A DNA stretch of 64,000 nt. It comes from Sphingomonas sp. Leaf34. Its GTDB lineage: Bacteria; Pseudomonadota; Alphaproteobacteria; Sphingomonadales; Sphingomonadaceae. The notes beneath the pieces were generated by a model. That model did not search any database. It saw only the letters and a program-made list of their open reading frames with translations, and was not told the origin of the DNA. Shown here one piece after another: positions 1-64,000 of this stretch (within the stretch, counting starts at the first letter, position 1; each line of letters begins with the position of its first letter). The position numbers were made by a program, and so were the translations under genes. Where the stretch lies: the NCBI RefSeq assembly GCF_001421805.1, contig NZ_LMLC01000005.1, positions 62,001 to 126,000 of the forward strand, given 5' to 3'.

Positions 1-1
1 C

Positions 2-1252
2 GCCACCACCGCCCACGCCCTCCCCCTCGACATCGCCGAGGTCGCCCCCGAACGCGACCTGATGTCGAAGTTCGACGGCCTCATCGCCGAACGCGAGGCG
101 CTGGTACGGTCCGGCGTGCGCAACCCGTTCACGATCGTGATGGACGAGGTGAAGTCGCCCACGCAGGCGGTGATCCGCGGCAAGGATACGATCCTGCTCG
201 GCACCTACAACTACATGGGCATGACGTTCGACCCGGACGTCATCCAGGCCGGCAAGGACGCGCTCGATAAGTTCGGGTCGGGCACCAACGGCAGCCGCAT
301 GCTCAACGGCACGTTCCACGATCACATCGACGTCGAACAGGCGCTGCGCGACTTCTACGACATGACCGGCGCGATCGTGTTCTCGACCGGCTACATGGCC
401 AATCTCGGGATCATCTCGACGCTCGCGGGCAAGGGCGAATACGTCATCCTCGACGCCGACAGCCACGCCTCGATCTACGACGGCTGCAAGCAGGGCAATG
501 CCGAGATCGTCCGCTTCCGCCACAACGACGTGACCGATCTCGACAAACGGCTCGGCCGCCTGCCCAAGGAAGCCGGCAAGCTGGTGGTGCTCGAAGGCGT
601 CTATTCGATGCTCGGCGACATCGCGCCGCTGAAGGAAATGGTCGCGGTCGCCAAGAAGCATGGCTGCATGGTTTTGGTCGACGAGGCGCATTCGATGGGC
701 TTTTTCGGCCCCAATGGCCGCGGCGTGTACGAGGAGATGGGGCTGACCGACCAAGTCGATTTCGTCGTCGGCACCTTCTCGAAGTCTGTCGGCACGGTCG
801 GCGGGTTCGTCGTGTCGAACCACCCGAAGTTCGAGATGGTCCGCTTCGCCTGCCGCCCATACATCTTCACCGCCTCGCTGCCGCCCTCGGTCGTCGCCAC
901 CGCCGCCACCTCGATTCGCAAGCTGATGACCGCGCACGACAAGCGCGCGCAGCTCTGGAAGAACGCGCGCGCGATGCATGCGGGCCTGAAAGCGATGGGC
1001 TTCAAGCTCGGCACCGAGACGTCCGATTCGGCGATCATCGCGATCATCCTGACCGACCAGGAACAGGCGATCGCGATCTGGCAGTCGCTGCTCGAAGGCG
1101 GTCTCTACGTGAACATGGCGCGCCCGCCCGCGACGCCCGCCGGCACGTTCCTGCTGCGCTGCTCGCTGTGCGCGGAGCACACCGACGCGCAGGTCGCGAC
1201 GATCCTCACGATGTTCGAGGCTGCGGGCCGCGCGGTCGGCGTGATCGACTAA
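2..1252 (+). CDS. spt: Serine palmitoyltransferase (5' end outside window)
   Basis: PLP-dependent alpha-oxoamine synthase that condenses L-serine with palmitoyl-CoA or -ACP to 3-ketosphinganine, the first step of sphingolipid synthesis, in the cytosol. The Schiff-base lysine lies in TFSKSVG; the PLP-stacking His is in DADSHAS and the Asp/His pair in VDEAHSM. Counted from the ATG at 62 these are K241, H135, D207 and H210, each 24 lower than the published Sphingomonas paucimobilis numbering (265, 159, 231, 234). The frame is open through the first 60 bases and reads ALPLDIAEVAPERDL just before the ATG, which resembles the family N-terminus. The real start is therefore upstream of the window and the ATG at 62 is internal. 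Identity is very sure; only the 5' end is missing. Confidence 0.96.
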   Translation, partial: ATTAHALPLDIAEVAPERDLMSKFDGLIAEREALVRSGVRNPFTIVMDEVKSPTQAVIRGKDTILLGTYNYMGMTFDPDVIQAGKDALDKFGSGTNGSRMLNGTFHDHIDVEQALRDFYDMTGAIVFSTGYMANLGIISTLAGKGEYVILDADSHASIYDGCKQGNAEIVRFRHNDVTDLDKRLGRLPKEAGKLVVLEGVYSMLGDIAPLKEMVAVAKKHGCMVLVDEAHSMGFFGPNGRGVYEEMGLTDQVDFVVGTFSKSVGTVGGFVVSNHPKFEMVRFACRPYIFTASLPPSVVATAATSIRKLMTAHDKRAQLWKNARAMHAGLKAMGFKLGTETSDSAIIAIILTDQEQAIAIWQSLLEGGLYVNMARPPATPAGTFLLRCSLCAEHTDAQVATILTMFEAAGRAVGVID

Positions 1253-1296
1253 GCCCAGCTAACGGGCGGGGGGTAAGTTTCGTACCGGGACCGCGT

Positions 1297-1318
1297 CATC
1301 CTGGCTTTGGTCAGGATG
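1297..1318. repeat. Degenerate hairpin repeat (CATCCTG/CAGGATG)
   Basis: A 7-bp perfect inverted repeat, CATCCTG at 1297-1303 and CAGGATG at 1312-1318, in the gap after spt. It looks like one worn arm of the GTCATCCTGACGAAAGTCAGG family found intact at 36621, 43031 and 53409. Confidence 0.5.
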
Positions 1319-1416
1319 GCGGCGGCTTTGGGTCATCTCCACCCCGGAGGAACCAGTCACTCTCCCCCCGAAATCGAAATCATTGCGCGGTGGCAACGAC
1401 TCGCTAGGATGTACGC

Positions 1417-3372
1417 GTGATGCGAAGCGAGGCCAGAACCGCGACGTCAGGTGACGGAACGACATGGCGGATCGTCATGCTCGTCGCGATGGGGCTGCTT
1501 GGCGCGGCGGTTCTCGTCGCGCTCATCGTCACGCTGGGCAACGCCAACCGACAGCGCGATCGCGCGCTCGAATTACAGGCGCACAGCTATGACGTGATGA
1601 TCCTCGCCCGCACGCTGTCAGGGACGATCGCGCGGTCCGAGGCGTCGCTCGGCCGCTATGTCATCAGCGGCGACAAGCAGCTCGGCCAGCTGTACGTCGA
1701 CGAATGGCTGCTGGCGGGCACGCAGATCGACCGGCTCGACCAGGTCACCAACGACAATGCCGAGCAGCAACCGCGGATCGACCGGCTGCGCGCCGCATAC
1801 GACGCACGCGGCCGCGAGCTGTCGCTGACCGCGCTCAACACGAGCTATGGCAAGAACGGCCAGGCGCTCGCGCGCTATTACCAGGGGCGCAAAGCGCCGA
1901 CGCTCACCGAGATCAACACCACGCTCGACACGCTGATCGCGCGCGAACGTGCGCTGCTCGACGACCGGACGGCGGCGGCAATGGGCTCGGTCGAACGCTC
2001 CAGCTGGATCGCGGGGGTGCTCGCGGTGTTCGGCGTGCTGATCGTGCTGGGCGCGCTGATGCTCGGCTGGCTCACGATCCGGGCGGTCGGTGATCGCGCG
2101 GTCGCGCAGGCCGATGCCGAGCTCGAACGCGAGCGTGCCGACGAACTGACCGCCGCGGTCGCCACCGCCACCGCCGAACTGCGCGTGCAGGAAGCCAAGC
2201 TGCGGCAGATCCAGAAGATGGAGGCCGTCGGCCAGCTCACGGGTGGCATCGCGCACGACTTCAACAACATGCTGGCGGTGGTGCTCGGAGGGCTCGAACT
2301 TGCGCGCCGCTGTGTCGCGGTCGATCCTGTCACGGCGCGCCGCCACATCGACAGCGCGACCGAGGGCGCGAACCGGGCGGCAGCGCTGACCCGCCGCCTG
2401 CTCGCCTTCAGCCGCGAGGAGTCGTTGAAAACCGAGACGATCGACGCTGCCGCGCTGGTCTGCGGCATGTCCGACCTGCTCGATCGCACACTCGGCGATG
2501 CGATCACGGTCATCGTCCGCGACGATGCCGTCGGCGGCTGCATCCGCGCCGACCGTGTCCAGCTTGAGAATGCGGTCCTTAACCTTGCGGTCAACGCGCG
2601 CGATGCGATGAACGGCCGTGGCACGCTGACGGTCTCTACCGGCACGACGACATTGCTCGCAGAGCAGGTCGGACGGTGTGCGGCGGGCGACTATGTGACG
2701 ATCAGGGTCGATGACGACGGTTGTGGCATGGCCCCCGACATCGCCGAGCGCGTGTTCGAGCCGTTCTTCACTACCAAGGAAGTCGGCAAGGGGACCGGGC
2801 TTGGCCTGAGCCAGATTTTTGCGCTCGTCCAGCAGTTGCAGGGCGAGGTAGGCATCGTCTCCGCGCCGGGCGAAGGCACGGCGGTCACGCTCTATTTTCC
2901 GCGCGCCGCAGCACTGCCCGCCGTTCCGCTATCGACCGCCTTGGTCGCGACAGCCGAGCCGGCCGCACCGACGACGCCCGACCTGTTGCATATCCTGGTC
3001 GTCGAGGACGATCCGCGCGTGCTGGCGGCGACGACCGGCGCGCTGGAGGAGATCGGACATCACCCGATCGCGTGCGATGATCCGCTTGCCGCCCCTGCCC
3101 TGCTGGCGGAGAATCCGTCGATCGGGCTGATCATCTCCGACGTGCTGATGCCACGCCAGACCGGCCCCGAGATGATCGCCGCGCTTGCCCCGCTCTACCC
3201 GCATGTCGCAGTGCTGTTCGTCACCGGGTTCGCCGGCGAGGTGAACGTCGCGCAGTTCGGTGGGCACGAGGTCTTGCGCAAGCCGTTCACGCTCATGGCG
3301 CTGGAGCGCGCGGTCATGACGGCGCTGGCCACGGATCGCCCGATGGCACGCGACCGGATCGCCGCTGAATGA
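1417..3372 (+). CDS. Hybrid sensor histidine kinase with CHASE3-like sensor
   Basis: A 651-residue inner-membrane signalling protein. TM1 is at about residues 18-41. An extracytoplasmic helical region at about 45-195 has the CHASE3 look (SEASLGRYVISGD). TM2 is at about 196-220, followed by a charged coiled coil (about 225-265) and a HisKA box with the phospho-acceptor His280 in GGIAHDFNNML. The HATPase domain has its N box in NAVLNLAVNARDAM and G boxes DDDGCGM and GKGTGLGLSQIF. A C-terminal receiver domain (about 525-640) has Asp575 in IISDVLMP and the conserved Lys in LRKPF. The start is GTG followed at once by ATG. There is no adjacent response regulator, so the output is presumably a distant partner or phosphotransfer through its own receiver. 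The ligand is unknown. Confidence 0.9.
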   Translation: MMRSEARTATSGDGTTWRIVMLVAMGLLGAAVLVALIVTLGNANRQRDRALELQAHSYDVMILARTLSGTIARSEASLGRYVISGDKQLGQLYVDEWLLAGTQIDRLDQVTNDNAEQQPRIDRLRAAYDARGRELSLTALNTSYGKNGQALARYYQGRKAPTLTEINTTLDTLIARERALLDDRTAAAMGSVERSSWIAGVLAVFGVLIVLGALMLGWLTIRAVGDRAVAQADAELERERADELTAAVATATAELRVQEAKLRQIQKMEAVGQLTGGIAHDFNNMLAVVLGGLELARRCVAVDPVTARRHIDSATEGANRAAALTRRLLAFSREESLKTETIDAAALVCGMSDLLDRTLGDAITVIVRDDAVGGCIRADRVQLENAVLNLAVNARDAMNGRGTLTVSTGTTTLLAEQVGRCAAGDYVTIRVDDDGCGMAPDIAERVFEPFFTTKEVGKGTGLGLSQIFALVQQLQGEVGIVSAPGEGTAVTLYFPRAAALPAVPLSTALVATAEPAAPTTPDLLHILVVEDDPRVLAATTGALEEIGHHPIACDDPLAAPALLAENPSIGLIISDVLMPRQTGPEMIAALAPLYPHVAVLFVTGFAGEVNVAQFGGHEVLRKPFTLMALERAVMTALATDRPMARDRIAAE

Positions 3373-3461
3373 TCGTTCACTAAGCCGATGCGATTGGGGA
3401 TGACGCTTTGCCCCCGCCCCCCTATACCCGCGCGACCCAGCATACCGAGCCCTATCCGCGC

Positions 3462-4655
3462 ATGAAATCCATCGACCGCTACATGGCCCGGCTGATCGCG
3501 GTGCCGCTGTTCTCGACGCTGCTGATCGCGGTCATGCTGTTCGTGCTCGATCGCATGCTCGGGCTGTTCAATTTCGTCGCGACGCAGGGCGGGCCGATCA
3601 GCGTCGTGTGGCGGATGCTCGCCAATCTGCTGCCCGAATATCTGGGGCTAGGCATCCCGATCGGGCTGATGCTCGGCATCCTGCTCGCGTTCCGTCGGCT
3701 GTCGACATCGTCCGAACTCGACGTGCTGCGCGGCGTCGGCATGAGCTACAACCGGCTGCTTCGCGTGCCGTATATGTACACGATCGCGCTGGCGCTGCTG
3801 AACCTCGCGATCGTCGGCTATGTCCAGCCGATCGCGCGCTATTATTATGAGGGGCTGCGCTTCGAGCTGCGCACGGGGGCGCTCGGCGCGTCGATCAAGG
3901 TCGGCGAGTTCACGAATCTTGGCAGCAAGATGACGCTGCGGATCGAGGAGAGCAAGGACAAGGGCCGCGAGCTGTCGGGCATCTTCGTCCATGCGCAGAG
4001 CCAGACTGGCGACTGGCTGGGCGTGACCGCGGAGAAGGGCAAGTTCCTGGCGACCGACGATCCCAACGTCATCATTTTCCGGCTCGCCAACGGCACGCTC
4101 GTCCACAACCGGCCCGAGTTCAAGACGCCGCGCGTGCTGACCTTCACCAGCCACGATCTGCCGATCAACCTGCCCAAGTTCGAGAGCTTCCGAGTCCGCG
4201 GCGGGCGCAATCTCGAATACACGCTGCCCGAACTCGCAAAGCAGGGCCAACGCGGCGCGACGCTCGAGCAGCGCGACGGCAGCCGCTCCGAATTCCATTT
4301 CCGCCTCGCCGAAGTCGCGACGATGTTCCTGTTGCCGCTGCTCGCGCTCGCGCTCGGCGTACCGCCCAAGCGCTCGTCGTCCGCGCTCGGCGTGTTCCTG
4401 TCGATCGTGATGATCGTCACCTATCACAAGGTGAACCAGTACGCCGCCGATGTCGGCGAACTTGGCCGGATCGACCCGATCATTGCCTTGTGGGTGCCGT
4501 TCACGATCTTCGCCGGGTTGATCCTGTGGATGTACTACACGATCGCCTATGTCCCGGGCGGCCAGCCGATCGGTGCGCTCGAACGCGTCTTCTCGAAGAC
4601 GTTCAAGGCCATCACGAAACGCATTCCGGGCTTCCGCAAGAGCAAGGCCGCATGA
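3462..4655 (+). CDS. lptF: LPS export ABC transporter permease LptF
   Basis: One of the two inner-membrane permeases of the LptB2FG transporter that extracts lipopolysaccharide (or, in sphingomonads, glycosphingolipid-rich outer-leaflet lipid together with whatever LPS is made) and feeds the Lpt bridge. The family pattern is clear: TM1 (residues 10-30), two further helices around 55-125, a periplasmic beta-jellyroll (about 130-285) and three C-terminal helices (about 290-385) with the typical PLLALALGVPPKRS. I chose the ATG at 3462 (MKSIDRYMAR, 397 residues, normal for the family) over an upstream TTG at 3408 that would add 18 proline-rich residues. Its stop overlaps the lptG start (ATGA), so the two are translationally coupled. 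Confidence 0.93.
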   Translation: MKSIDRYMARLIAVPLFSTLLIAVMLFVLDRMLGLFNFVATQGGPISVVWRMLANLLPEYLGLGIPIGLMLGILLAFRRLSTSSELDVLRGVGMSYNRLLRVPYMYTIALALLNLAIVGYVQPIARYYYEGLRFELRTGALGASIKVGEFTNLGSKMTLRIEESKDKGRELSGIFVHAQSQTGDWLGVTAEKGKFLATDDPNVIIFRLANGTLVHNRPEFKTPRVLTFTSHDLPINLPKFESFRVRGGRNLEYTLPELAKQGQRGATLEQRDGSRSEFHFRLAEVATMFLLPLLALALGVPPKRSSSALGVFLSIVMIVTYHKVNQYAADVGELGRIDPIIALWVPFTIFAGLILWMYYTIAYVPGGQPIGALERVFSKTFKAITKRIPGFRKSKAA

Positions 4656-5752
4656 AAACCGTCAGCTTCTTCCCGTCGCGCACGGTCGCGATCTACATGG
4701 GCCGGATGTTCCTGGTGCGGACGTTCGCCGTGCTGGCGGCGCTCGTGCTCGTCCTCCAGGCGCTCGACCTGTTGAGCGAGTCGGGCGACATCCTCGCCTT
4801 TCCAGGCAATGGCGATGCGCAGGTGTGGCAATATGTATCGCTGCGCGTGCCGCAGATCGTCTCGCGCTTCCTGCCCTTCTCGGTGCTGCTCGGCACGATC
4901 CTGACGCTGATCACGATGAACCAGAACAGCGAGATCGTCGCGCTGAAGGGCTCGGGCCTGTCCGCGCACCAGGTGCTCGCGCCGCTGCTGGTCGCCAGCC
5001 TCGGCGTAGCGGTGATCAGCTTCGTCTTCAACGACCGGGTGGTGGCGCGCGCGACCGCGACGCTGAACCAGTGGCAGAAGGTGAATTATGGCAAGCTGCC
5101 GATCGATCGCGGCGACCGCGCCAATGTGTGGGTGCGCGACGGTGACGACCTGATCGAGGTGGCGCAGATCCGCGGCCGCGGCGATGCGACGCGGCTTGGC
5201 GGGATCACGCTGTACGATCGCACCGGCGGCAATCTCGTCGCGATCCTGCGCGCCGATCATGGCAAGCGCGCCCCTGCCGGCGGCTGGCTGGTCGGCCCTG
5301 CGACCCGGTTCGACGTCGCGCGCGGCACGGATACCAAGCTCAGGTCCGTGGTGATCGGCAAGGATGTTCGCCCCGATCAGTTCACGCTGGCGAGCGTCGA
5401 TGCGGACGGGCTGTCGTTCGGCGCGCTCAAGGCCGCGATCGCCGACCTGTCCGACGCAGGCCGACCCACCAAGGCGCTCGAGGGGTCACTGTGGCACAAG
5501 CTGTCGGGGCCGTTGTCGTCGGTGTTGATGCCGCTCCTCGGCGCGGTCGCGGCCTTCGGTATCGCGCGCTCGGGCAAGCTGTTCGTCCGCGCGGTGATCG
5601 GCATGGCGCTGGGCTTCGCGTTCTTCGTCGCGGACAATTTCGCGCTCGCGATGGGCAATCTCGGCGCCTATCCGCCGTTCCTCGCCGCGTGGGCGCCGTT
5701 CCTGCTGTTCTTGTTGATCGGCGAAGCGGTGTTGATCCGCTCCGAGGAATAA
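4652..5752 (+). CDS. lptG: LPS export ABC transporter permease LptG
   Basis: The second permease of LptB2FG, 366 residues. It begins MKTVSFFPSRTVAIYMGRMF, followed by TM1 (about 20-40), a conserved LPFSVLLGTILTL helix (about 70-95), a third helix (about 105-130), the periplasmic jellyroll (about 135-265) and three C-terminal helices ending VLIRSEE. The start ATG overlaps the lptF stop by four bases, as expected for obligate heteromer subunits. The ATPase lptB is not in this window, which is usual because lptFG often stands alone. Confidence 0.93.
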   Translation: MKTVSFFPSRTVAIYMGRMFLVRTFAVLAALVLVLQALDLLSESGDILAFPGNGDAQVWQYVSLRVPQIVSRFLPFSVLLGTILTLITMNQNSEIVALKGSGLSAHQVLAPLLVASLGVAVISFVFNDRVVARATATLNQWQKVNYGKLPIDRGDRANVWVRDGDDLIEVAQIRGRGDATRLGGITLYDRTGGNLVAILRADHGKRAPAGGWLVGPATRFDVARGTDTKLRSVVIGKDVRPDQFTLASVDADGLSFGALKAAIADLSDAGRPTKALEGSLWHKLSGPLSSVLMPLLGAVAAFGIARSGKLFVRAVIGMALGFAFFVADNFALAMGNLGAYPPFLAAWAPFLLFLLIGEAVLIRSEE

Positions 5753-5797
5753 TCCAGCTTTTGGCCTCGCAACGCGGGCCAACGCGGGAGGCCGGTC

Positions 5798-6913
5798 TCA
5801 GCGGCGGACCATCGTGCTGCGCGCGATCTTGCTGACCAGACCCGGGAGCCCGGGATAGCTCGCCTTGTGATAAGGCGACATTGCATCCAGCTCCGCCGAG
5901 ATCCGGCGATGCGCCTCGCCCAGCGCGTGATACGGGAGCCCCGGCAACAGGTGATGCAGCGCGTGATAGCGCAGACCCACGGGCGCCCACAGCGCCGGCA
6001 GCAAAGCCGGCGGTGGCACGTTGACCGTGTCAAGATACTGCGCGGTCACCGTCATCGTCTCGCCGTCATTCTCCCACAGATGCGCGACCAGCGTGCGGAC
6101 CTGGTTGAGGACCGCAAACGCCGATGCCACGCCGAGGATCGTCAGGAACGCGCGCAGCGGCAGAACGCCCGCCGCGGTGATACCGATCAGCGTTATCGCC
6201 CACAGGCTCGCAGCGACTTCGAGACGGTTCCAATAGGCCTTCGCCTCGCCCTCCGGCGCACGACGACGAAATTGCGGATTGATCGCCAGCGCCGAATAGC
6301 GCTCGACGACCATCGTCCGCAGCTTGGGCGACAGGAGAGAGAGCGGCGACAGGATCGCAAACCGGATCAGCAGCGCGATCGGTGCCAGCGCAGACACGAC
6401 GATGAACAGCGGCAACGTCCACGGCTTCATCAGCGCGAGCGGTAGATATTCGGGATCCTCGACCGTGCCATAGCGGGTCTTGGCGTGGTGCAGGTTGTGG
6501 ACGCCCTCATACATGAACGACGGCGTCATCATCGGCACGCCGACGAGGATGTTCCAGCCCAGCCGGAAGTTGGGCACCGACGCATGCTTCATGTGACTGA
6601 CTTCGTGGATAAAGCTCAAGCCACGGTACAGCCCGAGCACCGACACGATCGCGGCGACCACCACGACCGCGGTCGAACCGCTCGTCGCCGCCACGACGAG
6701 CGCGCCATAGCCGAGCGCGACCGACGCGATCAGGTCGCCCCAATAGACCGACGGCCGCGGCTTCACGAGATCGCGGGTCAGATCCGCGGCCGCGCGCAGC
6801 ATCGCCTTGTCGTCGGCGATACGCACCACCCCGGCACCGGCTACGGGTGTGGCTGGAACGGGAGCGGCCGTGCCGCGAGCGAGGCTGAGCGAGGTGTCCA
6901 TGGGCATATCCAT
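5798..6913 (-). CDS. Fatty acid desaturase family protein
   Basis: Membrane-bound di-iron desaturase/hydroxylase. All three histidine boxes are present: HEVSHMKH (about residues 103-110), HNLHH (about 139-143) and HALHH (about 317-321). Hydrophobic pairs lie between them (about 63-100, 170-210, 235-275), the usual four-helix layout. At 371 residues it is the size of PF00487 enzymes. An upstream ATG at 6943 would add ten residues; I prefer MDMPMDTSL. The substrate cannot be read from sequence: fatty acids or the sphingoid/ceramide chain are both plausible given spt and the acyltransferase nearby. It converges on lptG and is divergent from the acyltransferase at 7078. Confidence 0.85.
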   Translation of the reverse strand: MDMPMDTSLSLARGTAAPVPATPVAGAGVVRIADDKAMLRAAADLTRDLVKPRPSVYWGDLIASVALGYGALVVAATSGSTAVVVVAAIVSVLGLYRGLSFIHEVSHMKHASVPNFRLGWNILVGVPMMTPSFMYEGVHNLHHAKTRYGTVEDPEYLPLALMKPWTLPLFIVVSALAPIALLIRFAILSPLSLLSPKLRTMVVERYSALAINPQFRRRAPEGEAKAYWNRLEVAASLWAITLIGITAAGVLPLRAFLTILGVASAFAVLNQVRTLVAHLWENDGETMTVTAQYLDTVNVPPPALLPALWAPVGLRYHALHHLLPGLPYHALGEAHRRISAELDAMSPYHKASYPGLPGLVSKIARSTMVRR

Positions 6914-7077
6914 TGCCCGAAGATAGTGGCCGCAGCGTGGCATTTACAGGCCGTGTCGCTGCCGCCGCTCCAAGGAAACACGATCACCCTGACAGGTTTT
7001 TACGATGATCCATGTGACTCTCGCCTTTGTCGGCCACGCTGGCTAGACACGCGCGACTGCGTATTCGGGAACGACAC

Positions 7078-8229
7078 ATGGCTAACATCATCATTCGACC
7101 GGTCGAGACGCTGAAGGATCGCAAGATCTTCATCGATCTGCCGTTCCGCCTGTATGCCGACGATCCCAATTGGGTGCCGCCGCTGAAGTCGGAGGCGCTC
7201 GGGCTGATCACGCCCGAGAAGAACGGCTGGTTCAGCCATGCCAAGGTGCAGCAGTTCCTCGCCGAGGAGGATGGCCGCGTGGTCGGTCGCATCTCCGCGC
7301 ACATCGATACGCTCGCGCTGACGATGCCCGCCGAGCAGGGCTTCGGCCCCGGCGTCGGCCAATGGGGACTGATGGAGGCCGAACGCCAGGACATCTTCCA
7401 GGCGCTGCTCGCGCGCGCGGAAGGCTGGCTGCGCGATCAGGGCATGACGCGCGCGCTCGGCCCGATCAGCATGTCGATCTGGGAGGAGCCGGGGCTGTTG
7501 ATCGACGGCTATGATCATCCGCCGACGATCATGATGGGGCATGCCAAGCGCGAATATCGCGGCTGGATCGAATGGGCACAGTATCGCCCGATCAAGCAGT
7601 TGATGACCTATGAGGTCGACGTCACGAAGCAATTCCCGCCGATCGTCCAGCGCATCATCAAGTCGGGCGAGAAGAACCCGCGCATCGTCATCCGCAACGT
7701 CGACAAGACGAAGTTCGAGGAGGAGGCGGCGATCATCCTGTCGATCCTCAACGATGCGTGGAAGGACAATTGGGGCTTCGTGCCCCTCACCCCGCCCGAA
7801 ATCAAGGATGTCGGCGTCAAGCTGAAGCCGATCGTCTTCAACGACCTGATCCGCATCGCCGAGGTCGACGGCCGGCCCTGCGCGTTCATGATCACGCTCC
7901 CCGACCTGAACGAGGCGATCAAGCCGTTGAAGGGCAGCCTGTTCCCGTTCGGCTGGGCCAAGCTGTTGTGGTGGCTCCGCAAACCCAAGGTGCGGACGGT
8001 GCGCGTGCCGCTGATGGGGGTGGTCAAGGACTTGCAGGCGTCGCGGATGGCGAGCCAGCTCGCCTTCATGATGATCGAATATATCCGCCGCGCCTCGGTT
8101 GAGCATTACGGCGCCCAGCGCGCGGAGATCGGCTGGATCCTCGACGACAACCAGGGGATGCGATCGATCGCCGAGACGATCGAGAGCCGGGTGAACAAGG
8201 TCTATCAGGTCTATGAACGGACGCTGTAG
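7078..8229 (+). CDS. GNAT-fold N-acyltransferase; candidate bacterial ceramide synthase
   Basis: A 383-residue soluble protein starting MANIIIRPVETLKDRK, with the family signature RLYADDPNWVPPL and an acyl-CoA N-acyltransferase-like fold (VVGRISAHID near residues 70-80, then a second GNAT-like half). Proteins of this family were long labelled dATP pyrophosphohydrolase. One alphaproteobacterial member, encoded near spt in Caulobacter, has been identified as the bacterial ceramide synthase bCerS. Here spt lies 6 kb away and a desaturase is divergent, so a role in acylating the sphingoid base is a reasonable inference, not proven. The ATG at 7078 is preferred over one at 7027, whose extension is arginine-rich and unlike the family. 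Confidence 0.75.
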   Translation: MANIIIRPVETLKDRKIFIDLPFRLYADDPNWVPPLKSEALGLITPEKNGWFSHAKVQQFLAEEDGRVVGRISAHIDTLALTMPAEQGFGPGVGQWGLMEAERQDIFQALLARAEGWLRDQGMTRALGPISMSIWEEPGLLIDGYDHPPTIMMGHAKREYRGWIEWAQYRPIKQLMTYEVDVTKQFPPIVQRIIKSGEKNPRIVIRNVDKTKFEEEAAIILSILNDAWKDNWGFVPLTPPEIKDVGVKLKPIVFNDLIRIAEVDGRPCAFMITLPDLNEAIKPLKGSLFPFGWAKLLWWLRKPKVRTVRVPLMGVVKDLQASRMASQLAFMMIEYIRRASVEHYGAQRAEIGWILDDNQGMRSIAETIESRVNKVYQVYERTL

Positions 8230-8250
8230 AACGCGCGCGACAATGTTTGA

Positions 8251-8295
8251 CCGCGAAGGCGAAGACCCGGTCTGGGCTCCCGCCTTCGCGGGAGA
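8251..8295. repeat. Short hairpin repeat, CCGCGAAGGC family
   Basis: Arms CCGCGAAGGC (8251-8260) and GCCTTCGCGG (8282-8291) are perfect inverted copies around 21 bases. It belongs to the same family as 41711, 49140 and 55016, and lies between two convergent genes, where it may terminate transcription both ways. Confidence 0.75.
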
Positions 8296-8330
8296 ATAGG
8301 GTGGCGGAGACCCGCGGCGGAATGCCCGCG

Positions 8331-8657
8331 CTACTCCCGCTTTCCCTTCCCGAACGGGATCTTGAGCGTCACCGCTACCCCCTGCCCGGACGCACCGGGC
8401 AGTTCGGTGCGGATCGCATGGACATTCCCCCTGCCCCCGCCTGGCAGGCGGAACGACAGCGGATCGCCGCGTAAAGGCTGGACCGGCGCGCCCAGCGTCG
8501 CGAGCCGCTGGTCGGTCGGCCGCGCGCAGACGACGATTTCGCCATCGGGATCGGTCTGGACCGGGCACGGCATCGTCGCGCGCGGCCTGCGCCTGCGCAA
8601 TTCGGGCGGGAGCGGCGGCCCTGCTACCGCTTGCAGCAGGAGCAGGCCGACCAGCAC
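8331..8657 (-). CDS. Small secreted protein of unknown function
   Basis: 108 residues: a short hydrophobic N-terminus (MLVGLLLLQAVAG), an arginine-rich stretch, then CPVQTDPDGEIVVCARP. The last part (DGEIVVC.R) recurs in many small exported proteins of sphingomonads. The start is a GTG that directly follows the stop codon of the upstream outer-membrane protein gene, which suggests translational coupling. No catalytic motif is visible. The two cysteines flanking DPDGEIVV may form a disulfide. Function unknown. Confidence 0.6.
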   Translation of the reverse strand: MLVGLLLLQAVAGPPLPPELRRRRPRATMPCPVQTDPDGEIVVCARPTDQRLATLGAPVQPLRGDPLSFRLPGGGRGNVHAIRTELPGASGQGVAVTLKIPFGKGKRE

Positions 8658-9452
8658 CTAGAAGCGGCGCGATATGCCGGCATAGAGCCGGGCATCGGGG
8701 GTATCGGCGGTCAGCCCGGCAGCGCCGAATATGTCAAACTGCAGATCGTCGTTCGCCATCCATGCCAGCGACAGCGCCGCCACCGCCTGCGTCGCATGCC
8801 GATCGGGGTCGTCGTCACGCAACGCCTGCACCTCGCCGGTCAGCGTGAACGCCTTGGCGACCTTCACGGACAGGCCAGCGGTCGAGCTATAGGCGAGATG
8901 GCGGCCATTGCCGCCCTCGTCGACCGCCGCATCGATCTCCGGCGTCAGGTCAAGCGATACGGCATCCGACAATTCGTACGTCACGGGGACGAGAAACCCC
9001 GCCCCCCAGTCACCCGCACCGATCGCAGATCGCCCGACCGGCAGCGTCACGAACGGCAGGACCGAGACCGACAGGTCGGATCCGTCGGGGTGGAGCAGGT
9101 TCGCCTTCATGCCCAGCGATACGTCGCCGATCCCGTCGACCGTCTCAACCCCGCTCGGATCGCGCATCCGGTCATGCCCGAACGGCGTAAAGCCGATCCG
9201 CGCCTCGATCGTGTCGCTGAGACCGACCCGGACCAGCGTGTCGCCGAACAGGATATTGTCCTCACGCGATCCGGGCTGGTCGTCGCGCGTCCAGTCGGCC
9301 AGCGACGTCTCGACCGAGATGCGACCCGGTGCGATCGTGCAGGCCGGCGTATCTATGCCCGGCCGGTCGGGACAATAGTCCCGCTCCTGTGCCGCCGCGG
9401 CACCGGCGAAACCCAGTGTGGCGAGCGCGACGCCGAGCAGCGCTCGGCTCAT
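8658..9452 (-). CDS. Outer-membrane MetA-pathway-type transporter protein
   Basis: 264 residues with a cleavable signal peptide (MSRALLGVALATLGFAGAAAA) and alternating beta-strand pattern ending in the terminal Phe (YAGISRRF) expected for insertion by Bam. The motifs resemble the phenol MetA degradation/transporter family (PF13557): WTRDD, RIGFTPF, GIGDVSLGMKANLL, LPFVTLPVGR. Members are predicted outer-membrane channels for hydrophobic solutes, mostly untested. Its start overlaps the xth stop (ATGA), so it is downstream in the erpA-xth transcript. Confidence 0.75.
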   Translation of the reverse strand: MSRALLGVALATLGFAGAAAAQERDYCPDRPGIDTPACTIAPGRISVETSLADWTRDDQPGSREDNILFGDTLVRVGLSDTIEARIGFTPFGHDRMRDPSGVETVDGIGDVSLGMKANLLHPDGSDLSVSVLPFVTLPVGRSAIGAGDWGAGFLVPVTYELSDAVSLDLTPEIDAAVDEGGNGRHLAYSSTAGLSVKVAKAFTLTGEVQALRDDDPDRHATQAVAALSLAWMANDDLQFDIFGAAGLTADTPDARLYAGISRRF

Positions 9453-10219
9453 CGCAACCGGACCCAGGTCGGCGCATGGTCGCTCGCCTTTTCACGGCCG
9501 CGATACGCCTTGTCGACGCCGGCATCGATCATCCGGTCGGCAGCCTGCGGGCTGAGCAGCAGATGGTCGATCCGGAAGCCTGCGTCGCGCTGCCATGCGC
9601 CGGCCTGATAATCCCAGAACGTCCACACGCCACCCTTTGGAAATTGCGTGCGCAGCGCGTCGGTCCAACCCTGCGCGACGAGCGCACGGTAATGCTCGCG
9701 GCTTTCGGGCTGCATCAACGCGTCGTTCTGCATCGCGCGCACCGAGTAGGTGTCGTCGTCGTTGGCGATGACATTGTAATCGCCCGCGAGGATGACCGGT
9801 TTTTCCTCCGCGAGCAGCACGCGGGCACGGTCGGCGAGGCGATCCATCCAGCGTAGTTTATAGTCGAACTTCGGACCGGGCTGCGGGTTGCCGTTGGGGA
9901 GATAGAGCGCGGCGACGATCAGGCCGTCAATCTCCGCTTCGATATATCGGCTGTGCTCGTCTTCGGGTTCGCCGTCGAGACCACGCTGGCGCACCTTGGG
10001 CGTTCCGCTCTTGGCGAGGATCGCCACGCCGTTCCACGCCTTCTGGCCATGCCAGATCGCGCCGTACCCCGCCGCCTCAATATCGGCGATCGGGAACGTA
10101 TCGTCGCTCGATTTCAGCTCCTGGAGGCAGACGATGTCGGGCTGCGCCTCGACGAGATACTCGATCAGCCGCGCCAACCTCGCCTTGATGCCGTTGACGT
10201 TGTACGTGACGATTTTCAT
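9449..10219 (-). CDS. xth: Exodeoxyribonuclease III
   Basis: AP endonuclease/3'-5' exonuclease of base-excision repair, 256 residues. The start MKIVTYNVNGIKARL matches the family exactly, so the 36 residues upstream in the same frame are rejected. Catalytic signatures are LQELKSSD (metal-binding Glu), GDYNV (Asp and Asn), and FWDYQ...RIDHLLLS with SDHAPTWVRL at the C-terminus (His of the Asp-His pair). It lies just after erpA and overlaps the following outer-membrane gene by four bases. Confidence 0.95.
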   Translation of the reverse strand: MKIVTYNVNGIKARLARLIEYLVEAQPDIVCLQELKSSDDTFPIADIEAAGYGAIWHGQKAWNGVAILAKSGTPKVRQRGLDGEPEDEHSRYIEAEIDGLIVAALYLPNGNPQPGPKFDYKLRWMDRLADRARVLLAEEKPVILAGDYNVIANDDDTYSVRAMQNDALMQPESREHYRALVAQGWTDALRTQFPKGGVWTFWDYQAGAWQRDAGFRIDHLLLSPQAADRMIDAGVDKAYRGREKASDHAPTWVRLR

Positions 10220-10226
10220 GAGGCGA

Positions 10227-10565
10227 TCAGACCGAGAAACTGGAGCCGCAACCGCAACCCGACGCGGCATTCGGGTTCTCGACCTTGAACGCGGCCCCGG
10301 CCAGCGACTCGACGTAATCCACCGCACATCCGCGGACGAGGTCGATGCTGACGCTGTCGACGACGAGCTTCACGCCGTCATGTTCCGCGATCACGTCGTC
10401 GTCCTCGACAGAATCGGCAAAACCGAACTTGTACTGGAACCCCGAACAGCCCCCACCGTCGACGGACAGCCGGAGGATCGCCGGCTTCCCCTGCTTGACG
10501 GCGATCGCGGCGACGCGCGCCGCGGCGGAGGGGGTGAGGATGATGTCGGGAGCCAGCGTTGCCAT
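10227..10565 (-). CDS. erpA: Iron-sulfur cluster insertion protein ErpA
   Basis: A-type Fe-S carrier, 112 residues. It has the three conserved cysteines: C40 in GGGCSGFQYKF and C104/C106 in GCGCGSSF near the C-terminus. The internal VDSVSIDLVRGCAVDYVE is typical. It receives 2Fe-2S or 4Fe-4S clusters and passes them to apo-enzymes, which would include LipA, QueE and Rieske-type clients encoded elsewhere. It is first in a short minus-strand run with xth (7-base gap). Confidence 0.93.
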   Translation of the reverse strand: MATLAPDIILTPSAAARVAAIAVKQGKPAILRLSVDGGGCSGFQYKFGFADSVEDDDVIAEHDGVKLVVDSVSIDLVRGCAVDYVESLAGAAFKVENPNAASGCGCGSSFSV

Positions 10566-10758
10566 GGGCTGGAGATAGGAGGTTGCGCTATCCGCGGCAA
10601 CCTTGGGCTTGCCCGTGGGGCGGAGGGCTGGCTCGTCGGCGCGACCGCGGGGCCGCCATTGTCTTCTATCGATGGTCCGTCCCCGTGGAGGGAGATCCCA
10701 GCTTTCGCTGGAATGACGGGTCGGGCTTGGGGTTATTGGGGGAGGGCTCGTGCCCCCA

Positions 10759-11547
10759 TTAGTCCTGCGCGGCGGGGCCGCCGGTCGAGACCGGGATCGC
10801 GTTGACCGAGCGATCCTGTGCCGCGAGCAGGTAATCGGCGGTCGTCAGGAATGGGATGGGGTTCACCGCATGCCCGTCGATACGCACCTCATAGTGAAGA
10901 TGCGACCCGGTCGAGCGGCCGGTCGAGCCCATCAGCGCGATCAACTGGCCACGGGTGACGCGGACATTGTCACCGACAAGGATCTTCGAGAGATGGCCGT
11001 AGCGCGTCGCGATACCCTTGCCGTGGCTGATCTCGACCATGTTGCCGTAGCCGCCCTGACGACCCGCATGCGCGATGATACCGTCTGCCGTCGCATAGAT
11101 CGGCGTGCCGATCGGGCCGGGAATGTCGACGCCGGCATGCATCGCCGCGGTGCCGCGGAACGGATCCGAGCGAATGCCGAAATTACTGGTGAACGAGAGC
11201 GAGTGAACCGGCTGCACCGACGGGATCGCGATCACGCCCTGCTGCGTAGCGTCGAGCTTCTTCCAGGTCTGGAACAAGGTGCGGAACTGCGCGTCGGCGC
11301 GCAGATCGGCGCTCGCCTCTACGGTGTTGGCGGCGATCATCGGGCCGCCCGTGCCGGTCTCGACCGAGCGGTACGCGACCTTTTCCGCGGTGGCGTGCGG
11401 CGCGACCTGCGCCTCGGCCGCGGCGCCAAAAGCGGCCAGACCCATCACCGTCGCGGCCATTGCCAACCGGCGACCCGTAAACGCCTTATACACCACGATC
11501 ACGCCCTTGAGACGGGTCACGATCGCTGCACCGGTAAAATCGACCAT
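10759..11547 (-). CDS. M23 family metallopeptidase (LytM type)
   Basis: Secreted or membrane-anchored peptidoglycan endopeptidase/activator, 262 residues. A membrane-spanning segment (about residues 25-48, KAFTGRRLAMAATVMGLAAFGAAAEA) precedes a linker and the C-terminal M23 domain. Zinc ligands are visible in HAGVD (motif HxxxD) and HLHYEV (HxH). The domain contains GYGNMVEISHGKG and RYGHLSKI. I start at ATG 11547 (MVDFTGAAIV) rather than the longer frame at 11634. Likely acts at the cell wall on DD-crosslinks or as an amidase activator. Confidence 0.88.
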   Translation of the reverse strand: MVDFTGAAIVTRLKGVIVVYKAFTGRRLAMAATVMGLAAFGAAAEAQVAPHATAEKVAYRSVETGTGGPMIAANTVEASADLRADAQFRTLFQTWKKLDATQQGVIAIPSVQPVHSLSFTSNFGIRSDPFRGTAAMHAGVDIPGPIGTPIYATADGIIAHAGRQGGYGNMVEISHGKGIATRYGHLSKILVGDNVRVTRGQLIALMGSTGRSTGSHLHYEVRIDGHAVNPIPFLTTADYLLAAQDRSVNAIPVSTGGPAAQD

Positions 11548-11817
11548 TGGTCCCCGACAAAAAAATACAGGGCCGTTCGCCCTTGCAGCGGACGGCTCCG
11601 AAACTCTGTCCTGACTCGCAGCCCCTCCGCGCACCAGACATTGTGGGTTAGGCCGGATCCCACTGCCCCGAGCAATAGCATTATGCCGTCCGCGCGGCGG
11701 AGCGGCAGGTTGTTGCGGCGAGTTGAAGCGAATTGATACGATTGCCGTGGAACAGGATGAGACCTCGGATCTTCGGCGCGAAATGTCGGCGAATCTCCAC
11801 GTGTTACTACCTAGTCT

Positions 11818-12270
11818 TCATAGGGCCTTTACGGCTGCCAAAACCGCCTCCGCATGGCCGGGCACGCGGACCTTGCGCCACGCCTTTGCCAGCGTCCCGT
11901 CGGCGCCGAACAGGAAAGTCGCGCGCTCGATGCCCATATATTTGCGGCCGTACATCGCCTTCTCGACCCAGACGCCAAACGCATCACAGGCGACGCCCTC
12001 GCCATCGCTCGCGAGACGAACTGCAAGCGCGTGCTTGGCAATGAATTTCGCATGCGAGGCAGGCGTGTCCTTCGAGATGCCGACGACCGTCACACCGGCC
12101 GACTCGAACGCTTCGGCGAGCGCGGAAAAGTCCTTTGCCTCGGCGGTGCAGCCCGCGGTGTCGTCCTTCGGATAGAAATACACCACGAGCGGTGCGCCCA
12201 GGTTCGCCAGCGACACGTCCGCGGCGTCGATCGTGACCGTCACGTCGGGAATCTTAGCGCCTTCATCCAT
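11818..12270 (-). CDS. bcp: Thioredoxin-dependent peroxiredoxin, BCP/PrxQ type
   Basis: 150 residues. The peroxidatic Cys41 is in DDTAGCTAEA. The position five residues on, where two-Cys BCPs such as that of E. coli carry the resolving Cys, is Lys46. The only other cysteine is C95 in EGVACDAFGVW, so this is either a 1-Cys enzyme or uses an unusual partner. It reduces hydrogen and organic peroxides using thioredoxin or glutathione. Its ATG overlaps the end of glnE by eight bases, so it is probably co-transcribed behind glnE. Confidence 0.92.
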   Translation of the reverse strand: MDEGAKIPDVTVTIDAADVSLANLGAPLVVYFYPKDDTAGCTAEAKDFSALAEAFESAGVTVVGISKDTPASHAKFIAKHALAVRLASDGEGVACDAFGVWVEKAMYGRKYMGIERATFLFGADGTLAKAWRKVRVPGHAEAVLAAVKAL

Positions 12271-14947
12271 CCTGCTCTCCCGTCAATTCAGCCCAGAACC
12301 GGCTTACCTCCTGCCGTGTCGATTCGAGGGTGGCAACCACGGCGGGCCAATCGGCAACCCCGATCGCACGCGCGATCAGGTCCTCGGTCGCATGGCCCGG
12401 CGGACTGGCATCGGGCGCGACGAGCCGGAGCGTGACGAGCAACCGGGTCAGCACGTCATGCGCGCCGCGTAGGGACGCCGGGACGAGCCCTCGCTGGATC
12501 AGCGTATCGATTGCCTTGCCGAGGTCGGCATCGAAGCCGGTACGATGGACCAGCTGGACGACGTGCACCGCGAACTCGAGGTCGACGAGCCCACCGGGGA
12601 GCAGCTTGGCGTCTAACGGCCCCTTGGGTGGCTTGTGCGCCGCCATATCCGCCCGCATCGACCCGGCATCGGCCACCACGTCCCGCGTCGGGCGGTCGCC
12701 CTCGAGCACCGCACGCACGGTATCCGCGACCGCGGTACGCGCGGCCATCGAGCCGAATACCGCGCGCGCGCGAGTCAGCGCCATATGCTCCCACGTCCAC
12801 GCATCTTCGCGCTGATAGCGGGCGAAGCTGTCGAGCGTGACGACCAGCGGCCCCTGCCCGCCCGATGGCCGCAGCCGCGTGTCGATCTGGTATAGCGGCC
12901 CGGCGGCGGTCGCGACCGACAGCGCCGCGGTCACGCGCTGCGCCAGGCGGTTGTAATACAGCGTCGCACCCAACGGCTTTGCGCCATCGGACTCTGCGGT
13001 GAAGTCGCCCGTGAACAGATAGATCAGGTCGAGGTCGGATGCGTGCGTGAGCATCGCCCCGCCCATCCGGCCGAGCGCCAGAATGACGAGTTCGCTGCCC
13101 GGCACCGCCCCATGCGCCTTGGCGAACTCGTCGATCGTCGCGCGCGCGAGCACCGCGATCGCCGCCTCCGCAACGCGGGCATAGCCGGCAGCGACGTCAA
13201 GCGGATCCGACGCTCCCGCAACGATCTGCGCCCCTAGCGCGAACCGTCGTTCACCAACCACCCGCCGGACATGATCGAGCCGCGCCTGATAATCGCCGCC
13301 GGCATCGCCCGCGCGCATCGACGCCTCGAGTGCCGCGATGTCGTCGACCGGCTCAAGCGCGGTGGCATCGATCAGCCCGTCGAGCAGGTCCGGCCGCCGC
13401 CCGAGATCGTCGGCGAGCGTCGGCGCGTGACTGAGGATCGCCGCGAGCAACGTCGCCAGCCCCGGCCGCGCCTCAAGCAGGCGAAAGATGTTGATCGCGC
13501 TCGGCAGGCGTTCGAGCAGCGCATCAAGCCTCAGCAACGCGGCCTGCGGCACCGGCGCGGTGGCAAATGCGGTAACGAGAGTCGGGAGCACCGCCTCCAG
13601 CGCCTCGCGCGCGGCAGGACTGCGCAGTGCAGGGTAGGCGCCCCCCCGCCATGCTTCGATCCGGCGACGCGCAGGCTCGGGCGCGACGAACCCGGCGGCG
13701 GCCAGGTCGGTCTCCAGCGTCACCGCGTCATGCGAGAACGCAGGCCGCTCCGTGTCGTCGAGCGCGTCGTAGATGCGCCCGGTCGCCGCGACGTGCGGTG
13801 ACAGAAGCGCCAGCAACGCGCCTGCATCATCCAGCCCGTGCAGCTTCGCAACACGGTCGAGCGCGTCGCCGGTCGGTAGCGCGTGCGTCTGGCGATCGTC
13901 GATCATCTGCACGCGGTGCTCGATCGTCCGGAGCAGCGTATAACCGTCGATCAGCGCCTGCGCTTCGGAGGTACCGATCCAACCCGCCCCGGCCAGCCGG
14001 GCGAGCGCGTCGCGGGTCGCCGGCGCGCGCAAGGTGGCATCACGGCCGCCGTGGATCAATTGGTGGATCTGCGCGAAGAACTCCGCCTCGCGAATGCCGC
14101 CGCGCCCGCGCTTGAGGTCATAGCCCGGGCCGAACGCCTGCCCCTGTGAATGATGGTCGCGGATACGCGCCGAGATACCGCGGATCTCGCCGATTGCACC
14201 GAAATCGAGCGCGCGCCGCCAGACGAACGGGCGGATTGTGTCGAGAAACCGCTGGCCCAGCGCAATGTCGCCCGCCGCTGCGCGCGCGCGGATGAACGCG
14301 GCCCGCTCCCACGGCAGCGCCTGTGCCTCGTAATAGCCGATCGCCGCCTCCACCGGCAGGACGATCGGTGTGATCTCGGGCGACGGCCGCAACCGCAAGT
14401 CGACGCGCAGGACATAGCCATCGCCATCGCGGGCCTGGAGCAGTTCGACCACGCGCTTGCCGATCCTGACCGCGGCCTGTTCGGGCTCCTCGCGCGGTTT
14501 TCGCGGCAGCGTCACCGGATCGAACAAGAGGATCGGATCGATATCGGATGAATAATTGAGTTCGCCGCTCCCCTGCTTCCCAAGCGCTATCGCGGTGAAG
14601 CCAAGCGGCTCGGCCCCCGGCGTCCGCTCCTCGATGGCAGCGCGGATCGCGGTATCGAGCGCCTGATCGGCAAACCGCGTCAACGCGCCCGTCACCGCGG
14701 TGAGATCGAGAACCCCCGCGAGATCGCCGATCGCAACGTTGAGCGCCATCGCGCGTCGCGTAAGCCGCAGCCGCTTGGCAACGGGCATGTCCAGCGCGGC
14801 GCTCGACAGGTCCAGATCGAGATGACCTTGGGCGAGGGATTGCGCGATCGCCGGCTCGCGGTCGAGGATCATCGACAGAAATGGCGACCACCGGCGAGCG
14901 CGATCGATCGCGTTATTTAACTTATGTTCAGTGTTCACTCTGGTCAT
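12263..14947 (-). CDS. glnE: Bifunctional glutamine synthetase adenylyltransferase/deadenylase
   Basis: 894-residue GlnE, which adenylylates and de-adenylylates glutamine synthetase in response to PII and glutamine. Two nucleotidyltransferase domains are visible: an N-terminal one with ALGKQGSGELNYSSDIDPIL (about residues 160-185) and a C-terminal one with LGRMGGAMLTHASDLDLIYL (about 630-650), each followed by its helical GlnD_UR_UTase-like region (GYDLKRGRGGIREAEFFAQ; LLPGGLVDLEFAVH). I start at ATG 14947 (MTRVNTEHKL); the 49 residues upstream are cysteine-rich and unlike the family. bcp follows with an overlap. Confidence 0.94.
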   Translation of the reverse strand: MTRVNTEHKLNNAIDRARRWSPFLSMILDREPAIAQSLAQGHLDLDLSSAALDMPVAKRLRLTRRAMALNVAIGDLAGVLDLTAVTGALTRFADQALDTAIRAAIEERTPGAEPLGFTAIALGKQGSGELNYSSDIDPILLFDPVTLPRKPREEPEQAAVRIGKRVVELLQARDGDGYVLRVDLRLRPSPEITPIVLPVEAAIGYYEAQALPWERAAFIRARAAAGDIALGQRFLDTIRPFVWRRALDFGAIGEIRGISARIRDHHSQGQAFGPGYDLKRGRGGIREAEFFAQIHQLIHGGRDATLRAPATRDALARLAGAGWIGTSEAQALIDGYTLLRTIEHRVQMIDDRQTHALPTGDALDRVAKLHGLDDAGALLALLSPHVAATGRIYDALDDTERPAFSHDAVTLETDLAAAGFVAPEPARRRIEAWRGGAYPALRSPAAREALEAVLPTLVTAFATAPVPQAALLRLDALLERLPSAINIFRLLEARPGLATLLAAILSHAPTLADDLGRRPDLLDGLIDATALEPVDDIAALEASMRAGDAGGDYQARLDHVRRVVGERRFALGAQIVAGASDPLDVAAGYARVAEAAIAVLARATIDEFAKAHGAVPGSELVILALGRMGGAMLTHASDLDLIYLFTGDFTAESDGAKPLGATLYYNRLAQRVTAALSVATAAGPLYQIDTRLRPSGGQGPLVVTLDSFARYQREDAWTWEHMALTRARAVFGSMAARTAVADTVRAVLEGDRPTRDVVADAGSMRADMAAHKPPKGPLDAKLLPGGLVDLEFAVHVVQLVHRTGFDADLGKAIDTLIQRGLVPASLRGAHDVLTRLLVTLRLVAPDASPPGHATEDLIARAIGVADWPAVVATLESTRQEVSRFWAELTGEQDG

Positions 14948-15023
14948 CCCGCAATACTCGATAATAAAAGTATCGCTTGACAAACGACAGCAACGAACTG
15001 CGCCGTCGCACGTTGTGCGCGGT

Positions 15024-15206
15024 ATGATGTATTCTTCTCTCACGATCAAACGCGAAACGGATGGCCAACAGGTCGTACGGCGGCCGCGCGTCACCGACGC
15101 GGTCGGTCATGCGTTGCGCAATGCCTTTAGCGAACAGAATGGCGTGCCCGACGACATGGCCCAACTACTGAGCCGACTCGATGGCACGGGCCGGAGTATT
15201 CATTGA
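15024..15206 (+). CDS. NepR-like anti-sigma factor paralogue
   Basis: 60-residue protein starting at one of two adjacent ATGs (15024 or 15027). Its C-terminal half, VGHALRNAFSEQ then VPDDMAQLLSRLD, follows the NepR core pattern (G..LR..(Y/F)....(I/V)PDD...LL..LD) seen in the canonical NepR encoded at 17543, with a two-residue gap. NepR proteins sequester EcfG sigma and are titrated by phospho-PhyR. It sits 184 bases from the 3' end of ecfG and shares no transcript with it. The stretch around it (about 14885-15390) is AT-richer than its surroundings. No strong Shine-Dalgarno is visible and no EcfG-type promoter precedes it. The NepR call is from motif alignment by eye. Confidence 0.65.
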   Translation: MMYSSLTIKRETDGQQVVRRPRVTDAVGHALRNAFSEQNGVPDDMAQLLSRLDGTGRSIH

Positions 15207-15389
15207 TCAAGACGCCGTCAGGATGGTGACGAGCTAACACATGAGAAATGGCCCCAGTTGGCCAAACAATACGTAACGCCTATTATACTCCAACCATCTT
15301 TTGGCAAATTTGATCGAAACGCGCCGACATTTTCCAAGATACGTCAATCTATATGCCAGACCAGCCAAATTTCTAGCGACCTGCGCGAG

Positions 15390-16043
15390 TCATCGCCCGC
15401 GGCTCAGATGCTCGACATCCCCCATGATTGAGTCGAGCGCGGTCTTGCTGGTATCGGTCTCGTGGTCGCGGCGTGACGGTAGCGACCCGTCGGTCAGGAT
15501 CGTCTCGAGCGCGACGCGACCACGCGCGACCCGGCTCTTGATCGTACCGACCGCGACGTTACAAATCTCAGCCGCCTCTTCATAGGCGAAGCCGCCGGCA
15601 CCGACCAGGATCAGCGCCTCACGCTGGGGCTGCGGGAGATGCATTAGCGCACGTTGCATATCGCCGAGCTCGACGTGCCGATCCTGGCTTGCCGGCGCGG
15701 CAAGGATGCGATCGGCGACCAAATCGTCCCACTCGCCCTTGAAGCGGGCGCGGCGCATCTGCGACAGATACAGGTTGCGCAGGATGATGAAGGTCCACGC
15801 CCGCATATTGGTACCCGCCTGGAAACGCAGCCGCGCCGCCCACGCCTTGAGCAGCGTTTCCTGAACCAGATCATCGGCAAGATCGCGGCTACCCGACAGC
15901 GAACGTCCAAACGCGCGAAGATGCGGGATCACTTGCGCGAGCTGAACCTTGAACTCCGCATCGGACAGCGAGACATGCTCCACCGGCGCGACGACTTCGT
16001 CGATGTCACCGTCGTCATCGGCGTGTGGAGCAGGCTGAATCAT
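15390..16043 (-). CDS. ecfG: General stress response sigma factor EcfG
   Basis: ECF sigma factor of 217 residues that directs RNA polymerase to GGAAC-N16/17-CGTT promoters. Region 2 is at about residues 35-105 (LSGSRDLADDLVQETLLKAWAA; MRAWTFIILRNLYLSQMRR) and region 4 at about 130-190 (LPQPQREALILVGAGGFAYEEAAEI and VGTIKSRVARGR). I start at ATG 16043 because TAGGA stands six bases before it; an ATG at 16073 has no ribosome binding site. Unlike the arrangement in many relatives, it is not in an operon with nepR: it follows phyR and a micropeptide gene on the minus strand. I see no GGAAC-type promoter directly before it. Confidence 0.92.
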   Translation of the reverse strand: MIQPAPHADDDGDIDEVVAPVEHVSLSDAEFKVQLAQVIPHLRAFGRSLSGSRDLADDLVQETLLKAWAARLRFQAGTNMRAWTFIILRNLYLSQMRRARFKGEWDDLVADRILAAPASQDRHVELGDMQRALMHLPQPQREALILVGAGGFAYEEAAEICNVAVGTIKSRVARGRVALETILTDGSLPSRRDHETDTSKTALDSIMGDVEHLSRGR

Positions 16044-16170
16044 GGAAATCCTATCAATTCCGATAGTCGTCATACTTTGCGGGCGTCGTCGCCGACCCGC
16101 GGGATATATCGCGTGACGACAGACATAGGCGCTCTAACCGCCAATGCCAGTCATCCGCGGTAAACCCAGG

Positions 16171-16308
16171 TCAGCGCAGGACGAGAAAACCAAAGATAAC
16201 GATTACGAGGACAAGCGAGATCGCCAGAATGTAGCGCGTAATGCCTGGTGTAGCGCCAGCGCGCGCGTCGTTCGTCTCGATGTGAATGCGTTCGTTCGGG
16301 TCAGCCAT
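16171..16308 (-). CDS. Single-TM micropeptide in the stress locus
   Basis: 45 residues: a polar N-terminus (MADPNERIHIETNDARAGA) and one strong transmembrane helix at about 26-44 (RYILAISLVLVIVIFGFLV) ending in Leu-Arg. It lies between phyR and ecfG on the same strand (gaps of 118 and 127 bases). No family is recognised. The start is ATG 16308; an in-frame extension to 16386 crosses a hairpin and is less likely. Position suggests expression with the stress regulators. Function unknown. Confidence 0.65.
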   Translation of the reverse strand: MADPNERIHIETNDARAGATPGITRYILAISLVLVIVIFGFLVLR

Positions 16309-16334
16309 AGCGAGTAAACCCTCGAAAACCGTTT

Positions 16335-16366
16335 TGGGTCCGCAACCATTTGTGGAAGCGGACCCA
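16335..16366. repeat. Perfect inverted repeat between phyR and the micropeptide gene
   Basis: TGGGTCCGC (16335-16343) and GCGGACCCA (16358-16366) are perfect 9-bp arms around 14 bases. Read on the minus strand the hairpin is followed by AAAACGG rather than a U-run, so it is not an ordinary terminator. It could be an RNA processing or stability element separating phyR from the downstream genes, or an operator. Confidence 0.6.
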
Positions 16367-16426
16367 GGATGCAGCGATACCGCCACACAATCAAGCGGTT
16401 GCCAGCGGTATTGAACGCCGCGGCCG

Positions 16427-17230
16427 TTAAATGGCGGGGACGGTCGCCTGATCGAAGAACAACGCCTGACTGATTGCGGCCTTCACGGTCGAGCGCTGGA
16501 ACGGCTTGGTGATCAGGAACGTCGGCTCAGGACGTTCACCGGTCAGCAAGCGCTCGGGGAAGGCGGTAATGAAGATCACCGGGACCTCGAACTCGGCCAG
16601 GATATCTTTGACGGCATCGATACCCGAACTGTCGTCGGCGAGCTGGATGTCGGCAAGAACGAGGCCGGGCCGCATTTCCATCGCCAGTGCCACTGCCTCG
16701 TCACGCGTGACGGCGACACCGGTGACGTCGTGGCCGAGATCGCGAACGATCGTCTCGATATCCATCGCGATGATCGGCTCGTCCTCGATGATGAGAACCT
16801 TGGCGCGCGTCTGGCTTTCGATTTCCGTCAACGCTTCGGCGACGAGGTCGTCGACCTCGCTCGTCTCGACCTCGATCAGATACGCGGCATCCTCGGGGGT
16901 GAAGCCTTCCATCGCGGTCAGCAGAAGCGCCTGACGTGACAGCGGCGTCATCCGCGAAAGCCGTGCGCGCGCGACAGCTTCATGGCCTTCCGCATCATTC
17001 GCGCCCTCGTCGGCGAGCTCGTCGAAATTCGCCGAGTTCCAGATACCCTGGAACATGCGGTAAAGTCCGAGACGGGGATCGACGTCACGCGGAAATTCCT
17101 CGGGCGCGGCAACGATCGCCTCGAGCGTGGCGCGCACGTATTTATCACCGTGCATCTGACTGCCGGTCAGGGCCCGGCCATAGCGCCGCAAAAAGGGAAG
17201 GTGCGGTGCAAGTTGCTGTCCAAGCGACAT
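16427..17230 (-). CDS. phyR: General stress response regulator PhyR
   Basis: 267 residues: an N-terminal sigma-like output domain (about 1-130) that mimics EcfG regions 2 and 4, joined to a C-terminal receiver domain (about 143-260). The receiver has the acidic pair in IIEDEPI, the phospho-acceptor Asp194 in LADIQLADD, the conserved Thr in IFITAFPE and Lys in LITKPFQ. When phosphorylated it binds NepR and frees EcfG (partner switch). It is divergent from nepR across a 312-base region. Confidence 0.95.
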   Translation of the reverse strand: MSLGQQLAPHLPFLRRYGRALTGSQMHGDKYVRATLEAIVAAPEEFPRDVDPRLGLYRMFQGIWNSANFDELADEGANDAEGHEAVARARLSRMTPLSRQALLLTAMEGFTPEDAAYLIEVETSEVDDLVAEALTEIESQTRAKVLIIEDEPIIAMDIETIVRDLGHDVTGVAVTRDEAVALAMEMRPGLVLADIQLADDSSGIDAVKDILAEFEVPVIFITAFPERLLTGERPEPTFLITKPFQRSTVKAAISQALFFDQATVPAI

Positions 17231-17398
17231 GGGTAACGAATACTCCCTGATCTACGCGGCCCTTCATGTGTCGGGTGGCTCGCGTCATTGCAATGGCGGC
17301 GGCCGAAAAACCACGCGCCCGAAAACCACTACCCCGCCCGATTCGCCTGTCAGCATGCAGGCCGACCGGCAACGAGGACGTGTTTTTCGCTCAGGCGT

Positions 17399-17424
17399 GG
17401 AACTAACGACAGCGTGTTTGGTTT
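17399..17424 (+). promoter_or_regulatory. EcfG-type promoter for nepR
   Basis: GGAAC at 17399-17403, a 17-base spacer, then GTTT at 17421-17424, about 120 bases before the nepR start. This fits the alphaproteobacterial GSR consensus GGAAC-N16/17-(C)GTT and implies autoregulation of the nepR-phyP operon. The 312-base phyR/nepR gap holds no other element I can name; I found no matching motif facing phyR. Confidence 0.75.
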
Positions 17425-17542
17425 CACGAACATCTTTGGCGACTCCGCCGCCCGCTTGATATCCGTCGAGCAGGCGGCGTGTATCGTCTCTATGTGACAT
17501 GATTTGCCAGATGGCTCGGTTCGCGTCGTGCAGGGGGAAGTT

Positions 17543-17707
17543 TTGAGTTTGGGCCACGACACGCAGAATACGGTGCCTGCCACGAAACCCGCGCAGGTTC
17601 CGGATAAGGACCAGCAAATGGGATCGGCGTTGCGTTCGGTATATCAGAAGACCGTCGACGAAGCGATCCCGGACGATCTGCTCGACCTTCTCGGCAAGCT
17701 CGACTGA
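17543..17707 (+). CDS. nepR: Anti-sigma factor NepR
   Basis: 54 residues from a TTG start at 17543 that follows a purine-rich GGGGGAAG; a longer in-frame ATG at 17504 would add 13 residues. The two-helix NepR core is at the C-terminus (MGSALRSVYQKTVDEAIPDD, then LLDLLGKLD). It binds and inhibits EcfG, and is removed by phosphorylated PhyR. It lies 11 bases before the PhyP-like gene, so the two form an operon under the EcfG-type promoter at 17399. Confidence 0.9.
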   Translation: MSLGHDTQNTVPATKPAQVPDKDQQMGSALRSVYQKTVDEAIPDDLLDLLGKLD

Positions 17708-17718
17708 GCGCGGGCCGC

Positions 17719-19332
17719 ATGGCCTCGCAATCGATGCCGGATAGCGCGCCAACGCCGTCATCGGACGTCGGCGGACCAGGGGAAACGCGTCTGACGGCCG
17801 CAATGGGACGCCTGCCTACGGGCGCGAAGCTGTTCCTTATCTTGAGCGCCGCGTTGCTCCCACTGGCGCTGATCGCAGTGTTTGCCACGTTCCAGACCAC
17901 ACGGCTTGCCGATACCGAAGCCCGTGCGCGTCTGCGCGTTACGGCGAACGAAAGCGCGCGCGCGATCGCGATCGAGCTGGTCGGCGATATGACCGCGCTC
18001 CGGGTGGCGGTGAACGCGCTGGGTAACGACCCCGCCGATGCACCGAGTTGCGCGCGTGCGCAGGGCGTCTTCGCGCAGCAATCCTCCGCGGGAACGCGTT
18101 TCGTCATCACCGACCGCGACGGCACCGTCCTGTGCGGAACACCGATCCCCAATCCCGTCACGCTGCATCAGGACGATATGCCGATCACCGCGGCAATCAT
18201 TCCGCGTCGCGGTCTTGTACTGGCAATCTCCGGCCCCGGTGGCGATACGTCGGCGCGCGCCTATTTCCCGCAGCCGTTTCTCGAACGGATCGGGCGTCCG
18301 TCGAGCCGTGCGCTGATCTTCGGCAGCGCACTGGTTCTCGATCAGGATGCGTTGACGCTCGAGACGATCCCCGACGAGCGTCCGCTCGACCGCATGGAGA
18401 CGATGCGGACTGATCTGGGGATCGCCGGCATTGCCTTGCGCACCAGCATCCGCAGCGCTCCGGTGACGTCGTCGCTGGTCGTCGCGATGCTGTTACCGCT
18501 GCTGATGTGGATCGCCGCGGCGAGCATCGCCTGGTTCGTCGTCGACCGGCTCCTGATCCGACCGCTACGCCGACTGCGGGGCGCGGTCGCGGCGTTCACG
18601 CCGGGCGAGGCGCTCGATTTGGGCGCCGTCCGTACATTGCCTGCGCAGGAAATCCGCGAGCTCGGCGATACCTTCCAGGCGATCAGCCAGACTGTGGCGC
18701 TGCACGAAGCGGGCCTTGCCGAAGGGCTGGTGCGCCAGACCAAGCTGACGCGCGAAGTCCATCATCGCGTAAAGAACAACCTGCAGGTCATTTCCAGCCT
18801 GATCAACTTCCATGCGCGCAGTGCGCCGAGCGCGGACGCGACCGCCGCCTACGCCTCGATCCAGCGCCGCGTCGATGCATTGGCGGTCGTCCACCGCAAT
18901 CACTTCGCCGAACTCGAAGAAAACCGTGGCCTTAACCTGCGGACGATGATCGGCGAACTCTCGGCGAACATCCGCGCGACCGCCTCCGATCGCTCGCATG
19001 GCCTGGGCATCACGCTCGACATCGATCCGTACCTGGTCAATCAGGACGTCGCGGTCGCGATCGCGTTCCTCGCCACCGAGACGATCGAGCTGGCGATGAC
19101 ATGCGATCCCGCCGCACAGATCCGGATCGTCGTCAAACCGTCGGACCTGCCCGATCGTGCGCTGCTCCGCGTCGTATCGCGTGCGCTGGTCGAAAGCGAT
19201 GCGCTGCGCGAGGCGGCGTCGCGCTATGGCCGCGTCATGGAAGGCCTGTCGCGGCAGTTGCGCGCCCCGTTGCATCACGACCCGCTGGTTGGCGCGTATG
19301 AAATCGCATTCGCTGTTAAAGGTCGCGATTAA
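17719..19332 (+). CDS. phyP: PhyP-like HWE/HisKA_2 membrane protein with degraded ATPase domain
   Basis: 537 residues: TM1 (about 36-58), an extracytoplasmic sensor region (about 60-250), TM2 (about 255-280), a HAMP-like linker and a HisKA_2 box REVHHRVKNNLQVISSL with its histidines at 348/349. The ATPase part is degenerate: the N box, normally NELVTNALKH, reads TETIELAMTCD (near 453), and the glycine-rich ATP lid is not recognisable. PhyP of Sphingomonas melonis is reported to act as a phosphatase on PhyR, and an intact H box with lost ATP binding fits that. It is directly downstream of nepR, under EcfG control. Confidence 0.85.
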   Translation: MASQSMPDSAPTPSSDVGGPGETRLTAAMGRLPTGAKLFLILSAALLPLALIAVFATFQTTRLADTEARARLRVTANESARAIAIELVGDMTALRVAVNALGNDPADAPSCARAQGVFAQQSSAGTRFVITDRDGTVLCGTPIPNPVTLHQDDMPITAAIIPRRGLVLAISGPGGDTSARAYFPQPFLERIGRPSSRALIFGSALVLDQDALTLETIPDERPLDRMETMRTDLGIAGIALRTSIRSAPVTSSLVVAMLLPLLMWIAAASIAWFVVDRLLIRPLRRLRGAVAAFTPGEALDLGAVRTLPAQEIRELGDTFQAISQTVALHEAGLAEGLVRQTKLTREVHHRVKNNLQVISSLINFHARSAPSADATAAYASIQRRVDALAVVHRNHFAELEENRGLNLRTMIGELSANIRATASDRSHGLGITLDIDPYLVNQDVAVAIAFLATETIELAMTCDPAAQIRIVVKPSDLPDRALLRVVSRALVESDALREAASRYGRVMEGLSRQLRAPLHHDPLVGAYEIAFAVKGRD

Positions 19333-19400
19333 TTCGTAGCAAGTTCAGTAATTAACCGAGATCAGGGCCGAACTTTTTTTCAAAAAGTCATAATCGATAG

Positions 19401-19425
19401 GGAACGGATCAGCGCGATCGCCGTT
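19401..19425 (+). promoter_or_regulatory. Perfect EcfG-type promoter for a small RNA
   Basis: GGAAC at 19401-19405, spacer of exactly 16 bases, CGTT at 19422-19425. The predicted start point, about 6-8 bases on, is just ahead of the first hairpin of the RNA at 19430-19527. The entericidin gene further down is separated by the terminator-like hairpin. Confidence 0.75.
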
Positions 19426-19429
19426 CAAC

Positions 19430-19527
19430 ATTTCGGACAGCGACTTTATGCCCCCCCGCTCTCGCTGTCCAAGTCATAGGCCCGGAAGCAGCACCCTCCC
19501 CCCCCCGGTGATGCTTCCGGGCCTTTA
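19430..19527 (+). ncRNA. Candidate stress-induced small RNA with two C-rich loops
   Basis: Two perfect hairpins follow the promoter at 19401. Hairpin 1 pairs GGACAGCGA (19435-19443) with TCGCTGTCC (19462-19470) and exposes an 18-base loop holding seven consecutive C. Hairpin 2 pairs GGCCCGGAAGCA (19479-19490) with TGCTTCCGGGCC (19512-19523); an inner CACC/GGTG stem leaves a loop of CTCCCCCCCCC, and TTTAT follows, so it doubles as a terminator. The predicted RNA is about 95 nt. No credible reading frame fills it. C-rich loops suit pairing with G-rich ribosome binding sites. Caulobacter GsrN, also GSR-activated, works through a C-rich loop; homology to it is not claimed. Confidence 0.72.
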
Positions 19528-19656
19528 TCGTTCGATCGGCCGTGACGGTTCGCATGCCGCGCGAAATAGCGGCATTCTGGTTTCGTGATCGGAACGAATA
19601 CGCCCCCCGAACATTGCACCTCCGGTGGCATTCAAGCCCGTCTTGGAGGAAGTTAT

Positions 19657-19791
19657 ATGCGTAAGTTGGTTGGACTGGTCGTCGCCGCGGGCGCGCTCAT
19701 GGTGTCGGCATGCAACACGGTTGAGGGTGCAGGCAAGGACGTCGCGTCGGCAGGCAAGACCGTCGCAAAGACCGCAGACAACGCCAAGTAA
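19657..19791 (+). CDS. Entericidin-type small lipoprotein
   Basis: 44 residues: signal peptide with lipobox VSAC (lipidated Cys19), then a short Gly/Ala/Lys-rich tail (NTVEGAGKDVASAGKTVAKT) typical of the entericidin A/B family. The start is ATG 19657 after a strong GGAGGA. A GGAAC lies at 19595-19599 with CATT 16 bases on, a one-mismatch EcfG-type promoter, so stress control is possible but unproven. A strong terminator follows at 19814. Confidence 0.85.
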   Translation: MRKLVGLVVAAGALMVSACNTVEGAGKDVASAGKTVAKTADNAK

Positions 19792-19813
19792 GCCCTGGCG
19801 CTTCCGATACGGG

Positions 19814-19850
19814 ACGGGGTCCGGTGCACACGCACCGGACCCCGTTTTCG
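19814..19850 (+). terminator. Intrinsic terminator after the entericidin gene
   Basis: ACGGGGTCCGGTGC (19814-19827) and GCACCGGACCCCGT (19832-19845) form a perfect 14-bp stem with an ACAC loop, followed by TTTCGTTTC. It also faces the tatC 3' end and may serve both. Confidence 0.85.
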
Positions 19851-19870
19851 TTTCGGTGCTCGACCGCAGA

Positions 19871-20653
19871 TCAGCTTTCGACGATGTCGGTGGACTCGCC
19901 TTCGACCGCCTTGGCTTTGGCCCGGCTGCGTTCAGTAAACCAGATTCCGATCAGCGCGAGTTCGTACAGGATGACGAGTGGGATCGCGAGCAGCAGCTGC
20001 GACCCGATATCCGGCGGGGTCAGCACCGCAGCGATCGCGAACGCCGCGACGATCGCATAGCGCCGCGCGCCGATCAGCTGTTTGCGCGTCACGATCCCCG
20101 CGCGCTCGAGCAGCATCAGCAGCACGGGCAGCAGGAACGATATGCCGAAGCCGAACAGGAACTGCATCGTGAACGACAGGTAGTTCCCGATCGCGGGCAA
20201 TGCCTCGCGGTGGATGCCGCCGACCATGCCGTCAAACCCGAGCAGGAAGTGCAGCGCCATCGGGATGGCGATGTAATAGGCCATTGCCGCGCCGGTCAGG
20301 AATAGCACCGGCGTCGCGAGGATAAATGGCAGGAGCGCGCGCTTCTCCTTCTTGTAGAGGCCGGGGGCGACGAACTGCCACAGCTGGTTCGCGATCACCG
20401 GGAACGACAGCATCATGGCGGCGAAGAACGCGACCTTGATCTGGACGAAGAAGGCCTCGAAAATCTCGGTATAGATGACCTTGTTCTGCCCCGCCGCGAG
20501 CAGTGGGTGAACGAGGAAGCCGAAGATATCCTCGGCGAAGTACATCGCGATTCCGAACGTCACGATCAGCGCGGCGATGCAATAGAGCAGCCGCCGCCGC
20601 AGCTCGATCAGATGGTCGAGCAACGGCGCCCGGCTTGCGTCGATCTCGCTCAT
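19871..20653 (-). CDS. tatC: Twin-arginine translocase subunit TatC
   Basis: 260 residues with six predicted TM helices. TatC signatures: HLIELRRRLLYC near residue 15-25 (signal-peptide binding surface), the conserved Pro-rich GLYKKEKRALLPF loop, and RRYAIVAAFAIAAVLTPPD. It recognises RR signal peptides, here probably including the Rieske protein encoded at 52162. It is the last gene of scpA-scpB-tatA-tatB-tatC. Confidence 0.95.
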   Translation of the reverse strand: MSEIDASRAPLLDHLIELRRRLLYCIAALIVTFGIAMYFAEDIFGFLVHPLLAAGQNKVIYTEIFEAFFVQIKVAFFAAMMLSFPVIANQLWQFVAPGLYKKEKRALLPFILATPVLFLTGAAMAYYIAIPMALHFLLGFDGMVGGIHREALPAIGNYLSFTMQFLFGFGISFLLPVLLMLLERAGIVTRKQLIGARRYAIVAAFAIAAVLTPPDIGSQLLLAIPLVILYELALIGIWFTERSRAKAKAVEGESTDIVES

Positions 20654-20711
20654 GCTGTGCTTTCGGCGTTATTGGAGGCGATCACGGGGGTCACGCTTAC
20701 GGCAGTCCCGC

Positions 20712-21236
20712 TCATGACGACGCGACGTCGGACTTGCCGGTCTTGTCATCGGGATGACCTATCGCCGGAACGACCGGAACAGCCGCCGGCGGCGCGATCG
20801 GGTCAACACCGGGGTCCTCAAAGGGCGGGTCCGCCGCGGCAGGCGATGCATGCGGCCGCGCGGCGGCGACAACCGGTTTCTCGACCATCACGGGCTCGTT
20901 CGTATGATCATCGACCGCGTCGATCGAGCGATAATCGCGACGATGCTCCTCGGTCTCCGGCGAATGCACGACCTGCGTAGTCTCCGCGCCCGGACCAGAT
21001 TGCGGATGCTCGCGCATGATCCGTTCGTTTTCCGCCGCCCAGCGCTTTTCCATTTCCTCGAGTTCGGCCTCGCGAACCATCGAGTCGAAACCGGAACGAA
21101 ACTGGCGCGCGACACCACGCGCCTTGCCGACCCAATAGCCGACCACGCGCATCGCCTTTGGCAGATCCTTCGGGCCAATCACGACCAGCGCGACGAAGGC
21201 CACGAGCAGAAACTCGGAGGGCGCGATATCGAACAT
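20712..21236 (-). CDS. tatB: Sec-independent translocase subunit TatB
   Basis: 174 residues: N-terminal TM helix (MFDIAPSEFLLVAFVALVVIGPKDLP), hinge, amphipathic helix (KAMRVVGYWVGKARGVARQF) and a long acidic/proline-rich tail. The GPKDLP motif and Glu8 are typical of TatB. It partners TatC in the receptor complex. Gaps to tatA and tatC are 38 and 58 bases. Confidence 0.93.
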   Translation of the reverse strand: MFDIAPSEFLLVAFVALVVIGPKDLPKAMRVVGYWVGKARGVARQFRSGFDSMVREAELEEMEKRWAAENERIMREHPQSGPGAETTQVVHSPETEEHRRDYRSIDAVDDHTNEPVMVEKPVVAAARPHASPAAADPPFEDPGVDPIAPPAAVPVVPAIGHPDDKTGKSDVASS

Positions 21237-21274
21237 TCAGCCGCGCCTATCTAAAGTCGTCAAGTCCGCCGGCT

Positions 21275-21520
21275 TCAGGCAGGACGGTCGTCGCGGACGC
21301 GATTGCCGTCGCGATCGAACGCCGGATCGGCCGACTTCTGCGCTTCGATCCGGGCCGAAGGCTTGGCGGGCGTGTCGTCGTCATTCTCGGACATGCCCTT
21401 CTTGAAATTTTTCACGCCCTTGGCGACGTCGCCCATCAGGTTCGAGAACCGGCCACCGCCGAGAAGGAGGATCGCGACGACCGCGAGGACGAGCAAGTGA
21501 ATCGGGCTAAAACCGCCCAT
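21275..21520 (-). CDS. tatA: Sec-independent translocase subunit TatA
   Basis: 81 residues: short TM helix (SPIHLLVLAVVAILLLGGGRF), then the amphipathic helix SNLMGDVAKGVKNFKKGM with the conserved Phe-Lys-Lys-Gly-Met, then an acidic tail. Forms the oligomeric pore-forming component of Tat export. It lies 35 bases after scpB. Confidence 0.94.
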   Translation of the reverse strand: MGGFSPIHLLVLAVVAILLLGGGRFSNLMGDVAKGVKNFKKGMSENDDDTPAKPSARIEAQKSADPAFDRDGNRVRDDRPA

Positions 21521-21555
21521 GGCAATTCTCCTGGAAACTGAACCCTATCTAAGCC

Positions 21556-22158
21556 TCATCTCGCCGCATTGCCAGCCACCTCGCCATCCCCCGCTCGATC
21601 TTCGCCGTCTTCGAGCCGATCAAAGGCGAGATCGACCGGATCGAGCAGCCCGGCAGCACGCAGATCGTCGATCCCCGGCAGGTCGCGGCGGCTCGTCAGC
21701 CCGAAATGGATGAGGAATTCGGGCGTCGTCGCGAACATCAGCGGCCGCCCCGGGACCTCGCGCCGCCCCGCCGGTTTCGCCCAGCCCGCCTCCATCAGCA
21801 CGTCGAGCGTCCCCTTCGAGATCTGGACGCCTCGGATCGCCTCGATCTCCGCGCGCGTGACCGGCTCGTGATAGGCGATGATCGCGAGCGTTTCGATCCC
21901 CGCGCGGCTGAGCCGGCGCGGCTCCTCGCGGTCGCGGCGCAGCATGTGCGCCATCTCCGGGGCGGTCTGGAATTGCCATCGATCACCGCGCCGGACGACG
22001 ACGATCCCGCGGCCCGCATAGTCGTCCGCCAGCCGGTTCAGCGCGGCGCGGACATCGCCTGCCCCGACATGCGCACGGATCATATCGACGGTGAGCGGCG
22101 CGTCGGCGGCGAACAGCACCGCCTCGACCGCGCGGGTGAGGGCATCGGGCGGCGTCAC
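21556..22158 (-). CDS. scpB: Segregation and condensation protein ScpB
   Basis: 200 residues with the two winged-helix halves of ScpB (AVEAVLFAADAPLTVDMI; RAGIETLAIIAYHEPVTRAEIEAIRG then GRREVPGRPLMFATTPEFLIHFGL). It forms the SMC-ScpAB condensin with ScpA; the ATG overlaps the scpA stop by four bases. Confidence 0.93.
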   Translation of the reverse strand: MTPPDALTRAVEAVLFAADAPLTVDMIRAHVGAGDVRAALNRLADDYAGRGIVVVRRGDRWQFQTAPEMAHMLRRDREEPRRLSRAGIETLAIIAYHEPVTRAEIEAIRGVQISKGTLDVLMEAGWAKPAGRREVPGRPLMFATTPEFLIHFGLTSRRDLPGIDDLRAAGLLDPVDLAFDRLEDGEDRAGDGEVAGNAAR

Positions 22159-22892
22159 GATGCGCGGGACGATGCGCGGGCGCGCAGATAGAGCGGCGCG
22201 AACGGCTCAGCTTGGCGCAGTTCGATCCGCCCCTGTCGCGCGAGTTCGAGCGCGGCGACGAAGCTCGACGCGAGCGCAGAACGTCGCAATTTCTCGCCCG
22301 CCTCGGGCAGGAAACTCTCGATCGCGCTCCAGTCGATCCGTTCGCCGATCAGCGTCGAGACGCGGTCGAGCGCTGCCTCGAGCGTCATCACCTCGCGATC
22401 GGCGACGACGTGCATCACCGGCCGCGTCCGCGCCGAGATGCGGCCATAGGCAGCGATCAGATCGAAGATCTCGGCCTGCCACACCGCCTTGCGCACCGTC
22501 CGCAGTCCTTCGGGGGCGCCACGGGCGAACACGTCGCGCCCGCTGCGATCGCGCGCCATCAGCCGCGCGCCCGCCTCGCGCATCGCACTCAGCCGCTCGA
22601 GCCTGCGCTGCAGCCGCAACGCCAGCGCCTCGGGGTCGGGGTCGGCCAGCGGATCGCGGGGCAGCAGCAGCGCCGATTTCAGATAGGCGAGCCACGCCGC
22701 CATCACGAGATAGTCGGCGGCAAGCTCGAGCTTGAGCGCGCGCGCGGTCTCGACATAGCCCAGATATTGCTCGACCAGCGCCAGGATCGAGATCCGCCGC
22801 AGATCGACCTTCTGCGCGCGCGCCAGCGTCAGCAACAGGTCGAGCGGCCCCTCCCAACCGTCCAGGTCCAGCGTCAAGTGTGCGTCGTCCAT
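22155..22892 (-). CDS. scpA: Segregation and condensation protein ScpA
   Basis: Kleisin subunit of bacterial condensin, 245 residues from MDDAHLTLDLDGWEGPLDLL. The N-terminal LDLLLTLARAQKVDLRRISI and LVMAAWLAYLKSALLLP motifs are characteristic. A longer frame up to 23030 starts with basic low-complexity sequence and is rejected; an ATG at 22910 (MLYRRAMDD) is the main alternative start. In many relatives nagZ directly precedes scpA; here a chemoreceptor gene on the opposite strand separates them. Confidence 0.9.
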   Translation of the reverse strand: MDDAHLTLDLDGWEGPLDLLLTLARAQKVDLRRISILALVEQYLGYVETARALKLELAADYLVMAAWLAYLKSALLLPRDPLADPDPEALALRLQRRLERLSAMREAGARLMARDRSGRDVFARGAPEGLRTVRKAVWQAEIFDLIAAYGRISARTRPVMHVVADREVMTLEAALDRVSTLIGERIDWSAIESFLPEAGEKLRRSALASSFVAALELARQGRIELRQAEPFAPLYLRARASSRAS

Positions 22893-23146
22893 CGCCCGAC
22901 GGTACAGCATCGCACCCGATTGGGCAGCGGCGGATCTCTGCTCGATCGACACGCGGTCGACAGCGCGCGACGGCCGCGATCGGGCGCAGCGCGCAGCGGC
23001 AGAAGGCGCCTGGGCCCCCGACCGGCGCAATGCCGGCAGGATGCGACGTATGCCGACACAATATTGCTCTGCGATCCTCGGGCTAGTTCAACCTGTCCTA
23101 TTATAGGAATGTCATTCCGCCCGAGCCTGGAAGAGGTCGCCGAACC

Positions 23147-25066
23147 ATGTCACAGCCGAGTTCCAGAACGCGCGATGCGTCGTTGAACCGTGCCATCCGG
23201 ATTGCGGGGGCGGTTTTGTTCGGACTCGTGCTGTTATGCGGCGCGACCGGCATCGCCGCCGCCTGGATGCAGACGGCGGCGTCGCACCGCCATACCGCGG
23301 CGACCGCGCTGTTCGCCAATCACGAAGCCGCGGCCATGATGCAGGATGCGATCCGCAGCGACGTGCTCGCCGCATTCCAGGTCGCAGCGCCGGGGGGCAT
23401 GCTCGGACGCAACGAGATCCCAGACGACTTCCGCGCGCATCTCGTCGCGCTGCGCAAACGCATCCCGGCGGACGCCGCGTATACGGGCGACGCCTCGGTC
23501 GCCGCGGCCACCTCCAGGCTGTCGGCGCCGACGCGCGCCTATGTCCGGTCCGCCACGCAGCTTGTCGATCGCAGCGGCACCGATCCCGCCGCTGCGCGCG
23601 CGATGCTGCCCGGTTTCTTCGATCGGTTCCGCCGCCTCGACGTCGCGATGGACTCGGCGGGGGCGGCGATTGAGGCGAATGCACAGCGGTTCGCGCGCAG
23701 TGCGGAGCGGATCGGCACGATCGCGATGGTCGCTCTCGTCATCGCGCTGGCGGTCGGCAGTGCCGGGACCATCGTCTTCGTGACGATGGCGGCGCGGCAC
23801 GTCGTGCAGCCGATCATCGGCCTTGCGGACACAATGCGCGCGCTCGGGGACGGCAATCTCGCGGCCGAGGTGACGGGGGCGGATCGCGGCGACGAACTCG
23901 GCGACATGGCCAGGGCCATTCTGGCGTTCCGCAACCAGCTGCAGGCGGCCGACGCCGAGAAACGGGCGCAGGCTACGCTGATCGTCGACAGCCTGGGCAC
24001 GGGGCTCACCGCGTTGGCGGACGGCGACCTGACCGCGGAGATCGTCGCCGATCTCCACGCGCCGTTCACCGGGCTCAAGGATAACTTCAACAGCGCGATC
24101 GACAGCCTGCGCGGCGTCATCGGATCGGTTGCGCAGGCGACGACGACGATCAGCACAGGATCGAAGGAGATCGCTCAGGCGAGCGAGGATCTCGCGCGCC
24201 GCACCGAAGGCAATGCCGCCAGCCTGGAACAGACCGCCGCCGCGATCGCGCAGATGGACCAGCGGTTGCAGGCGACCGCGGTCGCCGCCGGGCAGACGGT
24301 CGAGCGCGCGGACGGCGCGATCGCCACGGTCGCCGGCGGTCGCGTGATCGCCGACGAGGCGGTCCAGGCGATGACCCGGGTGAGCGAGAGCGCGAAGGGA
24401 ATCGACAGCGTGATCGAGGGGCTCGACAAGATCGCGTTCCAGACGCGCGTGCTGGCGATGAACGCTGCGGTCGAGGCGGGACGTGCGGGCGAGGCCGGAC
24501 GCGGGTTCGCGGTGGTCGCCGATCTCGTGTCCGCGCTCGCGATGCGCGCCGAGGAAGAGGCCGGGCGCGCGCGCGACCAGCTGACCGCGACGCAGGCCGA
24601 TATCGGCACCGCGGTGGAACGCGTGCAGCGTGTCGACGGCGCGTTGTCGGCAATCTCGGCGGACGTCCGCAGCGTGCACGCGCTGCTTGCGGAAATCGCC
24701 GACGACAACCGCGCGCAATCGACCGCCATCACCGAGGTCAGCGCCGCGGTCACCGCGATGGACCAGGCGACGCAGCAGAACGCGGCGATGGTCGAGCAGG
24801 CGTCGTCCGCCGCGCGCAACCTGACCTCGGAGGTCGCCGCGCTGTCGGACCAGGCCGCGAAGTTCCGCATCGGCGCTGCGCCCGGCCACGGCGCACCGTC
24901 AGCACAGCCGACGCAGTACGCCCACCGGTCCGCGGGCGGCTATGGCGGCGGGCGCAGCGCAGTTTGGGCGGAACCGCCGCGGCGCGAGGCCTGGTCACCG
25001 CCCGCGAAGGTTGCCGCGATGGCAGATGCGGCAACGTTCGACGACGACGGGTTCGAGTCCTTCTAA
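23147..25066 (+). CDS. Methyl-accepting chemotaxis protein
   Basis: 639 residues: TM1 (about 18-41), a helical ligand-binding region (about 45-185), TM2 (about 190-213), HAMP plus a second HAMP-like segment ([41 protein letters not shown]), and the signalling domain with the hairpin tip [20 protein letters not shown], where most receptors have QTNLLALNAAVEAAR. There is no C-terminal CheR-binding pentapeptide; the tail is Gly/Tyr-rich and ends FESF. No che genes are nearby. It is inserted between nagZ and scpA, stopping nine bases from the nagZ stop. Confidence 0.9.
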
Positions 25067-25075
25067 CGCCGCTGG

Positions 25076-26086
25076 CTACGCCGCGCCCGACGCCTGCAAC
25101 AAGGCGTCACGCGTGGCGATCAGCGCGGCAAGATCGCCGGTGCCGCCGCCGACCGACGCCATCGCCCGATCGAGCCGCGCGCGCGACACGGCGGACATCG
25201 GCGCGAGCCGATCGGCGATCTCGACCATCTCGTCCATCCGCGCCCAGCAATCGAGCACGACGTCGCACCCCGCGGCGATCGCGCCGGCCGCCTTGTCGCC
25301 CGCCGTTCCTGACAACGCCCTCATGTCGATATCGTCGGTCATCAACAGCCCGTCGAATCCGATCCGGTCGCGAATGATCCGATCGATCACGATCGGCGAC
25401 AAGGTCGCGGGGCGATCGGCATCCCAGGCATCGAACACGATGTGCGACGTCATCCCCATCGGCGCCTGATTGAGCGTGCGGAAGGGTTCGAGGTCGACCG
25501 CGAGCTCGGCATCGGTCGCGGTCACGGTCGGCAGGTGATGATGCGTGTCGAGCTTCGCGCGACCATGGCCGGGCATGTGCTTGACGATCCCGACGACGCC
25601 GCCCTCGGCCAGCCCCTCGAGCATCGCACGGCCGAGCGCGGCAACGCGCATCGGGTCCGAACCGTAGGTCCGGCAGGACACCGCCTCGGTCGTATCGGGC
25701 TGCGACACGTCGAGCAGCGGCGCGCAGTCGACGGTGATGCCGACCTCGCTGAGCATCACCCCTAGCGCCTGCCCGTTCGCGCGCGCCGCCTGGATCGCGG
25801 TCATCGGCGCGCGCTCATACGCCGCGTCGAACACCGGCCCCGCCGGAAACGCCGGCCATTCGGGCGGCCCCATCCGCGCGACGCGGCCACCCTCCTGGTC
25901 GATCAGGATCGCCAGATCGTCACGCCCCGCCAGCGCGCGCAGCGAATCCGTGAGCGCGCGGACCTGCGCGCGGTCGACGATGTTGCGCTTGAACAGAATG
26001 TAGCCAGCGGGCTCGCACGCGGCGAAGAACGCGCGCTCGGCGGCGGTGAGGACGGGGCCGGACAGGCCGAAGATGACGGGCTTCAT
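25076..26086 (-). CDS. nagZ: Beta-N-acetylhexosaminidase NagZ
   Basis: GH3 family enzyme of peptidoglycan recycling, 336 residues, cytosolic. Motifs: LIDQEGGRVARM, the substrate-binding KHMPGHG with its loop His (LDTHHHLP), and GLLMTDDIDM with the catalytic Asp. It removes GlcNAc from anhydromuropeptides. It is convergent with the chemoreceptor gene and preceded by a palindromic repeat. Confidence 0.95.
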   Translation of the reverse strand: MKPVIFGLSGPVLTAAERAFFAACEPAGYILFKRNIVDRAQVRALTDSLRALAGRDDLAILIDQEGGRVARMGPPEWPAFPAGPVFDAAYERAPMTAIQAARANGQALGVMLSEVGITVDCAPLLDVSQPDTTEAVSCRTYGSDPMRVAALGRAMLEGLAEGGVVGIVKHMPGHGRAKLDTHHHLPTVTATDAELAVDLEPFRTLNQAPMGMTSHIVFDAWDADRPATLSPIVIDRIIRDRIGFDGLLMTDDIDMRALSGTAGDKAAGAIAAGCDVVLDCWARMDEMVEIADRLAPMSAVSRARLDRAMASVGGGTGDLAALIATRDALLQASGAA

Positions 26087-26118
26087 GACTGGGTCCTAAA
26101 CCGAAAAAAATTCTCTTA

Positions 26119-26188
26119 CCGTTCGCCCTGAGCGAAGTCGAAGGGCCTGCCCTCCGGAAGTGGCTTCGACTTTGCTCAGCCCGAACGG
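26119..26188. repeat. Palindromic repeat, GTTCGCCCTGAGCGAAGTCGAAG type
   Basis: Arm 1 (26119-26145) begins CCGTTCGCCCTGAGCGAAGT and arm 2 (26164-26188) reads its near-inverse, ending CTCAGCCCGAACGG, around a short GC-rich centre. This motif is a familiar dispersed intergenic palindrome of alphaproteobacteria. It lies between tamB and nagZ. Confidence 0.85.
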
Positions 26189-26194
26189 GGGTGC

Positions 26195-29100
26195 TCAATA
26201 ATCCTTCGACACGCGCACGTTCGCGCTCTGCCGGCCGAGCGTGGAGATGCTCGACAACAGCGACAGCCAGCGCGTGACCTGGAACTCGACCTGCGTCGCC
26301 GAATAGCCCTGCCCGTCGGTGACGATCTCCGCATACAGCCGCCGCGTGACGTATTTGCCCGCCGCGATCGAGGTACCCTGCCCGGTCTGCGGATCGGCGG
26401 GCAGGATACGCAGGCGGTCGAGCCCGGCGGCGCGGCGCACCGCGTTGATCGGGTTCAGGCCATTGCCGCCCCCCTGCAACGCCGCCACCGCCGCGGCCAG
26501 CTGCAACGCCTCGGGCGCGGAAAGATTGGTGATCGAGGTGCCGAACAACAGCCGCGAGAGCAGCTCATCCTCGGGTAAAGCGGGCGTGCTGGTAAAACCG
26601 ATCTCGGGTTTGAGCGCATAGCCCGTCACCCGGATCGACGCGCTGAGCCCGGTCGAATCGGCATTCGCCTCGATATCGAGCGCGGGATTGGCGGGCACCT
26701 GCCCGTCGAAGCGGATGACACCGCGCGCGAGCTCGAACTGGCGACCGGCAAACTCGTAATCGCCGCGAATCAGCGTGGCGCGGCCAGTGATCGCGGGATT
26801 GTCGGGCTGGCCGGCGATCTGGAGGTTGGCGGACCATTCGCTGGTCAGCCCCAGACCGCTGACCATCACCTGGTTCGGCGCACGCGCCTTGATCGCCAGC
26901 GCCCAGGGCTTGGTCGGCGTCACGACTTCCTCGCCGCCGTCGGGCAGGTTGATCTCACGGATGTTAAGCTGCGGCACCGCGCTGGCGGCGGTCGCCTGGC
27001 CGAGACGGTAGCGGCTCTTGTTCAGCACCACGTCGCCCGCGATCGTGCCGCCCGAGCCATTCGACCTGAACGTCAGCGGCCCCGAGACGGTCGCGCCGAT
27101 ATCGTCGCGATTGATCATCACCGCCTTGTCGGCCTGCAGCGTCAGGTCGAGCCCAATCCCCGCCGCGGCGGCGAATTCGAACTGGCCGCTGCCGGTGACC
27201 CGGCCCCCCTTGCCCGCATCCGCGCCGAACCGGTCGATCACGAGGCGCGATCCGCCGAACCGACCCGTCGCCTGCACGTTGGTGAGGACGGTGCCGGTGG
27301 TCGCGCTCTCGATCCGCGCGCCGTTCGCCTGGACGACGCCGCGCAGCGTCGGGTTGGCGAGCGTGCCGACGACGTCCGCACCGATCGCGACCGGACCCGA
27401 CAGGTCGAACAATTCGACCCCGGTGAGCCGCCAGAGCGTGTCGGCAGGCCCGCTGTAGCGAAGCTGACCGAACAGGCGCGCGTTGGTGATGCGCGCGGCG
27501 AGGTCCCCCTGCCCCAACGGTGCCAGCTGCGCCTGCGCGCGGCCGATCGTCTTGCCGCCCGAGGCGATCACCGCGCGCACGCCGAGCTTGTCGGGCGAGA
27601 GCACCGCAGCGACACCGACGTCGATCGGACGCGACGACAGGACGAGACCGGCGCGGCTGAGCCCGCGGATCGTGAGATCGGCCTTGCCGGTCGGCGCGGC
27701 GCCGTTCGCGGTGGCGATGTTGACGCGGCCCGACGCCGAACCACTGAGCCCCAGCCCGGGATAGCCGATGTCGAGCAAAGCAAGCGGCATGCGCGTCAGG
27801 CTGGCGTCGACCGCCGTGCTATTGCCGGTGAAACGCCCGCCGACCTGCGCCTCGCCGCCGCCGAAGCTGAGTCTGGTCGGCGCGAGGTGCCAGCCGTCCT
27901 TGGCTTGGGTCAGGACCGCGGGAATGAGCAGTTTCAGCGGGCGACCGTCGAGCGTGCCTTGCGCGGAGACCGCGTAGCTGTTGGCGGTGACCTGCGTGAC
28001 GCTCTGGATATCGAACGCCCGCCCGCGCGACCCCGCGATCGACGCGCGGACCGTGCCGACGCCGCCGCGCAGCGAGGCCGCGCCGGTGAATCGCGCAAGG
28101 CTGAGCGGGCCGCGGCGCAGCCCGAGGCCGGTCGCTTTCGCCTCGATCGACGTACCGGCGGGATCGAGCAAGGTGACGAAATCGAGCTTGCCCTGGCGCA
28201 GCGTAACGGTGTCGAGTGTCGCGGCCTTGGCAGCGAGATGTCCCTCGATGCGCTGGATCTGCCCGACCGGGCGGAACAGGAGTTCGCCCGAGATACCGCC
28301 GCCCGCGACCGCCAACTGTCCGTTGAAGCCGCCATCGACGACCGCGACAGCGCCGCTTGCGCGCGTCCCGGCGACGTTCAGCGCCGCGATCTGGATCGTC
28401 GCCCCCGCGCCCGGTGGCAGCAGGATCGCGCCGTTGCTGGTGAACGGCCCCAGCCGCGATCCGCCCGCCGCGGTGAACGCGAAGCCCTGCGGCGTCGGGT
28501 CGAGATGCGCGCGGACGTTCGACAGGCCGAGCGTGGCGTTGGGGCTGGCAAAAACGAGGTCGAGCGCCGGTTTCTCGATCTGACCGTCGAGGTTCAGCGT
28601 CACCGGGCCGTAGGTGGCTTGCCGCCCGCCGCCCTCGAAGTGGAACGTCCCGTCACGCCTGCGATAGCCGTTGCCGGTCAGCCGGATCTGCGGCGCGGTC
28701 AGCACCAGGTTGGTGAAGTGCAGCACGCCGTCGGTGGTGCGTTCGAGATTGGTGGTGATTCGCGGCAGGCCGCCCGCGAGGCTGCGGAAGAACGCGTTGT
28801 CGAGCCGCACCATCTGCGCGCTGCCCTGCCCGATCACGCGCGTGCCCTTGCGGTTCGGACCGGGCACTACGCGCAACGTCGATTTGACGTCGACGATGCC
28901 GAGGCCGGGGATCAGATACCGCCCGAGCCCGCCGTTGATACCAACCTCGAACTGGCCGCTGCGCAGATCGACTGCCAGATTGATGCTGCCGCTGAGCTTG
29001 TCGGACCGCAAACGGAGCGCGTCGCCGGTCAGTAGCGTCGGCGTCACGCGGAGCAGTCCGTCGACCGACAGGTTGCGTAGGATGCCCCCCGCCACGCTGC

Positions 29101-30340
29101 CGACCCCGGTCACGCGCGCGGCGGTGAAGCGGATCGGCACGGTGACCGGCGCGGCGGACAGGCGCCCTTTGCCTGCCGCGTGCGCGTTCTCGAACCCGGT
29201 CTGATCGAAGGCGAAACGGCCCGCATCGATCCGGTAGTCGAACGCCGCGGTCGCGAACGGCCCGTCGAGGATCGCACGCAGCTCGACCATGTTGCCGGTC
29301 ATGGTGTCGAACAACGCCTGCGGCCTCAGCAGCCGCGCCTTTATCCGGACGTTGCGATACGCGTTCGTGCCGAGATCGACGATGCCGGTTGTGTCGATCG
29401 CGAGTGCAGGCGTGCGCAGCGAGAGGGTACCGTCCAGCCGGCGGTTGGCGAACCCGGCGCTGCCGTTGACGAGCACGCGCGGCGCGGTCAGCCGTTGCAG
29501 CCTGCCCTTGAGGAGCGACGACGGCGAGAGCGTGCCCGACAGCGTGTAACGCCCCGCAACCTGCGCGAGCGCGAGGTCGACGACTCGGGTCGTCCCGATC
29601 ATGCCGTTCGCGCGGCCGCTCCATTTCGCCCAGCTGCCGTCGCCGGTGACCGCGAGCGCGACCGGGCCCTTCGCCCTGACCATCCGCGCGAGGACGCCGT
29701 TGGCCGCGCCCTTTGCGGCGACGTCGATGTCGAAGCGGTCGCGCGCGGGTTCGGCATCGATCCGCAGCTTCAGATCGTCGCTGCCGGCGACGCGGGCTTT
29801 CAGGTCGACCAGCGCGCGCCCCGAGCGGATGTCGGCGCGTCCGTCGAGCGTGCCGATCCGCTGCGTCCCCAGCACGCGCTTCGCCAGCGTCAGCCGCCCG
29901 ACCGAGAGCTGGCCGATATGGATATCGAAATCGGGCAGGATCGGGCCACGGGTCTGCGACGGGCGAGTCCGCGGCGTATGCGTCAGGATCGCGCGATCGA
30001 CGATCAGCCGCTGGATCTCGAGCCGGTTCGAAAACCAGTCGAACGGCGACCAGTCGAGTTCGACATTGGGCGCCTGGAAGACCAGCCCTTCCAGATCATA
30101 CACGCGCAAATCGACCAACCGCGTATCGCCGTACAGCGATCCCTCGATCCGCCCGACCGTAAAGCGCAGCCCGTTGGCGGTCCTGATCGCCGCAATGCGG
30201 TCCGCGACGAAGCGGTGGCCGATTCCCGTGTCGACGATCAGCAATGCGGTCCCGACGATCACGAGCAGCGCCATGACCGCGCTGACGATCCACCGCCACC
30301 ACGCGATGCGAGGCTTTGGGAGAGCGGCGTCTTCGCTCAA
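26195..30340 (-). CDS. tamB: Translocation and assembly module protein TamB
   Basis: 1381-residue AsmA-like bridge protein: N-terminal TM anchor (about 12-32), a very long repetitive beta-helical region, and a C-terminal DUF490 domain (about 1000-1381) with DGEVV-like strands and the typical ending around FGTSITNLSAPEALQLAAAV. It spans the periplasm, pairs with the Omp85 protein TamA and is implicated in lipid transport to, and assembly of, the outer membrane. Its start overlaps the tamA stop (ATGA). Confidence 0.92.
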   Translation of the reverse strand: MSEDAALPKPRIAWWRWIVSAVMALLVIVGTALLIVDTGIGHRFVADRIAAIRTANGLRFTVGRIEGSLYGDTRLVDLRVYDLEGLVFQAPNVELDWSPFDWFSNRLEIQRLIVDRAILTHTPRTRPSQTRGPILPDFDIHIGQLSVGRLTLAKRVLGTQRIGTLDGRADIRSGRALVDLKARVAGSDDLKLRIDAEPARDRFDIDVAAKGAANGVLARMVRAKGPVALAVTGDGSWAKWSGRANGMIGTTRVVDLALAQVAGRYTLSGTLSPSSLLKGRLQRLTAPRVLVNGSAGFANRRLDGTLSLRTPALAIDTTGIVDLGTNAYRNVRIKARLLRPQALFDTMTGNMVELRAILDGPFATAAFDYRIDAGRFAFDQTGFENAHAAGKGRLSAAPVTVPIRFTAARVTGVGSVAGGILRNLSVDGLLRVTPTLLTGDALRLRSDKLSGSINLAVDLRSGQFEVGINGGLGRYLIPGLGIVDVKSTLRVVPGPNRKGTRVIGQGSAQMVRLDNAFFRSLAGGLPRITTNLERTTDGVLHFTNLVLTAPQIRLTGNGYRRRDGTFHFEGGGRQATYGPVTLNLDGQIEKPALDLVFASPNATLGLSNVRAHLDPTPQGFAFTAAGGSRLGPFTSNGAILLPPGAGATIQIAALNVAGTRASGAVAVVDGGFNGQLAVAGGGISGELLFRPVGQIQRIEGHLAAKAATLDTVTLRQGKLDFVTLLDPAGTSIEAKATGLGLRRGPLSLARFTGAASLRGGVGTVRASIAGSRGRAFDIQSVTQVTANSYAVSAQGTLDGRPLKLLIPAVLTQAKDGWHLAPTRLSFGGGEAQVGGRFTGNSTAVDASLTRMPLALLDIGYPGLGLSGSASGRVNIATANGAAPTGKADLTIRGLSRAGLVLSSRPIDVGVAAVLSPDKLGVRAVIASGGKTIGRAQAQLAPLGQGDLAARITNARLFGQLRYSGPADTLWRLTGVELFDLSGPVAIGADVVGTLANPTLRGVVQANGARIESATTGTVLTNVQATGRFGGSRLVIDRFGADAGKGGRVTGSGQFEFAAAAGIGLDLTLQADKAVMINRDDIGATVSGPLTFRSNGSGGTIAGDVVLNKSRYRLGQATAASAVPQLNIREINLPDGGEEVVTPTKPWALAIKARAPNQVMVSGLGLTSEWSANLQIAGQPDNPAITGRATLIRGDYEFAGRQFELARGVIRFDGQVPANPALDIEANADSTGLSASIRVTGYALKPEIGFTSTPALPEDELLSRLLFGTSITNLSAPEALQLAAAVAALQGGGNGLNPINAVRRAAGLDRLRILPADPQTGQGTSIAAGKYVTRRLYAEIVTDGQGYSATQVEFQVTRWLSLLSSISTLGRQSANVRVSKDY

Positions 30341-32307
30341 AACGCCTGCCCCAGCGATACGTACACCGCGATGCGGCTATCGCCCGGCTGCGGGTTGATC
30401 GGCGTGCCGACGTCGAGCCGGATCGGGCCGAAGTTCGAATAATAGCGCACGCCGATACCGGTGCCGTATTGCAGCCCGGTGAATTTGGGCAGTGGCGACG
30501 TATAGATGTTGCCCGCGTCGAGGAACGGCACGATCCCGAAACTGCCCAGGACGCGCACGCGCGCCTCGATCGAGAATTCGGTCAGGCTGCGCCCACCGAT
30601 CGGGTCGTTGTTGGGATCGCGCGGCCCGATCGACTGATAGCCATAGCCGCGCACCGACGCGCCGCCGCCCGCGTAGAACCGCCGCGAGGGGGCGACCTCG
30701 TCGCGCGGTGCGCCGACGATCGTGCCGAGCCGGGTGCGCGCCGCGAGCACCACGCGGTCGCCGAACGGCTGGTACACGCTGCCGTCGAACTGCGTGCGCG
30801 CATAGCCGAACACCGAATTCTGCAACGAGACCTCGGGGCTGAGCCGCGCACCAAGGCGGAACCCCTTGGTCGGGTTCAGCAGATCGTCCGAGCCGTCGTA
30901 ATTGAGCGTGGTCGGCAGCGCCCCGATGAAGAACGTTCGCCGCCGCGGCGCGCCCGTCGATACGATGACGTCGCGCTCGTCCGATGCGATCAGCTCGGCG
31001 CCCAATGACCAGGTCCAGGTCTTCTGGAAGAAGATGTTGGTCTGCCGTTCCAGGCTGCCCGCGAGCGAGAAGGTCTTCGCGTCATACGCATCGCGATTGG
31101 TATGCACCCCGGACGCCTGGAGCGTGAGAACCCGGTCGCGCGCGTGGAAATTGTTGCGCCGGAACACGATCGAGCCGAGCTGCTCCTGCGTCCCCAGCAC
31201 GCCGCGCACCGTCAGCGCGCCCTCGGGCGGGAACAGGTTGCGATGCGTCCAGCTGAGTTCCGCGCGCGCGCCCTCGCCCGTGCCATAGCCGAGCTCGCCC
31301 GCGACGGTGCGCGGCGGCGCCGGATCGAGCTTGACCGCGACGTCGACGGTGTCGGGCGTGGCGCCCTGCACCGGCTTCAGATCGACCGCGGACACGAGGC
31401 TGGTCTGGATCAACGCGCGGCGCAGATCGTCGAGCTTGGCCGCGTCGTACATATCGCCGGGCGAGAATCGCGCGATCTCCGCGACATGATCCGCGCCGAA
31501 CACGCGGTTGCCGGGCAACGCGCGGATCGCGCCGAATTTGCGCGCGCCGCCGGGCTGCACCGACAGATCGAGCGTCGCGGTGCGGGTGGCGTGATCGACG
31601 ACGATCGCCGGATCGCCGACCTTGGCGAACGGAAACCCCTCGCGCCCGATCTGCGTCGTCAGCTTGGCCTGCCCCGCGACGATAGCGTCCGAATTGACCG
31701 GATCCGCGGGCTTCACGCCGAACGCGGCCGCCAGGTCCGGCGCCTTGTCGCCCGCCGCGGCGAGGCCGTCGATCGTCACCCCCTTGAAGGTGTAGAGCGT
31801 GCCCGGCGCCGCCGACAGCACGACCATCGGCTTCGCGCCGGGCTCGACCCGCGTGACGACGGCGGCATCGTAATAGCCCGCGGCGCGCAGCAGGCTGTTG
31901 AGCAGGTCGGCGTCCTCGTGCGCGCGGCGATCGAGTTGCGCAGCGTTGGCGGGCTGGTGATCGTTCGCGTCCAGCGTCGACAGCGCGGCGAACCGCTGCC
32001 GCAGCAGCGTGTCGTTGATCCCGTCGATGCCGTCGATCCGCCAGGCATAGCGGCTCTCCGTATTGGCATCGACCGTCGCGATCGTCGTCGCCGGGTCGAT
32101 CGGTGCGCTCGCAAGATCGGGCCAGGCGACACCGATATCGGGCAGCGCGGCGAGCGGCGAATTGGGATCCAGCGACATCGGCGTATCGGCCGGTGTGGTC
32201 TGCGCAGGCGCAGGCGCGGTCTGCGCCCCCGCCCCGGACGCGGCCACGGCGGTCGTCAGAACGAAAAAGGCGGCGGCCGGCCCGGCTCGCGCGACGCGGA
32301 ACACCAT
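30337..32307 (-). CDS. tamA: Omp85-family outer membrane protein TamA
   Basis: 656 residues: signal peptide (about 1-28, ending AGAQ), POTRA-type domains (about 60-310) and a C-terminal 16-strand barrel with the Omp85 signatures RRFYAGGGASVRGY and FLDAGN, ending SLGQAF. It forms the outer-membrane partner of TamB. A 10-bp inverted repeat lies 24 bases ahead of its start. Confidence 0.92.
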   Translation of the reverse strand: MVFRVARAGPAAAFFVLTTAVAASGAGAQTAPAPAQTTPADTPMSLDPNSPLAALPDIGVAWPDLASAPIDPATTIATVDANTESRYAWRIDGIDGINDTLLRQRFAALSTLDANDHQPANAAQLDRRAHEDADLLNSLLRAAGYYDAAVVTRVEPGAKPMVVLSAAPGTLYTFKGVTIDGLAAAGDKAPDLAAAFGVKPADPVNSDAIVAGQAKLTTQIGREGFPFAKVGDPAIVVDHATRTATLDLSVQPGGARKFGAIRALPGNRVFGADHVAEIARFSPGDMYDAAKLDDLRRALIQTSLVSAVDLKPVQGATPDTVDVAVKLDPAPPRTVAGELGYGTGEGARAELSWTHRNLFPPEGALTVRGVLGTQEQLGSIVFRRNNFHARDRVLTLQASGVHTNRDAYDAKTFSLAGSLERQTNIFFQKTWTWSLGAELIASDERDVIVSTGAPRRRTFFIGALPTTLNYDGSDDLLNPTKGFRLGARLSPEVSLQNSVFGYARTQFDGSVYQPFGDRVVLAARTRLGTIVGAPRDEVAPSRRFYAGGGASVRGYGYQSIGPRDPNNDPIGGRSLTEFSIEARVRVLGSFGIVPFLDAGNIYTSPLPKFTGLQYGTGIGVRYYSNFGPIRLDVGTPINPQPGDSRIAVYVSLGQAF

Positions 32308-32330
32308 ATCCGGCTCCTAGCCGGGCTTGT

Positions 32331-32368
32331 CGTGGCGGAACAGTATGTAACGCCGTATTTCCGCCACG
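32331..32368. promoter_or_regulatory. Inverted repeat ahead of tamA
   Basis: CGTGGCGGAA (32331-32340) and TTCCGCCACG (32359-32368) are perfect 10-bp arms around 18 bases, 24 bases upstream of the tamA ATG on the minus strand. It could be a repressor site or a 5' UTR hairpin; nothing in the sequence decides which. Confidence 0.5.
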
Positions 32369-32457
32369 TTTCGTCGGCGCGGCCGAACGCGCGCGGCGTA
32401 GACGTGGGCATGTCGCTGTGACTGGCATCCCAAGGTCGCGCGTGGCAGGACAGGCCG

Positions 32458-32655
32458 ATGGCCGATCCGACTTCCCGCGAACCCCTTCCCCCCCACAAGG
32501 ACCCCAGTGCCGCGGGCGGATTCCTCGTTGCGCTCGGCATGCTCGGCGGCGCGGGAGTCGGTTTCGCGATCGGGCAGGCGACGCCGGGGTTTCTGATCGG
32601 GACCGGGGTCGGCGTCGCGGCAGCGGTGCTCGTGTGGTTGCGCGACCGGCGGTAG
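32458..32655 (+). CDS. Small two-helix membrane protein
   Basis: 65 residues: polar proline-rich N-terminus, then two closely spaced hydrophobic glycine-rich segments (AGGFLVALGMLGGAGVGFAIG and GFLIGTGVGVAAAVLVWL) ending in Arg-Asp-Arg-Arg. The size and layout resemble AtpZ/AtpI-like or glycine-zipper proteins, but no ATP synthase genes are near. AGGACAGG precedes the ATG. Function unknown. Confidence 0.65.
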   Translation: MADPTSREPLPPHKDPSAAGGFLVALGMLGGAGVGFAIGQATPGFLIGTGVGVAAAVLVWLRDRR

Positions 32656-32727
32656 ACGCCCCGGCCCTCACCCCATCCGTTCGTCCTACGTAGTCGCTGC
32701 AGCCAGCGTATCGAGACGGCGAAACTT

Positions 32728-32856
32728 CTGCTCCTCCCCCGCCAGGGGGAGGTGTCACCGCAGGTGACGGAGGGGGAGGACACGGAACACGGGTTAGCGC
32801 CTACCTCCCCCTCCGTCAGGCTGCGCCTGCCACCTCCCCCTTGCGGGGAAGGATCG
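32728..32856. repeat. Intergenic repeat, CTCCCCCTCCGTCAGGCTGCGCC type
   Basis: An inverted pair of G/C-rich blocks: CTCCTCCCCCGCCAGGGGGA at the left and CTTGCGGGGAAGGATC at the right, with CACCGCAGGTGACGGAGGGG and its inverse CCCCTCCGTCAGGCTGCG inside. It is related to the element at 62766. Confidence 0.75.
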
Positions 32857-32879
32857 CTTGGATCCTCTACGTTCGCCCG

Positions 32880-33512
32880 TCACCGCGGCTTGCGCATCTG
32901 CCAGACGACTCGGCCGATCACGACGATAGCCCCTTCGGGGACCGGACCCGCCGCCGCATTGTCGCTCGTCGCCACCAGCGTTCCACCCGCCAGCGCAACG
33001 CGCTTCACCATCACCGCGTCGTCGATCCGGATCACGTAGAGCCCACCCTTCGCGCGCGGCGTTCGATCGGCGGTGTCGACGACGATGTGATCGCCGTCGA
33101 ACAGCCCCGGCTCCATCGAACTGCCCCGCACGCGGATGATCGCCGCCTGTCCGTCGCGTAAGCCGAGTTGCCGCGCCAGCGCCGGGTCGAGCGTATCCGT
33201 GCCCAGCACGATCTCGCCATCGACCTGCGCGCCCGGCCCCGCCGACGCCGCGATATCGAGCCGGCGGATCCGGAAGCCCCTCACGCGGTCGGGTGGCCCG
33301 CCGAGCACCGCCTCGTTCACGCCGAGATACGCCGCCAGGAGCCGCCGATCGCGTTCGCCCAAGATCCTGGGCGATCCCCGCCGGACATATTGCTGGAGAT
33401 AGGCGGCGTTGCGCCCGAGCATCGCCGACAGCGCCGCGAGACTGTCGCCCCGCGTCGCCGCGAGCGTCGCCAGCGCGTGCCTCGGGTCGGGATCGGATGC
33501 AGATTTCGACAC
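32880..33512 (-). CDS. S24/LexA-like repressor with HTH domain
   Basis: 210 residues. The N-terminal part (about 10-65) is a divergent XRE-type helix-turn-helix (SLAALSAMLGRNAAYLQQYV). The C-terminal part is an S24 peptidase domain with the Ser in VRGSSMEPGLFDGD and the general-base Lys in VMVKRVA. Such proteins are CI/LexA-like repressors that may self-cleave on RecA activation. The start is GTG at 33512. The gene is divergent from the small HTH-like gene at 33603, and a 12-bp palindrome lies 17 bases before its start, so autoregulation is likely. Confidence 0.82.
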   Translation of the reverse strand: MSKSASDPDPRHALATLAATRGDSLAALSAMLGRNAAYLQQYVRRGSPRILGERDRRLLAAYLGVNEAVLGGPPDRVRGFRIRRLDIAASAGPGAQVDGEIVLGTDTLDPALARQLGLRDGQAAIIRVRGSSMEPGLFDGDHIVVDTADRTPRAKGGLYVIRIDDAVMVKRVALAGGTLVATSDNAAAGPVPEGAIVVIGRVVWQMRKPR

Positions 33513-33528
33513 CCCCCGACCCTAGCGC

Positions 33529-33552
33529 AGGAAATTTCCTAGACAAGTAGGA
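33529..33552. promoter_or_regulatory. Palindromic operator candidate between divergent genes
   Basis: AGGAAATTTCCT (33529-33540) is a perfect 12-bp palindrome and overlaps a second inverted pair, TCCTA (33537-33541) and TAGGA (33548-33552). Two more AGGAAC direct copies follow at 33558-33576. The site sits in the 90-base gap between the S24 repressor and the small HTH gene, the expected place for repressor binding. Confidence 0.6.
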
Positions 33553-33602
33553 TTTGCAGGAACAGATCAGGAACGAGACGCACAGACTCGGGAGGAACGA
33601 CG

Positions 33603-33779
33603 GTGACGATTCTCATGAAGATCGATCGATATCTGCGACAGACGGGCATGCCGATGACCAAGTTCGGGCGGCTGTCGGTCGGCGATCCGCGGCTTGTCCA
33701 CGACCTGCGTCGCGGCCGTCAGGCGCGCGAACCGATGGTGGCGCGGATCGAGTCGTTCATGGCGGGCAACGCGTCGTGA
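33603..33779 (+). CDS. Very small HTH-like protein
   Basis: 58 residues from a GTG that follows GGGAGG by eight bases: MTILMKIDRYLRQTGMPMTK and then FGRLSVGDPRLVHDLRRGR. The pattern (MTKFGRLSVGD followed by a basic recognition-like helix) resembles a Cro/CI-type helix-turn-helix reduced to its core, and similar tiny proteins are common in sphingomonads. It lies opposite the S24 repressor, and its stop overlaps or abuts the next gene. A DNA-binding role is inference. Confidence 0.7.
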   Translation: MTILMKIDRYLRQTGMPMTKFGRLSVGDPRLVHDLRRGRQAREPMVARIESFMAGNAS

Positions 33780-33781
33780 GG

Positions 33782-34102
33782 ATGGACGCGCTCCGCGGCC
33801 CCGACGCCGGCACGCTGCTGATCCGCGGCCTGCGCAGCCATGCCGGCGCGGCCGGCGTGACGATGCACATCGCCACGATCGCGTGCACGCCATGGGCAAG
33901 CGCGACGTTCGTCGGCACGCAACACCGGCTGACCATCGTCGCCGATCCCGTACCCGGTCTTCGAGACTGGATCGATTCGCTGCCCGATGCCGAGTTCGCG
34001 CTACGCGGGCATATCGTCGCGGATCTTGCGGTCGACCGCGTCGAGTCGATCGACGGCCGGCAGCATGTGACCCTATCCGTGCTGACGCTGATCGATGCGT
34101 AA
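33782..34102 (+). CDS. Conserved hypothetical protein
   Basis: 106 residues starting [20 protein letters not shown]; a GTG two codons upstream (33776) overlaps the stop of the preceding small HTH gene and could be the true start. Mixed alpha/beta composition, one short hydrophobic strand ([19 protein letters not shown]), no signal peptide or known motif. It appears to form a two-gene unit with the HTH-like gene. Function unknown. Confidence 0.65.
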
Positions 34103-34169
34103 ACCGGCCATGGGGGGTGGACTTTCGACCGACGAACCACGAAGTCGGCGGTCAACGAAGGAGATGACG

Positions 34170-35354
34170 ATGGCCGGGATGGGCAAGTTCGACTGGGCAG
34201 ATCCGTTCCTGCTCGACGATCAGTTGAGCGAGGACGAGCGGATGATCCGCGACAGCGCGAAGGCCTATGCCGACGACAAGCTGGCGCCACGGATCGTCGA
34301 CGCGTTCCAGCATGAGCATACCGATCCCGCGATTTTCCGCGAGATGGGCGCGCTCGGGTTGCTCGGGCCGACCATCCCGGAAGAATATGGCGGCGTCGGC
34401 GCGTCGTACGTGGCCTATGGTCTGGTCGCGCGCGAGGTTGAGCGGATCGACTCGGGCTATCGCTCGATGATGTCGGTGCAGTCGAGCCTCGTGATGTACC
34501 CGATCAACGCGTTCGGCTCCGAAGAACAGAAGAAGAAATACCTGCCCAAGCTCGCGACCGGCGAGTGGATCGGCTGTTTCGGCCTGACCGAGCCCGACGC
34601 GGGCTCCGATCCCGGTGGCATGACGACGCGCGCGAAGAAGACGGCCAACGGCTATGTCATCTCGGGCGCCAAGACGTGGATCTCGAACTCGCCGATCGCG
34701 GATGTGTTCGTGATCTGGGCGAAGTCCGACGAGCATGGCGGCGGCATCCGCGGCTTCATTCTCGAACGCGGCATGAAGGGGCTGGAGACGCCCAAGATCG
34801 AGGGCAAGCTGTCGCTCCGCGCGTCGATCACCGGGATGGTGATGATGGACGAGGTCGAGGTCGGCGAAGACGCGCTGCTGCCCGACGTGCAGGGGCTGAA
34901 GGGGCCGTTCGGCTGCCTCAACCGCGCGCGCTACGGGATTTCGTGGGGCGCGCTCGGGGCGGCCGAATTCTGTTTCCACGCCGCGCGCCAATATGGCCTG
35001 GACCGCAACCAGTTCGGCACGCCGCTCGCCGGACGCCAGCTCTTCCAGAAGAAGCTGGCGGACATGGAGACCGAGATCGCGCTCGGGTTGCAGGCAAGCT
35101 TGCGAGTCGGGCGGCTGATGGACGAGGGCCGGTTCGCGCCCGAGATGGTCTCGATCGTGAAACGCAACAACGTCGGCAAGGCGCTCGATATCGCGCGGAT
35201 GAGCCGCGACATGCACGGCGGCAACGGCATTTCGGGAGAATATCAGGTGATGCGCCACCTGATGAACCTCGAAACGGTCAACACCTATGAGGGCGCGCAC
35301 GACGTCCACGCGCTGATCCTCGGCCGCGCGATCACGGGTATCGCGGCGTTTTGA
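34170..35354 (+). CDS. gcdH: Glutaryl-CoA dehydrogenase
   Basis: FAD-dependent acyl-CoA dehydrogenase that oxidises and decarboxylates glutaryl-CoA to crotonyl-CoA in lysine/tryptophan/glutarate breakdown. 394 residues from [23 protein letters not shown] stands six bases before this ATG. The typical GCDH features are present: [41 protein letters not shown], and the catalytic Glu374 in [20 protein letters not shown]. The neighbour is a CoA-transferase, supporting the glutarate assignment. Confidence 0.93.
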
Positions 35355-35373
35355 GTTCAGTCCCAACGTCATG

Positions 35374-35477
35374 CCACCCCGGCGAAGGCCGGGGCCCAAT
35401 TGGGGGACGCACCTTGGCTGATGGTGCGCCCAGTTACTCCGGCCTTTCCAATTGGGCCCCGGCGTTCGCCGGGGTGG
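35374..35477. repeat. Hairpin repeat, CACCCCGGCGAAGGCCGGGG family (copy 1)
   Basis: 30-bp arms at 35374-35403 and 35448-35477 (CCACCCCGGCGAAGGCCGGG... and its inverse, one mismatch) flank 44 bases. It lies between gcdH and the CoA-transferase and overlaps part of the region where the latter starts. Confidence 0.9.
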
Positions 35478-35487
35478 TGATTTGAAC

Positions 35488-36630
35488 GTGGAACGGAAGC
35501 CCCCCCCCCTCGCCGGGCTGAAAGTCGTAGAGCTCGCCCGCATCCTAGCCGGCCCCTGGGCAGGCCAAGTGCTCGCCGATCTCGGCGCCGACGTCGTCAA
35601 GATCGAGAGCCCCTCCGGCGACGACACGCGCAGCTGGGGCCCGCCGTTCATCGACAACCCCGACGGCTCGCGCGATGCCGCCTATTTCCATGCCGCCAAT
35701 CGCGGGAAGCGCTCGGTCGTCGCCGACTTCACCACCCCCGAAGGCCAGGCCGAAGTCCTGGCGCTGATCGCCGACGCCGACGTCGTCATCGAGAATTTCA
35801 AGGTTGGCGGGCTCGCCAAATACGGGCTCGACTATGCCAGCCTCGCCGCGATCAATCCCCGGCTCGTCTATTGCTCGATCACCGGCTTCGGCCAGGACGG
35901 CCCCTATGCCCCCCGCGCCGGCTACGACTTCATCGTCCAGGGCATGAGCGGCATCATGGACCTGACCGGCGAGCCCGACGGCGCGCCGCAAAAGATCGGC
36001 GTCGCCTTCGCCGACATCATGACCGGGCTGTATTCCGTGATCGCGATCCAGGCCGCACTCGCGATGCGCGAGCGGACCGGCGAGGGTCAGCAGATCGACA
36101 TGGCGCTGCTCGACACGATGACCGGGGTGCTCGCCAACCAGGCGATGAACTGGTTCGCCAGCGGCGTCTCGCCGACGCGCGTCGGCAACGCGCACATGAA
36201 CGTGTGCCCCTACGCGGTCTTCCCGACCAGCGACGGTTGGTTCATCCTCGCGGTCGGCAATGACGGCCAGTTCCGCCGCTTCTGCGATGCGATGGGCTTG
36301 CCGGAGATGCGTGACGATCCGCGCTTTGCGACCAACGCCGGGCGGCTCGCCTTCAAGGACCTATTGTTCGCGGGGATAGAGGCGGCGACCGCGCAGGTCC
36401 CGAAGCTCGCGCTGCTCGCGCGGCTGGAGGCGGTCGGCGTGCCCGCCGGGCCGATCAACACTGTCGCGCAGGCGTTCGACGATCCGCAGGTGATCGCGCG
36501 CGGGATGCGAATCAATGCCGAGCGACCGGACGGTTCGACCATCCCCGGCCTCCGCACGCCGATCCGCTTCTCCGGCGCCGACCTCGCGATCGGCCGCGCC
36601 GCACCGCCCCTTCCGCGTCCGTCATTCTGA
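35488..36630 (+). CDS. CaiB/BaiF family CoA-transferase, probably glutarate-specific
   Basis: Class III CoA-transferase, 380 residues from GTG 35488 (a TTG at 35482 and longer frames are possible, but they run into the repeat). Signatures: GLKVVELARILAGPWAGQVL, DLGADVVKIESP, and the nucleophilic Asp176 in VAFADIMTGLYS that forms the aspartyl-CoA intermediate. Next to gcdH it most likely moves CoA from succinyl-CoA to glutarate; that specificity is inferred from the neighbour only. Confidence 0.88.
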   Translation: MERKPPPLAGLKVVELARILAGPWAGQVLADLGADVVKIESPSGDDTRSWGPPFIDNPDGSRDAAYFHAANRGKRSVVADFTTPEGQAEVLALIADADVVIENFKVGGLAKYGLDYASLAAINPRLVYCSITGFGQDGPYAPRAGYDFIVQGMSGIMDLTGEPDGAPQKIGVAFADIMTGLYSVIAIQAALAMRERTGEGQQIDMALLDTMTGVLANQAMNWFASGVSPTRVGNAHMNVCPYAVFPTSDGWFILAVGNDGQFRRFCDAMGLPEMRDDPRFATNAGRLAFKDLLFAGIEAATAQVPKLALLARLEAVGVPAGPINTVAQAFDDPQVIARGMRINAERPDGSTIPGLRTPIRFSGADLAIGRAAPPLPRPSF

Positions 36631-36700
36631 CGAAAGTCAGGACCCAGAGCCACATACGCTAGCGGTCGTGGCTCTGGGTCTTGGGTCGAGCCCAGGATGC
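36621..36700. repeat. Hairpin repeat, GTCATCCTGACGAAAGTCAGG family (copy 1)
   Basis: GACCCAGAGCCAC (36641-36653) and GTGGCTCTGGGTC (36668-36680) are perfect inverse arms preceded by the family block GTCATTCTGACGAAAGTCAG. It overlaps the last codons of the CoA-transferase and sits between two converging genes, so it probably terminates both. Confidence 0.88.
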
Positions 36701-36710
36701 CGTGGAGGGT

Positions 36711-38006
36711 TCAGGCGACCGCTTCAGCCACCGGCTTCCGCGCGTACAGCCCATAGGCCAGAATCAGCGCGTAGCAGATCGCCGGGAGCAGCAGCGCGAA
36801 GTGCAGGCTGCCCGACGTATCCGCGAGCATCCCCGTCAGATACGGGATGATCGCGCCACCGACGATCGCCGTGGCGATCACGCCCGACCCTTCGGCCGCG
36901 CGCTTGCCAAGACCTTCGGACGCCAGCGAGAAGATCGTCGGGAACATCACCGCGTTCATCAGACCGATCGCCAGCAATGCCCAGCCCGAGATCGCGCCCT
37001 CGGTGTTCGCCGAGATCAGGATCAGCGCCAGCGTCCCCGTCGCGACGCCGGCGAGCACCTTGCCCGGCGAAACCTTGTTCAGCACGTACGCGCCGATGAA
37101 CCGCCCGACGAGCGCGCCCCCCCAGTAGAACGGCACGTGCTTGCCCGCCGCCACGTCGCTCAGCCCCATCACGCTCGGCTGCATCAGATAGTTCACGATC
37201 AGCGATCCGACCGCGACTTCGGCGCCGACGTACAGGAAGATGCACGCCGCCCCCATCGCGAAGCGCGGGCGCTTCAGCAGCGTGAACGCATGGAAGATGC
37301 TGCCGGTCTGGTCCTGCTCCTCGTTGAGCCGGTTGCGCCTGGTCCACACGACCGCCGCGACGATGAGCAGCGCGATCGCGAGGCCGATATAGGTGTGCAC
37401 CACGGTGCTCGACGATTCGCTGCGATACGCGTCGAGTGCCGCACCGGTGAGCTTGGACGAGTCGACCGTCGCCAGCCCACCGAGGATCAGCGCCGAGCCG
37501 ACATACGGGAAAATCGTCGTGCCGAGCGAGTTGAACGCCTGCGCGAACGTCAGCCGGCTCGATGCCGACTTGGGATGGCCGAGCGCGGAGATCAGCGGGT
37601 TCGCCACGACCTGCACCACGGTGATCCCGGCGCCGAGCACGAACAGCGCGAACAGGAACATGCCGAAGCTCGCCTGCCCCGCCGCCGGAATGAACAACAG
37701 GCAGCCCGCGGTCATCGTCACGAGGCCGATCGACGCGGTCCGCATATAGCCGGCCTTGCGCACGATCGCCGCGGCGGGGATCGAGAACAGCGCATAGGCG
37801 AGGAAGAACGCCGACTGGACCAGCATCGCGGTCGCATGGTCGAGCGTGAACAGCTCCTTCATCTTCGGGATGATGATGTCGTTCAGCGAGGTGATGCCGC
37901 CGAAGATGAAGAACAGCGCGAACACGAACACGCGCAGATCGGGCGCGTCATAGCCGTGGCTGGCATCGCCTCCGGCTGCTGCTGTGGATTTGGTATCGAC
38001 GTGCAT
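36711..38006 (-). CDS. Sugar MFS transporter, FucP/GluP family
   Basis: 431 residues, twelve predicted TM helices. FucP-family signatures are FFIFGGITSLNDIIIPKMKELF near the N-terminus, RKAGYMRTASIGL, and QVVANPLISALGHPKSASSRL TFAQAFNSLG in the centre. It imports a hexose such as glucose, galactose or fucose with protons. No sugar catabolic genes are adjacent, so the substrate is open. Confidence 0.9.
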   Translation of the reverse strand: MHVDTKSTAAAGGDASHGYDAPDLRVFVFALFFIFGGITSLNDIIIPKMKELFTLDHATAMLVQSAFFLAYALFSIPAAAIVRKAGYMRTASIGLVTMTAGCLLFIPAAGQASFGMFLFALFVLGAGITVVQVVANPLISALGHPKSASSRLTFAQAFNSLGTTIFPYVGSALILGGLATVDSSKLTGAALDAYRSESSSTVVHTYIGLAIALLIVAAVVWTRRNRLNEEQDQTGSIFHAFTLLKRPRFAMGAACIFLYVGAEVAVGSLIVNYLMQPSVMGLSDVAAGKHVPFYWGGALVGRFIGAYVLNKVSPGKVLAGVATGTLALILISANTEGAISGWALLAIGLMNAVMFPTIFSLASEGLGKRAAEGSGVIATAIVGGAIIPYLTGMLADTSGSLHFALLLPAICYALILAYGLYARKPVAEAVA

Positions 38007-38107
38007 CTGTGTTGCGCCCTCTCGTTATTGCGCGCGACATAAGCCGGGGTGGCGACGCGTGGCAATGCCGCGTGGTGCGATCCGTCGCGGCGGGCTAGGA
38101 CGGCGGC

Positions 38108-38653
38108 ATGAGCCGCTTCACCGTCAACACCGCGCCGATCGAATACAAGCTCGACAACGACACGCCGTTGCTGTGGGCGCTGCGCGATGCGTCGAACCTG
38201 ACCGGCACCAAATATGGCTGCGGGACGGGGCAATGCGGCGCGTGCACGGTCGATATCGACGGGCGCGCGATGCGCAGTTGCCGCGTCCCGATCGGATCGA
38301 TCGAGGGCGCCTACGTCACGACGATCGAGGGACTGTCGCGCGAGCGCAATCATCCCGTGCAACTCGCCTTCATCGCGGAGGCGGTGCCGCAATGCGGGTT
38401 CTGCATTCCCGGGATGATCATGGCGGCGGCAGCCCTGCTGAAGCGCAATGCGGATCCGAGCGAGGCGGTGATCCGCGCGCAGATCACCAACCTGTGCCGG
38501 TGCGGTGTCTACCCGCGCGTCGTCGAGGCGATCCAGCGCGCCGGGCGGGCGATCCGCGGGGAGGAAGTCATCCCCGCGGGACCGCGGCCCGGAATCGATC
38601 CCGCGGACTCCGCACGGCTGGTGCCGGCGCTGGTCCCGCCGCCGGCGCGGTAG
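38108..38653 (+). CDS. (2Fe-2S)-binding subunit, isoquinoline oxidoreductase alpha type
   Basis: 181 residues. N-terminal plant-type ferredoxin fold with cysteines in YGCGTGQCGACTVDIDG and the fourth in MRSCRVP; C-terminal helical domain with the second cluster (PQCGFCIPGM and NLCRCGVYPR). This is the small electron-transfer subunit of xanthine-dehydrogenase-family molybdenum hydroxylases (IorA-like). No molybdopterin subunit gene follows, so the partner is elsewhere or has been lost. The tail after residue 150 is proline-rich. Confidence 0.85.
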   Translation: MSRFTVNTAPIEYKLDNDTPLLWALRDASNLTGTKYGCGTGQCGACTVDIDGRAMRSCRVPIGSIEGAYVTTIEGLSRERNHPVQLAFIAEAVPQCGFCIPGMIMAAAALLKRNADPSEAVIRAQITNLCRCGVYPRVVEAIQRAGRAIRGEEVIPAGPRPGIDPADSARLVPALVPPPAR

Positions 38654-38763
38654 CGCGCGCTCAGAACAAGGAGGAGCGAGACGTGCGGCCCGCGATTTCG
38701 GCACGGCCGATCAATGGTAGTGCACGGGCTGGCATCAGGATATCGGCCACAGTTGGTCGAGCA

Positions 38764-38866
38764 CCACCCCGGCGAAGGCCGGGGCCCAATTGGAACGTCC
38801 GCAGTAGTGCGTCGCGCGCTTCGTTGCCTATCATCCCCAATTGGACCCCGGCCTTGGCCGGGGTGG
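38764..38866. repeat. Hairpin repeat, CACCCCGGCGAAGGCCGGGG family (copy 2)
   Basis: Arms at 38764-38793 and 38837-38866 are near-perfect inverses (CCACCCCGGCGAAGGCCGGG / GGCCTTGGCCGGGGTGG) around 43 bases. The rest of the 354-base gap 38654-39008 shows only the ribosome binding sites of the next gene. Confidence 0.9.
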
Positions 38867-39008
38867 ATATTTTTGAACGGGTGCCAAGTATCCCAACGCA
38901 ACCTGTCTAATCGCTGACGACCCCATTCAGCGTCGCCTCACGTCGCGCGGTCTAGAGCTGATCCATCATAGGAGCCGGCTCGTGCGCCGGCAGTCGAGGA
39001 TCACGGCG

Positions 39009-39998
39009 ATGACGGGCAAGTTACTTAAACTCTTGATGGCGGCGTCGGCCCTGGTGCCGGCGACCATGATGGCGACCGCCGCCACCGCGCAGCAGATCGA
39101 CCAGGACCGCGGCGACCGCGGCGACCGGGGCGACCGGGGCCGCAACGACGGTCCACGCCAGGATCGTGGCCAGCGCCCCGATCGCGGACCACGTCCCGAC
39201 GCCCAGGCGTTCCAGCAGCGTCCCGATCGCCCCGCCGCGCCCGACCAGGGCCCACGCCCGCAACGCGCCGACCTCGGCGTCCAGGCCCAGATCCGCGGCG
39301 ACGGCCCCGATGGCCGCGGCCGGCCCGAGTGGAACGGCCAGCGCGGTACTGGTCAGGGGTGGAACCGGCAGGATCGCCCCGGCCTGCAAGCCGGCCAGGA
39401 TCGCGGCGACTGGAACCGCGGCCCGGGTCAGCCCGGGCTCGATCGCGGCAATCAGCAGGCGGACCGCGGCCAGTTCGACCGCAATGGACGCGGCGACTGG
39501 CGTAATAACGGGCGTAATGATGGTCGGGGCGACAACCGGGGCGACTGGCGCAACGGCGGTCGTGACGGCTACCAAAACCGCCAGCCCAACCGCGCTTACG
39601 GCGCCGTCCAGGGCTATGGCCGCGGTGGCTATGACCGGGGTTACAGCCAGGGCCGCTATAACCCGGGCCGCTACAACCAGGGTGGCGCGTGGAACCGCGG
39701 CTGGCGTAATGACAATCGCTATGCGTGGAGCAACTACCGCGCCTCGAACCGCGGTGCTTATCGCCTCCCGCGCTACTATGCGCCGAGCGGCTGGGGCTCG
39801 GGCTATCGACGCTTCGGGGTCGGCTTTTCGCTGAACAGCATCCTCTACAACCAGAATTACTGGATCCAGGACCCGTACACCTATCGCCTGCCAGAGGCGT
39901 ACGGCCCGTATCGCTGGGTGCGCTATTACAACGACGCGTTGCTCGTCGATCTCGACAGCGGCCGCGTGGTCGACACGGTGTACGACATCTTCTGGTAG
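39009..39998 (+). CDS. RcnB-like periplasmic protein with long low-complexity region
   Basis: 329 residues: signal peptide (MTGKLLKLLMAASALVPATM ... ATAQ), then about 210 residues rich in Arg, Gly, Asp, Asn, Gln with GDR triplets and QDRP/DRG repeats, then a C-terminal RcnB-type domain (YRLPEAYGPYRWVRYYNDAL LVDLDSGRVVDTVYDIFW). RcnB relatives are periplasmic and one affects nickel/cobalt efflux. A GTG at 38982 with its own GGAG is an alternative start nine codons earlier. The disordered region is longer than usual for the family. Confidence 0.8.
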   Translation: MTGKLLKLLMAASALVPATMMATAATAQQIDQDRGDRGDRGDRGRNDGPRQDRGQRPDRGPRPDAQAFQQRPDRPAAPDQGPRPQRADLGVQAQIRGDGPDGRGRPEWNGQRGTGQGWNRQDRPGLQAGQDRGDWNRGPGQPGLDRGNQQADRGQFDRNGRGDWRNNGRNDGRGDNRGDWRNGGRDGYQNRQPNRAYGAVQGYGRGGYDRGYSQGRYNPGRYNQGGAWNRGWRNDNRYAWSNYRASNRGAYRLPRYYAPSGWGSGYRRFGVGFSLNSILYNQNYWIQDPYTYRLPEAYGPYRWVRYYNDALLVDLDSGRVVDTVYDIFW

Positions 39999-40030
39999 GC
40001 GCCGCCTGCCCGTCACGCAGTAACAGGGGA

Positions 40031-40068
40031 GAGCCCCGCGGCGATACACTCGCCGCGGGGCTCTTGCG
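40031..40068 (+). terminator. Intrinsic terminator after the RcnB-like gene
   Basis: GAGCCCCGCGGCG (40031-40043) and CGCCGCGGGGCTC (40051-40063) make a perfect 13-bp stem with loop ATACACT, followed by TTGCGTTT. Confidence 0.82.
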
Positions 40069-40098
40069 TTTCCAGACGAGTTCGCCAAATCCTGCGGC

Positions 40099-40782
40099 GT
40101 GGGTATCTTTTCAAAAGCCAAGAAGGTCGATCCGGCCATGGCGCTCCGCCAAGCCGCCGGATCGCAGGTCGCCGCCCGGCTCGACGCCAACCCGGCGGTG
40201 CAGCGCATCGCGATGGCAACGGTCCAATTCTATTACCAGGCCGACTTCCTTGATCCCAAGACCTGCAAGCAGCTGATCGCGATGATCGATTCGAAGCGGC
40301 GGCCGTCGACCCTGCTGTCGGATCGCCCCAACAGCAGCTTCCGCACGTCGGAGAGCTGCGACATGGATCGCTGGTCCCCCGAGGTACAGCCGACCGACGA
40401 GGCGATCGCGACCTTGCTCGGGATCGACCTGCTCCACGGCGAGACGATGCAGGGCCAGCGCTACGCCCCCGGCCAGCAATTCCGCGCGCATCACGACTAT
40501 TTCCACGAATCCGAAAGCTATTGGGCCAAGATGCAGGAGCAAGGCGGCCAGCGCACCTGGACCGCGATGGTGTTCCTCAACGACGTGCCCGAGGGCGGCG
40601 CGACCTGGTTCCCGCAGGCGGGCATCAAGATCGCCCCGAAACGCGGCATGCTGCTCACGTGGAACAACATGAACCCCGACGGCACCCCCAACGGCCTGAC
40701 GCTGCACGAGGGCATGCCGGTCATGGAGGGCGTGAAGTATATCGTGACCAAGTGGTTCCGCGAGCGGCCATGGATCAAGTGA
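40099..40782 (+). CDS. 2OG-Fe(II) oxygenase, prolyl 4-hydroxylase type
   Basis: 227 residues from GTG 40099. The jelly-roll iron ligands are in FRAHHDYFHE (HxD) and the distal His in TLHEGMPV, followed by the 2-oxoglutarate-binding Lys in GVKYIVTKWFRERPW. YAPGQQF and GGATWFPQAG are typical of P4Hc enzymes. Bacterial relatives hydroxylate prolyl residues of proteins such as EF-Tu; the substrate here is unknown. Cytosolic, no signal peptide. Confidence 0.88.
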   Translation: MGIFSKAKKVDPAMALRQAAGSQVAARLDANPAVQRIAMATVQFYYQADFLDPKTCKQLIAMIDSKRRPSTLLSDRPNSSFRTSESCDMDRWSPEVQPTDEAIATLLGIDLLHGETMQGQRYAPGQQFRAHHDYFHESESYWAKMQEQGGQRTWTAMVFLNDVPEGGATWFPQAGIKIAPKRGMLLTWNNMNPDGTPNGLTLHEGMPVMEGVKYIVTKWFRERPWIK

Positions 40783-40916
40783 CGGCGCCGGCCCCCTCCG
40801 CATGACGACCTGATTGTTTTTTACGCGAATCTCCGCTATGCGCCCGCGCTTCCGGTCCATGGTCATCCCTGGAGGCGTGGGCGGGAAGGACAACAAACGA
40901 GTTTCGGAGAATACAG

Positions 40917-41615
40917 ATGAGCGACCAGTTGACGCTCGCAGCCGAGACGCGTGACCGGGTTGGCAAGGGAGCCTCCCGGGCGCTGCGTCGTGATGGCCGC
41001 GTGCCTGCCGTGATCTACGGCCTGAACAAGGAGCCGATGTCGGTTCACCTCGAGGAAAAGGCGCTGATGAAGGCGCTGATGACCGGCCACTTCATGAACT
41101 CGATCGTGATGGTCAACGGCGTGCGGACGCTGCCGAAGGACGTCTCGTTCCACCCGGTTTCGGATCGCCCGATCCATGTCGACTTCCTGCGCATCGGTGC
41201 GCACTCGACGGTGACGGTCGCCGTGCCGGTCGTGTTCACGGACGAAGACGACGCGCCAGGCATCAAGAAGGGCAAGGGCGTCCTCAACATCACGCGCCAT
41301 GAGATCGAACTGGTCGTCGACGCATCGGATATCCCGAGCGAGATCACGATTTCGCTCGCCGACATGGAAATCGGCGATTCGATCCACATCAGCGACGTAA
41401 AGCTGCCCAAGGGCGCAACGCCCGCGATCGACGACCGCGACTTCGCGATCGCCACGATCGTGCCGCCGACCGTGCCGACCGTCGAGGACGAAGAGCTCGA
41501 GGCTGAAGTCGCCGAGGCGCAGGCCGCCGAGGCTGCTTCGGACGAAGAGCCCGTGGTCGAGCCTAACGACGATCACAACGACGACGACAAGATCACGCCG
41601 CAGAAGAAGGACTGA
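40917..41615 (+). CDS. rplY: 50S ribosomal protein L25/general stress protein Ctc
   Basis: 232 residues: N-terminal L25 domain (about 1-95, starting [20 protein letters not shown]), a TL5-type beta domain (about 98-185), and an acidic C-terminal tail ([20 protein letters not shown] ...) common in alphaproteobacteria. It binds 5S rRNA. pth follows, as in most bacteria, separated here by a terminator and a repeat. Confidence 0.95.
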
Positions 41616-41657
41616 GGGTTTCGGCCCTTCGTCTTCGGATGAGGATTTTCTGATCGG

Positions 41658-41697
41658 ACGGGCGGGATGGCTAGGGCTTTCCCGCCCGTTTTATTTT
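41658..41697 (+). terminator. Intrinsic terminator after rplY
   Basis: ACGGGCGGGA (41658-41667) and TCCCGCCCGT (41680-41689) form a 10-bp stem with a 12-base loop, followed by TTTATTTTAT. Confidence 0.9.
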
Positions 41698-41710
41698 ATG
41701 CGCCTAAGCT

Positions 41711-41789
41711 GTTCCCCCGCGAAAGCGGGGGTCCAGGACCCAGCAGCGTCAACGCCCGTTACCCTGGGCTCCCGCTTTCGCGGGAGAAC
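41711..41789. repeat. Hairpin repeat, GTTCCCCCGCGAAAGCGGGGG family (copy 1)
   Basis: Arms at 41711-41737 (begins GTTCCCCCGCGAAAGCGGGG) and 41763-41789 (ends CTTTCGCGGGAGAAC) are imperfect inverses. It lies between the rplY terminator and pth. Confidence 0.88.
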
Positions 41790-41832
41790 CGTATATGGGG
41801 CGGACCATCCGTTTCACCTTGGAGAATAGAAC

Positions 41833-42402
41833 GTGCAGATCTGGGCGGGACTCGGCAATCCGGGGGCGCAATATGCGATGCACCGGCACAATGTCGGGTT
41901 CATGGTCGCCGACGCGATCGCCGAAGTGCACGGCTTCGGCGCGGTCAAGAAGCAGTTCCAGGGCTGGACGCAGGAGGGCCGGATCGGCACGCAGAAGATC
42001 CTGCTGCTGAAACCTGCGACCTTCATGAACGACAGCGGCCGGTCGATCGGCGAGGCGCTGCGCTTCTACAAGCTCGACGTCGACGCGCTGACGGTGTTCC
42101 ACGACGAGCTCGACATCGCCCCCTTCCGCGTGAAGGTGAAGACCGGCGGCGGGACCGCGGGGCATAACGGGCTGCGCTCGACCGACCAGCATCTGGGCCC
42201 CGATTTCCGCCGCGTGCGGCTGGGGATCGGGCATCCGGGGCACAAGGACCGCGTCACCGGCTATGTGCTCGGCAACTACGCCAAGGCGGAGATCGAGCCG
42301 CTGTCCGACATGCTCGGCGCGATTGCCGCGGAGGCGCCTTGGCTGGCGGCGGGCGACGACGTCCGCTTCATGAATGATGTCGCTGTGAGGATGCAACCAT
42401 GA
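41833..42402 (+). CDS. pth: Peptidyl-tRNA hydrolase
   Basis: 189 residues from GTG 41833. Active-site residues are visible: Asn in GLGNPG (about residue 9), catalytic His in MHRHNVGF (about 19), Asp in FHDELDI (about 94), plus the GGGTAGHNGLRS loop. Releases tRNA from abortive peptidyl-tRNA. Its stop overlaps the next gene's start by four bases. Confidence 0.95.
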   Translation: MQIWAGLGNPGAQYAMHRHNVGFMVADAIAEVHGFGAVKKQFQGWTQEGRIGTQKILLLKPATFMNDSGRSIGEALRFYKLDVDALTVFHDELDIAPFRVKVKTGGGTAGHNGLRSTDQHLGPDFRRVRLGIGHPGHKDRVTGYVLGNYAKAEIEPLSDMLGAIAAEAPWLAAGDDVRFMNDVAVRMQP

Positions 42403-43004
42403 CCACCCGCTCGCTGTTCGCCACGCGGTTCTACGAGGCCGATCTCGGCGACGACGATCTGGTCGAGGAGCTCGAGGACGCGGCGCTCGAACTGTCCAAG
42501 GCCGATCGCGCGGGTGTCGCGTGGTCGAAGGCGCATGGCTATCGCGGGTACACGTCCTACGCGTCGCTGAACGACCTGCCGCTGCGCGATCCGCGGTTCG
42601 GCGATCTGGTGCGGTTGCTCAACAAGCATGTCGCGGCGTTTGCGAAGGATTGCGCGTTCGATCTGGGCGGGCGCAAGCTGAAGCTCGACAGCCTGTGGGT
42701 GAACGTCCTCAAGCCCGGCGGCGCGCATTCGGGGCATATCCATCCGCACAGCGTCGTGTCGGGGACGATGTACGTGACGATTCCGGAAGGCGCGGGCGCG
42801 CTGAAGCTGGAGGATCCGCGGCTGCCGATGATGATGGCCGCGCCGACCCGCCTCGACGATGCGCCGGAGGATCTGCGGACGTTCGTCTATGCGGTGCCGA
42901 AGCCGGGGAGCGTGTTTTTGTGGGAGAGCTGGCTCAGGCATGAGGTCGTGCCGAATGCTGCGAAGGGCGAGCGGATCAGCATCAGTTTTAATTATCGGTG
43001 GTGA
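42399..43004 (+). CDS. Putative 2OG-Fe(II) oxygenase (TIGR02466-like)
   Basis: 201 residues. A probable iron triad is HSGHIHPHS (HxH/HxD-like region near residues 110-120) with a later His in SWLRHEVVPN and Arg in GERISISFNYRW, the layout of the TIGR02466 putative 2OG-Fe(II) oxygenases. It is translationally coupled to pth (ATGA overlap). Family members have no established substrate. Confidence 0.8.
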   Translation: MTTRSLFATRFYEADLGDDDLVEELEDAALELSKADRAGVAWSKAHGYRGYTSYASLNDLPLRDPRFGDLVRLLNKHVAAFAKDCAFDLGGRKLKLDSLWVNVLKPGGAHSGHIHPHSVVSGTMYVTIPEGAGALKLEDPRLPMMMAAPTRLDDAPEDLRTFVYAVPKPGSVFLWESWLRHEVVPNAAKGERISISFNYRW

Positions 43005-43030
43005 GGTAGGTAGGCCTCACGACCACCTCC

Positions 43031-43111
43031 GTCATCCTGACGAACGTCAGGACCCAGAGCCAAGCAGCGTAGGCGCCCGTAACCCAGGGTCCTGACTTTC
43101 GTCAGGATGAC
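43031..43111. repeat. Hairpin repeat, GTCATCCTGACGAAAGTCAGG family (copy 2)
   Basis: 25-bp arms 43031-43055 and 43087-43111 are inverse copies with one mismatch. It sits between two convergent genes, as copy 1 does. Confidence 0.92.
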
Positions 43112-43155
43112 GGGGGGAAGAGGGCAGCACGCACCGCGCGCCGCCCCCTGCCCGA

Positions 43156-44223
43156 TCAGGCCGCCGTCGGCATCGACGCCATGTCGATGACGAAGCGGTA
43201 CTTCACGTCGCTCTTGACCATGCGGTCATACGCCGGCTCGATCTCGTTCATGCGGATCATCTCGATGTCCGACACCAGACCGTGCTCGTTGCAGAAATCG
43301 AGCATTTCCTGAGTCTCCGCGATCCCGCCGATCAGCGAGCCCGCCAGCTGGCGGCGGCGGAAGATCAGGTTGCCGACCGAAGGCGACGGATGCGGCTCGG
43401 CGGGCACGCCGACCAGAGTCATCGTGCCGTCGCGCTTGAGCAACTCGAGGAACGGGTCGAGATTGTGCGGTGCGGCAACGGTGTTCAGGATGAAGTCGAA
43501 GCTGTTCATATGCTCCGCCATCGCATCGGCATCCTTCGACACGATCAGGTCCTTGGCGCCGAGACGCTTGGCGTCGTCGCGCTTGTTCGGCGAGGTCGAG
43601 AAGACATAGACCTCCGCGCCCATCGCGTTGGCGATCTTGACGCCCATGTGACCGAGACCGCCGAGACCGACGATGCCGACCTTCTGGCCAGGCCCGACCT
43701 TCCAGTGCTTCAGCGGCGAATAGGTGGTGATGCCGGCGCACAGCAGCGGCGCGACCGCGGCGAGATCGGCCTCGGGATGCGAGACCTTGAGCACGAAGCC
43801 CTCGTCGACGACGATATGATCCGAATAGCCGCCGAAGGTGTGGCCGCCGAGCACGGGATCGGGGCCGTTATACGTGCCGACGAACCCGGTCGTCTCGCAA
43901 TATTGCTCCTCGCCGTCGGTGCACGACGGGCACGTACCGCAGCTGTCGACCATACAGCCGACGCCGGCGATGTCGCCGACCTTGAACTTGGTGACGTCGC
44001 TGCCGACTGCGGTGACGCGGCCGACGATCTCGTGGCCCGGAACGCACGGGTACAGCGTGCCTTCCCACTCGCCCTTGGCGGTGTGGAGATCCGAGTGGCA
44101 GACGCCGCAGAACGCGATGTCGATCGCGACGTCGGTCTTGCCCGGCGCGCGGCGCTCGAAGCTGAACGGCGCGAGCGGCGTTGCGGGGGATTGCGCGGCA
44201 AAGCCGTTGGCGGTGGTGGTCAT
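43156..44223 (-). CDS. Zinc-dependent NAD(P) alcohol dehydrogenase
   Basis: 355-residue medium-chain dehydrogenase of the cinnamyl-alcohol/YahK-like group. Catalytic zinc motif FCGVCHSDLH with PGHEIVG, structural zinc cysteines in CGTCPSCTDGEEQYC, and nucleotide-binding GLGGLGHMGVKIA. I start at ATG 44223 (MTTTANGFAA); the longer frame runs back into a repeat. Reduces aldehydes or oxidises alcohols; NADPH preference is likely from the subgroup but not shown here. Confidence 0.92.
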   Translation of the reverse strand: MTTTANGFAAQSPATPLAPFSFERRAPGKTDVAIDIAFCGVCHSDLHTAKGEWEGTLYPCVPGHEIVGRVTAVGSDVTKFKVGDIAGVGCMVDSCGTCPSCTDGEEQYCETTGFVGTYNGPDPVLGGHTFGGYSDHIVVDEGFVLKVSHPEADLAAVAPLLCAGITTYSPLKHWKVGPGQKVGIVGLGGLGHMGVKIANAMGAEVYVFSTSPNKRDDAKRLGAKDLIVSKDADAMAEHMNSFDFILNTVAAPHNLDPFLELLKRDGTMTLVGVPAEPHPSPSVGNLIFRRRQLAGSLIGGIAETQEMLDFCNEHGLVSDIEMIRMNEIEPAYDRMVKSDVKYRFVIDMASMPTAA

Positions 44224-44351
44224 GCTATTCCTAAATTCTGACTGGCAGAACGCGATATACGCACGGGAAACGCAATATCTACCGACCGGTACGATAACTT
44301 TTGCTGCATTGCGGCAATCGGGCGGGTCGATCACGCCATCAAAACCAGCAG

Positions 44352-44455
44352 CCACCCCGGCGAAGGCCGGGGCCCAATTGGAAAGGTCGCAGTAACGGTG
44401 CGCAGACCTTTGCCAGCGCCGTCCCCCAATTGGGCCCCGGCCTTCGCCGGGGTGG
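44352..44455. repeat. Hairpin repeat, CACCCCGGCGAAGGCCGGGG family (copy 3)
   Basis: Arms 44352-44381 and 44426-44455 are perfect 30-bp inverses around 44 bases. It occupies much of the 353-base gap between the divergent dehydrogenase and ychF genes; the remainder shows no clear element. Confidence 0.92.
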
Positions 44456-44576
44456 TGCATCACATCGATGTGGTGGATCGAGATACAGGCGCAGGCGTCC
44501 TTGCTGGCGTTTGGTGGCGCCCTGTCCTAAAGCTTCCGCACATTCTTATACCCCAATCTCAAACTGAAGGCATATC

Positions 44577-45674
44577 ATGGGTTTTCGCTGCGGCATCGTG
44601 GGGCTGCCGAACGTCGGCAAGTCCACCCTCTTCAACGCGCTGACACAGACGGCCGCGGCGCAGGCGGCGAACTATCCGTTCTGCACGATCGAGCCCAACG
44701 TCGGTAACGTCGGCGTGCCCGACAAGCGGCTCGACTCGCTGGCGAAGATCGCGGGCTCGCAGAAGATCATCGAGACGCAGCTCGGCTTCGTCGACATCGC
44801 CGGCCTCGTGCGCGGCGCGTCGAAGGGCGAAGGGCTCGGCAACCAGTTCCTCGGCAACATCCGTGAGGTCGACGCGATCGTCCATGTGCTGCGCTGTTTC
44901 GAGAATGGCGACGTGACTCATGTCGACAACAAGGTCGATCCGATCGCCGATGCCGAGACCGTCGAGACCGAGCTCATGCTGAGCGATCTCGAAAGCCTGG
45001 AAAAGCGAGTCCCCAACCTCGCCAAGAAGGGCATGCAGGGCGACAAGGAAGCCAAGATCGGCGCCGCCGTGCTCGGCCAGGCGCTCGAGCTGCTGCGCGA
45101 AGGCAAGCCCGCGCGGCTGACGGTGCCGAAGGACGAAGACGAGGCGCGCGTGTTTGCACAAGCGCAGCTGCTGACCGCCAAGCCCGTCCTGTACGTCTGC
45201 AACGTCGACGAGGGCGATGCCGCGAACGGCAATGCGCTGTCGGCGCGGGTGTTCGAAAAGGCGGCGGCCGAGGGCGCCGAGGCGGTCGTCGTGTCGGCGG
45301 CGATCGAGGCGGAGATCGCGACGATGCCCGCCGAGGATCGCGGCGAGTTCCTGGGCGAGCTGGGTCTGGAGGAGACCGGCCTCGCGCGCGTCATCACCGC
45401 CGGCTACAAGCTGCTGCAGCTGCTGACCTTCTTCACGGTCGGCCCGAAGGAAGCGCGCGCCTGGACCGTCCATGCGGGCGCGACCGCACCGCAGGCCGCG
45501 GGCGAGATCCACGGCGATTTCGAAAAGGGCTTCATCCGCGCCGAGACGATCGCCTATGACGACTTCATCGCGCTGGGCGGCGAATCGAAGGCGCGCGAAG
45601 CGGGCAAGCTGCGTGCCGAGGGCAAGGCGTATGTCGTCCATGACGGCGACGTGATGCACTTCCTGCACAGCTGA
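44577..45674 (+). CDS. ychF: Redox-regulated ATPase YchF
   Basis: 365-residue Obg-family P-loop protein (OLA1/YchF), which prefers ATP. Walker [17 protein letters not shown]2/G3 [14 protein letters not shown] and [20 protein letters not shown]; the usual NKxD is replaced by VCNVDE, as in the family; C-terminal TGS-like domain ([17 protein letters not shown] ... [16 protein letters not shown]). Binds ribosomes and affects translation and oxidative stress tolerance. Confidence 0.96.
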
Positions 45675-45706
45675 GGCCCCGGCCACGCGGCGCGGGCAGT
45701 GACGAG

Positions 45707-46117
45707 TCAGCCGCGATACGGCTCGCAGGCGATCCCGTCATTGTCGCCGTCCATCCCCGGGCGGTAGCCGGGCTGCCCACGATAGATCGGCGCAGCGCCA
45801 GCGGCTCGAGCTTCCCGACAGCCACTATAATAGACCGAGCGCTGCGATTGCGTCGCTTGGGGTGCGCTCGGTCGTCCATAGGGCGCCCGGACGACGTTAT
45901 AGGGCGCGCTATCCTCCGCAGCGACGGGCACGATCGGTCGGGAGCGGACGACGGCATCCGCCTCGCTCGCGTTCGCCTCAGGCGATCGGATCGACATCGG
46001 TGCCGACGGCCCGGGATCGGATGCGGCAACGACCGACGCTGGCGCGGTTGCGGTCCAGACCCCGGCGAACATCAGCGCCGAAGCACCGGCGGTGGCGATG
46101 ATGAAAGAGCGGCCCAT
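45707..46117 (-). CDS. Excalibur-domain secreted protein
   Basis: 136 residues: N-terminal signal or anchor (MGRSFIIATAGASALMFAGV), a disordered middle, and a C-terminal Excalibur motif (about 92-134) with YYSGCREARAAG and the calcium-loop-like MDGDNDGIACEPY. The two cysteines should pair. Excalibur domains are found in extracellular nucleases and surface proteins; alone as here the role is unknown. Confidence 0.8.
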   Translation of the reverse strand: MGRSFIIATAGASALMFAGVWTATAPASVVAASDPGPSAPMSIRSPEANASEADAVVRSRPIVPVAAEDSAPYNVVRAPYGRPSAPQATQSQRSVYYSGCREARAAGAAPIYRGQPGYRPGMDGDNDGIACEPYRG

Positions 46118-46239
46118 CGTGCGATGCTAGGTCCACCAGGTTGACGAAAGCTTAGCACTTCGTTGCCTGGCCACGCTTTCGTCCGCCGACCGACACGGGT
46201 AGAGAGCCGCGCATTCGGGACTCGTTCGGGACGACACGC

Positions 46240-47562
46240 ATGAAGACTGCTTCGACGTTCATCGCGCTCGCGCTCGCCGCCGCGCTCGCCGCCGCGCTCG
46301 CCGGGTGTGCGTATCCTTACACGCCCCCTGCCCTCGCGCCGATCAGCGCGCCTGCTCCCATCACGGCAGCGACCGCGATGCCGGCTTCGGACGTGCGCGC
46401 GCCTGTCACGATCCTCGTGTCGATCGACGGGTTCCGGCCTGATTATCTCGACCGCGGCGTGACGCCCAACCTCAACCGGCTGCGCGCGGGCGGGGTGTTT
46501 GCGAGCATGCGGCCATCCTTTCCCAGCATCACCTTTCCCAATCACTGGACGCTGGTGACGGGTCTGCGGCCCGATCGCAGCGGGATCGTCGGCAACAAGA
46601 TGGAGGATCCCGCGCGGCCGGGCGAGACCTTCACGATGGCGAGCGACGATCCGTTCTGGTGGAGCGAGAGTTCGCCGATCTGGGTCGATGCGGAAAAGGC
46701 GGGGATCCGGACCGCGACGATGTTCTGGCCGGGCGCGAACGTCGCGGTCGGCGGCACGGTCAAGCCTGACAGTCACGGCGCGATCGACGGCGGGACGCGA
46801 CCGGAGGACTGGCAGCAGTTCAACCAGCAGGTGTCGGGGACGCAGCGCGTCAACGCGGTGCTCGACTGGATGCGGCGCCCGGCGGCGATCCGGCCGAAGC
46901 TGGTGACGCTGTATTTCGATACGGTCGACAGCGCCGGCCATGCGGACGGCCCCGACAGCGCGGGCGTCACACGCGCGATTGCGGACGTCGATTCGAGCAT
47001 TGGCGCGCTGGTCGACGGGCTCGCGGCGCTCGGCCAGCGTGCGAACCTCGTGATCGTTGCCGACCACGGCATGGCGGCGACGAGCAGCGACCGGGTCGTC
47101 GCGCTCGACATGATTGCGGACAAGGCGGATTACCGGACGGTCGAGACCGGGCCCTATGCGACGCTGTTCGCGGTGCCGGGGCATGAGGCGGCGCTCGAGG
47201 CGCGGCTGCTCAAGCGGCATGACCATCTGCAATGCTGGCGCAAAAGCGAGATCCCTGCGCGGTTCCATTATGGGCGCAACCCGCGCGTGCCGAGCTATCT
47301 GTGCCTCGCCGATGTCGGCTGGCGAGTCGATCCGAGCGCGCCGACCAAGACGTTCGTCGGGGGCATGCACGGGTACGACAACATGGCGCCCGAGATGCGC
47401 GCGCTGTTCCTTGCCAACGGGCCGGCGTTCGCGCGCGGCAAGACGATCGCGAGCTTCGACAATGTCGCGATCGAGCCCCTGCTGCGCGACCTGATCGGGT
47501 TGCCGGCGGAGGCGGGGCTGGACGGCACCGCCGCGCCCTTCCAGAAGGTGCTGCAACGATAA
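46240..47562 (+). CDS. Alkaline-phosphatase-superfamily phosphodiesterase (NPP type), lipoprotein
   Basis: 440 residues: signal peptide with lipobox LAGC, then the nucleotide pyrophosphatase/phosphodiesterase fold. Metal ligands and nucleophile are visible in VSIDGFRPDYL, SITFPNHWTLVTG (nucleophilic Thr), YFDTVDSAGHADGPDS, VIVADHGMA and GGMHGYDNM. Predicted to cleave phosphodiester or pyrophosphate bonds in the periplasm. The MaoC gene follows after 14 bases with a strong GAGGAG. Confidence 0.9.
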   Translation: MKTASTFIALALAAALAAALAGCAYPYTPPALAPISAPAPITAATAMPASDVRAPVTILVSIDGFRPDYLDRGVTPNLNRLRAGGVFASMRPSFPSITFPNHWTLVTGLRPDRSGIVGNKMEDPARPGETFTMASDDPFWWSESSPIWVDAEKAGIRTATMFWPGANVAVGGTVKPDSHGAIDGGTRPEDWQQFNQQVSGTQRVNAVLDWMRRPAAIRPKLVTLYFDTVDSAGHADGPDSAGVTRAIADVDSSIGALVDGLAALGQRANLVIVADHGMAATSSDRVVALDMIADKADYRTVETGPYATLFAVPGHEAALEARLLKRHDHLQCWRKSEIPARFHYGRNPRVPSYLCLADVGWRVDPSAPTKTFVGGMHGYDNMAPEMRALFLANGPAFARGKTIASFDNVAIEPLLRDLIGLPAEAGLDGTAAPFQKVLQR

Positions 47563-47576
47563 GAGGAGAGGCGCGC

Positions 47577-48044
47577 ATGCAGTATTTCGAGGACATCAAG
47601 GTCGGTAGGACCGCGTCGTTTGGCCATTATGCCGTGACCCGCGAAGAGGTGATCGACTTCGCCACGAAATACGATGCGCAGCCGTTTCACCTGTCCGACG
47701 AGGCGGCTGCGGCGACGCATTTCGGGCGGCTGTCCGCTAGTGGGTGGCATACGTGCGCGATGACGATGGCGATGCTGGTCGCACATCTGAAGGAGAACCG
47801 TCAGGCGGGACTCGGCTCGCCCGGGATCGACGAGCTGAAATGGGTGAAGCCCGTCTATCCGGGCGATACGCTGCGGTGCGAGAACGAGGTACTGGAAAAG
47901 CGCGTGTCGGCGAGCCGGCCCGAAATGGGGATCTTCAAGAGCCGGATGCGCGTGTTCAACCAGGACGACGTGCTGGTGATGACGTTCGTGTCGAACGGGC
48001 TGGTGCAGACGCGCCCCCAGGACGCGCCTGCACAGTCCACCTAA
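47577..48044 (+). CDS. MaoC-family dehydratase
   Basis: 155 residues with the hot-dog-fold hydratase motif: the Asp in YDAQPFHLSDEAA and His in the same loop, followed by FGRLSASGWHT. Likely an (R)-specific enoyl-CoA hydratase. The start MQYFEDIKVGRTASFG matches the family; AGAGGAGAG lies seven bases before it. It follows the NPP-type gene in the same direction. Confidence 0.9.
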   Translation: MQYFEDIKVGRTASFGHYAVTREEVIDFATKYDAQPFHLSDEAAAATHFGRLSASGWHTCAMTMAMLVAHLKENRQAGLGSPGIDELKWVKPVYPGDTLRCENEVLEKRVSASRPEMGIFKSRMRVFNQDDVLVMTFVSNGLVQTRPQDAPAQST

Positions 48045-48056
48045 GCCCGGTGCGCC

Positions 48057-48707
48057 TCAGCGTGGCGTGCGGTTGCCGCCGCCACCGCGGTTGCCGCCGC
48101 GATTGCCGCCGCCGAAGCTTCGATTGCCACCGCCATTGCCGCGATTCTGGCGGAATTCTCGGCGGTCCTGCCTGGCTTCGCTGCGATAGCCCTGGCGCGC
48201 GTCGCGCCGCTCGCCACGGAACTGGTCACGGGTGATCTGCCCGTTGCGGAGTTGTCCGCGATCCTCGCGGCGGTCCTGGCGGAAATCGCGATTGGCCTCG
48301 CGACGATCCTGGCGATAGTCGCGCGCCGCAGGGCTGTTGCCGCGCGCAAAATTGCCCCAATTGCCGGCGCCGCGATAGTTGCCGCGGCGTCCTTGCCAGT
48401 AACGCTGCTGATCACCGTTCCAGCGATACGGGCGACGGTTGCGATCATAGACGTACACGCCCGAGCCGGGATAATAATAATCCCCGCTCCAGCCATAATA
48501 GGAATTCAGGCCGCCATAGCCTGCAAAGCCGTCATAGCCGCCGCCGTAGCCGCCACCATATCCACCCACACCGTAGCCGCCGCTATAATATGGGTCGCTT
48601 GCATAGCCGAGGCCTGCGCCGCCATAGCCATAGCCGTCGGTGCAGCCGGCAACGCCGAGTCCGAGGCCCAGGGCCAAGCCGATAATGCCGAAGCGCTTCA
48701 TAAACAT
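48057..48707 (-). CDS. Gly/Tyr-rich lipoprotein, probable stress-regulated
   Basis: 216 residues from ATG 48707 (GGGAG eight bases before; a second ATG follows at 48701). Signal peptide with lipobox GVAGC, then a Gly/Tyr-rich segment (YGYGGAGLGYASDPYYSGGY, GGYGGGYGGGYDG), an Arg/Gln/Asp-rich region of RQDRREA-type repeats (about 145-195), and a Gly/Asn/Arg-rich tail ending NRTPR. No enzymatic motif. A GGAAC-N17-CGTT promoter lies on the minus strand at 48786-48761. Convergent with the MaoC gene. Confidence 0.72.
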   Translation of the reverse strand: MFMKRFGIIGLALGLGLGVAGCTDGYGYGGAGLGYASDPYYSGGYGVGGYGGGYGGGYDGFAGYGGLNSYYGWSGDYYYPGSGVYVYDRNRRPYRWNGDQQRYWQGRRGNYRGAGNWGNFARGNSPAARDYRQDRREANRDFRQDRREDRGQLRNGQITRDQFRGERRDARQGYRSEARQDRREFRQNRGNGGGNRSFGGGNRGGNRGGGGNRTPR

Positions 48708-48760
48708 GGAAAATCTCCCGTACGTGGAGAGCGGACACAACGCGCCGCCATTCGTCGCAC

Positions 48761-48786
48761 AACGGACTCGGTGTGTCGCAAGTTCC
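48761..48786 (-). promoter_or_regulatory. EcfG-type promoter for the Gly/Tyr-rich lipoprotein
   Basis: On the minus strand GGAAC (48786-48782), a 17-base spacer and CGTT (48764-48761), about 54 bases before the ATG at 48707, giving a 5' UTR of roughly 45 nt. It matches the GSR consensus seen before nepR and the small RNA. Confidence 0.7.
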
Positions 48787-48856
48787 ATGAACGGGATCTG
48801 ACGGAGGTGACGGCCGCAGCGAACAAGCTTTGGGCTAACCTGCCCGAGGCTACCTT

Positions 48857-48957
48857 CCCGGCTGAGGCCGGTGTCCAATAGCGAGGACAGGAGTGACTGC
48901 GCGCAGCCTCCCATGAGCGCCGTTTCCCGCCTGGACCCCGGCCTCTGCCGGGGGGAT
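48857..48957. repeat. Hairpin repeat, CCGGCTGAGGCCGG type
   Basis: CCCGGCTGAGGCCGGTGTCCA at the left and CTGGACCCCGGCCTCTGCC at the right are imperfect inverses over about 100 bases. Part of the 573-base gene-free stretch 48708-49280, which also holds an EcfG-type promoter and the next repeat. Confidence 0.7.
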
Positions 48958-49139
48958 ATTCAGGGGGGCGCAGGTCAGTCTGCTCCGAGCAGGAGCTTGG
49001 TGCGAGCGATGGATGACGAGTGTGACGGCGCCGGCCCGGCAATCTTTTCGGTCCGCAAATCGACGGCGGCTGATGTGGCGCGGTGGCGGTAGACACGGCC
49101 GGGGAAACCCACGTCGAAGATCATGGCCACACCCTAGCT

Positions 49140-49216
49140 GTTCCCCCGCGGAGGCGGGGGGCCAGGGTAGCGGGGTGCTGCGGTACTTAGCTGGGCCCCC
49201 GCATCCGCGGGGGAAC
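49140..49216. repeat. Hairpin repeat, GTTCCCCCGCGAAAGCGGGGG family (copy 2)
   Basis: Arms 49140-49166 (GTTCCCCCGCGGAGGCGGGG...) and 49191-49216 (ending CGCGGGGGAAC) are near-perfect inverses. Same family as 41711. Confidence 0.88.
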
Positions 49217-49280
49217 GGTTTTTAACAGCGCTGGTGTCCTGCCGGAAATCGGTCAGCGGCACGGGATCAGTGGCGTGTCA

Positions 49281-49829
49281 TCAGTGGCCGGGGAAGTCGA
49301 TCAGCGCCGTGGCGTCGATGCCGTCGGCGCGCAGGGCCTCCGCGCCGCCGAGATCGGGGAGGTCGACGAGGAACTGCGCTTGCGTCACCACGGCCCCCGC
49401 CTTGTTCAGCAGGCGGACCGCGGCGCGCGCGGTGCCGCCGGTGGCGATCAGGTCGTCGACCAGCAGGACGCGGGCGCCGGGCGCGAAGGCGTCGGCGTGG
49501 ATCGCGATACGGTCCGTGCCATATTCGAGCGCATAGTCTTCGGCGATCGTCGCGCCGGGCAGCTTGCCGTCCTTGCGGATCAGCAACACGCCGGCCTTCA
49601 GCGGCGCGGCGAGCGCGGCGGCGAACAGGAAGCCGCGTGCCTCGATACCCGCGACGAGATCGACCGGACCCGAGACCGCCGCGACCATCCGCTCGATCGC
49701 GGTCGCCCAGCCGGTCGGGTCGAGCAGCAAGGTGGTGATGTCGCGGAACTGGATGCCGGGCTTGGGGAAGTCCGGAATAGTGCGAATCAGCGCCTTGAGG
49801 TCGGCGTTGCGCTCTTCGGTATCGGACAT
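49281..49829 (-). CDS. apt: Adenine phosphoribosyltransferase
   Basis: 182 residues from MSDTEERNADLKALIRTIPD. PRPP-binding motif VLLVDDLIATGGTA and the adenine-binding hood FPKPGIQFRDITTLL are typical. Salvages adenine to AMP. The 19 residues upstream in the same frame are rejected. It lies behind the petABC genes, with a 138-base gap. Confidence 0.95.
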   Translation of the reverse strand: MSDTEERNADLKALIRTIPDFPKPGIQFRDITTLLLDPTGWATAIERMVAAVSGPVDLVAGIEARGFLFAAALAAPLKAGVLLIRKDGKLPGATIAEDYALEYGTDRIAIHADAFAPGARVLLVDDLIATGGTARAAVRLLNKAGAVVTQAQFLVDLPDLGGAEALRADGIDATALIDFPGH

Positions 49830-49967
49830 GGGCGTTCCCTTCTTCGCACGGGCGGCAGACGTATCGCGCCGCCGCACTACGGCCAAAACGAAAGCGGCGG
49901 ATCGGGCTGTTCGCCCGTCCGCCGCTCCCTCTATCCGTGCGCCCTTACCGTGGGAGCCCTGCGATCA

Positions 49968-50810
49968 TCAATGCTTAACGTCGCGCCAGACGTTCTGATA
50001 CGCGCCCCAGGCAAGCCCGCAGAAGATCAGGATGAAGATGATCGACGCGAACCCAGCGGCGTGACGCGCCTCCAGGTTGGGCTCGGCGGTCCAGGTCAGG
50101 AACGCCGCGACGTCGGTCGACATCTGCTCCTTGGTGGGCTTCGTCCCGTCCGCATAGGTCACCTGACCATCCGAGGTCAGCGGCGGCGGCATCGCGATGT
50201 TGAGGTTCGCGAAATACGGGTTGTAGTGGAGACCTTCGGGCGTCTTGATGTCCGGGAATTCCTTCAGCAACGCAGCGGGCTGCGTCGTGTAGCCGGTCAG
50301 CAGCGAGTGGACATAGGCAGTCCCCTCCTCACGCGCCTTGGTTATGAGCGACAGGTCGGGCGGCAGCGCGTTGTTGTTCGCGGCGCGGGCGGCGACCTCG
50401 TTGGCGAACGGCAGCGGGAAGCGATCCGACGGGATGTTCTTGCGCGTCGCCGCCTCGCCCGTTTCCGGGTTGATCGACGGCTGTTCGATCACCCACTGGC
50501 TGGCGATCGCCTTAACCTCAGGCTCCGAATAGCCGATCTTCTGCAGGTCGCGGAACGACACCAGCCGCAGCGAGTGGCAGGCGGCGCAGACCTCCTTGTA
50601 GACCTGGAAGCCGCGCTGGAGCTGGCGACGGTCGAACTTGCCGAACACGCCGTTGGAGGCAAGCTCGAGTTCCTTGGGATGCTTGTGCGCGACGCTCTCG
50701 GCCGAGGGCGCGACGGGGTCGGTGATCGCCCCCGAGATGCTGCCGAAGAGCGCGATGCCGAGCACCAGCACGAAGGCCGCGCCGACGATGGATGCGATGA
50801 GACGAACCAT
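49968..50810 (-). CDS. petC: Cytochrome c1 of the bc1 complex
   Basis: 280 residues: N-terminal membrane segment, haem c site CAACH (about residues 75-79), the axial Met region in PPPLTSDGQVTY, and a C-terminal TM anchor (FASIIFILIFCGLAWGAYQN). Passes electrons from the Rieske centre to a soluble or membrane cytochrome c. Third gene of petABC. Confidence 0.95.
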   Translation of the reverse strand: MVRLIASIVGAAFVLVLGIALFGSISGAITDPVAPSAESVAHKHPKELELASNGVFGKFDRRQLQRGFQVYKEVCAACHSLRLVSFRDLQKIGYSEPEVKAIASQWVIEQPSINPETGEAATRKNIPSDRFPLPFANEVAARAANNNALPPDLSLITKAREEGTAYVHSLLTGYTTQPAALLKEFPDIKTPEGLHYNPYFANLNIAMPPPLTSDGQVTYADGTKPTKEQMSTDVAAFLTWTAEPNLEARHAAGFASIIFILIFCGLAWGAYQNVWRDVKH

Positions 50811-50831
50811 GTGTGTGTCCTCGAGTTCGTA

Positions 50832-52151
50832 TCAGTGCGCGGCGTGCGGCGTGGACGACGTCGGCGACGTCTCAAGGGCGGTATGCGCGGGGCTGGTCCC
50901 GCCATGATTGGCCAGCACCGCCTCGGTGATCGAGTTGGGCAGCGGCCGAGGCCGTTCCGACCGCGAGATCAGCGGCAGGATGATCAGGAAATGCGCGAAA
51001 TAGTATGCCGCGCAGATCTGGCTGAGGATCACGTAGAACGCGTTGGCAGGCGCGCCACCGCAATAGCCGAGCACCAGGATGTCGGCGACCAGCACCCAGA
51101 ACGCGATCCGCGCCTTGGGACGGTAGTTCATCGAACGGACCGGCGAGCTGTCGAGCCAGGGCAGGAAGAACAGCAGCAGGATCGAGCCGAACATCGCCAG
51201 CACGCCCCACAGCTTGGCCGGCAGGATGAAGTCCGCGGTGAAGGCGCGCAGGATCGCGTAGAACGGCCAGAAATACCATTCGGGGACGATGTGCGCGGGC
51301 GTCGAGAGCGGGTTCGCCGGGATGTAATTGTCCGGGTGGCCGAGATAGTTCGGGAAGAAGAACAACAGGCTGGCGAACACGAGCAGGAAGATGCCGAGCC
51401 CGAAGCCGTCCTTCGCGGTGTAATAGGGGTGGAAGGGCACGGTGTCCTGCTCGCCCTTCACGTCGACGCCGGTCGGGTTGTTCGAACCCGGGATGTGCAG
51501 CGCCCAGATGTGCAGGATGATGACGCCCGCGATCACGAACGGCAGCAGGTAATGCAGCGAGAAGAAGCGGTTGAGCGCGGCGTTGTCGGGCGCGAATCCG
51601 CCCAGCAGCCAGATGCGGATCGTGTCGCCGACGAGCGGGATCGCCGAGAAGAACCCGGTGATGACCTGCGCGCCCCAGAAGCTCATCTGCCCCCAGGGAA
51701 GGACATAGCCCATGAACGCGGTCGCCATCATCAGCAGGAAGATGACCACGCCGAGCAGCCACACCATCTCGCGCGGCGCCTTGTACGAGCCGTAATAAAG
51801 CCCGCGGAAGATGTGCGTGTAGACGACGATGAAGAACATCGACGCGCCATTGGCGTGCGCATAGCGCAGGAACCAGCCCGCGTTGACGTCGCGCATGATG
51901 CTTTCGACCGAATCGAACGCGACCGCGCCGTTGGCGGCGTAATGCATCGCCAGCACGATGCCGGTGATGATCTGGATCGCCAGCGCGGCGCCAGCGAGGA
52001 CGCCGAAGTTCCAGAAGTAATTGAGGTTGCGCGGGACGGGATAGCCGCCGCCGAGTGAATTGTAGACGAGCCGGGGAACGGGAAGCCGCTCGTCCAGCCA
52101 CCGCGTCAGCGGCAGCTTCGGTTCGTATTGCTTGGCCCAGGGAAAGCTCAT
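50832..52151 (-). CDS. petB: Cytochrome b of the bc1 complex
   Basis: 439 residues, eight TM helices. Haem ligand histidines in helices B and D ([37 protein letters not shown]), Qo-site [13 protein letters not shown] and [12 protein letters not shown]. The C-terminal extension (about 410-439, His/Ser/Thr-rich) is poorly conserved. Its gap to the Rieske gene is 10 bases. Confidence 0.97.
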
Positions 52152-52161
52152 GTCGTTTTCC

Positions 52162-52746
52162 TCAGCCTACCGTGACGACGGTGTCGGAGTTGAAGGCATA
52201 GTCCGGCACGTGGAGGTTGGTCGGTGCGGGGCCTTTGCGGATGCGCGCGGCGGTGTCGTAGGCCGAGCCGTGGCACGGGCAGAAATAGCCGCCGAACGGG
52301 CCCTTATTCTCGCCCTCGCCCGCGCCGAGCGGGACGCAGCCGAGATGCGTGCAGACGCCCAGCGTGATCAGCCAGTTCTTCTTGCCCGCCTTGGTGCGCT
52401 GCTCGAGCGTCTGCGGATCGCGCAAGGTCGAGATGTCGACCGCGTCGGCTTCCGAGATTTCCTTCGGCGTCAGGTTGCGGACGAACAAGGGCTGCTTGCG
52501 GAACGACGTCTTGATCGCCTGGCCGGGGAGGATCTTCGACAGATCGATCTCGGTGGTCGACTGTGCGAGCACGTCGGCCGAGGGGTTCATCTGGTTGATG
52601 AGCGGCAGGACGATCGCGACCGCGCCGACCCCGGCGAAGGAAACCGCTGCAATATTGATGAAATCACGGCGGCGAGGGTCATGGTCCTCTTCGTGAAACG
52701 GCTCTGGCGATTCGCCGGGAGGAACCATGTCGTCGACTGTCGCCAT
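52162..52746 (-). CDS. petA: Rieske iron-sulfur subunit of the bc1 complex
   Basis: 194 residues. An RR-type Tat signal/anchor ([20 protein letters not shown]) precedes the soluble domain with the two cluster-binding boxes CTHLGC and CPCHGS. It would use the Tat translocon encoded at 19871-21520. First gene of petABC; trmL is divergent. Confidence 0.96.
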
Positions 52747-52921
52747 TCATCTCGCCCTTGCACGTTATTTTTTTCGTGGCCGACTGGGTTGCTCGGTTTC
52801 GCGAAACCCTATCCCCAATCCACCCGACCGTCCCCACGGAGGCTGCGTTCTGATAGACGGCGTGACCGCGCTTTGCCAACTCCCTTTTGCTTTGGGTTAC
52901 TGCCACGCTAGAGGATCCGGT

Positions 52922-53371
52922 ATGCGTATTGCCCTGTATCAGCCCGATATCGCCGGAAATGTCGGCGCCATCCTGCGCACCGCCGCGTGCATGGGGATCG
53001 GCGTCGACCTGATCGAACCAATGGGATTCACCTGGAGCGAAAAGGCCGTGGCGCGCTCGGGCATGGATTATGTCGGCGCGGTCGACGTCGTTCGCCATGT
53101 CGACTGGGAGACGTTCCTGCGCCAAGCGACGGGGCGGATCGTACTGCTGACGACGAAGGGTGCGGTGCGGCTGGACGTGGCCGCGTTCCGCGACGACGAC
53201 GTGCTGCTGATGGGCAGCGAGGGGGCCGGCGTGCCCGACGCGGTCCATGCGCGCGCCGACCTGCGCGTGCTGATCCCGATGCGGCCCGGCTTGCGATCGA
53301 TGAACATCTCGGTGGCGACGGGGATCGTCGCGGCGGAGGCGCTGCGCCAGACGGGCGGCTGGCCAGCCTAG
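52922..53371 (+). CDS. trmL: tRNA (cytidine(34)-2'-O)-methyltransferase TrmL
   Basis: 149-residue SPOUT methyltransferase from MRIALYQPDIAGNVGAILRT. The trefoil-knot SAM-binding sequences LLMGSEGAGVPD and IPMRPGLRSMNISVATGIV are clear. Methylates the wobble ribose of tRNA-Leu. The 65 residues upstream in the same frame overlap the Rieske start region and are rejected. Confidence 0.94.
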   Translation: MRIALYQPDIAGNVGAILRTAACMGIGVDLIEPMGFTWSEKAVARSGMDYVGAVDVVRHVDWETFLRQATGRIVLLTTKGAVRLDVAAFRDDDVLLMGSEGAGVPDAVHARADLRVLIPMRPGLRSMNISVATGIVAAEALRQTGGWPA

Positions 53372-53408
53372 CGCGTGGTCGGACGAACACGGTCGATTAC
53401 GCGCGCCC

Positions 53409-53488
53409 GTCATCCTGACGAAAGTCAGGACCCAGGGCCACAAACGGCGGCGCCCGTTACCCTGGGTCCTGACTTTCGTCAGGATGAC
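53409..53488. repeat. Hairpin repeat, GTCATCCTGACGAAAGTCAGG family (copy 3)
   Basis: 29-bp perfect inverse arms 53409-53437 and 53460-53488 around 22 bases. It follows trmL and precedes hemF; a C/G-rich half-element of the CCCCTCCCCGTCCCGGGGAGG type is at 53526-53547. Confidence 0.94.
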
Positions 53489-53565
53489 GGGTGGCTGTGA
53501 TAGGCGCCGTATGCAGATCACCTGCCCCCTCCCCGTCCCGGGGAGGATTTGGTAGGGATGGCGCC

Positions 53566-54408
53566 ATGATCGACCTCGACCCCCAGCAAGCCGCCGCCCG
53601 CCACTGGTTCGAATCGCTGCGCGACCGCATCTGCGCCGAGTTCGAGGCGATCGAGCGCGAGGCCGGCTCCGACGCCGCGTTCGCCTATACGCCGTGGGAT
53701 CGCATCGACCCGTCGGGCGGGCCCGGCGGCGGCGGCGTGATGGGCGTGATGAAGGGTCGCGTGTTCGAGAAGGTCGGCGTCAACGTCTCGACCGTCGGCG
53801 GCACGTTCGAGGGCGAGTTCGCCAAGTCGATCCACGGCGCGGGCGAGGATCCCCGCTTCTTCGCGACCGGGATCAGCCTGGTCGCGCACATGGCCAACCC
53901 GCACGTGCCCGCGGTGCACATGAACTGCCGCTTCCTCAACACCACCAAGCGCTGGTTCGGGGGGGGCGGCGATCTCAACCCGCCACTGCCGATCGAGGAG
54001 GACACGGCCGACTTCCACGCGACGATGAAGGCGGCGTGCGACGCGCATGATCCGGCGCACTATCCGCGGTTCAAGGAGTGGGCGGAGACCTATTTCTACA
54101 TCCCGCACCGCAAGGTCGGCCGCGGCGTGGGCGGGATCTTCTTCGATCATCTCGACGGCGATTTCGAGACCAACTTCGCGTTCACGCGCGATGTCGGCGA
54201 GGCGTTCCTCGACGCCTATCCGCGGATCGTGCGGCGGCGGATGAACACGCCGTTCGATGCGGCCGACGAGGCGCGGATGCTCGAATGGCGCGGGCGCTAT
54301 GCCGAGTTCAACCTCGTCTATGATCGCGGCACGCTGTTCGGGCTGAAGACCGGCGGCAACATCGACGCGATCCTGATGAGCCTGCCGCCGCGCGCGGTGT
54401 GGTCGTAG
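53566..54408 (+). CDS. hemF: Oxygen-dependent coproporphyrinogen III oxidase
   Basis: 280 residues from MIDLDPQQAAARHWFESLRD. HemF signatures: GGGGVMGVMKGRVFEKVGVN, HVPAVHMNCRF, KRWFGGGGDLNP, FFDHLDGDFE and LVYDRGTLFGLKTGGNI. Converts coproporphyrinogen III to protoporphyrinogen IX aerobically, feeding haem for the bc1 complex. GNAT gene follows after one base. Confidence 0.96.
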   Translation: MIDLDPQQAAARHWFESLRDRICAEFEAIEREAGSDAAFAYTPWDRIDPSGGPGGGGVMGVMKGRVFEKVGVNVSTVGGTFEGEFAKSIHGAGEDPRFFATGISLVAHMANPHVPAVHMNCRFLNTTKRWFGGGGDLNPPLPIEEDTADFHATMKAACDAHDPAHYPRFKEWAETYFYIPHRKVGRGVGGIFFDHLDGDFETNFAFTRDVGEAFLDAYPRIVRRRMNTPFDAADEARMLEWRGRYAEFNLVYDRGTLFGLKTGGNIDAILMSLPPRAVWS

Positions 54409-54409
54409 A

Positions 54410-55003
54410 ATGGCGCTGATCCCGGTCGCCGGCGACACGCTGGCGACGATCGTCACGACGCTAGAGATGCGGACGCGGCCGCCGCTTCGGCCGAGCCCGG
54501 GATCGCGGTTGCGACTGGTGCGGTGGGATAAGCCAGCGCTGGACAAATACCGCGCACTGTTCCGGCGGATCGGCGGTCCGTGGCTCTGGTTCTCGCGGCT
54601 GGTGATGGCGGACGATGCGCTCTCGGCGATCGTTCATGATCCGGGGATCATGGTGTATGCGGTGCTCGATCCGGCGGGGATCGAGGTCGGAATGCTCGAA
54701 CTCGATTCCCGGCAAGCGGGCGCGTGCGAAATCTCGTATTTCGGGCTGATCCCCGAGCTGGCGGGGCAAGGTCATGGCCGCTGGCTGATGGCCGAGGCGT
54801 GCGCGCGCGCCTGGGCGAAGGGCGTGACGCGGGTCTGGCTGCATACCTGCACGCTCGATCATCCCAGCGCGCTGGGCTTTTACCGCGCGCAGGGGTTCGT
54901 GGCGGTGAAACGGACGATCGAGACGTTTCCCGATCCGCGGGCGTCGGGGGTGCTGCCGCCGGAGACCGCGCCGCAGATCCCGTATCTGGCGAAGCTGGGG
55001 TAG
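54410..55003 (+). CDS. GNAT family N-acetyltransferase
   Basis: 197 residues with the acetyl-CoA-binding core ISYFGLIPELAGQGHGRWLM (motif A) and HPSALGFYRAQGFVAVKRTI (motif B). Starts one base after hemF, so co-expressed. Substrate unknown; the N-terminal 50 residues form a lead-in with SRLVMADDALSAIV. Confidence 0.85.
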   Translation: MALIPVAGDTLATIVTTLEMRTRPPLRPSPGSRLRLVRWDKPALDKYRALFRRIGGPWLWFSRLVMADDALSAIVHDPGIMVYAVLDPAGIEVGMLELDSRQAGACEISYFGLIPELAGQGHGRWLMAEACARAWAKGVTRVWLHTCTLDHPSALGFYRAQGFVAVKRTIETFPDPRASGVLPPETAPQIPYLAKLG

Positions 55004-55015
55004 CTCGCAAGACAT

Positions 55016-55069
55016 GGTTCTCCCGCGAAGGCGGGGACCCAGACTGGGCTCCCGCCTTCGCGGGAGACC
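55016..55069. repeat. Hairpin repeat, GTTCCCCCGCGAAAGCGGGGG family (short copy)
   Basis: GGTTCTCCCGCGAAGGCGGG (55016-) and CTGGGCTCCCGCCTTCGC (55044-55069) are near-inverse arms with a short centre. It separates the convergent GNAT and membrane-protein genes. Confidence 0.85.
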
Positions 55070-55118
55070 AAGGAGGCGGAAGGTGCCGGCGTCTTGCGCT
55101 GCCTCTTGAGTCGTTGCC

Positions 55119-55859
55119 CTACCGTGCCAGACGGCGGTAGGCCGAGATCGCGATCAGCGCCATCGCGATGCCCGCCGCCATGGCCGCGACCGCGGCGCCC
55201 GCATCGACGATCGCGAGCGCCACGGGATTGGGCTCGCCCCCGTCGCGCAGCGCGCGGTCGAGCATCATGAACGGCGCGCCCGCAAGCCAGCCCGAGATGT
55301 AGCTGAACGCCGCCAGCCCCATCAGCGGCAACCCCGCGCCCCGGCTCAGCACGAAGCTGCGGCGGATCGCGCCGAGTGCGCCGAGCGGGGCTTCGGCGAA
55401 CAGCGCCGGCCCGGTCAGCATCGTCCGGCCAAGAATGTAGAGGCCGGGGATCGCATACAGCAGCAATCCCGCCCCCGCCGGCAGCGACACGATCACCATC
55501 GCCAGCAGGAAGCGCGGGAAGATCCGCAGACAGCGCGTCAGGCTGGTGCGCAGGTCGAGCCGATCGCGGTCGAGATACAGCGCGTAGAACAGCGACGTCC
55601 CGAAGAAGCTCGTCACATAGGCGAGCAGATACCAGCCGCCATGCGCCGCCGCCCAGCTCTGCACCGCATCGGCCCAGGCCATCGCCTGCACCTCGTTGTC
55701 GCCGGCACCCGCCACCGGCATCGGCGGATCGGGGACGACGAGCGCGAGCGCGAAGGCAGGCAGGAACAGGAACGGCGCGGCGATCCGCAGCAACAGGTCG
55801 CGGTCGCGCTTGAACAACGTCCAGGCATCGGTGAGGACGGTCGCGAAATCGAGCTTCAT
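55119..55859 (-). CDS. Membrane protein, paralogue of the upstream gene
   Basis: 246 residues, about five to six TM segments (LLLRIAAPFLFLPAFALALV; YLLAYVTSFFGTSLFYALYL; LLAMVIVSLPAGAGLLLYAI; GLAAFSYISGWLAGAPF; AIVDAGAAVAAMAAGIAMAL). Starts MKLDFATVLTDAWTLFKRDR and overlaps the previous gene by four bases. The repeated helix-plus-RRSFVLSRG layout resembles integral membrane domains of the YciC/glycerophosphodiester-phosphodiesterase-like type. Function unknown. Confidence 0.75.
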   Translation of the reverse strand: MKLDFATVLTDAWTLFKRDRDLLLRIAAPFLFLPAFALALVVPDPPMPVAGAGDNEVQAMAWADAVQSWAAAHGGWYLLAYVTSFFGTSLFYALYLDRDRLDLRTSLTRCLRIFPRFLLAMVIVSLPAGAGLLLYAIPGLYILGRTMLTGPALFAEAPLGALGAIRRSFVLSRGAGLPLMGLAAFSYISGWLAGAPFMMLDRALRDGGEPNPVALAIVDAGAAVAAMAAGIAMALIAISAYRRLAR

Positions 55860-56677
55860 GGGACGGCGTGTTTCTCTCTGACGGCGACATAGAGCTGCGC
55901 GGTGAAGACCGCGGCGAGCACGGTGAAGGCGGTGGTGACGATCGTCGCGGCGATGCCCGACAGGAAGGTCGCGGTCACGATCCCGTCGGCGCCGAGCGCG
56001 AGGCGGAAGATGACCCCCGTCACGGACTGTGCGGCCCAGGTGGAGACGAGCATGACGATCGCGAACAGGATCAAGACGCCGATGATCCGCCATGTCAGCC
56101 CCCTGGTCAGCTGGACCGAGCGCCGGATCGCGCCGATCCCGCGGCGTTCGTTGAGGATGACCGGGTTGAGCAGCACCAGCCGCGCGCCGATCCAGAGCGC
56201 CGCGACCAGATAGGCCAGCGCGTAGAGCCCGGTGAACCCGGCCGCGCCGGCGCTGGGCGGGGTCATCTGCACGCTGCTGCCACTGGCGGCGGCGGAAACA
56301 TCGAACCCCGACTGGATGAGGACGATCACCGGCGGCACCGCCAGCAGCAGCGCGAGGACCGTGAGCAGCGCGGTGACGCCGAGTGCGGGCAGCAGGCGCG
56401 CCCCCGCCTGGCGACGCGCGGAGGCCGCGTCGGTGGCGGGATCGGTCGCGATCGCCACGATCGCGAGTTGCGCCCAGAGCAGCGCGGCCAACGTCCCGAT
56501 CGCCAGGATGACCCCGACCAACGCAAACGATATCGTGCCCGGCGTCGCATAGGCGACGAAGCCGTCCCGAACGACGCTGGGCAATAGCATGCCGACCAGC
56601 GCGATCGGCGCGATCATGCCGGTGCGACCGTTGAGCACCTCGACCGTGCGGTCCCAGACTGTTCCCATCTTCACCAT
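55856..56677 (-). CDS. Membrane protein, YciC-like layout
   Basis: 273 residues with about six TM helices. The central IGAIRRSVQLTRG is echoed in the downstream gene (LGAIRRSFVLSRG), so the two look like tandem paralogues. The first ATG is 56677 and a second at 56668 (MGTVWDRTVEVLNG) may be the true start. No signature of transport or catalysis. Divergent from lipB. Confidence 0.75.
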   Translation of the reverse strand: MVKMGTVWDRTVEVLNGRTGMIAPIALVGMLLPSVVRDGFVAYATPGTISFALVGVILAIGTLAALLWAQLAIVAIATDPATDAASARRQAGARLLPALGVTALLTVLALLLAVPPVIVLIQSGFDVSAAASGSSVQMTPPSAGAAGFTGLYALAYLVAALWIGARLVLLNPVILNERRGIGAIRRSVQLTRGLTWRIIGVLILFAIVMLVSTWAAQSVTGVIFRLALGADGIVTATFLSGIAATIVTTAFTVLAAVFTAQLYVAVREKHAVP

Positions 56678-56766
56678 GCGCCGAACTCCCCGTTCTCGTT
56701 CCTGCGCGGACTAGCCCAACCCCCCGCGCTTGACCACATGGTTGCGGGATAGATGCTGGGCGCGTC

Positions 56767-57474
56767 GTGGTTGCAACTTGGGCGACGGGTGCGCAATTGG
56801 GATCGGTGACCAGCCCCCTTCCCCCCGAGATCGAGTGGCGCACCAGCGCCGGCCTCACCCCCTATGCCGATGCGCTCGCCGAGATGGAGGCGCGCGCGGC
56901 CGCGGTCGGCGCCGGCGACGCGCGCGAACTGCTGTGGATGCTCGAGCACCCGCCGATCTACACCGCGGGGACCAGCGCGGAGCCGGGCGACCTGATCGAT
57001 GCGCGCTTTCCGGTGATCCCGACCGGGCGCGGCGGGAAATACACCTATCACGGGCCGGGCCAGCGGATCGGCTATGTCGTGCTCGACCTCACCAAGCGCG
57101 GGCGCGACGTGCGCTGCTACGTCCATGCGCTCGAATCCTGGGTGATCGCGGCGCTCGGCGAACTTGGCGTCGCGGCGTTCGCGGTCGAGGGCCGCGTCGG
57201 CATCTGGACGCTCGATAACGGACGTGAAGCGAAGATCGGTGCGATCGGCGTACGCGTGAAACGCTGGGTGACGCTCCACGGCTTTTCGGTGAACGTGGCA
57301 CCCGACCTGGCCCATTTTGGTGGCATCGTCCCGTGCGGCCTTCCCGAATACGGTGTTACCAGCCTGCAATCGCTTGGCATTTCGGCGGACCTTGCAACCT
57401 TCGACGCTGCGCTTGCGTTGACGGTCGATGCTTTCCTTGAAACAGTTTCTTGTCCTCAAGAAAACGAGGCTTGA
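56767..57474 (+). CDS. lipB: Octanoyl-[acyl-carrier-protein] transferase LipB
   Basis: 235 residues. Moves octanoate from ACP to lipoyl domains. Motifs: [20 protein letters not shown] (His in the acyl pocket), [18 protein letters not shown] (catalytic Lys) and the catalytic Cys in [16 protein letters not shown]. The start is uncertain: GTG 56767 is used here, and GTG 56806 (13 codons later) is possible. The C-terminus runs into low-complexity CPQENEA. Confidence 0.93.
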
Positions 57475-57562
57475 GGGCAAAGCGTTATCGGATTAATGTC
57501 CACTACGATTTGGGTATTAAGGGCGAGCAGCCAGCCAAATCCTCTATCTAGGGAGCTTCCAC

Positions 57563-57829
57563 ATGCGTGCACTCATTTCCAAGGTCCTGACCGGTTCGCT
57601 GATCGCCAGCGCGGCACTCGCCGTGTCGGCCTGCGGTCCGAAGACCGAGACGACCACCGACAACACGATGGTCACCGACATGAACGCCACCGAGGGCATG
57701 GACACCATGACCGACAACATGACCGCCGTTGACGGTGCGTCGAACGGTGGCATGATGGCCAACGACACCATGATGGCGAACGACACGATGATGTCGAACG
57801 ACACCATGATGACCAACAACGCGATGTAA
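57563..57829 (+). CDS. Small methionine-rich lipoprotein with tandem repeats
   Basis: 88 residues: signal peptide with lipobox VSAC (lipidated Cys24), then a tail rich in Met, Thr, Asn and Asp. The last 25 residues contain NDTMMANDTMMSNDTMM, a five-residue unit (NDTMM) repeated with small changes, plus further MxxM spacing upstream. No family is recognised. AGGGAGC precedes the ATG and an intrinsic terminator follows, so it is a monocistronic unit. Met clusters can bind Cu(I), but that is speculation. Confidence 0.78.
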   Translation: MRALISKVLTGSLIASAALAVSACGPKTETTTDNTMVTDMNATEGMDTMTDNMTAVDGASNGGMMANDTMMANDTMMSNDTMMTNNAM

Positions 57830-57885
57830 TCGTCGCGAGGGCCAGCCGCCTCGGCAGCCGGCCTTCAAAGACATTGCTTGTGTGA

Positions 57886-57916
57886 AGGGCCGTCCGGGCA
57901 ACCGGGCGGCCCTTTC
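57886..57916 (+). terminator. Intrinsic terminator after the Met-rich lipoprotein
   Basis: AGGGCCGTCCGG (57886-57897) pairs with CCGGGCGGCCCT (57902-57913), including one G-U pair, closed by a GCAA tetraloop and followed by TTTCG. Confidence 0.88.
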
Positions 57917-58121
57917 GCGTTATCGTGCACCGGGACGCGATACCGGGGATGATGAGGCAACCCGGCCGGTGCGCAAATGGCCGTAGAGCTGGGTCGTTTC
58001 GCAGCCGTCGAATCGACCGGCGGCCCGCGCGAAATCGTCCTGCCCAAAAGGTTAAAATCGCTTGGGGGTTTGACGGAAACGCTTTAGATTCGTCGACTTG
58101 GAATGCCCTGGGGAGGTTTGA

Positions 58122-58829
58122 ATGAAGGTGTTGCGTACCGCGCTCGCGCTATGCGTAGCGTCGAGCGGGCTCGCTATGGCGCAGTCGGCGTCGGCGCAGT
58201 TTTTCTTGCAGTCGCGCGATTTTTCGGGGGCGGCTGTCACGGGTGATGAATCCGACCTGGGTCAGGTGTTGCCCGGCGCCACGTCGACGGAGACGCGCGC
58301 CGCTTTGGTGTGGCACATGCGCGCCGCGCTCAACGTCGCGGCGCTCCAGTGCCAGTTCGAACCGACCCTGCTGACGGTGCCGAACTATAACGCGATCCTC
58401 GCCGATCACGGCGAGGAATTGAAGGGCGCGTTCGACACGCTGACCAAGTATTTCCTGCGCGTGAACAAGGCAGCGGGCCCCAGGGCGGGCCAGGCCGCGC
58501 TCGACCAGTTCGGCACCCGGACCTATTCGAGCTTCGCCACCGTCGCCGCCCAATATGGCTTCTGCCAGACGGCGGCGTCGATCGGTCGCGATGCGGTATT
58601 TGCGCCCCGCGGGCATTTCGCCGACGTGGCGCTCGCCCGCTCGCGCGAGTTGCGCAACAGCCTGATACCGTGGGGCGAACAGCGTTTCCCGCGCTATATC
58701 GGCCGGGACCGCAACGCCCCCATCGTGCGCTTGGACGCGATCTGCTGGGACAAGAAGGGCGAGTGGGTCGTCAAGAAATGCGGTGCGCAGAACTGGCCGC
58801 CGGTCGGCCTGGGCATAGCCGGACGGTAA
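58122..58829 (+). CDS. Secreted protein of unknown function
   Basis: 235 residues: signal peptide (MKVLRTALALCVASSGLAMA QSASAQ), then a mostly helical domain with five cysteines (in LQCQF, YGFCQTA, AICWD, KKCGA) and the motif HMRAALNVAALQCQFEPTLL. Similar proteins occur throughout sphingomonads but without known role. AGGTTTGA stands before the ATG and a terminator follows. Confidence 0.78.
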   Translation: MKVLRTALALCVASSGLAMAQSASAQFFLQSRDFSGAAVTGDESDLGQVLPGATSTETRAALVWHMRAALNVAALQCQFEPTLLTVPNYNAILADHGEELKGAFDTLTKYFLRVNKAAGPRAGQAALDQFGTRTYSSFATVAAQYGFCQTAASIGRDAVFAPRGHFADVALARSRELRNSLIPWGEQRFPRYIGRDRNAPIVRLDAICWDKKGEWVVKKCGAQNWPPVGLGIAGR

Positions 58830-58861
58830 CAAGGCCGTCCTGCTGGAGGCCGCCACCCTCC

Positions 58862-58896
58862 GGGGCGACGTCCCGGCGGACGCCGCCCCTCTCTTT
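58862..58896 (+). terminator. Intrinsic terminator after 58122-58829
   Basis: GGGGCG-A-CGTCC (58862-58873) pairs with GGACG-C-CGCCCC (58878-58889) around a CGGC loop, one A/C mismatch, followed by TCTCTTTT. Confidence 0.85.
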
Positions 58897-59005
58897 TGAG
58901 ACAGGGCGCGGCGGCGATGGTCAACGGTATCGGGCGGGTCGGCGCGTGCCGGGATGACGGACGCGCGACAGCAGCATCGCAGACCCCATCTTCCCCGCGG
59001 GTCGT

Positions 59006-59638
59006 TCAGCGCAATCCGAGCAGCTTGTGCGTCTGCAACGACAATCGCCACTGCGGCCGCTGCATCACCGTCTCCACGCACGCCTCGCGGTTCGCGTCCG
59101 CCTGCGGATCGTCGAGCGGCTGGAGCAGCAGGTTCGCGAAATCCCAGGTTTCGATATCGGCGATATCGGTGCCCGGTTGCGGCCAGACCAGTTTCAGTTC
59201 GTCGCCGGTGCGCTGGACGACGATGCTGCCCGCCTTGGGGCTGATGCAGACCCAGTCGATGCCGGGATGCGCGGCAATCGTCCCGTTGCTCTCCATCGCG
59301 ATCCGGAACCCCTCGGCATGGAGCGCATCGACGATCGCGTCGTCGATCTGGAGCATCGGTTCGCCACCGGTCAGCACGACGAAGCGGTCGCGCACGCCCT
59401 CCCCCCAGAGGCCCGCAACCGCCGCGGCGAGCGCCGCCGCATCGACGAACCTGCCGCCGCCCAGCCCATCGGTCCCGACGAAGTCGGTATCGCAGAACCG
59501 GCACACCGCGGTGCTGCGATCCTGTTCGCGCCCCGACCACAGGTTGCAGCCGGCAAACCGCACGAACACCGCGCGACGCCCGGCGTTGACGCCCTCGCCC
59601 TGCAGCGTCAGGAACATCTCCTTGACCGCGTAGCTCAT
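59006..59638 (-). CDS. queE: 7-carboxy-7-deazaguanine synthase QueE
   Basis: Radical SAM enzyme of queuosine/preQ0 synthesis, 210 residues. It carries the QueE-specific cysteine spacing C-x14-C-x2-C (C in AGCNLWSG, then CRFC), FLTLQGEGVNAG at the N-terminus, GGEPMLQ and SNGTIAAHPGIDWVCISPKAG. It sits two bases behind queC on the same strand; the pair would make preQ0 with queD supplied elsewhere. Confidence 0.95.
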   Translation of the reverse strand: MSYAVKEMFLTLQGEGVNAGRRAVFVRFAGCNLWSGREQDRSTAVCRFCDTDFVGTDGLGGGRFVDAAALAAAVAGLWGEGVRDRFVVLTGGEPMLQIDDAIVDALHAEGFRIAMESNGTIAAHPGIDWVCISPKAGSIVVQRTGDELKLVWPQPGTDIADIETWDFANLLLQPLDDPQADANREACVETVMQRPQWRLSLQTHKLLGLR

Positions 59639-59640
59639 CG

Positions 59641-60345
59641 TCAGACGGGCTTCACGGCGTAGCGCGTCGGGTCGGCGATCCCCGCCTCGTCGAAGCCGCG
59701 CGCGCGCAGGCGGCAGCTGTCGCACTCGCCGCAATGCAGACCACCCGGCGCGGGATCGTAGCACGACCAGCTCAGGCCGAGGTCGAGCCCGAGCCGCGTA
59801 CCTTCGCGGACGATATCCGCCTTGGTCATGGTCTGCAGCGGCGCCTGGATGCGGAACGGATCGCCCTCGACACCGGCCTTGGTCGCGAGTTCGGCGAGCC
59901 CTTCGAACGCGGCGATGAACTCGGGGCGGCAATCGGGATAGCCCGAATAATCGAGCGCGTTGACGCCGATATAGATGTCGCGTGCGCCCGCCGCTTCCGC
60001 CCAGCCGAGCGCGAGGCTGAGGAAGATCGTGTTGCGCGCGGGGACGTAGGTCACCGGAATGCCGCCGCCGTCTTCGGTCCCCACGCCGTCCTTCGGCACG
60101 TCGATATCGGCGGTCAGCGCGGAGCCGCCGAATGCGGACAGGTCCATTGGCAGGACGATATGGCGTTCGGCGCCGAGTGCATCGGCGATCCGCCGCGCGG
60201 CGGCGAGTTCGACGCGGTGGCGCTGGTTATAGTCGAACGAGAGCGCGAGCAGACGTTTGCCCGATTCACGCGCCAGCGCGGCGGATATCATCGAGTCGAG
60301 CCCGCCCGAAACGAGCGCGACCGCAAAAGGAGCAGGAGATGTCAT
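59641..60345 (-). CDS. queC: 7-cyano-7-deazaguanine synthase QueC
   Basis: 234 residues from [22 protein letters not shown]-loop ATP motif [26 protein letters not shown], and the zinc-binding cysteines in [18 protein letters not shown]. Converts 7-carboxy-7-deazaguanine to preQ0 with ATP and ammonia. An upstream frame adds 46 residues but crosses a terminator hairpin and is rejected. Confidence 0.95.
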
Positions 60346-60375
60346 GATGCGACGTCCGCTAGGCCAGCGGCGCGC

Positions 60376-60430
60376 AAAAAGAAAGGGGCCGCCCAGTGAG
60401 CGGCCCCCGAAGGTTGGCGCGAACCGCGCC
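60376..60430 (-). terminator. Tandem hairpins with U-run just ahead of queC
   Basis: Read on the minus strand: GGCGCG-gtt-CGCGCC (60430-60416), then GGGGCCGC (60407-60400), loop, GCGGCCCC (60392-60385), then TTTCTTTTTG. It ends about 30 bases before the queC ATG and points into queC, so it either ends a transcript from hslO/an intervening RNA or attenuates queC. The remaining 60431-60645 region contains no gene or known riboswitch that I recognise. Confidence 0.8.
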
Positions 60431-60645
60431 ATAAGGGAGAAAAAACGTGCCGAATAAAAGCACCGGTTCAGGGCTAGCGGCAAAGGGTGAAAAGGACGTT
60501 AACGCTCCGTTTATCCCTCTCGCCCCCAAGACGAGCCAAGGCAGCGCCCTAGGAGACGGCCCCTGGCCTGGGCGGCCCCACGATCAATCCCCTCACCTCG
60601 CATGCGTGCGTCGCGGGCTGGTCTGGCTTTACCAAGGACGAGGAA

Positions 60646-61554
60646 TTACTCACCCACCGCCACTGGGAATTTCTTCGCGCAGAATGCGCAGTCGACGATG
60701 ATGAACCCCGTCTCGTCCGCCATCGAGCGCCGTTCCTCGATCGGGAATTTCGAGATCACGCCCTTGATGTACGCCGGATCGCAGCGGCAGCCGCGCGTGA
60801 TCGGGATGTCGGCGAGGATGCGGACATCCTCCTCCTCGTTGAACAGCCGCCACACGAGCGTCTCGAGCGGCAGCGCGGCGTCGGTCAGTTCGTCCACGCC
60901 CATCGTGTTGCCGAGCGTGGCGACATGCTCCCATTCGGGATGGTCGAGCTTGGTATGCAGCCGCTCGCGGCCGTCCTCGCCTTCGGGCAGGTGCTGGAGG
61001 AACAGCCCGCCCGCGACGCAGCGACCGTCGGGGCCCTTGGCCATGCCGGTGCGGACCATCGTCGGAATCTGTTCGGACTGCGTGAAATAGCTCTGCGCCG
61101 CCTCCGACAGCGTGTCGCCGTCGAGCGGGACGATGCCCTGATAGCGCTCGTTGCTGCTCGCCATGTCGAACGTAATCGCGAGATAGCCCGCGCCGAACAG
61201 CGCGAACAGCGATGGCTCGGCGGGCGCCTCGGCGAGCTTGTCCGCGTCATATTCGATATAGCCGCGGACCTCGCCGCCGCGGTAATCGCAGACCAGCAGC
61301 TGGACGACGCCATTGTCGGTCCGCGTCTGCATCGTCAGCTGGCCGCTGGCGTCCTTCAGCGTCGAACCGATCAGCGCGGCGAGCGTCAGCGCCTCGGCGA
61401 GCAGCTTCTCGATCGCGGGCGGATAGGCGTGCGCGGCGAGCACCTCGTCGAGTGCGGTACCGAGCCGGACGATCCGGCCGCGCGCGCTGCGCGCGGGGAT
61501 CGCAAACGCCAGCGCGCGATCGAGATCGGTCATGTTGGGGTCGTTCACCATCAT
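60646..61554 (-). CDS. hslO: Redox-regulated chaperone Hsp33
   Basis: 302 residues from MMVNDPNMTD (an ATG six codons earlier at 61572 is possible; AAGGA precedes 61554). Zinc/redox cysteines near the C-terminus are in GCRCDP and DCAFCAKKF, the CxC-x-CxxC switch of Hsp33. On oxidation it releases zinc, unfolds its linker and holds unfolding proteins. It follows argF, as in many alphaproteobacteria. Confidence 0.94.
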   Translation of the reverse strand: MMVNDPNMTDLDRALAFAIPARSARGRIVRLGTALDEVLAAHAYPPAIEKLLAEALTLAALIGSTLKDASGQLTMQTRTDNGVVQLLVCDYRGGEVRGYIEYDADKLAEAPAEPSLFALFGAGYLAITFDMASSNERYQGIVPLDGDTLSEAAQSYFTQSEQIPTMVRTGMAKGPDGRCVAGGLFLQHLPEGEDGRERLHTKLDHPEWEHVATLGNTMGVDELTDAALPLETLVWRLFNEEEDVRILADIPITRGCRCDPAYIKGVISKFPIEERRSMADETGFIIVDCAFCAKKFPVAVGE

Positions 61555-61560
61555 TCCTTC

Positions 61561-61676
61561 GTCATTCCCCACCGCGTCGTGATCCCCGCGCAGGCGGGGA
61601 TCCAGAGCGGCAAACGCTCACGGTCTCAACGCCGGCTCGGAGTTTATGGATTCCCGTCTCCACGGGAATGACGGAA
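61561..61676. repeat. Hairpin repeat, GTCATTCCC/GGGAATGAC type
   Basis: GTCATTCCCCACCGCGTCG (61561-) and CCACGGGAATGAC (ending 61672) are inverse ends, with GATCCCCGCGCAGGCGGGGATC inside as its own 9-bp stem. It fills the gap between hslO and argF with the next repeat. Confidence 0.7.
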
Positions 61677-61741
61677 ATGGGGGCGCGCAGGCGCTCGATC
61701 AACCGATCGGGTAATCTGGCGATCGCCCGATCTCGCTCCCG

Positions 61742-61830
61742 TCCGTCACCCCAGCGAACGCTGGGGCATCCCGATTGGCGGACGCAGCGGCCCAAACGGG
61801 GGGATCGCAGCTTTCGCTGGGATGACGGAC
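61742..61830. repeat. Hairpin repeat, GTCACCCCAGCGAACGCTGGGG type
   Basis: GTCCGTCACCCCAGCGAACG at 61742 and CAGCTTTCGCTGGGATGACG near 61808-61830 are imperfect inverses, with a 7-bp hairpin CCAGCG/CGCTGG in each arm. A half-copy (CAGCTTTCGCTGGAATGACGG) lies at 10689-10716, after erpA's 5' end. Confidence 0.75.
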
Positions 61831-61840
61831 GGGGTTCAGA

Positions 61841-62761
61841 CTAGCCGATCTGCCCGAAGCACCAGCGCAGCACCGATTTCTGCGCATGGAGGCGGTTTTC
61901 GGCTTCCTGCCAGATCAGCGACTGCGGGCCGTCGATGACCTCGGGCGTGACCTCCTCGCCGCGATGCGCGGGGAGGCAGTGGAGGAACTTCGCGTCGGGC
62001 TTGGCCATCGCCATCAGCGCGGCGTCGACCTGATACGGTGTCAGCGCCTTCAGCTTGGTCTCGGCATGTGCCTGCCCCATCGAGATCCAGGTGTCGGTGA
62101 CGATGATGTCCGCGCCCTCGACCGCCTCTTGCGGCGACGCGACGACGCGCGCGCGGCCCTTGCCGAGCGCGACGTCGGCCTCGGTCGGCTGGTAGCCTTG
62201 CGGACAGGCCGCGGCGACGTCGAAGTGCATCAGCCCGGCCGCCTCGACGATCGAGGCGAGCACGTTGTTGCCGTCGCCAAGCCACGCGACCTTGAGGCCG
62301 GGCAGCGTCTTGCCGCTCTCGATGATCGTCAGCAGGTCAGCCATGATCTGGCACGGATGCGACGCGTCGGTCAGGCCGTTGATGACGGGGACGCTGGCAT
62401 AGTGCGCCATCTCCTCGATCTTGGCGTGATCGTCGGTGCGGATCATGATCGCGTCGACATAGCCCGACAGGATGCGCGCGGTATCCGCGATCGATTCGCC
62501 GCGGCCGAGCTGCATCGAGCCGGCGTCGGACACGATCGAGGTGCCGCCGAGCTGGCGGATCGCCATGTCGAACGAGAAGCGCGTGCGGGTGGAATTCTTC
62601 TCGAACACCATCGCGAGGGTGTGACCGGCGAGCGGCGCGTCGGCATCGGCACGACCCTTGGGGAAGCCGGCGCGCGCGGCCTTGCGATCGAGCGCGTCGG
62701 CCAGCATCGCGGCGATGCCGTCGGCACCCGCGTCGGTGAGATTCAGGAAATGGCGGGTCAT
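61841..62761 (-). CDS. argF: Ornithine carbamoyltransferase
   Basis: 306 residues from [15 protein letters not shown]. Carbamoyl-phosphate motif [23 protein letters not shown], the ornithine-binding DTWISMG and [14 protein letters not shown] with the active-site Cys are all present. Makes citrulline in arginine synthesis. Second in argD-argF-hslO, with a repeat between argD and argF. Confidence 0.95.
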
Positions 62762-62765
62762 ATTA

Positions 62766-62899
62766 TCCTCCCCGGCACGGGGAGGGGGACCGTTCGCATG
62801 GCGAAGGGTGGAGGGGGCCCTCCACGAACGCAACACCGCGGGGCGATCCCCCTCCACCATGCTTCGCATGGTCCCCCTCCCCGCATGCGGGGAGGATCG
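62766..62899. repeat. Intergenic hairpin repeat between argD and argF
   Basis: CCTCCCCGGCACGGGGAGGG at the left and CCCTCCCCGCATGCGGGGAG at the right, with GTTCGCATGGCGAAGGGTGG and the inverse CCACCATGCTTCGCATGG inside. Related to 32728. Confidence 0.82.
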
Positions 62900-62902
62900 G
62901 TT

Positions 62903-64000
62903 TTAATCGTCGGCGGCGGGCACGTAGACACGCGCGGCGGTCGACAGCTTGTCGATGCACTCGGCGATATGGCTCTCGTCGATCACCAGCGGCGGCAGGA
63001 TGCGGATGACGTTCTCGCCCGCCGACACCAGCAGCAGATTGTGATGATCGCGCGCAAACGCGACGAACGCGCGGCTGTCGCTCTTGAGCTTCAGCCCGAG
63101 CATCAGCCCGGTGCCGCGGACGCTGTCGAACAGATGATCGTGATTGGGAATCATCTGCTCGAGCCCCTGCCGCAACCGGTCGCCCATCGCGGCGACGTGG
63201 TCGAGGAACCCGTCCTCCAGGATGACGTCGAGGATCGCCTCGCCCGCCGCCATCGCCAGCGGGTTGCCGCCATAGGTCGAGCCATGCGTGCCCGCGACCA
63301 TGCCCTTGGCCGCCTCCTCGGTCGCGAGGCACGCGCCGAGCGGGAAGCCGCCGCCAATGCCCTTGGCGACCGACATGATGTCGGGGGTGATGCCGTACAG
63401 CTCGTGCGCGAAGAACTTGCCGGTCCGGCCATAGCCGCACTGGACCTCGTCGAGGACGAGCAGCAGGCCGTGCTCGTCGCACGCTTTCCGCAGGCCCTGG
63501 AGAAATTCCGGGCTCGCCTGGCGGATACCGCCCTCGCCCTGGATCGGCTCGACCAGGAAGCCCGCGGTGTTGTCGTCGATCAGCGCGAGCGCGCCTTCGA
63601 GATCGTTGAACTTGGCATAGGCGAATCCGGGCAGCAACGGTTCGAACCCGTCGCGCATCTTGGCCTGGTTGGTCGCCGAGATCGCGCCGAGCGTGCGGCC
63701 GTGGAACGCGGTGTCGAACGTGATCAGCGTGTGCCGCTCAGGATTGCCGTTGGCGAAATGATAGCGCCGCGCGGTCTTGATCGCGCATTCGACCGCTTCC
63801 GCACCCGAATTGGTGAAGAAGACGGTGTCGGCAAAACTGTTGTCTACGAGCCGCTGCGCGAGATGCTCGCCTTGCGGTGACCCGTACAGGTTCGACACAT
63901 GCATCAGCGTGGCGGCCTGGTCGGCGATCGCCTTAGTCAGATGCGGGTGCGCGTGGCCGAGCGCGTTGACCGCGATGCCGCTGGCGAAATCGAGATATTG
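62903..64000 (-). CDS. argD: Acetylornithine/succinyldiaminopimelate aminotransferase (5' end outside window)
   Basis: Class III PLP aminotransferase of arginine (and lysine) synthesis. 366 codons are visible, and the frame stays open to the window end (YLDFASGIAVNALGHAHPHL), which is family N-terminal sequence, so the Met encoded at 63904 is internal. Motifs: FFTNSGAEAVECAIK, FHGRTLGAISAT, LVLDEVQCGYGRTGKFFAHE, and the PLP lysine in DIMSVAKGIGGGFPLGA. Upstream gene of argF and hslO. Confidence 0.95.
   Translation of the reverse strand, partial: QYLDFASGIAVNALGHAHPHLTKAIADQAATLMHVSNLYGSPQGEHLAQRLVDNSFADTVFFTNSGAEAVECAIKTARRYHFANGNPERHTLITFDTAFHGRTLGAISATNQAKMRDGFEPLLPGFAYAKFNDLEGALALIDDNTAGFLVEPIQGEGGIRQASPEFLQGLRKACDEHGLLLVLDEVQCGYGRTGKFFAHELYGITPDIMSVAKGIGGGFPLGACLATEEAAKGMVAGTHGSTYGGNPLAMAAGEAILDVILEDGFLDHVAAMGDRLRQGLEQMIPNHDHLFDSVRGTGLMLGLKLKSDSRAFVAFARDHHNLLLVSAGENVIRILPPLVIDESHIAECIDKLSTAARVYVPAADD

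Follow-up and report, generated by a model that had tools for sequence, protein, structure and literature searches.

A predicted small RNA (sRNA) gene with an EcfG-type promoter was identified in the general stress response (GSR) locus of Sphingomonas sp. Leaf34, within the 64-kb window (the whole stretch of DNA that was analysed). Its product is likely to be a trans-acting, EcfG-driven sRNA of approximately 96 nt carrying two C-tract loops, which would pair with G-tract start regions of mRNAs and mostly repress them. An earlier reading of the sequence alone (the sequence-only reading) had put forward a regulatory RNA that is encoded at the stress locus and driven by EcfG, and this is well supported as a prediction. 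RNAs of this kind are already known, namely GsrN of Caulobacter crescentus and ReC64 of Rhizobium etli; what is new are the sphingomonad RNA family, which comparison supports well, its second C-tract loop and two suggestive leads to targets. The features of the gene are as follows:

19401..19425, plus strand: EcfG-type promoter, GGAAC-N16-CGTT (GGAAC at 19401-19405, CGTT at 19422-19425; read from sequence)
19432..19527, plus strand: predicted small RNA, approximately 96 nt (5' end inferred from the -10 position)
19435..19470, plus strand: hairpin 1, 9-bp stem (GGACAGCGA at 19435-19443 with TCGCTGTCC at 19462-19470)
19451..19457, plus strand: C7 tract of loop 1, proposed pairing site
19478..19524, plus strand: hairpin 2, 13-bp stem (AGGCCCGGAAGCA at 19478-19490 with TGCTTCCGGGCCT at 19512-19524)
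19493-19496 with 19507-19510, plus strand: inner 4-bp stem of hairpin 2 (CACC with GGTG)
19498..19506, plus strand: C9 tract of loop 2, second proposed pairing site

The promoter, the 9-bp stem with its C7 loop, the inner 4-bp stem and the C9 loop are all located where the sequence-only reading had placed them; its count of 9 bp for the first stem holds, while the second stem has 13 bp rather than the 12 bp it gave. The TTTAT reported after the second stem is present at 19524-19528, with its first T being the final base of the hairpin 2 stem, and the earlier length estimate of approximately 95 nt agrees with the approximately 96 nt predicted from a -10-based start. The minimum free energy of the 101-nt element was -49 kcal/mol, compared to a shuffle mean of -25.2 (sd 2.67; z = -8.9), with 0 of 200 shuffles folding as well as the element. 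One full copy was found in the Leaf34 genome, the 41 other matches all having E >= 0.14. Hairpin 2 probably serves as an intrinsic terminator; the U-tract 3' of it is short (TTTATC) and A's follow the stem in several relatives, rendering both termination and Hfq binding uncertain. The C9 tract of loop 2, taken together with the CCU that precedes it, resembles the CCUCC of the 16S rRNA 3' end. A small ORF reading of the element was rejected, as many members of the family have TTTTG in place of the loop 1 AUG, and a coding reading is also opposed by C-run lengths that vary base by base.

A BLAST search, with the promoter forming part of the query, recovered the element from 60 of the 61 genus genomes, Leaf34 included, the single miss being a genome (G007) that is 84% complete. 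A first covariance model, consisting of the RNA alone with the promoter left out, was used to search 249 genomes of the family and gave matches in 97 at E <= 0.1 and in 82 at 40 bits or more. A second model, built from 77 sequences and reaching more diverged members, matched 89 of 296 genomes of the order at E <= 0.001. In a sample of 385 genomes of the class, searched with strict filters, three were matched, two belonging to Sphingomonas itself and one from elsewhere, and the RNA family looks to be confined to Sphingomonadaceae at this sensitivity. The match from elsewhere (L267, approximately 3058-3156, in another family of the class) displays two C-rich hairpins and a terminator, scores 37.9 bits and is without an EcfG promoter. 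Hosts among the matches listed for the exact pattern are Sphingomonas, Stakelama, Hephaestia, Sphingosinicella, Sphingomicrobium, Sphingorhabdus and Parasphingopyxis. One genome (G284) carries, along with its main copy of the RNA gene, another one (L118, G284:C1:2293344-2293441) that has diverged and stands behind an EcfG promoter of its own.

Thirty genomes of the family without a strong match were searched again with laxer filters and inspected beside tatC. Two of the 30 were found by eye to contain a diverged RNA, namely G084 (L379) and G089 (L380). A borderline case is G063 (L377, 41 bits), whose match next to tatC has an imperfect promoter and, in hairpin 1, lacks a clear C-tract. In the remaining genomes of the 30, the lax search and tatC inspection revealed no element of this kind. 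The tatC-anchored inspection of these 30 genomes showed two C-rich hairpins behind an EcfG site in G084 alone.

No Rfam family reached its gathering score in the window, and there were no matches in 20 diverged loci. The best sub-threshold match was ar14 (RF02344; 25.5 bits against a gathering score of 58.8), with ar7 (RF02342) also below its cut-off (21 bits against 60). The remark in the sequence-only reading that no description of the element was known stands for the open-licence literature searched, in which no prior description of the sphingomonad RNA was found; the RNA is nevertheless closer to the known ReC64 and GsrN than that remark implied. GsrN is an EcfG-class-dependent sRNA of C. 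crescentus with homologues typically near GSR genes; its 5' loop contains six Cs, and its 31 co-purified targets have G-rich predicted sites, with katG being verified (PMC5869019). Homologues of GsrN were judged on transcription, EcfG site and locus, and such RNAs were predicted in other Alphaproteobacteria (PMC5869019). Among these attributes the sphingomonad RNA was found to have the EcfG site and the proximity to the GSR locus, and like GsrN it has a C-rich 5' loop. Unlike it, GsrN of C. crescentus is encoded far from the GSR locus and activates katG; GsrN BLASTn matches are limited to Caulobacteraceae, and the parts of that report drawn on here describe no second C-tract in the terminator loop (PMC5869019). 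ReC64 lies behind a kinase gene, has an EcfG promoter and is expressed in an EcfG1-dependent manner, the sphingomonad RNA having the same position behind a histidine kinase (PMC3892343). For ReC64, which was set beside the sphingomonad RNA by description, conservation is reported in two further strains, R. etli CIAT 652 and R. leguminosarum 3841 (PMC3892343).

By prediction, the sphingomonad RNA is functionally GsrN-like, the comparison with GsrN and ReC64 having been made from their descriptions. It may even be a diverged true orthologue of both that deserves the GsrN name; this concerns naming and not mechanism, and is compatible with the trans-acting sRNA that we favour. Orthology is possible, although we lean against it, given that the class-wide search with strict filters returned the two own-genus genomes and the one promoterless match described above, and that Erythrobacter litoralis was named by the authors of GsrN as being without a gsrN-like gene (PMC5869019).

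Two further sRNAs resemble the sphingomonad RNA in part. Alpha-r14/NfeR1 of Sinorhizobium, whose family ar14 gave the best sub-threshold Rfam match above, has three hairpins, each with an unpaired anti-Shine-Dalgarno motif, which act redundantly in silencing start regions; it differs in its CCUCCUCCC motif and in its sigma-70 promoter controlled by LsrB and NtrC (PMC10746234). SuhB of Sphingopyxis granuli is likewise a characterised trans-acting sphingomonad sRNA, acting on a 5' UTR, but it is 61 nt long, Hfq-dependent and growth-rate controlled, with a role in catabolite repression (PMC6563040).

The promoter motif is weak evidence by itself, because the 64-kb window contains two exact matches to GGAAC-N16/17-CGTT where 0.94 are expected by chance. 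The second of these (48761-48786, minus strand) is followed on that strand by an ORF that reads into a Gly/Tyr-rich lipoprotein-like protein, and may be either the promoter of a GSR gene or a chance occurrence.

Conservation of the promoter supports the EcfG control claimed in the sequence-only reading. Among 109 distinct homologues, which include the genus loci found by BLAST, the promoter was identified in 108, with a spacer of 16 in 102 and of 17 in six, and its distance to the modelled RNA (by our anchoring) is 3 nt in 95 of the 108. In an alignment of the 30 genus loci that matched best, the -35 box does not change and the spacer keeps its length while varying in sequence. For matches of the first covariance model, the presence of the promoter is an independent check, because it was excluded from that model. 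The motif GGAAC-N16/17-NGTT was found in register in 50 of 51 inspected matches of the family at 40 bits or more, the sole exception (L104) having a degenerate promoter, and in 0 of 9 matches below 32 bits. The 29 best loci of this model besides that of Leaf34 possess the promoter in 28 cases, the 29th being a truncated locus for which the offset was misread. Of 20 further loci reached by the second model, 16 have a promoter; those without one are L260, L264 and L265, which have the look of bare terminators, and L267.

Compensatory change, named in the sequence-only reading as a check on its two stems, was evident in both alignments examined. In a MAFFT alignment of 30 genus sequences, 99.2% of cells pair and 7 of 25 pairs show double-sided changes, amounting to 34 double-sided cells where shuffles gave 8.3 and slid controls no more than 6; stem 1 is present in several compensated versions among these loci. 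The alignment of 77 family sequences, which was fitted to the structure and hence leans towards it, gave double-sided changes in 25 of 25 modelled pairs (292 cells, where shuffles gave 68.7 and slid controls 24-65), with 9 of 9 pairs in hairpin 1 and 16 of 16 in helices 2 and 3. The stems vary among the 109 members while both loops retain C-runs, that of loop 1 being at least 6 in 108/109 and that of loop 2 at least 5 in 108/109 (length range 4-13). Varying stems with conserved C loops are, at the level of sequence, what would be expected of hairpins that present two exposed sites for pairing.

The genes and sites surrounding the RNA gene in the window are the following:

15390..16073, minus strand: EcfG-type sigma factor gene (Pfam sigma-70 regions 2 and 4; EcfG by locus)
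16171-16386, minus strand: small ORF in the ecfG-phyR interval (seen in 53 related loci; no Pfam match)
16427..17230, minus strand: phyR, anti-anti-sigma response regulator (Pfam PhyR_sigma2, PhyR_sigma-like and Response_reg)
17399..17423, plus strand: EcfG-like site before nepR, GGAAC-N16-GGTT (pattern match)
17533..17537, plus strand: G5 tract, part of the nepR ribosome-binding site and a candidate for pairing with the C loops (read from sequence)
17543..17707, plus strand: nepR, anti-sigma factor, with a TTG start chosen by us (Pfam NepR)
17719..19332, plus strand: phyP/phyT, HWE/HisKA_2 kinase-type gene adjoining the RNA gene on its 5' side (Pfam and position)
19591..19615, plus strand: EcfG-like site of the entericidin gene, GGAAC-N16-CATT (pattern match)
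19657..19791, plus strand: entericidin-like small lipoprotein gene (Pfam Entericidin, 23.7 bits with a cut-off of 23.3)

Counterparts of sites in this locus appear in the EcfG-site list of S. melonis Fr1, with #1444 being NepR and #1442 resembling the entericidin site (PMC6599016). The same list gives #1446 with an EcfG-like site (PMC6599016), which from gene order may be the counterpart of the small ORF at 16171-16386.

The stress-locus position noted in the sequence-only reading recurs among relatives. All 28 parsed genus loci (two of the 30 being unparsed) have a same-strand kinase stop just 5' of the RNA gene, and phyP lies within 700 nt upstream in 58 of the 66 named loci with enough upstream DNA. 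On the 3' side, a small lipoprotein-like gene follows in 26 of the 28 parsed genus loci; entericidin was counted in at least 34 of 73 named loci using stop-to-stop frames and a strict position rule that undercounts, and an EcfG-like site precedes it in 85 of 106 related loci (a raw count with a permissive pattern). Within approximately 3 kb of the RNA gene, 12 diverged loci showed no recognisable stress gene. Eight of these have entericidin and tatCBA-scpBA downstream, with a ninth having tatCBA-scpBA alone, and this shared downstream order supports the orthology of the diverged loci.

An element placed directly 5' of a same-strand small lipoprotein gene in most parsed genus loci, and behind which entericidin is kept in those eight diverged loci, could instead be a leader or attenuator of the entericidin gene, with its hairpins tuning EcfG read-through, and the weak U-tract is in keeping with this. 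Such a leader is improbable. Between the terminator and the entericidin start lies a separate EcfG-like site (19591), as is the case in the majority of related loci by the permissive pattern; four diverged loci (L251, L256, L263 and L266) have no entericidin match near the RNA; and two conserved C-tracts would be superfluous for a leader. It is highly improbable that only hairpin 2 matters, as the terminator common to nepR and phyP in one operon, with hairpin 1 being incidental. Although the element is just 3' of phyP and a 13-bp GC-rich stem with a U-tail is a normal terminator, hairpin 1 is kept as well as hairpin 2, the promoter stands in a narrow register and the element persists in diverged genera where no phyP was recognised alongside.

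For the preferred trans-acting sRNA, the following course may be proposed. RNA polymerase with the general-stress sigma factor EcfG would transcribe the RNA gene, with the transcript ending at hairpin 2 and exposing the two C-tract loops. By analogy with GsrN and NfeR1, the loops would be expected to pair with G-tracts at or near ribosome-binding sites in the start regions of mRNAs. Such pairing would alter the translation or stability of these mRNAs under stress, mostly repressing them, as an anti-Shine-Dalgarno mimic. RNeasy preparation loses RNAs below approximately 200 nt. RNA was prepared by RNeasy in the RNA-seq study of the S. melonis Fr1 GSR, which makes no mention of an sRNA in its main text (PMC6599016), and the loss of short RNAs may explain why the present one went unseen there.

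The sphingomonad GSR has been dissected at the protein level, with NepR, PhyT and NepR2 described as feedback regulators (PMC6599016); no RNA arm of it was found in the open-licence literature searched. A near-universal sRNA gene of the genus situated amid the EcfG locus would be such an arm, and would extend the concept of GsrN to sphingomonads, the group of the E. litoralis named above as having no gsrN-like gene (PMC5869019). It also offers a simple model in which two C-tract loops are matched against G-tract start sites.

As targets, nepR is the best single lead and dnaJ a second and less examined one, both being suggestive only. In 80 named loci and in that of Leaf34 (L001), all in-frame starts close to the expected position were considered, and the longest run of Gs preceding any of them was scored. 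In the 47 of these 81 loci in which nepR was recognised, a G-run of at least 4 was present in 46 and of at least 5 in 33, compared to a run of at least 5 in 10 of 551 cases for ten neighbour genes under the same relaxed rule, with the loci being related and the counts thus not independent. By gene, the neighbours gave ecfG 4/52, the small ORF 0/53, phyR 0/54, phyP 0/61, entericidin 0/63, tatC 1/64, tatB 0/61, tatA 0/58, scpB 4/46 and scpA 1/39; the small ORF is a poor control, as in 38 of 53 cases the rule gave it either no G or no start that could be used, and without it the controls stand at 10/498. The nepR contrast is weaker with automatic start calls, by which runs of at least 5 were found in 14/36 for nepR but also in 9/50 for the small ORF, with scpB at 3/42, ecfG at 2/42 and the others at 0 or 1; many of the nepR starts called in this way were judged by eye to be miscalled.

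Outlying carriers of the RNA gave 46 nepR-family matches (39 of 40 genomes, paralogues included), with runs of at least 4 in 26 and of at least 5 in 11. Genomes without a strong match to the first model gave 24 (24 of 30 genomes), with runs of at least 4 in 8 and of at least 5 in 5, and the difference between carriers and non-carriers is confounded by a different type of NepR in 19 of these 24 (by eye). Several genera with diverged RNA copies have a nepR without a G-tract. Candidate targets were also ranked by unconstrained duplex energy for each loop across 1421 called start regions, covering 1.596 Mb (41%) of the Leaf34 genome. Here nepR ranked 295 of 1421 with loop 1 and 215 of 1421 with loop 2, so that energy does not single it out and the nepR lead comes from comparison only.

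The loops may hold down nepR synthesis through its G-tract ribosome-binding site while EcfG is active, with the nepR start (AGGGGGA with a weak TTG or GTG) being shaped for this pairing, though we regard this as tentative and rather unlikely. EcfG probably transcribes nepR also, and repression of nepR would weaken the EcfG-driven negative feedback exerted by NepR. Were nepR a true target, an RNA would be placed inside the sigma/anti-sigma switch; RNA control of the alphaproteobacterial sigma/anti-sigma partner switch was not found in the portions of the open-licence literature searched.

The best loop-1 duplex among the 1421 start regions was that of dnaJ (-30.0 kcal/mol), which has a G7 before its start. 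In 29 genus loci of dnaJ (L348-L376), 28 of which have enough upstream DNA, runs of at least 5 were found in 13/28 and of at least 4 in 23/28, set against a baseline from Leaf34's own genes of 59/1421 and 197/1421 respectively. Runs of at least 5 are approximately twice as common in start regions as farther upstream (59 genes compared to 19-34 at four offsets), an excess that Shine-Dalgarno sites alone would explain. The nepR start picked by the relaxed rule was TTG or GTG in 45 of 47 loci, and the combination of a G-tract ribosome-binding site with such a weak start in most of the 47 (17533-17545 in the window) is unusual whatever its cause.
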